Assembly (NCBI RefSeq): GCF_900110135.1
Contig: NZ_FOCO01000029.1
Span: forward strand, 1-38,832
From: Pseudorhodobacter antarcticus
Lineage (GTDB): Bacteria; Pseudomonadota; Alphaproteobacteria; Rhodobacterales; Rhodobacteraceae
Reading direction: 5' to 3'
Length of the DNA: 38,832 nucleotides
Each line of letters starts with the position of its first letter. The first letter of the stretch is position 1. The position numbers and the translations under genes are program-made. Under the pieces are notes generated by a model. That model had not been told where the DNA came from. It saw only the letters and a program-made list of their open reading frames with translations, and did no database searches. Of the stretch, positions 1-38,832 are shown in pieces.

Positions 1-267
1 CCGTTCAGCGCATCAGGCGGGGCGCTGCTCTTCCATCTGTTGAGCAAGCTTTACGAGCGCACCAGCGTCGTGATCACCACAAACCTCAGCTTCAGCGAAT
101 GGGCCACCGTCTTCGGCGATGCCAAAATGACCACCGCTCTGCTCGACCGACTGACCCACCGCTGCCACATCTTGGAGACCGGAAACGACAGCTTCCGCTT
201 CAAGGCAAGCTCAGCCGCTGCGGCCCGAAAAAGGAAGGAGCCCAGCATTGTCTTGACGCCAGCATAA
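1..267 (+). CDS. istB: IS21-family ATP-binding helper protein IstB, C-terminal part
   Basis: The frame is open from the first base, so the gene begins outside the window; 88 residues are visible. The tail carries the IstB block around [20 protein letters not shown], then [19 protein letters not shown], which is the end of the AAA+ (DnaA-like) domain of the IS21 helper ATPase. IstB assists the IstA DDE transposase in strand transfer and target choice. It ends in TAA at 265-267, and typical IS21 terminal repeats follow about 20 bp later, so the element finishes here. Whether istA and the other IS end are intact cannot be seen. Confidence 0.93.
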
Positions 268-288
268 CTCGCGGAACATAACCTAAAG

Positions 289-342
289 GTGGCTCACTTC
301 TCGATGGAAAACCCGGCTCACATTTGCGTGGAAATTAACACG
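289..342 (+). repeat. Terminal repeats at the right end of the IS21 element
   Basis: Two related 26-bp direct copies lie head to tail. The first (289-314) begins GGTGGCTCACTTCTCGATGG and the second (315-340) begins CGGCTCACATTTGCGTGG; both share the GGCTCAC...TGGAAA pattern. Such multiple terminal repeats are known transposase-binding sites of IS21-family ends. The exact last base of the IS is uncertain because the other end is outside the window. Confidence 0.75.
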
Positions 343-738
343 TCACTTCTAAGCGTCCCGGCGATACGGTGTCAACAAGAAATTGCCACGCCAGTTCCGT
401 AAGGCCATGAATAAAAACAGTTATTCCGGATTTTTCAAGACGCCCGGAAAAAACTGAAACGACCTTCGAATTCAGCAGCACTCTAGGTGCTCGGCACAAG
501 TCGATCTGAGTGTTTGGTCTGACTTGCGGTTCGCACGATTGCTTTTGCAGAAGTGGGCGTATTTAAGTTCAATGGCACGCTGCAGCCACCCTTGCCCAGC
601 ACGGGCAACGCCGTGTCCAGGGGCGCAAGTCCAATGCGCCCATTGGTGCAGGTCATCCTCGGGAAGACCAATCGATGCACGTTTTTTCCGGTTACACTCT
701 GAGTTAAGGCGGGGCTGGATGCAGACGCCGACCGGGTC

Positions 739-766
739 CATGACGGGTGATGAACATGCGTATAAT
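739..766 (+). promoter_or_regulatory. Possible promoter (TATAAT -10)
   Basis: A perfect TATAAT lies at 761-766, and a weak -35-like CATGAC lies 16 bp upstream at 739-744. No open reading frame with a ribosome-binding site follows, so any transcript from here would be non-coding. A second TATAAT at 863-868 has TTCGAC 18 bp upstream. This is motif matching only. Confidence 0.3.
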
Positions 767-1162
767 CGTTATATCCCAATGGCTTAATGGATAAAGAGAA
801 GTCGTAGCGAAAATCTTTTGGAAAAATTTCGGAATCGATTCGACAGAAAATCATTCTTTTTCTATAATGAAGGAAGGTCAGCTAAAAAACGTTGGCTTAG
901 ACATGAAGACTGCGTGGCTTCGATCCAGGTGTTCCGCTTAGGTATACCAACTACATGGATGGTCATTATCATAGAGACTCAAGGCGGAGCCCAGACGATG
1001 CGGGCTTCAACCCCTCGAGTTCAGTGACACGCGACTGAGCTGAGGTCCTTCGATCATTTTTCGACGGGCTTCCGCACATGTCAAATTCGGCTCTCAAATT
1101 TTGTTCCTCCGCGGCTTTTCTGCTGGTGGATACCTGTGCCCGCGGAAGCGCTTTGGCGCACC

Positions 1163-1190
1163 GGCTTGTCGTTGGACAGGCCGGCTTTTC
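1163..1190 (+). terminator. Possible terminator hairpin in the gene-poor stretch
   Basis: The arms CCGGCTTGTC and GGACAGGCCGG form a GC-rich stem with a very short loop and one bulge, followed by CTTTTC. It lies about 400 bp after the TATAAT at 761, so the two could bracket a non-coding transcript. The T-run is short, so efficiency is uncertain. Confidence 0.35.
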
Positions 1191-1452
1191 TGCATGTTTT
1201 CATGAAGGAAACGGTCTGCGCGCGAGATCGGTCGTGACTCATCTTGAAGCGGTCGGCCTCTGGAAAAATAAATCAGCCGCAGGATTCCAAAATACACTGA
1301 AAAATCAGTGTGTTGACTCGAATCGAGCGGTCTGCACAGTCATCGAAGGCAAGCAAAAAAAAGCTGTCGGATGCCTCGTTTGTGATCACAGAGGACTGAG
1401 GCGCACGCAAGGAATGGGGGGTGGAACGATGACGCAAGGGCCATAATCGCAA

Positions 1453-1485
1453 AAAGCCCGGACCGTTGCAGGGTCCGAGCTTTGA
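1453..1485 (+). terminator. Possible terminator hairpin upstream of tnsA
   Basis: AGCCCGGACC and GGTCCGAGCT pair at nine of ten positions around a short loop. The poly-A before and weak T-tract after (TTTGAT) are compatible with a bidirectional terminator insulating the tns operon from upstream transcription. Seen by eye only. Confidence 0.4.
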
Positions 1486-1604
1486 TATTCATCGACTGCT
1501 GAGTCGACTTCATTGCATGGGTTTTAGATACCCGAAGTTCTCAGTTCAGTCAAACGGCATTCACCGGGGCTTCGCCACCGGCCTGAGAAATATGGACTAA
1601 AATC

Positions 1605-2393
1605 ATGGAAACAAGACAGAAAGAAAGTGGCGTCTTCACAACAAGTGGAGCTCATCCGACAACACACAATGCGCCGCGGCGCAACCTCGCCCACAGTAAA
1701 GTCGGACCGCCTCTCTTGGCAGATCCTGAGGACCCGATGCGTGTAAATCGGTCTCATCTCGAGAAAATGGAAATTGGCAAGTCCAGCGCCAGTTGTAAGG
1801 TATCTTTGGTCACCCGGTTGCACCGCACCGCCGCCCTACAAGAATTCTGGTGTGCGTCCTTTGAAGAGGCGCAGGTCTATGAAAACTTGGCTGCCCATTC
1901 AAACGTGCTGAATTTCAAGGAACAGCTGACGCGCGTTGACTACATCGCGGGAGATGGTTCGGCGACACACACCAAGGTGGACGCACATGTTCTGCTGCGC
2001 AACGGCGACGAGCTGCTTGTTTCCGTCAAGTATGACGAAAAGGCGCGTCGGCCTTCCTATCTGGCGGAAGTGGCGGACATCGCGGCGCAGTGCTCACCCG
2101 AAATCGCAGACTCTTTTGCGGTCATGTCACGTTATCACTTTCACCCGGCTTGGCGTGAATGCGCCCGGAAGATCCACCTTGTCCGTCGCGGCTGGGATCC
2201 GGAAGCCGATAGCGCCGTCTTGGACGTGGTCCGCGAGCTTCCGGAGTCGTTTACTTTTGGAGAATTGGTCAGGGCTGCGGGATTGGAAAACCGTGGCTGG
2301 CGCGCCGCGATCCGGTTGATCGGCGATGGTGACATTCACAAGCACCCGCTCGACTTGTTTGAAAATGACCTGATCTGCCGGAGGGCGGCATGA
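1605..2393 (+). CDS. tnsA: Tn7-like transposase subunit TnsA, endonuclease
   Basis: TnsA cuts the 5' ends of the transposon so that Tn7-like elements move by cut-and-paste. The 262-residue product has the PD-(D/E)xK pattern expected for the TnsA N-terminal domain: the Glu region in FEEAQVYENLA, then the FKEQ block, Asp in KVDAHVLL and Lys in LLVSVKYDEKA. A C-terminal winged-helix-like part follows (ELVRAAGLENRGWRAAIRLI), as in TnsA proteins that contact TnsC. The first about 45 residues look unlike the family, so translation may start later, for example at the ATG at 1737. The stop overlaps the tnsB start by four bases (ATGA), implying translational coupling. The assignment rests on motif order and on its place before tnsB and tnsC. 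Confidence 0.8.
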   Translation: METRQKESGVFTTSGAHPTTHNAPRRNLAHSKVGPPLLADPEDPMRVNRSHLEKMEIGKSSASCKVSLVTRLHRTAALQEFWCASFEEAQVYENLAAHSNVLNFKEQLTRVDYIAGDGSATHTKVDAHVLLRNGDELLVSVKYDEKARRPSYLAEVADIAAQCSPEIADSFAVMSRYHFHPAWRECARKIHLVRRGWDPEADSAVLDVVRELPESFTFGELVRAAGLENRGWRAAIRLIGDGDIHKHPLDLFENDLICRRAA

Positions 2394-2893
2394 GTTACTT
2401 TTCCGCAATCACCGCTGCCGATCGCATTTTGTTCGAAGGGAACGAAGTCACCAAAATCATACCGCTCAAGAATGATCGCGGGGGCGTTGTCACACACTAT
2501 CAGCTGTCGGTCAGGCTTCCGGAACGAGGCATCGATTTCAGGAAGTTCTCGGTCGAGGAAATTGCACATCTGTTGGAGTGCGAGCTCCTTATTGTTGAAA
2601 AAGGTTATCACAGTCTGGCCCGTCAGACTGATCGTGCCCTGCAAGGCACCGATGAGATATTCGGTGCGAAACGGAAGCAGCGCGCACGCATCGATAGGAT
2701 CACGTTCCTTTGCCTTCGCATGGCCCACTATTGCAAGATGGGCATGCCCTTGACCCCCGAGGGGATTGAACTTCGGCGGCCGCAACTGGAGCGCGAATAT
2801 CGCGATCATCAGGCGCGTATGGACTACGGGACCGAAAAATCCAATTCGACGCAGAGTCTGAAACCGTTGCCGGCAAATACAACGCTTCTCTAA
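2390..2893 (+). pseudogene. tnsB: tnsB, 5' part (N-terminal DNA-binding region, ends at premature stop)
   Basis: This 167-residue frame is the amino-terminal portion of a Tn7-like TnsB. It ends PANTTLL at TAA 2891-2893, and the next codons in the same frame continue directly with YYRKIRKGQHNPKVFLPPR, the natural continuation of the protein. No base is missing or added: a single codon has become TAA. The segment contains a helix-rich region (about residues 57-120) and the block RRPQLEREYRDHQARMDYGT that precedes the catalytic domain in this family. It would bind the transposon-end repeats. Unless the stop is read through or the halves cooperate, tnsB is inactive. Confidence 0.75.
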
Positions 2894-2932
2894 TACTACC
2901 GCAAAATCCGGAAAGGGCAGCATAACCCGAAA

Positions 2933-4627
2933 GTGTTTTTGCCGCCCCGCGCCGAGCCGATCGACATCGATCATCAAGAGGCGATCGATTTACATTACAT
3001 ACTCATAATCCTCTATGAATACGCCAGCGCAACTAAGATCGCGAAATGTGATGTCGCGCAGAAGGCCGTCAAAGGAGTAGAGGAAGAAAACGATAGGCGC
3101 CGTTCGCATGGATTTCCGGTCCTCATCAAGGTCAGATCGGCCAGGACCTATGAGCGCTGGATAGACGAACTTCTTGATCCTTACACGGTTGTCCTTCAGC
3201 GTGAAGGGCTCGCAGCCGCAAAAGCCAAATTCGACTCGGTCGAAGGCGGAATGCAGGCCAGCGAGATCGGTGGGCAAGTAATCTTTGACGCGTGGAGGGT
3301 CCACGTGGTCACCCTCGATGCGACTCGTGAACAGCTTATTAGAATGACCGCGGAACAGCGCGCGAAAGTCCGGCGAATCCGGCGCTGGGTCATTGTTGCA
3401 ATCGACGCTGCCACGAGGGTCATTTTGGGGTATGCCTTTTGTGACGCCCCGAACCAGGACGCGTCTCTGAAAGCTCTCCGGCTTTGTTTTGCGGACAAGA
3501 CCTTTCTGTTGGAAGAGGCGGGCCTGCGCAACGCCACTTGGAGTCACCGCACCCCCATCCATTTGGTGTCAACCGACTCGGGGTCGGAGTTCGGCAAACA
3601 TCCTTTTGGTGGCGCTCTGTTCGGCGAAGCGGTGCGGCGATTGACGGGGTCATTTCTGAACGCGGTCACCGGAGTCCCGGAGCTGCGTGGAACCATCGAG
3701 CGGCTTTTCCTGACCTTTGAACTGAGATGGGCCCGCTACCAGCCTGGCTGGACTGCAGGAAGCGTCGCCCAGCTCAATGACCGAAAGCCCTTTTTCGAAG
3801 CCTGTATGTCGGACGACGAATTGGAGAGAAACTTCGTGCAATTCATTGCCGACTACAATAACGCGCCGCATCGCGGGCTCAACTTCGGCACCCCCGCAGG
3901 TGAGTGGGAAAAAAAGTCCAAGGATCCCATCTTTGATCTTTCATTGCTTCCCGGACCAGCCGCGCTGCGGGAGGCTTGCGGCACATATGAGGCCGCCGGC
4001 GTTTCGGAGGCGGGCATCCGCTTCAAGGGTTTGAGCTATTCGAATGAATTCATTCGCGATCAGCGGCTGGTGAAGGGCGTGGACAGGATTGCCCAGCCCG
4101 GCGAAAAACTTGAGATCAAAATGGACCCGATGGATCTGGGTGCGATTTCGGTTCTTGCCGATGGCGACCTCATTTCCGTGCGGTGCCTTGACGACACGAT
4201 GCGCGGTAAAACACTTGCTTGGTGGACCGGTGAACAGGCGCGCCGGCGGGCAGTGGCAAAGCAAGACGCAGATCTGAGAGCTCCGGCACGTGACGAGGCG
4301 CGGAAAGCCTGGCAGGGCGAAACCGCCGCGATCGCTCAGTCGGCAGGTGTGAACGTGGGCGGCCGAACCCTTGCAGAAATCGATCAGTCTGCACGTCAGA
4401 TGAGTTTCGGAAAAGGCCGCCATGAAAAACCGTTCGTTGGCCGGGAAGAACATGTTGATCCCATCACCAGCGGCAACAAGATCGGCGTTCCGGTTGAAGA
4501 AGAAGACGTGCATTCGTCCTCTGAACCTGACGCCGCGACAGGCACCAGCAGGGCAAATCCGCTCGATAAGTTTCGTTCACGGGGCAATCGCACCCCTCAT
4601 TCTACAACAAGAAAAGGAGGCCGGTAA
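2933..4627 (+). CDS. tnsB: tnsB, 3' part: DDE transposase core of the split TnsB
   Basis: TnsB cleaves the 3' ends of the transposon and joins them to target DNA. This part carries the RNase H-like DDE core. Counting from the original start at 2390, the likely catalytic residues are D300 (IFDAW), D396 (VSTDSGSEFG) and E437 (RGTIERLF), all present. A beta-barrel and tail region follows, including a C-terminal stretch that in Tn7 contacts TnsC. The frame is the same as that of the upstream segment ending at the TAA at 2891. The nearest restart is a GTG at 2933 with no well-spaced ribosome site, so independent expression is doubtful. The stop overlaps the tnsC start by one base (TAATG). Reconstructed full length is 745 residues. 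Confidence 0.8.
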   Translation: MFLPPRAEPIDIDHQEAIDLHYILIILYEYASATKIAKCDVAQKAVKGVEEENDRRRSHGFPVLIKVRSARTYERWIDELLDPYTVVLQREGLAAAKAKFDSVEGGMQASEIGGQVIFDAWRVHVVTLDATREQLIRMTAEQRAKVRRIRRWVIVAIDAATRVILGYAFCDAPNQDASLKALRLCFADKTFLLEEAGLRNATWSHRTPIHLVSTDSGSEFGKHPFGGALFGEAVRRLTGSFLNAVTGVPELRGTIERLFLTFELRWARYQPGWTAGSVAQLNDRKPFFEACMSDDELERNFVQFIADYNNAPHRGLNFGTPAGEWEKKSKDPIFDLSLLPGPAALREACGTYEAAGVSEAGIRFKGLSYSNEFIRDQRLVKGVDRIAQPGEKLEIKMDPMDLGAISVLADGDLISVRCLDDTMRGKTLAWWTGEQARRRAVAKQDADLRAPARDEARKAWQGETAAIAQSAGVNVGGRTLAEIDQSARQMSFGKGRHEKPFVGREEHVDPITSGNKIGVPVEEEDVHSSSEPDAATGTSRANPLDKFRSRGNRTPHSTTRKGGR

Positions 4628-5637
4628 TGCCTATAGACAATAGCATCGCTGAGTTGGAGGCAGTTCGCAGGAACGAAAACGCGATGGCGGATCTTTCAAC
4701 CACATTCTTCGAGACCGAAACGTTCCAGACAATGCGCAATCGCATTTTTCGTGTTCTCGAGGCAAGAGACGCAAACCTGCGTCGCGGGCAGTTTGAACAG
4801 AAAGGCGCATGTCTGATCGGTCCCCCTGGAAGCGGAAAGTCGCGGATGGTGAAAGAGGCCATCCGGAGGTATGAAACTGCTGCAGTTGCGACTGGTGGGC
4901 GCGAGTATGGGCACGAGATTGTCAGCGCAATTGTGCCTGGAAAAGCTGGCGTGAAAGAAACCTGCCGCGCCGTTCTGAACAAGCTGGACTACCCCACCCG
5001 GGGAGAAAGGACTGAAGAGTATCTGATCGGGTGCCTGAAAACGCAACTCGAAGAACGTCGCATCGCGGCGGTTCACCTCGACGAAGTGCAGGATGCTGGC
5101 CGCTATGCCAACGACGACACCATGCAAGGATTCGTAAAGCGTTTTCGGAACCTGATGCAGGAGTCGCCGTGGCCCGTATGCTTGATCCTGACATCGACAT
5201 GTGAAGGTCGCGAATTGATCAATTTCGACAAGACGTTGTCTCGACGTCTCCGGCCGATCGAAATTCGCCCCATGACGGTAGATAGTGATGGCCTCAGTCT
5301 CAGGGAGTCGGCAGGGAAACTGGTTACCTCCGCCGGGCTTTCGCATGGCGGTCTGTTTGATGAACCTGCATTCATGCCCCTTTTCATGCATGCGGCGGCC
5401 TACCGGTTCGGCGTGGCAGTGGAAATGGTCATCGAGGCAATTGGCGAAGCACTGGCGCAAGGCCAAGATGAGGTCAATCTCGACCACTTCGCTGAAGCGT
5501 ATTTTCTTCGCGCGGACTGCGACGAAGAGATGAATCCGTTCATTTCCGATTATTGGCGCGGGATCGATACGACGATTGTTTTGGATCGGCACAAAGTTGA
5601 GAAAAAAGAGGCTAGGAAGCGCTCAAGGCGGAAGTAA
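4627..5637 (+). CDS. tnsC: Tn7-like AAA+ ATPase TnsC
   Basis: TnsC is the ATP-dependent regulator that links the target selector to the TnsAB transposase. The 336-residue protein has a Walker A GPPGSGKS (residues 65-72), Walker B AAVHLDEVQD (147-156), a sensor-1 strand ending in LILTST (about 185-190) and an arginine-rich SRRLRPIEIRPM segment typical of the TniB/TnsC family. A helical lid follows (FMPLFMHAAAYRFGVAVEMV). It starts within the tnsB stop and is followed after 30 bp by a strong terminator. No TniQ/TnsD target selector follows in this window, so the operon is TnsABC only. All key ATPase motifs are intact, unlike tnsB. Confidence 0.9.
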   Translation: MPIDNSIAELEAVRRNENAMADLSTTFFETETFQTMRNRIFRVLEARDANLRRGQFEQKGACLIGPPGSGKSRMVKEAIRRYETAAVATGGREYGHEIVSAIVPGKAGVKETCRAVLNKLDYPTRGERTEEYLIGCLKTQLEERRIAAVHLDEVQDAGRYANDDTMQGFVKRFRNLMQESPWPVCLILTSTCEGRELINFDKTLSRRLRPIEIRPMTVDSDGLSLRESAGKLVTSAGLSHGGLFDEPAFMPLFMHAAAYRFGVAVEMVIEAIGEALAQGQDEVNLDHFAEAYFLRADCDEEMNPFISDYWRGIDTTIVLDRHKVEKKEARKRSRRK

Positions 5638-5667
5638 CCCTGCGATCAACCACTTTGCGCTCAGACA

Positions 5668-5693
5668 AAAGGCTGCCCTCGGGCGGCCTTTTT
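5668..5693 (+). terminator. Rho-independent terminator after tnsC
   Basis: GGCTGCCC and GGGCGGCC form a stem with a 2-base loop, followed by TTTTTCT. It ends the tnsABC transcript. Confidence 0.85.
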
Positions 5694-5724
5694 CTATTCT
5701 TGCTTACTATCGGTTGAAGGTCAG

Positions 5725-5852
5725 TTGGTATGGAGATGTCGGAAGTTGGTATACGGGTGTCGGCAGGTATGTTTTCTGAGTGTCGGAGAAGATATCAAGT
5801 AATTGATTTGCAACGATAAAAATTATCGATAAGTTGGCGTTTCAGTGTCGAA
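5725..5852 (+). repeat. Tandem end repeats, probable TnsB-binding sites (transposon end 1)
   Basis: Three abutting about 21-bp units share TTGGTAT...TGTCGG: 5725-5745, 5746-5766 and 5767-5788. The third is weaker on its left side. A fourth, looser copy (TTGGCGTTTCAGTGTCGAA) begins at about 5833. All have the same direction. Arrays of about 20-bp directly repeated TnsB sites just inside the transposon end are a hallmark of Tn7-like ends. This array follows the tns operon and its terminator, so it probably marks the end distal to tnsA, with the terminus near the ACCACACA at 5852-5859. Confidence 0.6.
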
Positions 5853-5859
5853 CCACACA

Positions 5860-5884
5860 CTGCCAACGGGGCATAAGCATGCAC
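5860..5884 (-). repeat. Inverted end repeat of a second type (left end of second element)
   Basis: Read on the minus strand this is GTGCATGCTTATGCCCCG followed by TTGGCAG. It matches the direct repeats at 7878-7919 and 7990-8013 but in opposite orientation, as expected for the opposite end of one transposon. It directly abuts the end repeats of the tnsABC element. Confidence 0.6.
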
Positions 5885-6102
5885 GTTTTGGCGTTTTGGT
5901 CTTGTCACGCTTACGTTCCGGTCTTTCAACTCATTTATGCGGCCTTTCGTTTGAATGCCAAGGGGCTTTTACCGCCCAACGATGACTGCCTGCGCCGTGG
6001 ATTATAGAACCCGTTGATATACTGGAAGATCGTGCCTTCTGCCTGACGGCGTGTGTCCCAACGATTGCGCCAGATCAGCTCGGCCTTGATGGATTTGAAG
6101 AA

Positions 6103-6150
6103 AGCGAGGAGGATCAGGAAAGGCCCCGGTGGGGCGTTTCCCCGACGCAA
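6103..6150 (+). repeat. Palindromic insert H in IS3 (diverged, probable)
   Basis: A 48-bp stretch replaces the codons between NSMV and FFKSIK of OrfB while keeping the frame. Read on plus it has GAT next to CAGG, then GGCCCCGGTGGGG and a GGGG...CCCC stem, resembling the family loosely. It adds foreign residues at the third catalytic position. Family membership is less certain than for the other seven. Confidence 0.4.
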
Positions 6151-6189
6151 GACCATCGAATTGTCGTAACAATTGCCCTTGCCGCTCAT

Positions 6190-6226
6190 CCGCTGCCCGG
6201 CAGCGTATGTTTACATGCGCGAGAGG
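6190..6226 (+). repeat. Palindromic insert A in IS3 orfB
   Basis: 37 bp inserted after CAT: CCGCTGCCCGGCAG, a CGTATGT/ACATGCG stem, then GAGAGG. Removing it restores the IS3 reading KVS-MSGKGNCYDNS. 37 is not a multiple of three, so it shifts the frame. Confidence 0.8.
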
Positions 6227-6395
6227 GGAGACCTTGAAGCCGTGCTTCGAAAGAAGCTTCTGATAGTCATGTGAACAGTATTGCGACCCGCGATCCGTAT
6301 GATGAATGCAGCCCTTCGGTGGTTGCCGTAGGGCCACAGCCATGTCCAACGCCCGGATCGCCAGGTCCCGCTTCATGCGATTGCTGACAGCCCAT

Positions 6396-6435
6396 GCTGT
6401 TACCCGGAAGGGATTTGCGTGCAAATCACGCAGGA
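6396..6435 (+). repeat. Palindromic insert F in IS3 orfB (frame preserved)
   Basis: After CAT comes GCTGTTACCCGGAAGG, a GATTTGC/GCAAATC stem and ACGCAGGA. It is a diverged member of the family. Unlike most copies it keeps the frame: OrfB reads RRVI, then about 14 extra residues, then WAVSNRMKRDL. Confidence 0.65.
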
Positions 6436-6596
6436 CGATGACGCGGCGAGAGTAGAGGTCGAGGATGACGGCCAGATATAGCCAGCCTTCGCTGGTCCAG
6501 ATGTAGCTTATGTCACCAGCCCATTTCTGGTTCGGGCCATCCGCACTGAAGTCCTGATCCAGCAGGTTGGGCGCGATGTTGAACGTGTGATCGCTA

Positions 6597-6637
6597 TCCC
6601 CCTCTCGGCAGATTGCGTTGCAATCGCCTGCCGGGCA
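6597..6637 (-). repeat. Palindromic insert B in IS3 orfB
   Basis: On the minus strand after CAT: TGCCCGGCAGG, the GATTGC/GCAATC stem-loop and GAGAGGGG. It separates TQKYKTT from the SDHTFNIAP-type continuation, which resumes in another frame. Confidence 0.8.
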
Positions 6638-6819
6638 ATGGTTGTGGTCTTGTATTTCTGGGTCCTGACGACCTTGATGTTATTCTCGCGCATCAAACGG
6701 CCCACACGCCTGTGACCCACGCTCAACCCCAGTTCTTGCAGTTCTTCAGTCATCCTTGGCCGCCCCTAGCTTTGCAGGCTAAGCCGATGCTGTTCGCGAA
6801 TATGGGCGATAAGAACCAT

Positions 6820-6873
6820 GCCAACCACTGCCCTCTCGTGCATGTAAACATGCACGAGAGGGCAGTGGTTGGC
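6820..6873. repeat. Perfect 26-bp-arm palindrome (insert C) in IS3 orfB
   Basis: Arms 6820-6845 and 6848-6873 are exact reverse complements around a 2-base centre (AA). The inner part CTCTCGTGCATGT matches the GAGAGGG and stem portions of the other inserts, so it looks like a family member in which one half was duplicated in inverted form. It interrupts OrfB after GRPMSQ. Confidence 0.9.
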
Positions 6874-6985
6874 TCATTGGGCGGCCTCGCCACGCACGAA
6901 ACCCACGAGATGTAACCTGCATGATACGGCAGAGAAACTCGACCGGCCAATCTTCTTTCCAGACATCAATGAAGGCAAACCTCAT

Positions 6986-7028
6986 CCCGCTGCCCGGCAG
7001 TGGTTTGTGCAACAAACCATGAGAGGGG
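6986..7028 (+). repeat. Palindromic insert D at the IS3 orfA/orfB junction
   Basis: After CAT: CCCGCTGCCCGGCAGTGG with a GGTTTGT/ACAAACC stem and GAGAGGGGG. It sits immediately before the OrfB start codon (ATG complement of 6983-6985). Confidence 0.82.
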
Positions 7029-7046
7029 GCTTTGGCCTGCAAAGAA

Positions 7047-7085
7047 GCCTAACGCTGAATGTTCCACTCACCTACCGGCCAACGG
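7047..7085 (-). repeat. Palindromic insert G in IS3 orfA (diverged)
   Basis: On the minus strand after GAT: CCGTTGGCCGGTAGG, a TGAGTG/CATTCA stem and AGCGTTAGG. Removing it restores AAI-FFAGQ. It is a weaker match to the family but has the same order of parts. Confidence 0.65.
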
Positions 7086-7200
7086 ATCGCCGCCTTTTTT
7101 AGCACCTCCCTCTCCTCAAGCAGCAGCCGGACTTCTTTGCGAAGACGGGTATCTTCCTTCTCGACGTCCTCGTGCGGCCCCGACATCAGATCATCGTGTT

Positions 7201-7242
7201 CCCTTTCGGGACATTGCCATGCAATGCCCTGTCGGGCAACGG
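7201..7242 (-). repeat. Palindromic insert E in IS3 orfA
   Basis: On the minus strand after CAT: CCGTTGCCCGACAGGG, a CATTGC/GCAATG stem and CCCGAAAGGG. It splits OrfA between KWVQQH and HDDLMSG and shifts the frame. Confidence 0.82.
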
Positions 7243-7440
7243 ATGCTGCTGGACCCACTTGTTTAGCGTAGAGACGCCAACACCCAAATCCGATGGAAGC
7301 CGCGGACGCGTTAAGCCGCTGGTCGTCGCCATCCGCACAGCATCACGCCGAAACTCGTCTGTGTATTCCTTTGCCATTCCATATCTCCTTCATAGCAAAT
7401 ATTGCTCGAAAGAGACCGGAACTAAAACAGGGCAAGACCA

Positions 7441-7786
7441 TTTAGAGATGATCAACCCTTCGGAGGACATCACGGAGTTGAATGCGCGGGCCTACAGCTA
7501 TGCTGAAAAGGCCGACATCTGCTTTGACGAGCTGTCAAACATGGATTTCTTCCAGCGGCTTATTCACGGCTGCGCCTATCGCTGGGGCCTGGTGATCGAA
7601 ATGATGATCGAGGCTTTCACGATCTGCGTCCTGGCAGGGGCCACGAATGTTTCAATTAGCCATTTCGTCGAGGCGTTTTTGCGGATCTACGGTCTGGCGC
7701 CAGGGTATTCACCGTTTCTCATGCCGGACTACCGGGAAAGCTTTGACCCGGACAGACTCATGGATCTACTTGATCGCGACCGCTGA
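7441..7786 (+). pseudogene. 3' remnant of a second tnsC gene
   Basis: About 114 residues remain in frame after the IS3 end. CFDELSNMDFFQRLIHGCAY and RWGLVIEMMIEAF align with FDEPAFMPLFMHAAAYRFG and VAVEMVIEA at the end of the intact TnsC at 4627-5637, and the following SHFVEAFLR, PFLMPDYRESFD match HFAEAYFLR and PFISDYWRGID. It is therefore a paralog, not a duplicate, since the identity is only moderate. The ATPase motifs are absent. No matching 5' part lies on the other side of the IS, so the rest was deleted. A terminator follows, as after the intact tnsC. Confidence 0.75.
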
Positions 7787-7812
7787 TACTTGAACAGTCG
7801 GAAGAGCAATGA

Positions 7813-7836
7813 GGCCCGCGTTTCGCGGGCCTTTTT
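7813..7836 (+). terminator. Rho-independent terminator after the tnsC remnant
   Basis: GGCCCGCG and CGCGGGCC pair closely and are followed by TTTTTG. It is a canonical strong terminator. Confidence 0.9.
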
Positions 7837-7874
7837 GTTTTTGGTCTGGACTTCTGGCAAGACTATTTGCTGGG

Positions 7875-8019
7875 TTTGCATGCTTATGCCGTAAATGTGC
7901 ATGCTTATGGGGTCGGCAGAAAATTGATATCTGTAAGCCTATGAATAATAGATAAAAATCTACATCTTTTCAGTTTGCTATGATTCGGCGTGCATTCTTA
8001 TGCCGGATTGGCAAACACA
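7875..8019 (+). repeat. Direct end repeats, probable TnsB-binding sites (transposon end 2)
   Basis: GCATGCTTATGCC occurs at 7878-7890, a full copy GTGCATGCTTATGGGGTCGG... at 7897-7919 and a third GTGCATTCTTATGCCGGATT... at 7990-8013, all in one direction. The last is followed by AACACA, so the terminus is likely ACA at 8017-8019. The inverted partner lies at 5860-5884. The GTCGGCAG tail is shared with the sites at 5725-5788, so both ends belong to related elements. The RTX gene ends only 40 bp further on, so the island boundary is here. Confidence 0.6.
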
Positions 8020-8059
8020 TGATTTTTGACCCGTGCGGCAGGGCGTGAACGCGGTGCGG

Positions 8060-10534
8060 TTATAGCGTGATGTCGATCACTGTGTGCAGGTTCGCGGTGG
8101 ACGACAGCCTCTCAATCATGATCACATTCCCGCCGCTGAACGTCAGCACAACCCCGGCCGAGGTGATGGTGGCATAGGATGCCAGCACATTTTCTGCGGT
8201 CAGCGTGGCACCGCCCCAAAGACCGCTGGAAAGGGTGAGGGTGTCACCTTCTGCGATGTTAAACCCGCGGATGGTGTCGTTGCCAGAATTGGGGGTGAAC
8301 ACGAAAGTATCGGCCCCAGTGCCGCCAATTATCAGGTCGTTGCCATTGCCGCCGACAAGATAATCATTGCCCGCGCCGCCATAAAGGCTGTCGTTGCCAT
8401 CGCCACCCCAGAGCGAGTCATTGCCGGTGTCGCCAGACAGCGTGTCATTGCCCGTGCCGCCCCAAAGGATGTCGTTATCCGCACCAGCGCGCAGGTCGTC
8501 ATTGCCGTCACCGCCGCCCAAGGCATCATCGCCCGCGCCGCCCCAGATCGTGTCATTGCCATCCGCGCCAAAAGCCTGATCGGCGCCAGTCCCGCCGCCC
8601 ATGACATCGTCACCGTCGCCGCCATAAAGGGCGTCATTTCCATCACCGGCCCAAAGCACATCATTGCCAGTGCCGCCAAACAATTGATCATTGCCAAAAT
8701 CGCCGTTCAGCGTGTCATTCCCATCGTCGCCATAGATGAGATCGTTATTGTTGCCACCCCAAAACACATCCGCGCCGCTGCCGCCCCACATTTGGTCATT
8801 ACCGCCGCTGCCTTTGAAAATATCGTTACCATGGCCGCCATACATCACATCACTGCCGTCGCCCCCCCACAAGAAATCAATCCCTGCGCCCCCCCACATT
8901 TGATCATTTCCGGTCCCGCCGCCCAAGCTGTCATTGTCATCGCCGCCATAGATCACATCATTGCCAGAACCGCCCCACAGCAACTCCGCCCCTGCGCCGC
9001 CCCATAATTGATCATTTCCGGCCCCGCCGCCCATACGGTCGTGGCCGTCATCGCCAGACAAGCTGTCAGCGCCGTTGCCGCCCCAAAGGGAATCGTTTCC
9101 AGTGTCCCCATTCATCAGATCATTGCCATCAGAGCCCAATATTAGGTCATTGCCGCCGCCGCCAAACATGACATCGTCGTCGCCCCCGCCCCAAAGCGTT
9201 TCGCGCCCATCGCCGCCATAGATAAGGTCATCGCCGCTGTCCCCGCTGATGAGATCGTTGCCTGCGCCGCCGTAAAACGTGTCGTTGCCATTGCCGCCAA
9301 ACAGCCTGTCGCCACCGTCGCCACCATAAATAATATCATCGCCCGATCCGGCAAAGGTGGTGTCATTGCCCTCGCCGCCAAAAAACTGGTCTGCGCCCGC
9401 GCCCCCATAGAGTGCGTCATTGCCTGCGCCGCCCGCCAACATATTTGCGCCTTCGTCGGCATAAAGCAGGTCATTTCCGTCCCCCCCATTAAGGGTGTTA
9501 TTGCCTGCGCCGCCAAAGATGGTGTCGGCCAGCGATGATCCGGTGAGGGCATCATCGCCCGCAAAACCGTAGATCCGGCTGCTTTGGTTCGGTCGGGCTT
9601 GAAAAACCTCATCTTCGGCGGTGCCCGTCCACAGTTGGCCGATGGTTGCGCCATTAAACGTGGTTGTTGCCGCCTCTAATGTGGCGGTGTTGATGGTTTG
9701 GCCTGTTACCAGTAGCAATGTTGCGTTGTTGGGGCCGGTGATGCGAGCGTTGGCGATGGTAACGCCGTTCAATTCGGCCAATGCGGATAAAAGCTGATAG
9801 GGGTTTGTGATGGCGTCCGCGTCCATCGCGATGCGCAGCAGGCTGCCAAGATCTGCCGGCATTGTGCCATTGACGACCAAGGTCATGGGGCCAAACTGTA
9901 GGGTAAGCCTGCTGGGACTGGCCGAAAACGACAGCAAGACGCTGCCATTGTCGATGATTTGCAGCCCAGTAATCGCATAGGCCGACATTTCCGTGATGAG
10001 GGTGTTGCGGTCGGTGGTGCTGAGATCATCAAAGCTGCCGAACTGACCAAGGCTGGCCAGAAGATCGGCAAGGCCAAGCAGCGAATTTGGCAAAGCGCCT
10101 GTCATTACAAAGGACTGCCGGCCCGATGTCACGGTATAGCCCGCGCCATTGGCGGCTGCGGTAAAGCGCAACACTTCACCAATGGGCCCATCGGTGAAGA
10201 GGGGGCCGGTCACTGTCACGGATGAAAACGCGCCGGTTGACAGGCCGCTGTCGATCGCATCGCCCAAAGCATCCAGATTGCCAGCAGGCGCAATGCCGCT
10301 GCCGGTTAACAAGAACGTGTAGCCGTTTACAAACGCTTCAATCCGGTTGCTTTCGATGGACACCAGTTCGGGTGGTTCGCCCGCACTCTCATTTGCATTT
10401 GAATTTTGCAAGAAGTTGTCCCAAGCCGCGTCCAAGTCCAACGTCAGGGTTCCGAGGCTTGAATAGCTGCCTGCGGCGGTCTGTGCCAATTCGAACTCAG
10501 TCACAAACTGACTGGTATACGCAAAATTTACCAT
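8060..10534 (-). CDS. RTX calcium-binding repeat protein, probably type I secreted
   Basis: The 824-residue acidic protein has a non-repetitive N-terminal part (about 1-310, rich in Thr, Ala, Leu and Gly) and then roughly fifty nonapeptide repeats of the GGxGxDxLx type (about 315-770). The last part ([16 protein letters not shown], then a beta-rich tail ending VIDITL) is the usual C-terminal region of type I-secreted RTX proteins. No Sec signal is seen. The repeats bind Ca2+ and fold as a parallel beta-roll outside the cell. Many repeats carry Trp at the sixth position (LWGG, MWGG, FWGG), which is less usual. No HlyB/HlyD exporter genes are in the window. An AGGA ribosome site precedes the ATG. 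The actual function (adhesin, S-layer or enzyme) cannot be told because no catalytic domain is recognised. Confidence 0.88.
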
Positions 10535-10652
10535 TTTAAGGTCCTATGCATTTGACGTCAGATAACAGTGGGGGAATCCTATTTCACAAAAGGTTAGGCA
10601 ATGCGCCGTTACGTGTAAATCCTTTGTATCATTATGTTTTATAGGATTTTTT

Positions 10653-11366
10653 ATGGTAAATTGTAGTGGAATCACGCCTGCCCAAATGCAGGTGGAGGCT
10701 TTTGTGTCCACCGATGAAATGGGTCACATTCCGGGCGCGGTTGGTGGCGCGCTGGATCAGTTTGTGGGGCCGCAAAAGGCCACCATCACCGGGGCCGTGG
10801 CGAATGGCGTAAAAGAGGCGTTTGTTCCCGTTGCGCAAGGGGCTGGTGTGGGCACTGAATTGGCGGCTGGCGTGGCGATCAAAGCCCCAAAAACAAAAGT
10901 GCAACGTGGCGAAAGCCACCGTTTGGGGGTGCGGGCAGTCTACACGACGCGAGGCCCGCTGGCGCTGGCCCTGCGGTCGTCCGTCAGCGTAAGTCACGGG
11001 TTTTCAAAGTATTCGTTGCCAAATGGAATCGTAATTCGCAATGGTCGCACCAAAATTCCGCAAGCAATTCAGTTGCAATTTGAAGCGCGCAATGTGGAAT
11101 TGGAACAAACTTTGACAGGCGCGTTTGGGGGCAAAGGGCCGGTTCGGGCAGAGATTGGTGCGGGGGGCGGCGTGGCGTTTGCCCGGACGCGAACCAAAAT
11201 CAACTCTCCCATTTTGAAGGTGGAACATGTTGGATCGCAAAAGCTGCCTTATGCTGTTGTGCGGATTGATGTGATGGGGGGCACCGATGTGCGGCTGCAG
11301 GGGGAATTGCGGCAGTACAAAACTGTGGGGCTATCGCTGACGTTGGGGGTGGCATCGCGGTTTTAG
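10653..11366 (+). CDS. Unrecognised protein, possibly envelope or beta-rich
   Basis: A 237-residue product that I cannot place. It begins MVNCSGITPAQMQVEAFVST and has a glycine- and alanine-rich first half (GAVGGALDQFV, GVGTELAAGVAIK) followed by alternating hydrophobic/polar stretches that suggest beta strands. It ends GLSLTLGVASRF, with a terminal Phe like an outer-membrane beta-strand, but no signal peptide is visible. AGGA lies six bases before the ATG. It is divergent from the RTX gene across 118 bp, so shared regulation is possible. The reading frame, codon use and ribosome site all support a real gene; function is unknown. Confidence 0.6.
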   Translation: MVNCSGITPAQMQVEAFVSTDEMGHIPGAVGGALDQFVGPQKATITGAVANGVKEAFVPVAQGAGVGTELAAGVAIKAPKTKVQRGESHRLGVRAVYTTRGPLALALRSSVSVSHGFSKYSLPNGIVIRNGRTKIPQAIQLQFEARNVELEQTLTGAFGGKGPVRAEIGAGGGVAFARTRTKINSPILKVEHVGSQKLPYAVVRIDVMGGTDVRLQGELRQYKTVGLSLTLGVASRF

Positions 11367-11386
11367 GGCTGGGGCTTTAGGGGGGG

Positions 11387-12835
11387 CTATTGTGCAGTCA
11401 GCTTTTCCCAAAATGCGAATTTGCGGACGTGATCGCGGCGCAAGGATTGCACATATTGCGCATGATCCGGGTGTTGCCTGTAGTCGGTGATATCCGCGTC
11501 CACGGCGGCACATTCCGCCACATATTCGGCAGCCTGCGCGTAGCGGGGGGCGCGAGCGTGGTCCAACGTGTCGTCTATCATTGCACGCCACAAAATGACG
11601 GCGGCGCGGGGGTGGCGATTGCGCAAAGCTTCGGCGGCGGGGGCGAGGAGGGCCGAAAGCTCTCCGTTGATTTCTGTGCTGCGGGTTTCGATCACTTCAG
11701 CGGCTGTCAGCAAGTCCGGCCAGTTGAGGCAAAAATTGAGGGCGGCATGCAGGTTTGGCGACGCGCGAAGATGGGCGCGGGCGCGATCTTCGGCCTCGAC
11801 ATCTTCAAAATCGGGGAGGAGTTTGAGGTGGTCGCGCAGGTGGCCGGGGTTGAGGTAGGTGGTGAAGCAAACCCAGCGGTGGGTTTGGGCATCGTCCAGC
11901 CGCCCGAGGGCCGTGAGGCAAGCGATATAGGCCACGTCCCACGCGGCTTGGCCTGCGCGGCTGTCGGTGGCGTTTTGCAGCATTTCCAGCGCCTTGGCAG
12001 GTTTGGCATCGGCCAGCAAAAGGGTGGCCACTTCGGCGGCGATATCTTTGCGGGCAAGGTCTGCGGGGGAATATTGGTTGATATAGGCGGTGGTATCGCC
12101 TGATGCTGCAGCAATCTCTTGCAGGCTGCGTTTGATAAGGCGGGATTTGCGGTCATTCCCACCAGCGGCACCTGTGGCCCCGCGCAATTCGCGGATGAAC
12201 GCGGCGGCGACCGCGTTGGTGCTGTTGGGCGGTGGGGCCGTGTCGCCGTGGGCCTGCACCAGCGTTTTGAGATGGGCAAGACCTGCGGGGCCAAGCGTGG
12301 GGGCCAAAAGCGCGATCAACCCGTTCCATTCGCCGTAAGTGTTGTTTGTCAGCGCGGTCCACACTTGGGCTGCGAGGGGCGTTGGGTTAAGATTGGCGCG
12401 GGATGCTACATTGGGCAGGGCGGCGAGGGCTGCGCGAAACACGTCGCCCACCTCACCCCGGCTGTCATCGATGCGGGCACAAAGGGCAGGGGCCATTTCG
12501 ACGAACTGCCACAACAGATCAAAGGCGGTGGCGGCATCTTGGGGGGCGATTTTATCAAGGATCATCGCTGACTGGGTTTCCAGATCTTTGACCAGCAATT
12601 TGCGTTTGCGCCAGCCGACAAAGCTGGTCGACCTTTGCAATGATACCAAGCGTTTGCGCACGTCTTGGGCCAGTTCCTGCGGGCCAAGGCTGTGGCTGAG
12701 TTCAAGCCGCAGACGGCGCTTTATATCGGCGCTGCCCGTGCTGATTTCCATCAGCAGGGTGGCGAGGGCATCGGCGCCGAGTGCCGCGAGGTTGGTTTGG
12801 TTCAGGGTCTTTTTGGCCATGACGCCTTTTGCCAT
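11387..12835 (-). CDS. DUF6880-like conserved protein
   Basis: The 482-residue cytoplasmic protein starts MAKGVMAKKTLNQTNLAALG (possibly from the internal ATG, MAKKTL) and is alpha-helical throughout. The opening block ALGADALATLLMEIS and DIKRRLRLELSHSLGP, followed by KRLVSLQRSTSFVGWRKRK, resembles the DUF6880 family of alphaproteobacterial proteins. The second half has TPR-like helical pairs (AAEVATLLLADAKPAKALEM, AWDVAYIACLTALGRLDDAQ). No enzymatic motif is visible. It ends convergently to the gene at 10653-11366 and follows oxyR on the same strand by about 25 bp, so it may be co-transcribed with it. Confidence 0.65.
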   Translation of the reverse strand: MAKGVMAKKTLNQTNLAALGADALATLLMEISTGSADIKRRLRLELSHSLGPQELAQDVRKRLVSLQRSTSFVGWRKRKLLVKDLETQSAMILDKIAPQDAATAFDLLWQFVEMAPALCARIDDSRGEVGDVFRAALAALPNVASRANLNPTPLAAQVWTALTNNTYGEWNGLIALLAPTLGPAGLAHLKTLVQAHGDTAPPPNSTNAVAAAFIRELRGATGAAGGNDRKSRLIKRSLQEIAAASGDTTAYINQYSPADLARKDIAAEVATLLLADAKPAKALEMLQNATDSRAGQAAWDVAYIACLTALGRLDDAQTHRWVCFTTYLNPGHLRDHLKLLPDFEDVEAEDRARAHLRASPNLHAALNFCLNWPDLLTAAEVIETRSTEINGELSALLAPAAEALRNRHPRAAVILWRAMIDDTLDHARAPRYAQAAEYVAECAAVDADITDYRQHPDHAQYVQSLRRDHVRKFAFWEKLTAQ

Positions 12836-12859
12836 TCCTTTTGCGCGATGTGAAGCCGT

Positions 12860-13747
12860 TCATGGGGTCGCTGGGCGCAAGATGCCTGCAATATGGGTGA
12901 GTTGGTCGGCCAAAGGGTTGGTTTTGCGCCAAACCATGCCGATGCTGCGGCGCGGGCGCGGGTGGGCAAGGCGGGCCACGGACACCGCAGCAGAGCGCGT
13001 TTCGATTGCCACCGCCATTTCGGGGATCAGGGTGACGCCGATGCCAGCACCGACCATTTGCACGAGGGTGGAAAGTGCAGACCCTTCCATCACGTCGCGG
13101 GGCAGGGTGGTGGTGAGTTTGCAAAACGACAGCGCTTGGTCGCGAAAACAATGCCCTTCCTCTAGCAACAAAAGCCGCATTTCGCGCAGGGTTTCGGGGT
13201 TGGGGACGGGTTTATCGGCGTCTGATTGTGGGCGGACCAGCACGAATTCTTCGTCAAACAGGGGTTCTTCGTGCAAGGTGGGGTCGGACACGGGCAGGGC
13301 CATGATGGCGGTGTCCAGCTTGCCGTCTTGCAGATCGGCCAGCAGAGTTTGTGTCACCGCCTCACGCGGGCGCAAATCAAGTGCGGGGGCGTGTTTGGCC
13401 AGTGCATGGATGATGCTGGGCAACAGATAGGGCGCGATTGTGGGGATGATGCCAATGCGCAAACGCCCAAGCAGGGGGCTGTAGGCGGCGCGGGCAAGGT
13501 CGCCGAGTTCATCCACCGCGCGCAAAATTTCGCGCACACGCAGCGCAAACGTCTCGCCTAGGCTGGTCAGCCGAATTTGGCGCGCGCCGCGTTCGACGAG
13601 GGGTGCGCCAAGCAGGGTTTCCAGCTCTTTGATTTGCAGCGACAGCGCGGGTTGGGAAATGGCGCATTGCGCGGCGGCGCGGCCGAAATGGCCGTGTTGG
13701 GACAGCGCCTCAAAATACCTAAGGTGTTTTAGGGTGATACCATTCAT
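12860..13747 (-). CDS. oxyR: LysR-type peroxide regulator OxyR
   Basis: The 295-residue protein has an N-terminal winged helix-turn-helix (LRYFEALSQHGHFGRAAAQC, SQPALSLQIKELE, about 5-45) and a LysR effector domain. The redox pair is clear: C200 in EEGHCFRDQ and C209 in LSFCK, matching Cys199 and Cys208 of E. coli OxyR, which form a disulfide on H2O2 exposure. It is divergent from katG across 147 bp, the classical alphaproteobacterial arrangement, so it very probably activates katG and controls itself from the shared region. Confidence 0.95.
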   Translation of the reverse strand: MNGITLKHLRYFEALSQHGHFGRAAAQCAISQPALSLQIKELETLLGAPLVERGARQIRLTSLGETFALRVREILRAVDELGDLARAAYSPLLGRLRIGIIPTIAPYLLPSIIHALAKHAPALDLRPREAVTQTLLADLQDGKLDTAIMALPVSDPTLHEEPLFDEEFVLVRPQSDADKPVPNPETLREMRLLLLEEGHCFRDQALSFCKLTTTLPRDVMEGSALSTLVQMVGAGIGVTLIPEMAVAIETRSAAVSVARLAHPRPRRSIGMVWRKTNPLADQLTHIAGILRPATP

Positions 13748-16066
<2,319 letters not shown>

Positions 16067-16071
16067 TCTTT

Positions 16072-16142
16072 GCGCCCCCCCCTTTGGCAAGGGGGGGCGT
16101 TTGAAGTGAAAAATGCCGGGCGCTGTGCCCGGCATTTTTTAT
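16072..16142 (+). terminator. Two terminator hairpins after katG
   Basis: CCCCCCCTTTGGCAAGGGGG forms the first stem (about 16075-16096). The second, AAATGCCGGGC and GCCCGGCATTTTTT (about 16108-16140), is a canonical terminator and may also serve the convergent gene at 16158. Confidence 0.88.
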
Positions 16143-16157
16143 TGTGTGGTAAGATGG

Positions 16158-16586
16158 TTAGCGGCTGGCGGCCATCGCGTCCAACTGATCGCGCAATCCT
16201 CCGAGTTCATAGCCGAAACGGGCGGGGATGCCGATCAGGTCATCGGTGGGCATTTGGCCCGCATGGGCCAACGCCCACACCACCGATGATCGGTTGCCGG
16301 ACGCGCAGTAGGCCAGTACGGGGCCGCTGGATGCGGTGATCGCGGCGGCTTGGGCGGTCACGTTGTCCATCGTCATCATGCCGCCGATGATGGGGTTGAT
16401 GACAAAGGCCAGGCCCGCTGCCTGCGCCGCCGTTTGCATGGCGGTTGCGTGGTGCGAGGGCGGGATTTCCCCATCGGGGCGGTTGTCGATCACAGTGGTA
16501 AACCCTGCGGCCTTGATCGCCGCCAGATCGGTCAGATCAATTTGCGGAGAAACGGCATAGGTGGGGGTGAGGGCGCGAATGTCCAT
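16158..16586 (-). CDS. DUF442/TIGR01244 phosphatase-fold sulfur transferase-like protein
   Basis: The 142-residue protein has the dual-specificity-phosphatase-like fold of DUF442: TVIDNRPDGEIP near the start and the active-site loop VLAYCASGNRSS (Cys, then a phosphate-binding-type loop) near residue 112. In Blh proteins of Agrobacterium and Xylella this domain is fused to a persulfide dioxygenase; here it is a separate last gene of the sulfur operon. A good ribosome site (AAGGACCAAAT) precedes the ATG. It probably handles sulfane sulfur or a sulfide-oxidation intermediate in the cytoplasm. Confidence 0.85.
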   Translation of the reverse strand: MDIRALTPTYAVSPQIDLTDLAAIKAAGFTTVIDNRPDGEIPPSHHATAMQTAAQAAGLAFVINPIIGGMMTMDNVTAQAAAITASSGPVLAYCASGNRSSVVWALAHAGQMPTDDLIGIPARFGYELGGLRDQLDAMAASR

Positions 16587-16595
16587 ATTTGGTCC

Positions 16596-17030
16596 TTAAG
16601 CTGCTTCAAACTGTGTGATGCGGGCGCGAATGGGTGGTGCAGCTAGCATACCTGCCGCCATCGCAATTAGAAAGAGCGCGCCCCCCCAACCGCCAAAGGT
16701 CAGGGACGCCATGGCGGGGCCGGGGCACAGGCCCGCAAGGCCCCAGCCCATGCCAAAAAGCACGGATCCGGTGACAAGGTTTGCGCCCAGTCTGGGGTCT
16801 GGTTTGCCCGGCATGGCCGTGCCGAGGAGAGATGTTTTGCGGCGTGCCGCCACGCGCCATGCAATCGCCATGGGCATAATCGCGCCGCTTAGTACGAAGG
16901 CAAGGGTGGGGTCCCATGCGCCGAACACATCCAGCCAGCCTTGGACCTTGGTGGTGTCGGTCATGCCGGACACCAGCAGGCCCGCACCGAAGATACCGCC
17001 TGCCAGCAGGGCAAAAAGGTTACGCAGCAT
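16596..17030 (-). CDS. YeeE/YedE-family membrane protein, second half (PmpB-like, DUF6691)
   Basis: The 144-residue membrane protein has about four hydrophobic segments (LFALLAGGIFGAGLLVSG, LAFVLSGAIMPMAIAW, GSVLFGMGWGLAGLCPGPAM, ALFLIAMAAGMLAA). The GLCPGPA motif contains the conserved cysteine of this family. YeeE proteins carry thiosulfate or related sulfur species inward, and split pairs (PmpA/PmpB) occur in BigR-controlled operons. The start codon shares one base with the stop of the preceding gene (TGATG), so the two halves are coupled and probably form one transporter. Confidence 0.85.
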   Translation of the reverse strand: MLRNLFALLAGGIFGAGLLVSGMTDTTKVQGWLDVFGAWDPTLAFVLSGAIMPMAIAWRVAARRKTSLLGTAMPGKPDPRLGANLVTGSVLFGMGWGLAGLCPGPAMASLTFGGWGGALFLIAMAAGMLAAPPIRARITQFEAA

Positions 17031-17461
17031 CAGATCACCCTCAAGACATGGCGGAAGGTGACCATGATCAACCCGCCTGCCAACAAATAAAACACCGTGG
17101 CGACAATGCCGCGCAGCGACAGGCGCGAGATGCCGCAGACCCCGTGGCCCGAGGTGCAACCATTGGCCAGCCGCGTGCCGATGCCAACCAACAATCCTGC
17201 GGCGATGATCACGACTGGGTTTGTGGTGATGTTGGTTTGTGCGTCGCCCATCAACAGCGCCAAAACGGCAGGCACGGCCACCAGCCCCGCGATAAAGGCG
17301 ATGCGTTCGGCTGATGTTTCGCGCCCCGACCCGTCGACCAGCCCGCCCAGGAGGCCCGATGCCCCCATAATGCGCCCATTCACCAGCAAAAACAGCGCCG
17401 CCGCACCGCCAATCATCAGGCCGCCGATCAAGCCCCAGATCCAATCCATTTCCATCATCAT
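17030..17461 (-). CDS. YeeE/YedE-family membrane protein, first half (PmpA-like)
   Basis: The 143-residue protein has about four membrane segments, starting MDWIWGLIGGLMIGGAAALF, and carries the family signature NGCTSGHGVCGISRLS with two cysteines likely to relay sulfur across the membrane. AAGGAAA provides a good ribosome site, and the gene begins ten bases after the dioxygenase-like gene. Together with the next gene it should form a split YeeE sulfur transporter. Confidence 0.87.
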   Translation of the reverse strand: MMMEMDWIWGLIGGLMIGGAAALFLLVNGRIMGASGLLGGLVDGSGRETSAERIAFIAGLVAVPAVLALLMGDAQTNITTNPVVIIAAGLLVGIGTRLANGCTSGHGVCGISRLSLRGIVATVFYLLAGGLIMVTFRHVLRVI

Positions 17462-17471
17462 TTTCCTTGGG

Positions 17472-18335
17472 TTACAGGCCGTTGAGAGGCACTTTGAGAT
17501 AGCGGGTGCCGTTATCCTCGGCTTCGGGCATGTGGCCCGCGCGCATGTTGATTTGCAAGGACGGAATGATCAGGCGCGGCATGGCCAGTGTGGCATCGCG
17601 GGCATCGCGCATGGCGATAAACGCGCCCTTGGATTTGCCCGCGCCGATGTGGATGTTCAGCGCTTTTTGCGCGCCCACGGTGGTTTCCCACGCGAAATCG
17701 TCACGCCCTGGCGCCTTATAATCATGGCCAACAAAAATACGGGTGGCATCGGGCAAGGCCAGAATTCTTTGCACGGAATCGTACAGGTTGGCGGAGGAGC
17801 CGCCTGGAAAATCACAGCGCGCTGTGCCAAAATCAGGCATGAACAGCGTGTCGCCGACAAAGGCCGCATCGCCCACGACATAGGTCAGGCAGGCGGGGGT
17901 ATGGCCGGGCGTGTGCATGACATCCACACGCATTTGCCCGATCATCAGGCTGTCGCCATCGGCAAAGAGTTGGTCAAACTGTGATCCGTCGCGCGCGAAC
18001 TGCGTGCCTTCGTTGAACACTTTGCCAAAGGTGTCTTGGACCACTTTGATATTCTGCCCGATGCCGATTTTGCCGCCCAGACGTTCCTGAATATAGGGGG
18101 CAGCTGACAGGTGATCGGCGTGGACATGGGTTTCGAGGATCCATTGCAGATCAAGGTCGTGGCCTTGCACATATGCCACCACCGCATCAGCGGAGCGGGT
18201 GTCGGTGCGCCCAGAGGCATAATCAAAATCCAGCACCGAATCGATGATCGCGCAGGCGATCCCATTGGGTTCGCGGGCTAGATAGGTCAGCGTATTTGTA
18301 GCCTCATCAAAAAAGGCGTGGATAAGGGGGGGCAT
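17472..18335 (-). CDS. Metallo-beta-lactamase-fold persulfide dioxygenase-like enzyme (Blh/ETHE1 type)
   Basis: The 287-residue protein has the HxHxDH zinc/iron motif ETHVHADHL (H70, H72, D74, H75), a later metal histidine in HTPGHTPACL, the bridging Asp in GDTLFMPDFGTARCD and the final metal histidine in FVGHDYKAP. GTARCDFPGG is characteristic of ETHE1/Blh persulfide dioxygenases, which oxidise glutathione persulfide to sulfite. I start at the ATG at 18335, preceded by AGAGG; the frame is open further upstream but without family similarity. It leads an operon with the PmpA/PmpB-like transporter and a DUF442 protein. No BigR/SqrR regulator gene is in the window. Confidence 0.88.
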   Translation of the reverse strand: MPPLIHAFFDEATNTLTYLAREPNGIACAIIDSVLDFDYASGRTDTRSADAVVAYVQGHDLDLQWILETHVHADHLSAAPYIQERLGGKIGIGQNIKVVQDTFGKVFNEGTQFARDGSQFDQLFADGDSLMIGQMRVDVMHTPGHTPACLTYVVGDAAFVGDTLFMPDFGTARCDFPGGSSANLYDSVQRILALPDATRIFVGHDYKAPGRDDFAWETTVGAQKALNIHIGAGKSKGAFIAMRDARDATLAMPRLIIPSLQINMRAGHMPEAEDNGTRYLKVPLNGL

Positions 18336-18377
18336 GGCAACCTCTTGTTTGGCGATGTCTGGCTTATCATATAGCAG

Positions 18378-18410
18378 GTGTTTTTCATATTGCAAGTTTT
18401 GAATATATAG
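18378..18410. promoter_or_regulatory. Possible BigR/SqrR-type operator upstream of the sulfur operon
   Basis: The imperfect palindrome ATATTGCAAGTTTTGAATAT (18390-18409) stands out as AT-rich in GC-rich surroundings, directly upstream of the operon. Sulfide-responsive ArsR-type repressors (BigR, SqrR) bind AT-rich dyads of ATTC-n-GAAT type in such places. This is inference from location and shape. Confidence 0.4.
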
Positions 18411-18567
18411 TAGAGGGCCAATCAGATTGATATGGGTCAAGGCCATGCGCAAAAGGGGGTGATAGGGTATTAAGCGGCTCGCCTCGCCGCAGTTGCCTGT
18501 ACCTCGTTTTACCGTGATTCCGCGGCTGTATCGAACACCTGTTATTGGCTTTGAAAGGACGACACCG

Positions 18568-18765
18568 ATGGATGACCCTATCAAGACACATACCACAAAC
18601 GCGGCAACCGCCACGGCGGCCAATTCGCCTGCCGCCCCGTTGACAGGTCTGTTTGATGAGATGCAAGGGCTGATGGCCTTGATGCCGGGGGCGGCGCTGT
18701 CAGCGCAAAAGCCGCTGCTGACGGATGATGAAATCGAAGCGATGTTTGACAACATGCCGGTTTGA
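18568..18765 (+). CDS. Small unrecognised protein
   Basis: A 65-residue protein starting MDDPIKTHTTNAATATAANS after a good AAAGGA ribosome site. The first half is low-complexity (Ala/Thr), the second half has LFDEMQGLMALMPG and PLLTDDEIEAMFDNMPV, which look like amphipathic helices. The frame extends upstream to 18493, but the ribosome site favours 18568. It stands alone between the divergent sulfur operon and the FadJ-like gene. Function unknown; codon use suggests it is real. Confidence 0.55.
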   Translation: MDDPIKTHTTNAATATAANSPAAPLTGLFDEMQGLMALMPGAALSAQKPLLTDDEIEAMFDNMPV

Positions 18766-18893
18766 ATACCGGCCTTTGGCGTGTTTTGACCCATTCGGGC
18801 GCGCATTATCCCGTTTAAGATTGCAAACCTTGGCCCCAGCACGAATAATTGGGCCAAGCGCGGGCGCGGGGCCTGCCGATTTTGGATGTTTCC

Positions 18894-20738
18894 ATGCAAA
18901 TTGCGCATTCGCCCAGCGAAACCGGACCATTTGTAACGCTTGAGCCGCGCGGTGCGGCCTTGGTTTTGTGGATCGACAATCCGCCCGTCAACGCGCTGGG
19001 CCATGGTCTGCGTGCGGGGTTGGCGGCAGGGATTGCTTATGCCAATGCGACCGCGCCTGTGCGGGCAGTGGTTTTGCTGGCGCGCGGGCGGACCTTTTGC
19101 GCAGGGGCTGATATTGCGGAATTTGGCAAACCGTTACAGGTGCCCGCATTGTCGGATTTGTGTGATGTGATTGAGGCGAGCGCCAAGCCGGTGATTGCGG
19201 GCTTGCATGGCACAGCACTGGGTGGCGGGTTGGAATTGGCGCTGGCGGCGCATGGGCGTGTGGCACTGGCCGATGCGCGGGTCGGGCTGCCGGAGGTTGG
19301 TTTGGGGATTTTGCCGGGTGCGGGGGGCACACAACGCTTGCCGCGCTTGATTGGCGCGGAACAGGCCTTGCGGCTGATGATTTCGGGAAAGGTCATTCCG
19401 GCGGTGGAGGGGTTGGCCTTGGGCCTGCTGGACAATGTTGTTGAGCAGAATTTAGAGGCTGCGGCCATTGCGATGGCGCTGCACATGACCGCTGCGGGTC
19501 GCCCTGTACCCACGCGGGATCGCCGCGATGGGATGCGCGACCCCAAGGCATATTTCGCGGCCGTGGCGACTGCGCGGCGGGCGCAGGCGGATGGGCCGTT
19601 GCCGGGACCCAAACGCATTATTGATTGCGTAGAGGCGGCGTATCTGCTGCCCTTTGACCAAGGCCTTGCGTTTGAGCGCGCCGCGTTTGACGGGTTGGTC
19701 ATGTCGCCGCAGGCCGTGGCGCTGCGCCATGTGTTCTTTGCGGAACGCCGCGCGGGCCGGATGCCGGGCGCAAAAGCCAAGGCCAACCTTGTGGCGCAAG
19801 TGTCCGTGCTTGGGTCGGGGCCTGATGCGGTCATGTTGACGCGGGGCTTGCTGCGCGCTGGGTATAACGTGGCTTTGGTGGACCGCAACGCAACCGCGCT
19901 TACCGACGGGTTGGAGGCGATTGCCCTTGGTTTGGGCGCAGATCTGGCAGCGGGGCAGTTAAGCCAAGCCGCCCATGATACGCAGTGGGATTTGTTGGTG
20001 CCTGCCTTGCCGGGCGGGGATGGCGATGCCGCTGATATTTTGTTTGTGACCGGCGCTTATCGGTTGGCAGGCGCGCAGGTGCCCAGTGTTTCGGTCAAGG
20101 CTGGTGCGCCGATTGTCACGATAGGGCGGGTTGGGGATGGGGGCAGCCGGGCGCTGGGGCTGGTGTTGCCGCCCCCCACCCGCAACGGCGCGTTGGCCGA
20201 AATTTTGGTCACCCAAGGCACGCAGGATGAGGCGATTGCAACGGTGCTGGGTGTTTTGCAGCGGATGGGGCGGCTGGTGGTGCAAGGGCAGGGCGCAGGC
20301 CTGACGGCGGGTTTGGCCCAAGCGTTAAGCGGTGCGATGGATTGGTTAGAGGCGGGGCCCGGCGGGCAGGCCGTGATCGACCTGATGGCGCGTTGGGGCA
20401 TGGCGCAAGACAGTGATCTGAGCAAGTCACAAGCGCTAGACTTGTTTCAGGGTGATGCGGCGCCGGTGTTGGGGGCGCTGGCCAATGCTGGATTGCGGCT
20501 GATTGGCGCGGACAAAGCGCTGCGTCCGTCTGACATTGATTTGGCGATGATCACGGGATTGGGATTTCCGCGCTGGGGTGGTGGGCCGATGTTGTGGGCG
20601 CAAGAGCGCGGGCTGTTGGTGCTGCGCGATGATTTACACCGCTGGGCGGGTGATGATCCGACGCTGTGGACGCCTGCACCATTGTTGGATGATCTGATCC
20701 GGCAAGGGATTTCGCTGGCCGATCTGAACGACGCTTAA
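18894..20738 (+). CDS. FadJ/FadB-like multifunctional protein: enoyl-CoA hydratase with degenerate 3-hydroxyacyl-CoA dehydrogenase
   Basis: The 614-residue protein has an N-terminal crotonase domain (about 1-190) with the oxyanion-hole segments RTFCAGADIAEFG and GTALGGGLELALA and both catalytic glutamates (GLELA, GLPEVGLG). A linker follows, then a 3-hydroxyacyl-CoA dehydrogenase domain beginning VSVLGSGPDAVMLTRGLL, whose nucleotide-binding glycines are reduced. Where FadB has GMHFFNPVHM with catalytic His, this protein has GLVLPPPTRN, and the usual FVVNR asparagine is missing. The hydratase should work; the dehydrogenase probably does not. The C-terminal helical domain (SDIDLAMITGLGFPRWGGGP) is normal. 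I chose the ATG at 18894; an upstream TTG at 18849 is less likely. No thiolase gene is adjacent. Confidence 0.85.
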   Translation: MQIAHSPSETGPFVTLEPRGAALVLWIDNPPVNALGHGLRAGLAAGIAYANATAPVRAVVLLARGRTFCAGADIAEFGKPLQVPALSDLCDVIEASAKPVIAGLHGTALGGGLELALAAHGRVALADARVGLPEVGLGILPGAGGTQRLPRLIGAEQALRLMISGKVIPAVEGLALGLLDNVVEQNLEAAAIAMALHMTAAGRPVPTRDRRDGMRDPKAYFAAVATARRAQADGPLPGPKRIIDCVEAAYLLPFDQGLAFERAAFDGLVMSPQAVALRHVFFAERRAGRMPGAKAKANLVAQVSVLGSGPDAVMLTRGLLRAGYNVALVDRNATALTDGLEAIALGLGADLAAGQLSQAAHDTQWDLLVPALPGGDGDAADILFVTGAYRLAGAQVPSVSVKAGAPIVTIGRVGDGGSRALGLVLPPPTRNGALAEILVTQGTQDEAIATVLGVLQRMGRLVVQGQGAGLTAGLAQALSGAMDWLEAGPGGQAVIDLMARWGMAQDSDLSKSQALDLFQGDAAPVLGALANAGLRLIGADKALRPSDIDLAMITGLGFPRWGGGPMLWAQERGLLVLRDDLHRWAGDDPTLWTPAPLLDDLIRQGISLADLNDA

Positions 20739-20950
20739 CCCAGCACGATGCCCACGACGACCAGCATCAACCCCAAGGCAGACACACCCAGCGCAGCCAT
20801 GTTATAGGCGACCACTTTTTGCAGGCTGGCGCGGTTTTCATCCTCCGACAAGCCGGAATTGCGGGCACGCAAGGCCAGCAGAACGCAGTAACCCAATCCC
20901 GCCACGCCCAGCAGCGATATGGCAGCGCCGATCCAGATCAAGATGTCCAT
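20735..20950 (-). CDS. Small two-helix membrane protein
   Basis: The 71-residue protein has two hydrophobic segments, IWIGAAISLLGVAGLGYCVL at the N-terminus and MAALGVSALGLMLVVVGIVL at the C-terminus, joined by a polar loop (RARNSGLSEDENRASLQK). It has the look of a conserved small inner-membrane protein of Rhodobacterales. Its stop overlaps the stop of the convergent FadJ-like gene. AGGGG precedes the ATG at a suitable distance. Function unknown. Confidence 0.72.
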   Translation of the reverse strand: MDILIWIGAAISLLGVAGLGYCVLLALRARNSGLSEDENRASLQKVVAYNMAALGVSALGLMLVVVGIVLG

Positions 20951-21153
20951 TCGATTACCCCTTTGCAAACCACGCTTTTGCCTAGCGCGTAGCGGAGCGT
21001 GTTGCATCTGGCAAGGGCGCGGCCCTGTGTTGGTCTGCAAATAGCTGCTTGGACGCTGGATTTATCTGCGTCAGGGACTGTTTTTGAAAAGGGACGCTTG
21101 AACAGCGCCCCTCTGCCGGGCTAGGAAAAGGTTCCCCTATGCATGAGGCAAAG

Positions 21154-21408
21154 ATGAGCGATCCCATCGACCAATATTCCGTCACCGCCGACGAGCTGCG
21201 CGCGTTCATTGAACGGCTGGAGCAGTTGGACGCCGAAAAGCGTGACCTTGCCGAACAGCAAAAAGAGCTTATGGCAGAGGCCAAAGGCCGGGGCTATGAC
21301 ACCAAGGTGTTGCGCAAAGTTGTGGCGCTGCGCAAGCGCAAGCCCGACGACATTGCCGAAGAAGAAGCGGTTTTGGAATTGTACAAAACCGCACTGGGTA
21401 TGCAGTAA
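21154..21408 (+). CDS. gapR: GapR family nucleoid-associated protein (DUF2312)
   Basis: The 84-residue protein is almost entirely coiled coil. It shows the family pattern VTADELRAFIERLEQLDAEK, then AEAKGRGYDTKVLRKVVALR and an EEEAVLELYKTALG tail, matching Caulobacter GapR. GapR forms a dimer of dimers that clamps overtwisted AT-rich DNA ahead of replication and transcription and helps topoisomerases. I chose the ATG at 21154 with GAGG before it; an ATG at 21139 is also preceded by AAGG. It is monocistronic. Confidence 0.92.
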   Translation: MSDPIDQYSVTADELRAFIERLEQLDAEKRDLAEQQKELMAEAKGRGYDTKVLRKVVALRKRKPDDIAEEEAVLELYKTALGMQ

Positions 21409-21433
21409 GCCTGCGTGCGGGGTGAGGCCCCTT

Positions 21434-22306
21434 TTAGGGACTTAGAAAACTCACCCCGTCCATCGCGATAATGCGTGCCACGTCTTGGTCATAAGCATCG
21501 GTCATGCGGGCGACCAATTCTTCGGACCAGCCATCCATTTCGATGGTGACGTCGATTTGGTCTGCTTGTGCAAACTTATCCAGAAACGCGGATACCACAC
21601 GGCGGCGTTGCCCTGCATTTTGGGGTGGATGTGTTGCCATGTACGATGCCATGCGCTGCATCCCATCGGCTGTCATGATCGAAGCGAGCAGATCATCGGT
21701 ATCGACAAGGGTGATGTCATCACTGTGGCCAGATACGGCTTGCAACACTTCCGGCCATAAAAGCGGCGTATCTTCATCACACCAAACGGTGATAGCCACA
21801 TCTGGGTTGATGGTGCGCAGCGCTTCAATCAATGTGGACCAGCGCAGGGTTTCCACCTCCACCCCGTCCATAAACTCTTCATACGCGCGGCCGTGCTGTT
21901 TTTGGAATACGGCGGGGACAAAGGTGGCGGGGTTGCGGATGGCGATGAAAAATTCTGTTTCCGCATTGGGGAATATTTTGCAAAAGGCGGCCATGCGTTC
22001 CGCGCCGGAACTGTAGATGCCGCGCCGCACAGCGCCTTGAGCATAGCCCAGAAAGTTGTCCCACGACAGGATCAGCCGGTCCACATCGGTTTCAGAGATG
22101 ATTTGTTCCAGCACCATTGCTTGGGTTTCAGGGGGTGCTGGCTGGCCTTTCAGGGTCATGGCCGTATCGCGCAGCAACGTGCGGTATTTGGCAGGGCCGG
22201 GCACGATGATGCCTTCCTCTGCCAGCAAACCGCGATTTTTCAAAAGGCAGCGCAGCAGCCGCTCTTCATCCGTGCAATGGGCGCCGAGGTGGTAAACAAT
22301 GCGCAT
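21434..22306 (-). CDS. Unrecognised protein, distantly sulfotransferase-like in layout
   Basis: The 290-residue protein begins MRIVYHLGAHCTDEERLLRC, a first strand followed by a loop as in nucleotide-binding folds of sulfotransferase-like proteins. It has further strands at DRLILSWDNFLG and TEFFIAIRNPATFVPAVFQK, where RNPATF resembles the RNP-type PAPS contact of sulfotransferases. The canonical P-loop (KxGTS-like) is absent, so the assignment is weak. The start at 22306 has a GGAAGG ribosome site. It lies alone, between gapR and a transporter gene transcribed away from it. Confidence 0.6.
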   Translation of the reverse strand: MRIVYHLGAHCTDEERLLRCLLKNRGLLAEEGIIVPGPAKYRTLLRDTAMTLKGQPAPPETQAMVLEQIISETDVDRLILSWDNFLGYAQGAVRRGIYSSGAERMAAFCKIFPNAETEFFIAIRNPATFVPAVFQKQHGRAYEEFMDGVEVETLRWSTLIEALRTINPDVAITVWCDEDTPLLWPEVLQAVSGHSDDITLVDTDDLLASIMTADGMQRMASYMATHPPQNAGQRRRVVSAFLDKFAQADQIDVTIEMDGWSEELVARMTDAYDQDVARIIAMDGVSFLSP

Positions 22307-22414
22307 TAAGGCCTTCCGCTGTGGATAGTGGGGCCGCAGGCGCGCTGCGGCCATTTGGCGAGACTATACTTGCTTTTCTGGACAGTTAAACCGCTTTCCT
22401 GTACCGAGTGGTTC

Positions 22415-24094
22415 ATGACCAAGCAAAACACTCAACATCCTCAGATGGGCCGCCCGTTGGCCTATCATATGCGCAGACTGGTGCCCGATGTTTGGTCGCT
22501 GGGGGCTGGGTTGATTGCGCTGTTGGTGTTGGCCCCGGTGGCTAGTGTGATTTGGCTGGCGTTTCACCCGGTGGAAAACATTTGGCCGCATTTGATATCG
22601 ACGGTGTTGCCGCGTTATTTGGGCAATACGTTGTATTTGATGCTGGGGGTTGGGGTTTTGACGGCCTTGGTGGGGACGGGGGCCGCGTGGTTGGTGTCGA
22701 TGTACCGATTTGCGGGCAGCCGTTGGCTGGATTACGCGCTGCTGTTTCCATTGGCAATTCCGGGCTATGTCGGGGCCTATGCGTTGGTTGATTTCTTTGA
22801 TTATTCGGGCGTGGTGCAAACGGCGTTGCGGGCTGGTTTTGGCTGGACGGATGCGCGCGATTACTGGTTTCCGGGCGTGCGCACGCGGGAAATGGCGGTG
22901 CTGGTGCTTTCAGCGGCCTTGTACCCTTATGTTTACCTGCTGGCGCGGGCTGCGTTCCGCGAGCAATCCAATTGCACCTATGAGGTGGCGCGCGCGCTGG
23001 GCACCGGACCTTGGGCGATGTTTTGGCGGGTGGGGTTGCCACTGGCGCGGCCTGCCATTGCGATGGGCGTGGCGCTGGCCCTGATGGAAACGGTGGCCGA
23101 TTTTGGCACGGTGGACCATTTTGGGGTACAGACCCTGACCACAGGGATTTTTTCGGTCTGGTTAAGCGGTGGCAACGCCGGGGGGGCGGCGCAGATATCG
23201 CTGGTCATTCTTGCGCTGGTCGTGATGCTGTTGGGGGTGGAGCGGGTGAGCCGCCGCAACGCCCGGTTTCACGGCATGTCGCGGGCCTCGCGTCCCCTTG
23301 CCCCGCAGCAATTGACGGGGCCAAAGGGTTGGGCTGCGACTTTTGCGTGTTTGATCCCGTTTGGGGTTGGGTTTGTGTTGCCAGTGTCTGTGATGCTGGG
23401 GCACGCGGTCAAAAAGCCTGATGCTTGGGTGTCGCCGGGGCTGTTGGGCGCGTTGGGCAATACGATTGTGGTGGGCGGTGTGGCCGCGGTGTTGACCGTG
23501 GGGGGCGCGCTGTTTTTGGTGTATGGCGTGCGGATGGCGCGGCGCGGTGTGCCGCGATTGGTGTTGCCGTTGACGTCTGTGGGTTATGCTGCCCCAGGCA
23601 CAGTGCTTGCGGTGGGCGTGTTGATTCCGCTGGCCGCTATGGACCATCATTTGGCAGACGGGATTTTGGGGCTGACAGGGTATGACCCTGGATTGGTGAT
23701 GACAGGCACAGCGTTTGCACTGGTGCTGGCCTATATGGTGCGTTTTTTTGGCATTGCGCAGGGGGCGGTGGATGCCGCGTTTGGGCGGGTATCACCGTCC
23801 CTGCCAATGGCCGCGCGGTCGCTGGGGCGGGGCCCGAGTGGCACGCTGCGCGAGGTGTATTTGCCCTTGATGCGCGGGTCGGTTGCCACGGCGCTTTTGG
23901 TGGTGTTTGTGGATTGCGTGAAAGAGTTGCCTGCAACCTTGCTGTTGCGCCCTTTTAATTACAACACACTCGCCACCCGGGTGTATGAGCAGGCAAGCCT
24001 TGAACGCTTGGGCGATGCAGCGCCGGCGGCGTTGCTGGTGATGCTGGTGGGGTTGGCGGCGGTTTGGGTCATGGCGCATACCAACCGCGCATGA
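22415..24094 (+). CDS. Iron-type ABC transporter permease (FbpB/SfuB-like)
   Basis: The 559-residue protein has about twelve membrane helices in two homologous halves. Each half carries an EAA-type coupling loop: EVARALGTGPWAMFWRVGLP and MAARSLGRGPSGTLREVYLP. This double-length layout is typical of ferric-iron permeases FbpB/SfuB/FutB, which form the whole channel in one chain. The end (CVKELPATLLLRPFNYNTLA) also matches that family. The periplasmic binding protein and ATPase genes are not adjacent, so its partners are encoded elsewhere. The start at 22415 fits the domain start; an ATG at 22445 is an alternative. Confidence 0.87.
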   Translation: MTKQNTQHPQMGRPLAYHMRRLVPDVWSLGAGLIALLVLAPVASVIWLAFHPVENIWPHLISTVLPRYLGNTLYLMLGVGVLTALVGTGAAWLVSMYRFAGSRWLDYALLFPLAIPGYVGAYALVDFFDYSGVVQTALRAGFGWTDARDYWFPGVRTREMAVLVLSAALYPYVYLLARAAFREQSNCTYEVARALGTGPWAMFWRVGLPLARPAIAMGVALALMETVADFGTVDHFGVQTLTTGIFSVWLSGGNAGGAAQISLVILALVVMLLGVERVSRRNARFHGMSRASRPLAPQQLTGPKGWAATFACLIPFGVGFVLPVSVMLGHAVKKPDAWVSPGLLGALGNTIVVGGVAAVLTVGGALFLVYGVRMARRGVPRLVLPLTSVGYAAPGTVLAVGVLIPLAAMDHHLADGILGLTGYDPGLVMTGTAFALVLAYMVRFFGIAQGAVDAAFGRVSPSLPMAARSLGRGPSGTLREVYLPLMRGSVATALLVVFVDCVKELPATLLLRPFNYNTLATRVYEQASLERLGDAAPAALLVMLVGLAAVWVMAHTNRA

Positions 24095-24157
24095 TTGTGC
24101 GCTTGCATATGGGCTTGTGGCGGCTAGGGTTGGGGCATGTCACCGATGAGGCCCGCC

Positions 24158-25552
24158 ATGACCGATATGCGTTTTGATCTGATTTTGTGGGGCGGGACCG
24201 TGGTGCTGCCGGACCGGATTGCGCAAGTTGATATTGGCGTAAAAGACGGCAAGATCGCGGCCATCGCGGATAGGCTGCCGCGTGGTGGTTGCGCAGAGGT
24301 TGATGCGTGCGGGCATGTGGTAGTGCCGGGCGGCGTGGACAGCCATTGCCATATCGAACAAATCTCGGGTGCGGGGTTGATGAACGCGGACACGTTTGAA
24401 ACCGCCACGCGGTCGGCAGCGATGGGGGGCACGACGACCACCGTATCGTTCGCGGCGCAGCATCCGGGGCGGATGATGGATGGGGTGGTTCGGGATTACA
24501 CGGCGTTGGCGGCGCGTGGCGCGTTGATTGACCATGCGTTTCATATGATTGTGTCCGACACCGGGAATGGCAATTTGGAACGGGACATTCCGGCGCTGAT
24601 CGCGCAGGGGCATCGGTCGATCAAGGTGTTCACCACCTATGACAAAGTGCGCCAAGATGATAAATCCATCCTTGATCTGTTGATTTTGGCGCGGGATGCG
24701 GGCGGAGTGGTCTGTTTTCACGCGGAAAACGATGGGTTGATCCGTCATGCCACGGCGGCGCTGGTGGCGGCGGGCCAGACGGGCGCGCGTTATCACGCGC
24801 AGTCGCACCCCCGCGCCGCCGAAGTGGAGGCGATTGAGCGGATGTGCCACTTTGCCGAATATACGGGCGCGCGGATTGTGATTTTCCACGTCTCCACCAC
24901 CCAAGGCGCGGATATTGTGCAGGCGGCGCAGGCGCGCGGCGTGCAGGTATTGGCCGAAACCTGCCCGCATTATCTGTTTATGACCGAGGATGTGTATGCG
25001 CGCGATGACCCCGCGCGGTTTGTCTGTTCGCCGCCGCCGCGCGCGGTGGCGGACCAAGCGGCACTGTGGGACGCGCTGGCGGAGGGCACGATTGGGATGG
25101 TCACGTCCGATCATGCACCGTACCGGATGGATGCATCGGGCAAGTTTGCGCATGGGGTGGATGCACCTTTCACCAAGATCGCCAACGGCATGCCGGGGTT
25201 GGAAACCCGGTTGCCTTTGATGTTTGACGCGATGGTAAGCCGGGGGCGGATGGGGTTGATGGCGTTTGCGCAAGTGACGGCGACGGCACCTGCGCAGGCA
25301 TTTGGGCTGGTGGGAAAAGGTGCGATTGCGCTGGGGTATGATGCGGATTTGGCGATGTGGGATCCAATGCTGCGCCACACTTATGGGGCGAATGATTTGC
25401 ATGATAATGCGGGCTATAACCCCTATCAGGGGATAAGCGTGACCGGGTTGCCCGTGACCGTCTTGTCGCGCGGGGACGTGATTGTGGCGGACCGTTGCGT
25501 GGTCGCCAAACCGGGCCGGGGGCGATGGTTGCCGATGGCCGCCCCCGGTTGA
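24158..25552 (+). CDS. Dihydropyrimidinase / D-hydantoinase family amidohydrolase
   Basis: The 464-residue enzyme has the full binuclear metal site of cyclic amidohydrolases: SHCH in GGVDSHCHIEQ, the carbamylated Lys in SIKVFTTYDK, His in CFHAEND and in IFHVSTTQG, and Asp in TSDHAPYRMD. It hydrolyses cyclic diamides such as dihydrouracil or 5-substituted hydantoins. Tyr in TYDK is consistent with the substrate-binding residue of this group. I start at ATG 24158 (GAGG six bases before), because the domain begins at once; ATG 24137 is possible. No pyd genes are adjacent. It ends convergent to the ABC permease gene, two bases apart. Confidence 0.9.
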   Translation: MTDMRFDLILWGGTVVLPDRIAQVDIGVKDGKIAAIADRLPRGGCAEVDACGHVVVPGGVDSHCHIEQISGAGLMNADTFETATRSAAMGGTTTTVSFAAQHPGRMMDGVVRDYTALAARGALIDHAFHMIVSDTGNGNLERDIPALIAQGHRSIKVFTTYDKVRQDDKSILDLLILARDAGGVVCFHAENDGLIRHATAALVAAGQTGARYHAQSHPRAAEVEAIERMCHFAEYTGARIVIFHVSTTQGADIVQAAQARGVQVLAETCPHYLFMTEDVYARDDPARFVCSPPPRAVADQAALWDALAEGTIGMVTSDHAPYRMDASGKFAHGVDAPFTKIANGMPGLETRLPLMFDAMVSRGRMGLMAFAQVTATAPAQAFGLVGKGAIALGYDADLAMWDPMLRHTYGANDLHDNAGYNPYQGISVTGLPVTVLSRGDVIVADRCVVAKPGRGRWLPMAAPG

Positions 25553-25554
25553 TT

Positions 25555-26295
25555 TTACGCGGTGTCGGACGCTTTTAGGCGCCGTTCCAGCCAGCGCACC
25601 CCGGTCGAGACGATCAGGATCAGCACCAGATATTCCAGCACCAAAATCGTATAAATCTCCAGCGGGCGGTATTCGACGACGACCAATTCGTTGGCCTTGC
25701 GGGTCAATTCCTGCATCCCGATCACCGACACCAGTGATGACATTTTCAACATGTAAACCAATTGGTTGCCTAAGGCAGGCAAGATGCGCCGGATTGCTTG
25801 GGGCAAGATGACGTAGCGCATGGTGTCGCGGTAGTTCAGGGATATGGTCTGTGCCGCCTCATACTGCCCACGCGCGATGGATTGGATGCCTGCGCGAAAA
25901 ATTTCAGCCTGAAAGGCGCTGTCGCTGAGGGCAAGCGCCAGCACGCCTGCCCAAAACACGTTCAGCGTGATGCCCGACAGTGTGGGCAGGCCGTAATAGA
26001 CCCACAAGATAAGCACCAGAATGGGGACGGCGCGCACGATTTCCACGTAAGTGCGGTTGAACATGCGCCAGCCGCGCTTGGTGGAAAGGCCGGGTAGGGC
26101 AACGAGCAGGCCCACCACCACGGAAATTGAGATCGCGGTGACCGACATCAAAATGGTGTTATAGGCCCCGCTGGCCATGAATTTGAGGTTGGTCATGCCC
26201 GTGGGCGTGGTTGGGTCCACCACATACCATCCCCAGTTGCCGGAACAGCCGGAGAGGAGGAGGGTGAAAGACAGGAGCGTGAGGATGCGAAACAT
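25555..26295 (-). CDS. Polar amino-acid ABC transporter permease (HisM/GltK type)
   Basis: The 246-residue permease belongs to the His/Glu/Gln/Arg/opine family: TILMSVTAISISVVVGLLVA, ARGQYEAAQTISLNYRDTMR and the EAA loop region YVILPQAIRRILPALGNQLV are characteristic. About five membrane helices are expected. The N-terminus reads MFRILTLLSFTLLLSGCSGN, with a lipobox-like LLSGC ahead of the first transmembrane domain. It lies downstream of its ATPase with a 9-base gap. Only one permease gene is present, so it may be a homodimer. The solute-binding gene is divergent at 27173. Confidence 0.9.
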   Translation of the reverse strand: MFRILTLLSFTLLLSGCSGNWGWYVVDPTTPTGMTNLKFMASGAYNTILMSVTAISISVVVGLLVALPGLSTKRGWRMFNRTYVEIVRAVPILVLILWVYYGLPTLSGITLNVFWAGVLALALSDSAFQAEIFRAGIQSIARGQYEAAQTISLNYRDTMRYVILPQAIRRILPALGNQLVYMLKMSSLVSVIGMQELTRKANELVVVEYRPLEIYTILVLEYLVLILIVSTGVRWLERRLKASDTA

Positions 26296-26304
26296 GGTGG
26301 CCCC

Positions 26305-27045
26305 TTAATGGTTCAAAATCTGGTTCAAAAAGGTCTTGAACCGAGGTGATTTGGGTGCGGTGAACACAGCTTCGGGCGTGCCAATCTCCACTATTTCACC
26401 CTTGTCCATGAACACGATGCGGTCGGCGACACGGCGCGCAAACCCCATTTCATGGGTGACGACAATCATGGTCATGCCCGATGCGGCGAGTTCGGTCATT
26501 ACGTCCAACACCTCGGCGATCATTTCGGGGTCCAACGCGCTGGTGGGTTCGTCAAACAGCATGATCCGCGGTTCCATGCAAAGTGAGCGCGCGATGGCAA
26601 CGCGCTGTTGCTGGCCACCCGACAATTGGCGCGGGAATTTATCGGCCTGATCGGGAATCTGCACGCGGGTCAGGTACATCAGCGCGCGGTCGCGGGCCTG
26701 GGCGTCCGTCAGGCCCAAGGCGCGGCGCGGACCAAGGCACAGATTTTCCAGCACGGTCAGATGCGGGAACAGGTTAAATTGTTGGAACACCATGCCAACC
26801 TGTCCGCGAATTTTTTCCAGATCGACGGGGGCATCGGTTAGCGTCGTGCCACCCACAGTGATCTGGCCTGCCTCATGCGCCTCTAACCTATTGATACAGC
26901 GTATTAATGTGGATTTTCCCGAACCAGAAGGGCCGCAGATCACCACACGTTCGCCATTTGCCACATCCAGCGACACATCGCGCAGCGCCTGAAAGTCGCC
27001 AAAGAATTTGGAGACGTTTTGCATTTGGATAATTGGATCGGCCAT
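26305..27045 (-). CDS. Polar amino-acid ABC transporter ATP-binding protein (GlnQ/HisP type)
   Basis: The 246-residue ATPase has Walker [11 protein letters not shown]-loop [14 protein letters not shown], signature [13 protein letters not shown], Walker [16 protein letters not shown] and the H-loop [17 protein letters not shown] and [11 protein letters not shown] are typical of the amino-acid subfamily. The ATG at 27045 has an AGG ribosome site eight bases away; a GTG at 27054 is possible. It leads the operon with the permease and is divergent from the binding-protein gene. Confidence 0.95.
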
Positions 27046-27172
27046 AGTGGGCACCTTTGCAGTTGATCAACGCACGGCTGAAAACACCGCGCTGTCGCGT
27101 TTTCGCAAGCGGATTGCATTTCCAATCGCCGCAATGCACCTATGTGTAGCGAATGAACTGGAAGGGAAACCC
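27046..27172. promoter_or_regulatory. Divergent promoter region of the ABC transporter
   Basis: The 127-bp gap separates the ATPase/permease unit from the solute-binding gene. Both must start here. No clear operator was recognised. Confidence 0.4.
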
Positions 27173-27949
27173 ATGAAATTTTTGAAAATCGCGGCCGCTG
27201 TGGCTGTTTTGGCGGCAGGCACGGTCCAAGCCCATGCTCAATCAGCGTTAAACGACATTCTGTCAAGCGGCGTGTTGAAGGTTGGCACCACGGGCGATTG
27301 GAACCCGATGACGGTGCGCGACATCGCGACCAACGCCTATAAAGGCTTTGATATTGATGTGATGACGGCCATGGCGACCGATTTGGGCGTCACGGTGGAA
27401 TTTGTGCCGACGGACTGGAAAACGCTGGTCGCGGGGGTCACCTCGGGGCAGTACCACATCACGGGGTCTGCGTCGATTTCGGCGGCACGCGCCAAGGCGG
27501 CGGGGTTTTCGGACAGCTATTTCTCGCTGGTCACGGTGCCTTTGACGCTGAAAGAAAATGCGGCGCGGTTTACAGGCTGGGAGTCGCTGAATGCAGCGGA
27601 TGTTTCTGTGGCGGCCACGCTGGGCACCACGCAAGAAAGCCAAGTAAAGCAGTATTTCCCCAATGCGACCCACCGCATTGTCGAAGCGCCTGCGCGTGAT
27701 TTCCAGGAAGTGCTTGCAGGCCGCGCCGATGCCAGCATCACCTCAAACGTGGAGGCGAACATGCTGGTCGCCCAATATGACCAGTTGATGATCGTGCCCG
27801 TGGATGCAGGCCGGTCGCCCACCCCCGTGGCCATGCTTATGCCACAGGCAGACCAAGTGTGGATCAACTATGTCAACACATGGATCGCGCTGAAGGCCGA
27901 GCAAGGCTTTTTTGATGAGCTGGCTGTGAAGTGGCAAGTCGCCAAGTGA
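27173..27949 (+). CDS. Periplasmic solute-binding protein (PheC/family 3 type) of the amino-acid ABC transporter
   Basis: The 258-residue protein starts with a signal peptide (MKFLKIAAAVAVLAAG, then VQAHAQ cleavage region). The mature part has the SBP family 3 pattern LKVGTTGDWNPMTVRD, YKGFDIDVMTAMATDLGV and ITSNVEAN. The order of motifs is also that of cyclohexadienyl dehydratase-type (PheC) proteins, so an enzymatic relative cannot be excluded. Being divergent from the ATPase and permease, it most likely feeds them. AAGGGAAACCC precedes the ATG. A strong terminator follows. Confidence 0.88.
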   Translation: MKFLKIAAAVAVLAAGTVQAHAQSALNDILSSGVLKVGTTGDWNPMTVRDIATNAYKGFDIDVMTAMATDLGVTVEFVPTDWKTLVAGVTSGQYHITGSASISAARAKAAGFSDSYFSLVTVPLTLKENAARFTGWESLNAADVSVAATLGTTQESQVKQYFPNATHRIVEAPARDFQEVLAGRADASITSNVEANMLVAQYDQLMIVPVDAGRSPTPVAMLMPQADQVWINYVNTWIALKAEQGFFDELAVKWQVAK

Positions 27950-27957
27950 CAGGGCGG

Positions 27958-27987
27958 GGCAGGGGCCGCCTTGGTCCCTGCCTTTTT
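27958..27987 (+). terminator. Terminator after the solute-binding gene
   Basis: GGCAGGG and CCCTGCC form a stem around an 11-base loop, followed by TTTTT. It separates the gene from the GST operon. Confidence 0.8.
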
Positions 27988-28001
27988 GGGCGGAGTGCTT
28001 T

Positions 28002-28646
28002 ATGCTGACAATCTATTCGGTTCCCGTGGCGGTCTATTGCGCCAAGCTGCGCATCTTGATGGCCTATAAGGCGATCCCTTTTACTCAATTGCCACCGCCG
28101 GGTGGCTATGGTTCCGCCGAATATCGCGCGATTGTGCCATCGGGCAATTTGCCTGCGATGGTCCATGACGGGTTTATGCTGGCGGATTCCGAGGCGATTG
28201 CCGAATATCTGAATGAGGCGTTTGGGGCCGTGCCCATGCTGCCCGAAAGCGTCCAAGACCGGGCCAAAGCGCGCGAGTTGAGCCGCTTTCACGACACACG
28301 GCTGGAACCTGCGGTCCGCGCGATGTATCCGCAAGTGGCACATGCAACCCGCGATGGGGGGGCAGTCGTGGCGGGTGGCGGGCTGATCTCCAAACATCTG
28401 GCATCGTTGGATTTGCTTTTGTCCACCAGCCCTTTGGACCCGACGCGACTGTGGATTTGCGATTGCGGATTTGCGGTGACGTTTGCGTGGATCAAGGCGT
28501 TCGAAGCGGCATTGGATTTGCCCATGGTGTGGCCCGCACGTGTTCAGGCGTATTTTGACCGTTTGCAAACCTTTGACGCCGTCGCGCAAGAGTTGGTCGC
28601 CTATCGCCCGGCGATGACGCAGTATTTGGAAAAAGCAGCGCCATGA
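28002..28646 (+). CDS. Glutathione S-transferase family protein
   Basis: The 214-residue protein has the thioredoxin-like N-terminal domain (MLTIYSVPVAVYCAKLRILM, then PSGNLPAMV and the glutathione-binding LADSEAIAEYLNE) and an all-helical C-terminal domain. The cis-proline (LPAM) and the Glu/Ser pair are present. The residue near position 7 is Val and position 13 is Cys, so the catalytic residue is not the classical Tyr or Ser; activity is uncertain. GGAG lies before the ATG. Its stop overlaps the next start (ATGA), making it the first gene of a three-gene operon with sugar-acid enzymes. Confidence 0.87.
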   Translation: MLTIYSVPVAVYCAKLRILMAYKAIPFTQLPPPGGYGSAEYRAIVPSGNLPAMVHDGFMLADSEAIAEYLNEAFGAVPMLPESVQDRAKARELSRFHDTRLEPAVRAMYPQVAHATRDGGAVVAGGGLISKHLASLDLLLSTSPLDPTRLWICDCGFAVTFAWIKAFEAALDLPMVWPARVQAYFDRLQTFDAVAQELVAYRPAMTQYLEKAAP

Positions 28647-29326
28647 AACGATCCCGCATCAATGAAATTATGGCCGAATCCGGGGATATGATCCGCCATC
28701 ATGGCTGTGTGTTGCCGCCGTTTGCGGCGTGGTCCCCGGACCAGTTCAAGGCGCATGCGCCTGTGGCGCAAAATGTGATTGCTGCGCGGTGTGGCTGGGA
28801 CATTACCGATTATGGCGCGGGGCGATATGACCAAATGGGGTTATTTTTGTTCACCCTGCGCAATGGGCGGTTGGCGGATCTGCAGCGGGGTGGCGGCATG
28901 TGTTACGCAGAAAAGCTGTTGATATCAAAACAAGATCAACTTTCGCCGATGCACACCCATTTGCTGAAGGCCGAAGATATTATCAACAGGGGCGGGGCCA
29001 CACTGGTGGTGGAATTGTTCGGGTCCGATGATCAAGGTGGCTTTGCGCCAGATCGGGGCGGTGTGGTGTTTTGTGATGGTATCCAGCGGCGGTTTGCACC
29101 GGGGGAAAAGCTGCGGCTGGCACCGGGCGAAAGTGTGACCCTGATGCCCGGTGATTGGCATGCGTTTTGGGGTGAAGGCGGCGATGTTTTGATTGGTGAA
29201 GTGTCGACGGTAAACGACGACGAAACCGACAATATCTTTCGTGAGCCTATCGGGCGATTTGCGTCGATTGAGGAAGATGTGGCGCCCACGCATTTGCTTG
29301 TCAGCGATTATCGCACATGGCTGTGA
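28643..29326 (+). CDS. D-lyxose isomerase family protein (cupin)
   Basis: The 227-residue protein matches the D-lyxose isomerase/YdaE cupin family: MHTHLLKAEDIINRGGATLV contains the metal-binding HxH...KxE group, and GDWHAFWGEGGDVLIGEVST contains the fourth ligand and Glu. These enzymes interconvert D-lyxose/D-xylulose or D-mannose/D-fructose. Its start overlaps the GST stop and its stop overlaps the next start by ten bases, so the three genes are translated together. Substrate here is unknown. Confidence 0.85.
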   Translation: MKRSRINEIMAESGDMIRHHGCVLPPFAAWSPDQFKAHAPVAQNVIAARCGWDITDYGAGRYDQMGLFLFTLRNGRLADLQRGGGMCYAEKLLISKQDQLSPMHTHLLKAEDIINRGGATLVVELFGSDDQGGFAPDRGGVVFCDGIQRRFAPGEKLRLAPGESVTLMPGDWHAFWGEGGDVLIGEVSTVNDDETDNIFREPIGRFASIEEDVAPTHLLVSDYRTWL

Positions 29327-30588
29327 CCGATCCCCGCACGCTGTTGGAACATTTGTTTGCCACTGCGGTCGCGCGCGCGGACCCCATGCGCAGCCTAAGC
29401 CAGCATCTGCCGCCCAAACCTGCAGGGCGCGTGGTGGTGATTGGGGCCGGCAAGGCCAGCGCGCGCATGGCCGAAGCGGTGGAGGCGGCGTGGGGGCCTT
29501 GTGAGGGGTTGGTGATCACCCGCTACGGCTATGCACGGCCTTGTCAGGGGATTGAGGTTGTGGAGGCGGCGCATCCGGTGCCGGATGTGGCGGGGCAGGT
29601 GGCCACGGCGCGGATGCTGGATTTTCTGGCGGGGTGCGAGGCGGATGATTTCGTTTTGGCCCTAATTTCGGGCGGGGCATCGGCGCTGTTGTGCGCCCCT
29701 TCGGTCGGCGTGAGTTTGGCTGAGAAGCAAGCGGTCAACGCGGCGCTGCTGGCATCGGGTGCGCCGATCGACAAGATGAACATAGTGCGCCAACACCTAA
29801 GCCGGGTTAAGGGCGGGCAATTGGCGGCAGTGGCCCATCCTGCACAGATGCTGTGTTTGATGATTTCCGATGTGCCGGGGGATGATCCTGCCTTTATTGG
29901 GTCGGGCCCGACTGTTGGCGTGGCAACGACACCGCAAGACGCCCAAGACGTGCTGGCGGCATGGCAGATCACGGTCCCAGCCAGCGTGATCGCGGCGCTG
30001 TCGCGGCCATCCGGTGTGATTGCGCCCTATGATCTGCGGCTGTCGCGTGTCACCAATCATATCTATGCCGCCCCCGCCCAATCGTTACAGGCCGCCGCCG
30101 ATGTCGCGCGGGCGCAGGACATTGAGGTGGTTATCCTTGGCGATGCCATTGAGGGGGAGGCGCGGGACGTTGCGCGCGCCCATGCCAAGCTGGCCTTAGA
30201 GGCGCGGGCAAGCCGTGCGCCGGGGGCACGGCCGTTGCTTTTGTTGTCGGGCGGAGAGGTGACGGTGACGCGCCGCGGGGATGGTATTGGCGGACCGAAC
30301 GCCGAGTATTGCTTGGCGTTAGCACTGGCTTTGGGCGGTGTTGATGGGGTACATGCGCTGGCCTGTGACACCGATGGGGTGGACGGCGCGGCAGAGGTTG
30401 CGGGGGCCGTGATCGGGCCGGGCATGCTGGACCGCGCGCGTGCCATTGGGTTGGACCCGCAACAGATGTTGGACCACAATGATGCCCACAGTTTTTTCGC
30501 AGCCATTGGCGGGCAGGTTGTAACAGGCCCCACCTTGACCAATGTGAATGATTTTCGCGCCATTTTGATTGAGGCGGCGGCGGGTTGA
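29317..30588 (+). CDS. Glycerate 2-kinase (GckA/TtuD, MOFRL family)
   Basis: The 423-residue enzyme phosphorylates D-glycerate to 2-phosphoglycerate, using ATP, in the serine-cycle, tartrate or hydroxypyruvate routes. It has the N-terminal GVVVIGAGKASARMA-like Rossmann block, SGGASALLCAP, the VRQHLSRVKGGQLA segment and the MOFRL C-terminal domain with LLSGGEVTVT, GGPNAEYCLALALAL and CDTDGVDGAAE. It is last in the operon after the isomerase-like gene, which suggests use of a sugar or sugar acid that yields glycerate. Confidence 0.92.
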   Translation: MAVTDPRTLLEHLFATAVARADPMRSLSQHLPPKPAGRVVVIGAGKASARMAEAVEAAWGPCEGLVITRYGYARPCQGIEVVEAAHPVPDVAGQVATARMLDFLAGCEADDFVLALISGGASALLCAPSVGVSLAEKQAVNAALLASGAPIDKMNIVRQHLSRVKGGQLAAVAHPAQMLCLMISDVPGDDPAFIGSGPTVGVATTPQDAQDVLAAWQITVPASVIAALSRPSGVIAPYDLRLSRVTNHIYAAPAQSLQAAADVARAQDIEVVILGDAIEGEARDVARAHAKLALEARASRAPGARPLLLLSGGEVTVTRRGDGIGGPNAEYCLALALALGGVDGVHALACDTDGVDGAAEVAGAVIGPGMLDRARAIGLDPQQMLDHNDAHSFFAAIGGQVVTGPTLTNVNDFRAILIEAAAG

Positions 30589-30606
30589 GCGTTGATGGGG
30601 ACGCGA

Positions 30607-33225
30607 TTACAGGGGTGTCACCTCAAATTTGGGGCGGGTGCCGCCCAAATCTTGAAATGCCAATTGGCGGCATGAAAACACGATGATTTGTTGGTCTTTG
30701 GCCACGCGGGTCAGGGCGGTAAACATCTTGATGATGCGATCATCATCTGAATACACCAGCGCGTCATCCAAAATGATCGGCATGTGGCGGCCTTGGTGCG
30801 CATAAAGGCGGGCAAAGGCGAGGCGCGTCAGAATGGCGATTTGTTCGCGCGTGCCGCCCGATAAATCCTCCAGCGGTTCGTCGGTATCGGCGCGCGAAAG
30901 ACCATTGGGAAGCAAGCTGTCATTGTCAAAGCGCAAGGCGGCATCGCTGTGCAGGATGGACAAAAGGGGTTTCAGTGCCTCTTGGATTGGCCCGAAATAG
31001 AGGTCGCGTGCGGCCACGCGCTCCGCTTCCAAAGCGGATTGCAGGCGGGTCAGGGCGGCGGCCTTTTGGGCCAGCCGCGCCTCCGCCAGACGGGCGGTAT
31101 CAAGTTGGCCAGCCAGATCGTCGCGGCGTTCCTCAATCCCGTTTCCGGCAAGCGTTTGGATTTGCGAGGAAAGGGCCGCGCGGCGTTCGCTGACTTGGGC
31201 GCGTTCGGTTTGGGCCGCCTTGATCGCCGCTTCGGCACGGTCCAATTCGGCCTGCGCAGTATCAATGTCGGGTGCGGCGGCGATAAGGCTTTGCAGCTTT
31301 GTGTGTGTGTCGATCAAGGCGGCGTCGGTTTGGGCGTGGCGGCGCAGCAGATCTGCACGCTGGCTGTCATGGCTTTCCGCTGGGCCTGCGTTGGTGCTGG
31401 CGTGGTCAAGTCGGGCGTGCGCGGTGTCTGCGGCCGCCTCGGCCTTTATGGCGTTTTCGCGGGCGGCTGTATGGTCGCAGTCTGCTTGGGCCCATAGGAT
31501 TTGGGCGGCGGTTGCAACGGTTTCGGCCTGAGACACCGCCGCATCCACATCTGCAATTGCGGGAAGGGGGGCATCATGCGCCGCTGATGCAGTCAGATCT
31601 GCTTCGGCTTTGGCGCTGTGCAGTGCTGCGATGCCAGCGGGGGCAAGCGCGTCAAGGATGCCTTGGGCGCGGTCAAATTGTATCTGCGCTTGGGCGCGGA
31701 TTGCGGCGATGCGACGGGCATCTGGCACGTCGGTTGCACCCGTTTGGGCCAACAATCCATCAAGTTTAACCTGCGCCGCTGCAAGCGTGGCCTTTACTTG
31801 TGGCCCTGCCGATTGGGCAAAAATTGATACTTGGCCGATCCCGGGCAGACGCAGCACCGTCTCCCCCTCCAGCACGATAGGTTGGTTGGCCGGCAGGTCT
31901 GCGCCATTCTGTGTGATGCGCGCGGCGGCGTCATAGGTGACGCGCAATGTGGTTGCAGTGGCCGAGATAGCGTTTGTGTGCAGGGCCACATCTGCCGCAG
32001 CGGTTTCGACCTTTTGCAGCCACGCTGGTGTCGCACCGGACGCCTTGACCACCGCGTTGGCCGTGTCACGTTCGGTTGAGATGGACTGGGCCTTGGTGAT
32101 TTGCGTGGTCAAAAGGGCGGCATCGTTGCGAGCCTTGCGCGCGGTGATTTGCACCCGCGTATCTTCCAGCGCTGCCCGCGCGATGGCCACGGCGGTCAAG
32201 GCTGTTTGGTGCTGGGCCGCTGCGTGGTCCAAGGACAGCTTGCGCGTCGCAGTGTCAATTTTGGCTTGATCAGACGCTGTTTTTGTTTTGTTGACAAAGG
32301 TTTGTGCCGTTTGCAGCCCATCTAATGCGGCAAGAAAACTGTCAAGGTCGTTGCGGGTGGCCTTTGTGTGCAACGCGGCCAGATCGTGGTCTTGGCGGGC
32401 CACCGTCACCAAACCTGCATGGGCGCGGGCCGCATCAAGGGCGGTTTTTGCCAAGGCAAGGGCCGTGTCGCGGCGGGTTTTACCCTCTGGGCTGTCCAGC
32501 CGGTTTAGGGTGGATTCCGCCTGTTTGCGCGCGACCAATGCCGCGTTCAAGGCGGTAACTTGGGCATTTACTGTCGCAAATTCTGCCTCTAGCGCTGCAA
32601 CATCATCGGCGGCTTGTTTCCAAACCCCTCTTTTGGTTCCGCGTTGTGTGGCAAGGTCGCCCAACGCGTCGGCCACGGCCCGCATTACGCGGTCCATACG
32701 CCGGCCGCCTGTCATAGCGTCAATTTCGCCCGCGACCGAGGATAACAAGTCGCGCCGCGCGTCCATCGCTTGCGTCTTTTCGCGGGCGGTGTCGGGTTCC
32801 AACCCCACAAGACCTTGGCGCACCCACAACAATCCTGCGGGCCCATCGCTGGCACTGCCCAAAAGGGCGGCGATCCAGCGTTCGGCCTCATCATCTTGGG
32901 CGATGGTCGTGTTATCGGACAGGCGGGTCACTTTTGCAGATTTACGCGCCAAGAACCGTTTTTCGACGCGAAATTCGCCTTGATCGGTGGCGATGTCTGC
33001 AGAGATTTCAACGCCGCCGCCCGCATAGGGTTGCAGCGATTTTACGGGCTTTGACGCGGTGCTGTATTTTTCAAAGAACAGCGCGTGGATGGCGTCAAAG
33101 AAGGTGGATTTCCCAAACTCATTCGCCTCGGATAGCACCGTGATGCCTGTGCCAATCCCGGTGATGGAGGCGCGTTGGCCCGTGAATTTGCGCACATTGC
33201 TCAAGTGGAGGGCAAGGATTTTCAC
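30607..33225 (-). CDS. Rad50/SbcC-like (YhaN-type) ATPase
   Basis: The 872-residue protein has an N-terminal ATPase half with P-loop EANEFGKSTFFDAIHALFF, a long central coiled-coil region (about 180-700, Ala/Gln/Glu/Lys-rich) and a C-terminal half with signature LSGGTREQIAILTRLAFARL and Walker B MPIILDDALVYSDDDRI. No CxxC pair of the zinc hook is seen in the coil, as in YhaN-type rather than classical Rad50. It works with the adjacent nuclease in processing DNA ends. It starts with GTG at 33225, directly against the stop of the nuclease gene (33226), so the two are coupled. Confidence 0.88.
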   Translation of the reverse strand: MKILALHLSNVRKFTGQRASITGIGTGITVLSEANEFGKSTFFDAIHALFFEKYSTASKPVKSLQPYAGGGVEISADIATDQGEFRVEKRFLARKSAKVTRLSDNTTIAQDDEAERWIAALLGSASDGPAGLLWVRQGLVGLEPDTAREKTQAMDARRDLLSSVAGEIDAMTGGRRMDRVMRAVADALGDLATQRGTKRGVWKQAADDVAALEAEFATVNAQVTALNAALVARKQAESTLNRLDSPEGKTRRDTALALAKTALDAARAHAGLVTVARQDHDLAALHTKATRNDLDSFLAALDGLQTAQTFVNKTKTASDQAKIDTATRKLSLDHAAAQHQTALTAVAIARAALEDTRVQITARKARNDAALLTTQITKAQSISTERDTANAVVKASGATPAWLQKVETAAADVALHTNAISATATTLRVTYDAAARITQNGADLPANQPIVLEGETVLRLPGIGQVSIFAQSAGPQVKATLAAAQVKLDGLLAQTGATDVPDARRIAAIRAQAQIQFDRAQGILDALAPAGIAALHSAKAEADLTASAAHDAPLPAIADVDAAVSQAETVATAAQILWAQADCDHTAARENAIKAEAAADTAHARLDHASTNAGPAESHDSQRADLLRRHAQTDAALIDTHTKLQSLIAAAPDIDTAQAELDRAEAAIKAAQTERAQVSERRAALSSQIQTLAGNGIEERRDDLAGQLDTARLAEARLAQKAAALTRLQSALEAERVAARDLYFGPIQEALKPLLSILHSDAALRFDNDSLLPNGLSRADTDEPLEDLSGGTREQIAILTRLAFARLYAHQGRHMPIILDDALVYSDDDRIIKMFTALTRVAKDQQIIVFSCRQLAFQDLGGTRPKFEVTPL

Positions 33226-34344
33226 CTATTCCTCCAATGCGACGGCAAATAGATGGGACAGCGCATCTTGGGCTGTGGCGCGGGTTTCGGTGGACAGGTT
33301 TGGGTCTGCCGCCTCGACTGCCAATGCGGTGGCGGCGGCGCGCAAGGCGCCTTGGCTGTCGAGGGCGTCCAGATCGCTGGTGTCATGGGTCATCCGGCAG
33401 CCCGACAGGTCGGCGCGGTGCCACAGAAAATCGGCGGCGGTTTTGGTGATGCTGGCGTCCAATGCAAAGCGGTCCAAGGGGCCGATATAGCCTGCCACGT
33501 TCAAATCAAACAGCGTCAAGGCGCGGGCGGGCAAAGGGGGCAGGGTGGTGCGATGTGCCACGGTTATATCGGTCATGCCCGTCAGGTCCAAACGGGAGCG
33601 CTGCCAGTGGATGGTTCCTGTTGGCAAGGGCGTGATGTGCGGCGGGGCGGTGGGCCCTTGCAGATGCACCAACAGCGCAGCGGGCGTCTTGTCGTGTTTG
33701 AAACCATCGGCCTCGGGCGCGCCGGAATACCACGTTTGCGGCCCGATTTGCAGCTGCCCATGCCAATCGCCAAGCGCGAGATAGGCCAGCCCTGCGCGGC
33801 GGGCGCGGTCGGGGGCGATGACGGAGGACCCGCCTTCTTCGCTGCTGTCAAAATCGGTGACGGAGCCATGCGCAAGCCCTACGCGCAGCGCATCGCCCGT
33901 GGCTGCATCATCAAACCAATCTGTCAGGTCGCGGCCGGGGTGGCGTTCCGCAGGCGGGGCGGGCAGCAAGGTGGCATGGGGCGTCAAAGCAAAGGGGGTG
34001 GGGGCCAGTTGCACGGCGACATTGGGGGGGGCATCTTGCGCAATTTGGCGCCACAGTTCCGTCGCGTTGGCGTGGTCGTGGTTGCCGGGCATCACCACCC
34101 AAGTCACATGTTCAGCCGCGCGCATCATGTTCAGCGCTTGGCGGATCACCTGCGGGCTGGGGGTGGTTTGGTCAAACGTATCGCCTGCCAGCAGGATGTG
34201 GCTGGCATTGTGCGTGCGGGCGAGGGTGGCCAGACGCGGCAGCACATCAGCGCGGGCTTGGCGCAAGCGTGCGCGCACATCTTCGGGAAAGCGGCCAAAG
34301 GGTTTGCCCAGATGCAGGTCAGAGCTGTGGATGAAGGTGATCAT
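33226..34344 (-). CDS. Mre11/SbcD-like (YhaO-type) DNA exonuclease
   Basis: The 372-residue metallophosphoesterase begins MITFIHSSDLHLGKPFGRFP with the first metal ligands (D-x-H). It continues with LLAGDTFDQTTPS, GNHDHANATELW and, later, LAHGS and LALGDWHGQLQIG, completing the five conserved phosphoesterase motifs. It cuts DNA ends with the partner ATPase, which follows without a gap. The frame is open to 34365, but family similarity and the ATG favour 34344. The pair is transcribed as one unit. Confidence 0.9.
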   Translation of the reverse strand: MITFIHSSDLHLGKPFGRFPEDVRARLRQARADVLPRLATLARTHNASHILLAGDTFDQTTPSPQVIRQALNMMRAAEHVTWVVMPGNHDHANATELWRQIAQDAPPNVAVQLAPTPFALTPHATLLPAPPAERHPGRDLTDWFDDAATGDALRVGLAHGSVTDFDSSEEGGSSVIAPDRARRAGLAYLALGDWHGQLQIGPQTWYSGAPEADGFKHDKTPAALLVHLQGPTAPPHITPLPTGTIHWQRSRLDLTGMTDITVAHRTTLPPLPARALTLFDLNVAGYIGPLDRFALDASITKTAADFLWHRADLSGCRMTHDTSDLDALDSQGALRAAATALAVEAADPNLSTETRATAQDALSHLFAVALEE

Positions 34345-34451
34345 CAGGTATAGGTTCCGCGCCAATGGCTGTGCCCGCGGGTTGGGCGAAAAGGCTTTGG
34401 CCAGTGAACCTTAGGTGCTGTGCAATGTCCAGCGGCGCGTGCGCTGCGGGG

Positions 34452-34685
34452 TCATTTATAGACGGCGCGTCTGTCGCCAAAGTCGCGCACCCGTTTGCGC
34501 CACGCTTTGTAGCTGCCCGGTTTCAGGGTGGTGCGCATCAGCGCTTTGACTTGCGCATCATTCAGCCCGTATTCGCGTTTTATATCGGCAAAGCCGATAT
34601 GATCGGACAGCGCCATTTGCACAATGTCACTAATGTGCGCCGGGTCGCTGATATGTTCAGGTGGCAGCTTTGGGGTGTCATTCAT
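34452..34685 (-). CDS. TIGR03643 family small protein (DUF2805)
   Basis: The 77-residue protein shows the family pattern ISDIVQMALSDHIGFADIKR, then YGLNDAQVKALMRTTLKPGSY and WRKRV. The middle is helix-turn-helix-like. Its biochemical role is unknown; in several bacteria it is found near cryptochrome or photolyase genes. The start overlaps the stop of the CIA30-like gene by eight bases. It ends the five-gene operon. Confidence 0.85.
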   Translation of the reverse strand: MNDTPKLPPEHISDPAHISDIVQMALSDHIGFADIKREYGLNDAQVKALMRTTLKPGSYKAWRKRVRDFGDRRAVYK

Positions 34686-35172
34686 TTTCGGGGCCTTTTG
34701 TGGATTTGTACAGGTGCACGGCTGCAACCGCCACGTCAGCATCAAAGGCGCGGCCTATGGCCAGCACCCCGATGCGGCGCAGTTGTGTGGGGTTGAACAG
34801 GCTGTCGGTTTTATGCGCCGTAAGTGTAGCAAACGGGATATGGACCGTCTGCCATTCGCGGGAGGTCGAAAAGGCCGTGCGAAAGGATTGCCAAGGCCGG
34901 GTCAATTGATCTGTACGCAAACGCAGATCATAGGTTTGGCCATTGCCGCAGACATCCAGCGCAATTCCATCCCAAGCGCTGGCATCTAGCGCGGTTCCGT
35001 CTGTGTGCAGATAAGTGGCCATCTGCACAAACCCTCCGTTATTTTCCAACGACACCTGCCCTTGCAAAACGGCTGCAGGGCGGCCATTGACCACCGCATG
35101 GTGCAGGGTGCCAGTGGACAAACCACCCATCACACCATCGGCGACAAAGCCCCAATTCAGGTGCAGCTTCAC
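34678..35172 (-). CDS. CIA30-like protein (complex I intermediate-associated family)
   Basis: The 164-residue protein is a single galactose-binding-like beta-sandwich: WGFVADGVMGGLSTGTLHH, LENNGGFVQMATYL, WDGIALDVCGNGQTYDLRLR and WQTVHIPFATL match the CIA30 (NDUFAF1) domain. In bacteria this family has no proven role; it is thought to bind membrane redox proteins or carbohydrate. It overlaps the DUF393 gene by four bases (ATGA). Confidence 0.85.
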   Translation of the reverse strand: MKLHLNWGFVADGVMGGLSTGTLHHAVVNGRPAAVLQGQVSLENNGGFVQMATYLHTDGTALDASAWDGIALDVCGNGQTYDLRLRTDQLTRPWQSFRTAFSTSREWQTVHIPFATLTAHKTDSLFNPTQLRRIGVLAIGRAFDADVAVAAVHLYKSTKGPENE

Positions 35173-35564
35173 GACTTTTTGCCTGTTTTGGCGGTGCGGC
35201 GCAGGCGGGCGAACAGCCTTTGCGTGAAGGGGCGTATTTTCAAAAACCCATCATAGGTCAAGTCCATCACCCAAAGCATTCCCGGCAGATCGGACAGGCG
35301 CGCCAACCAACGCCAGCCCGGCAAGGCGCGCCAGACCCGCACAAAGGCCGCGGCCCCCAACAAAATCTGACCATCGGGTGTCATCACATGAAACCGTGCC
35401 ATTGCGGCGGCTTGGGTCATGCCTTCTGGCAAACTGGCCGGCTGTGAGACGTCAACCCACGTCAATGCGCCTGCGCTGTCTTGGTCGCGGTAGACCGCGA
35501 TTTCGGCGGAACACAAAGGGCAGGATCCATCGTAGAAAACGGCGCAAGTTGGGGTTTGGGTCAT
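35169..35564 (-). CDS. DUF393 thiol-disulfide-like protein
   Basis: The 131-residue protein has the family motif YDGSCPLCSAEI (DGxCPxC, residues 12-18) and a C-terminal helical part (RLSDLPGMLWVMDLTYDGFL). DUF393 proteins are thioredoxin-like; the CPLC pair suggests a redox role. The ATG at 35564 shares four bases with the stop of the photolyase-like gene. It is third of five coupled genes. Confidence 0.9.
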   Translation of the reverse strand: MTQTPTCAVFYDGSCPLCSAEIAVYRDQDSAGALTWVDVSQPASLPEGMTQAAAMARFHVMTPDGQILLGAAAFVRVWRALPGWRWLARLSDLPGMLWVMDLTYDGFLKIRPFTQRLFARLRRTAKTGKKS

Positions 35565-36775
35565 GGCTGGTCCTTTGTGGCAGGGGGCAGCATGTTTGGC
35601 GCTGCCAGATAATGGGGGATTTTTTGCTTCACTTTGAAAAACCCTGCGGTGCAATCGGGCCATATCATCGCATCCCACGGGCGCTGCAATTCTGCCAAGG
35701 TCAGGCCAGCGGCGATGATCTGTGGCATTGCGGCGTGCAGCCAATCGCGCATGGGGCCTGTGGTCGCAAAAGGGGTGATGATTTGCTGTGCGCCGCATTG
35801 TTTGGCGTGTGCGATCAGCGTGATGGGATCGAGGGCAGGCAAAAGGGCGGTATCGGGGGCGCCTATGCGTTGGGCGGCATCCATCAGTGCGCCCGCCTCA
35901 AGCGCGTGTACAGATGGGGCGACGGGGTGGGTGGATTTCAGGTGACTGGTGGTCAAGGCCAAGGTGCCCACGAGGGGCACCCGGCCAAGGTCAAAATCCT
36001 GTATGCTGCAATCTTGGTCGGAGAGGAGGAGGAGGCTGGGGCGATGTGGGTCTGGATTTAAGTGCGCATGCAAAGGGACGGGTTGGGGCAGCGGCATGGC
36101 CGTTGGCCCGGAGTGGCGATGGGCCACTTGGGCGGCATCGGGTGTGATGCGCCCATTGGTGAAGGTGGCAATATTATCGGCCTGCGCATGGTAGGTTTTG
36201 CCAATCGTGTGCAAACCCGCCACCCAGCGCCAGCCCAATGTGTTTGAAGCCGCGTCACCGTCAAGCAAATGCTGCATGAAAAAATCCGCGCCCAGCCGCC
36301 ACGGAAGGCCCAAGCTTAACACCCAGATTGAGGCGAACCACATGCGCGCATGATTGTGCAAATAGCCATTCTGCACCAATTCCTGCGCCCAAATGTCCAT
36401 GCAAGGGGTGCCGCTGTCACCTTGTGTTGTCTGGGTGTAAATTTTGCGCTGATCATGGGTCAGATTTGCAAGATCGCTGGCAATGCCATCGGCATAATCG
36501 CGCCAAATGCTGGGGCGAAGTTCCAGCCAGCCTTTGAAATAGCTGCGCCAGATCACCTCGTCGATAAACTTGGCGCAGGGTTTAGCACCGTGTTGGTCGA
36601 TTGCGGCGGCGATCACCTCGGCCTCGGTCAGCAGACGGCAGCGCAGGTAGGGCGACAGTCGCGAGACGGTGGACTGTGCGCCCAAGTCATAATTGCGCCG
36701 GGCGGTGTAATCCCCTGCCATCTGTGGGGTAAAACGTGTCAGGTGTTGCAAGGCGGCGGTGCGGGTGGGTGTCAT
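35561..36775 (-). CDS. Photolyase/cryptochrome-type FAD-binding protein with unusual domain order
   Basis: The 404-residue protein starts directly with the FAD-binding domain of photolyases (about 1-235): RLSPYLRCRLLTEAEVIAAA, FIDEVIWRSYFKGWLELRP, NGYLHNHARMWFASIWVLSL and LLDGDAASNTLGWRWVAG, including the Trp-rich core. The usual N-terminal antenna domain is missing. Instead an alpha/beta region follows (about 250-400: PSLLLLSDQD, VPLVGTLALTTS, ITLIAHAKQCGAQQIITPFA, DAMIWPDCTAGFFKVKQKIP), which could be the antenna-like fold moved to the C-terminus. It may repair or sense light via FAD. It starts within the stop of the UbiB-like gene (ATGA). Confidence 0.8.
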   Translation of the reverse strand: MTPTRTAALQHLTRFTPQMAGDYTARRNYDLGAQSTVSRLSPYLRCRLLTEAEVIAAAIDQHGAKPCAKFIDEVIWRSYFKGWLELRPSIWRDYADGIASDLANLTHDQRKIYTQTTQGDSGTPCMDIWAQELVQNGYLHNHARMWFASIWVLSLGLPWRLGADFFMQHLLDGDAASNTLGWRWVAGLHTIGKTYHAQADNIATFTNGRITPDAAQVAHRHSGPTAMPLPQPVPLHAHLNPDPHRPSLLLLSDQDCSIQDFDLGRVPLVGTLALTTSHLKSTHPVAPSVHALEAGALMDAAQRIGAPDTALLPALDPITLIAHAKQCGAQQIITPFATTGPMRDWLHAAMPQIIAAGLTLAELQRPWDAMIWPDCTAGFFKVKQKIPHYLAAPNMLPPATKDQP

Positions 36776-38118
36776 TGATATTCTGCCAATAGGGGGGCCA
36801 AGGGGATGCGTGCGCCAAGGCGGTGGGCCAAAAGGAAAAGCCCGGCGGCTTTGCGGTGCAGATACAGCACCTCCATCGGGGGGACATGCGCGAAATCGCC
36901 GCCCGTGCCCAACGCAAGCCCGCGGTCACGCAGCCGGTGCAAAAGATCGGTGGTTGCAAAGTCAAACGGCTGGTCCGATTGCAGGGGGGCCAATGCCATT
37001 TGCATCATATCAACGAGAGCGGTTTGCATGTTGGGGGCGGTTGTCGTGTCAAAATAGCCAATGGCGCGCGCGGATTGGTCGATTGCAACGCGGTCTGTGG
37101 CGGCCAGCATGGCACGAAACTGTGGGGCCAGATCGGGGCTGAACGACCGGGTCGCGCCAAAATCCAGCAAAACGATTTGCTTGGTCACGGGGGCAAAGCG
37201 GAAATTGGCAAAGTTGGGGTCGGTTTGCATCAGGTTAAAACGGAAAAATTCATCCATGATCAGGCGGATAAGCAGGGTGATGACACGGTCGCGGTCAGCT
37301 TGGGGGGCGGTGGCCATATCTTCAATCGGGTGGCTGTCAATGAAATCCATCGCCAAGACGTTCGGACTGCTTAGGTCACTGTGCAGTTTTGGCACCAAAA
37401 ACGCAGGGTTTTGTGCCAAAAGGCTGCCAAATTGCGCCAGTTGCGCCCCTTCGCGCAGATAATCCGCCTCTTCATGCAGTTGCGCGCGTGCTTGGGCCAG
37501 CATTGGCGCAAGGTCTAATGCGCCCGGCACCATGCCCGACAGGCGCAAAAGGGCGGCCACGTTTGATACATCGGCATCAATGCTGCCGCGCACACCGGGG
37601 TATTGCACCTTGATCGCCAGATCGCGGCCATCCTTGGTCTGTGCGCGGTGGACCTGCCCGATAGAAGCGGAGGCGATGGGGCGCACATCGAACCGCGCAA
37701 AATGGCTTATCCAACCTTTGCCCCATGCGGTGTCCAGCACGCCGCGCAATTGCTGGGGGGGCATATGGTCAGCGTCGGCGCGCAACTGTGCAAAGACCTG
37801 CGCCACCTCACGCGGTAAAAAATCACCCGTGTCCATAGAGATGAGCTGACCCATCTTTAACGCTGCACCCCGCAGTTGTGATAACTGCTGTGTCACCTTG
37901 CGGGCGTTGGTGGGGGTCAGCAACAAATCGGACAGGTTTGGACGGTTTCCCGATGCCACTTGGTGGACTGCGCCCACGGCCAAACGCCCCCCAATCCCAG
38001 CGACCAGCCCGCCCAAACCGACCAGCCGCGCAAAGCTGCTGCTAGGAACGGGGGACACATTGGGTTGATAAGCATTTACGCGCGGCGGCGTGGGCATTGA
38101 TCGGCTTTCTGTGTTCAT
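36772..38118 (-). CDS. ABC1/UbiB/AarF-type atypical kinase
   Basis: The 448-residue protein has the ADCK signature ALKMGQLIS (KxGQ, 88-91), followed by the family blocks ASIGQVHRAQTKDGRDLAIK and VQYPGVRGSIDAD, then ALDLAPMLAQARAQLHEEAD, LMQTDPNFANFRF and the DFG motif VLLDFGATRSF. Such proteins bind ATP and support coenzyme Q biosynthesis or membrane lipid redox homeostasis, with weak or no protein kinase activity. It is the first gene of the coupled five-gene operon, and the only one with a long upstream region. Confidence 0.92.
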   Translation of the reverse strand: MNTESRSMPTPPRVNAYQPNVSPVPSSSFARLVGLGGLVAGIGGRLAVGAVHQVASGNRPNLSDLLLTPTNARKVTQQLSQLRGAALKMGQLISMDTGDFLPREVAQVFAQLRADADHMPPQQLRGVLDTAWGKGWISHFARFDVRPIASASIGQVHRAQTKDGRDLAIKVQYPGVRGSIDADVSNVAALLRLSGMVPGALDLAPMLAQARAQLHEEADYLREGAQLAQFGSLLAQNPAFLVPKLHSDLSSPNVLAMDFIDSHPIEDMATAPQADRDRVITLLIRLIMDEFFRFNLMQTDPNFANFRFAPVTKQIVLLDFGATRSFSPDLAPQFRAMLAATDRVAIDQSARAIGYFDTTTAPNMQTALVDMMQMALAPLQSDQPFDFATTDLLHRLRDRGLALGTGGDFAHVPPMEVLYLHRKAAGLFLLAHRLGARIPLAPLLAEYQ

Positions 38119-38523
38119 TTCCCGTATCTAGGGCAAATGATGATATTTACAGGTGGCGCGCGCTGTTTTTTGTGATGTGCTGATGGTTTTGCAATCGCCG
38201 CTTTGCCTGCGTACTTTTGATCCGCTCGCGGGTGCGATGCGCTGATAAACCCTAGCTGAACAGCACTGCGGGATGCCGAACTGGACTGCGCAAAAAACAA
38301 GCCATGGTGGATTGAAAGGGCAGATGGAGGCCCACAAAGGGCTCTCGCACATTCCTTGATTATTTCTTTTTTATTTTGGTCCTGCCGGGCCTGTTTGTCT
38401 TAATCACCTTGAAGGCGGTCTTGGCGCTTGCGCGTGACATAATTTGACTGGGCTGTTCTTCGACCCGGTTAAGGGTATGGAAGCGCTGCTGTTTCGTATC
38501 CGTCCGGTCTGACTGGTGTTGAC
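38119..38523. other. Gene-free stretch before the IS66 gene
   Basis: No convincing gene lies here. The part nearest 38118 must hold the promoter of the five-gene operon, but I see no clear sigma-type motif. The part from about 38390 is probably the inner end of the IS66 element; its terminal inverted repeat was not recognised because the other end is outside the window. Confidence 0.5.
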
Positions 38524-38832
38524 TTATTCGGCAGCCCAGTTCCATGGCATGAGTTCTTCGAGGCGGGTCATCTTGTGGTCTGCAACGCGCTCGAGAACCC
38601 AGCGAAGCCAGGCTTCGGGATCTACCTTGTTCATGCGGGCGGTTTCGATGAGCGTGTAGGCTATGGCCGCAGCTTCACCGCCGCCCTTTGATCCCATGAA
38701 GAGATAGTTTTTGCGGCCGAGAGTCACCGGCCGAATTGATCGCTCACAGATGTTGTTGTCCAGCTCGAGCTGGCCGTTTTCAAGATAGGCCCGGGCCTTG
38801 GGCATGCGACCGAGCGCATAGCGGATAGCCTC
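38524..38832 (-). CDS. tnpC: IS66-family transposase TnpC, C-terminal part
   Basis: The frame stays open to the window edge, so only 102 residues are seen. [20 protein letters not shown] and [20 protein letters not shown] are the C-terminal signature of IS66 DDE transposases, containing the last catalytic Glu region (ERSIRP). The stop TAA lies at 38524-38526. It marks a second insertion sequence on the right side of the chromosomal block. Integrity of tnpA and tnpB cannot be judged. Confidence 0.95.

Follow-up and report, generated by a model that had tools for sequence, protein, structure and literature searches.

Short palindromic repeats in and beside transposase genes of Rhodobacterales suggest a REP-like mobile hairpin

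Introduction

RUP of Streptococcus pneumoniae (Oggioni and Claverys 1999) is the nearest precedent for the repeats described here. RUP is reported from more than six IS families (PMC2229807, PMC3049150); it is about 107 bp long, carries terminal repeats, uses TA as its target, is tied to IS630-Spn1, and has 108 intergenic copies. A second group, the CGTC-tagged REPs, comprises hairpins of 20–40 bp that come mostly from alphaproteobacteria and carry CGTC, TGTC, or CCTC as a tag at one end (Di Nocera 2013, PMC3733652). They have no known transposase, and their 8–9 bp stems almost always start with AT; the tail is CCA, copies are mostly intergenic, and links to transposase genes are only fortuitous (PMC3733652). 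IS that target REPs are also known, namely, IS621, ISPpu9, and IS1397 (PMC1525189). As far as the open-access texts reached, we found no report of palindromes within transposase genes of Rhodobacterales.

The DNA studied is a stretch of 38,832 nucleotides from Pseudorhodobacter antarcticus (contig NZ_FOCO01000029.1; hereafter the window). An initial annotation, made from its letters alone, described an IS3 element invaded by several copies of one palindromic repeat.

Results

Palindromic inserts in an IS3 element

The element has 28-nt imperfect terminal repeats that are 79% complementary, and these inverted repeats, the 3-bp duplication, and the rve transposase identify it as a member of the IS3 family (Table 1). 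Three intact relatives annotated as IS3, each 1231 bp long, come from Roseicitreum, Roseobacter, and Sulfitobacter plasmids. Alignment with them confirmed the annotated palindromic inserts and set their number at eight: the element of 1544 bp contains extra blocks of, in order, 42, 37, 39, 41, 34, 41, 38, and 41 nt (313 nt in total), all of which are absent from the three relatives. Removal of the blocks restores 1231 bp, the length of the relatives and close to the 1.2 kb predicted by the annotation, and the insert-free element is 91.4% identical to the nearest relative. Two relatives in the same genome, on contigs C76 and C107, are also without inserts in the parts that they retain. Some palindrome-bearing IS have spread after insertion; for example, partial copies of the window IS with the same inserts lie on contigs C24, C97, C95, and C85, and the flanks differ among the C24, C97, and C95 copies.

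Table 1. Features of the IS3 element and its inserts (positions in the window)
Feature	Position	Strand	Basis or remark
3-bp target duplication TTT, left of IS3 element	5894–5896	.	pairs with 7441–7443
IS3-family element	5897–7440	-	terminal repeats, Pfam rve/rve_2/HTH_21, alignment; transposase genes broken by eight inserts
Terminal inverted repeat of IS3 element	5897–5924	+	repeat search
Type-2 palindrome, CGTC-tagged	6106–6147	-	alignment with relatives
Type-1 palindrome	6191–6227	+	alignment, covariance model
Type-1 palindrome, degenerate feet	6395–6433	+	alignment, covariance model
Type-1 palindrome	6599–6639	-	alignment, covariance model
Perfect hairpin, 26-nt arms, 2-nt loop	6820–6873	.	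net insert 6826–6859
Type-1 palindrome	6987–7027	+	alignment, covariance model
Type-1 palindrome, degenerate	7047–7084	-	alignment, covariance model
Type-1 palindrome	7201–7241	-	alignment, covariance model
Terminal inverted repeat of IS3 element	7413–7440	-	repeat search
3-bp target duplication TTT, right of IS3 element	7441–7443	.	

Just upstream of the IS3 element, at 2933–5637, the window contains genes whose products have TniB and Mu-transposase C-terminal domains, and a 21-bp tandem repeat lies nearby at 5723–5764; together these may mark one end of a Tn7/Tn5053-like transposon.

Six of the inserts share the layout C(A/G)(C/T)TGCCCGGCAG, stem-loop, GAGAGGG, and form hairpins of about 37–43 nt with constant feet and a variable stem sequence (type 1). 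By covariance-model matches, three are on the plus and three on the minus strand, as the annotation had it. Its assignment of all inserts to one family holds for these six but not for the insert at 6106, which belongs to a second palindrome family (type 2), and the consensus that it quoted fits closely at 6191, 6599, 6987, and 7201 but not at the degenerate 6395 and 7047. Its view that the inserts reached the IS independently, not by one duplication, stands. The insert at 6820–6873 is instead a perfect hairpin, which has also taken in target sequence. This hairpin appears to be a type-1 copy in which one half, together with target flank, was copied over the other half by a template switch, and it is likely a natural example of quasi-palindrome correction.

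In 13 copies from the window and the host genome, the stem columns covary with a score of 0.362, which was reached by none of 500 shuffles, on a structure that we drew from the same 13 copies. Both sides were changed in 19 cells, and the number of pairs altered on both sides was 7, a number matched by 68 of 500 shuffles. When the copies were folded as isolated DNA, four of seven were clearly below shuffled sequences (z −1.57 to −2.33) and three were not. A scan of the inserts against Rfam found no family at threshold. Two sub-threshold matches, both on the perfect hairpin, were weak, pointed to a microRNA family, and were taken as chance.

Distribution of the palindromes

As the annotation had stated, the window holds no further copies, at least none with E up to 0.1 by the covariance model. 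The search that it had proposed of the 3.79-Mb host genome gave 46 matches within the same E limit (best E 6.8e-9), with 150 of 1784 first-look candidates scored; after subtraction of the six in the window and merging of copies of one insertion, 25 distinct sites remained. Stricter filters found matches in at least 107 of the 295 genomes of the host's family, which is a lower bound. The exact pattern occurs in at least 120 stretches of the genome collection, and 68 of the 80 listed bear Rhodobacterales names by our reading. When a sample of the whole class was searched, a slightly looser pattern matched in 11 of 289 genomes; five of these have real hairpins as judged by reading, and three of the five are in the host's family. 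In one genome outside the family, all three copies are in transposase genes (one by Pfam, two by eye). The other has two hairpins (L290, L298) with the same feet, GGGTGTGC stems, and no transposase visible nearby, which may represent another repeat or a lineage located between genes.

The sample from other genomes began with 88 pattern sites, of which 77 had a stem of at least 5 pairs, a filter that also removed a few probably real sites; 75 were left after exclusion of two with scant flank. These 75 hairpin sites come from 61 genomes and were compared with 70 control points, mostly 2.5 kb off in the same loci.

The type-2 family is a second hairpin type, and beyond the window IS and its copies, we found it in transposase genes at four sites, with the host identified by Pfam (L279, L280), tblastn (L282), or eye (L284). 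Its foot is CGTC at three of the four and CGCC at one.

Association with transposase genes

Transposase frames were defined by their link to HMM-verified transposases with the palindromes masked. Such a frame lies within 30 nt of the palindrome at 19 of the 25 own-genome sites and 47 of the 75 other-genome sites, compared with 1 of the 70 controls, so the repeat is not mostly extragenic as REPs are. Frames on both sides of the insert were found at 13 own, 26 other-genome, and 0 control sites. Within 450 nt, the numbers rise to 21/25 and 55/75, versus 1/70 in controls (Fisher p 9e-22 for 55/75 versus 1/70); for 8 of these 55, the frame is found only at a distance of 30–450 nt, as with the IS110 remnant near L109. 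IS110 as a broken host was rejected there, because the remnant stops more than 200 nt short of the insert. At two separate loci, L109 and L222, palindromes lie some 140–260 nt past the ends of IS110 gene remnants and may be part of the non-coding end of that IS.

One further own-genome site has a Mu-transpos_C_2 domain 89 nt away (Pfam). The sites C110, C35:152846, and C54 are IS3-, IS66-, and IS3-like, respectively, by eye only, and HMM scans of these three gave no transposase match. Thus, transposase sequence was recognized at or near each of the 25 own-genome palindromes: by homology within 450 nt at 21, by Pfam at 1, and by eye at 3.

Among the other-genome sites, Pfam gave IS domains at nine more, so that 64 of 75 are tied to a transposase. 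At eight of these nine, the domain fragment spans the insert or stops within 50 nt of it; L129 is linked only through HTH domains above their cut-offs. Tool-based evidence gave no transposase link at the remaining 11 (L111, L116, L122, L125, L126, L131:2289, L138, L151, L157, L169, and L178). L111, L122, and L169 resemble transposases by eye, and the palindromes at L126 and L151 adjoin ordinary genes, an SDR gene and an ornithine cyclodeaminase gene. The host sequences around the palindromes at L138 and L178 are related to each other, and a Pfam scan of the L138 fragment found no transposase.

The hosts are diverse. Profile scans covered 148 of 149 site and 137 of 139 control fragments, with repeated or overlapping references omitted. 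NCBIfam matched IS3 in 24 site fragments, IS481 in 19, IS5_3 in 11, IS1182 in 7, IS630 in 6, and IS21 in 6, where the IS3 and IS481 profiles partly match the same members; in the control fragments, IS481 (2) was the only transposase among the 25 families listed. With Pfam, rve was found in 15 site and 2 control fragments and DDE_Tnp_1 in 9 site fragments and none of the control matches listed; the control fragments had one IstB and one IS1595 domain. In all, about ten IS families carry palindromes.

Entry sites, orientation, and independence

An empty counterpart was found among the loci compared for 63 of 120 site records, some of which are copies of one insertion; a few of the alignments have small junction gaps. 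At clear empty sites, the element stands directly 3' of C(A/G)(T/C)C, mostly before G, and no target duplication was seen. This does not fit a DDE-type MITE such as RUP, marked by terminal inverted repeats and a target duplication; entry 3' of a short fixed target without duplication is as in IS200/IS605-like elements. The left-flank consensus of 106 records is C 0.68; A 0.61 or G 0.23; T 0.65 or C 0.24; and C 0.78. The type-1 foot is mostly CATC or CGTC, which is also present in the empty target.

Among 107 sites, 11 pairs coincide in position within 6 nt, and six of these pairs have different stems, C13:10992 and L142 being the least different. L106 and L135 have different stems at the identical entry nucleotide. 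The palindromes at window 6599 and L134 differ at 2 of 39 bases, and their hosts are 71–79% alike; because the palindromes are nearly the same despite this host identity, the two probably entered separately. It is plausible that the short motif alone accounts for repeated entry at one place.

Orientation relative to the gene was 38:37, read with the palindromes unmasked, so that some frames may be wrong, and insert length was not a multiple of three at 66 of 77 sites. No preference for a hairpin at the target was detected over 71 sites, in which the longest junction stem was 3.52 versus 3.63 in shuffles and the folding energy was −15.6 versus −15.9 in neighboring windows. Near-identical empty IS copies for three hosts were not found in the plasmid collection.

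At four own-genome loci, an IS110-family (RNA-guided) element interrupts a type-1 palindrome, each time at one identical base, CGAG^TATCC (L010, L011, L021, and L022, on contigs C24, C97, C57, and C13). On C24 and C97 the palindrome itself is in a window-type IS3, a three-deep nesting; NF033542 confirmed the IS110 identity for C97 only.

Search for a mover

The annotation had proposed a search for a RAYT-type (REP-associated tyrosine) transposase, and this did not bear out such a partner: Y1_Tnp gave no match in the host genome, with controls positive in 5 of 14 genomes, and was absent from 265 of the 295 family genomes. It matched weakly in one of nine genomes of the host genus. Of the 30 family genomes with Y1_Tnp, 17 are among the 107 that have the palindrome; by our count from the two lists, 90 of these 107 are without it. 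The covariance model matched in only two of the 30 loci around the family Y1 genes; in one the match has two IS remnants next to it, and in the other it is truncated where the stretch ends. No RAYT flanked by palindromes was found in the 30. The only Y1 gene between two palindromes, at L222, is an IS200, which has an IS110 remnant on one side and a gene that looks IS5-like by eye on the other. Among the sequences inspected, no longer, autonomous relative of the palindrome was noticed. The GTAG tag was absent from the palindrome foot, which is CATC/CGTC. An IS91 transposase at L145 was rejected as a parent, since the palindrome lies within its reading frame.

Discussion

We consider that the inserts are copies of a REP-like mobile palindrome that carries an HUH-like signature of single-strand entry and prefers transposase genes beyond mere tolerance, a reading to which we give a probability of about 0.57. 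The mobile unit would be a very short, non-autonomous DNA hairpin with fixed feet and a changing stem. Since a fixed-foot hairpin that enters 3' of a tetranucleotide without duplication is the signature of HUH-type enzymes, it may move as single-stranded DNA by means of such an enzyme (IS200/IS605/REP-like) acting in trans. Transposase genes would be favored over other dispensable DNA, either at entry or by retention. Most inserts have a frame-breaking length and would thereby inactivate the transposase; those palindrome-bearing IS copies that did spread presumably relied on the enzyme of intact ones. Why transposase genes are chosen does not follow from the short target motif. Since dispensability alone predicts many intergenic copies and few or none were seen here, either biased entry or strong retention seems to be required, and the data are compatible with both.

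The annotation had left preference and tolerance of dead IS DNA side by side. IS DNA is indeed favored, and tolerance alone looks too weak, because intergenic DNA is dispensable too and yet no own-genome site was found away from transposase sequence. It is nevertheless possible, although it has less in its favor, that the hairpin enters anywhere, survives in dispensable, dead, or multicopy IS genes, and then spreads across species with the IS. The eight inserts in one broken IS and the several palindrome-bearing IS that exist in several copies with the same inserts are what this would produce. Many intergenic copies would then be expected, but 0 of 25 own sites and at most 11 of 75 other sites are untied to a transposase. 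Intergenic DNA makes up near 10% of the genome, and by our rough estimate, TE genes make up about 2% of a roseobacter genome. The density given for roseobacters, about 21 TE genes per Mb (PMC3646047), likewise argues against tolerance alone, and the number of sites owes little to copying along with the IS, given 11 same-position pairs among 107 sites, a count that same-position pairs in strongly diverged hosts would escape. A later study interpreted the association of RUP and IS with pseudogenes as a sign of tolerance (PMC3049150).

The form and size of the hairpin, the tetranucleotide at its 5' foot, and the lack of target duplication would also suit REP elements moved by a RAYT, but this is improbable given that Y1_Tnp is missing from the host and from 90 of 107 palindrome-bearing family genomes, that there is no GTAG tag, and that none of the 30 Y1 loci resembles a flanked RAYT. 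An RNA-level element, either resembling an intron or bypassed, so that a working transposase is still made, would account for the spread of insert-bearing IS copies and for precise entry into coding sequence; we regard it as very improbable, because the two orientations are equal (38:37 overall, 3:3 in the window), and known self-splicing RNAs are far longer than 37–43 nt. The annotation had itself pointed out that the same sequences in intact relatives would make the segments ancestral. They are absent in three of three, the retained parts of the two same-genome relatives are without them, and the same palindromes occur in unrelated IS families, so the inserts are not ancestral, and an original IS sequence lost by the relatives is scarcely credible.

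A bolder version of the preferred reading, a REP-like hairpin with a preference for transposase genes, is that a trans-acting machinery recognizes transposase genes and drops frame-breaking hairpins into any IS family, as a bacterial brake on IS. This machinery would use two or more families of hairpins that enter at CATC or CGTC. We think this unlikely, and the eight inserts in one dead IS speak against selection of each for silencing.

Short bacterial palindromes are usually viewed as extragenic; the present family was found mainly in or beside IS genes, which belong to about ten IS families and come from a sample of some 60 genomes. Such a location calls for some rule of targeting or some filter by selection, which present accounts of REPs and MITEs lack. 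The question raised by RUP, whether mini-elements curb IS, is reopened in organisms in which it can be counted, and the precise entry sites make a search for the enzyme tractable.

Compared with known systems, the palindromes are like RUP, which is reported to inactivate transposase genes, in being a short non-autonomous repeat that occurs in several IS families, and they raise the same question of targeting or tolerance. Unlike RUP, the type-1 palindrome is a single hairpin of 37–43 nt, makes no target duplication, has no known partner IS, and lies mainly in or beside transposase genes. The type-2 family may resemble the CGTC-tagged REPs in that it starts with CGTC at most sites, but the palindromes differ from those REPs in stem and tail, by a comparison of feet and stems, and in location. 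With GTAG REPs and their RAYTs, they share the form of a short hairpin repeat with a tetranucleotide foot (PMC3733652); they differ from these in that they have no GTAG tag, no RAYT was found nearby, and they are not mainly extragenic. The IS110 elements inserted into host-genome palindromes recall IS621, ISPpu9, and IS1397 (PMC1525189). Those three are cases of an IS that enters a palindrome, whereas the main finding here is a palindrome that enters IS.
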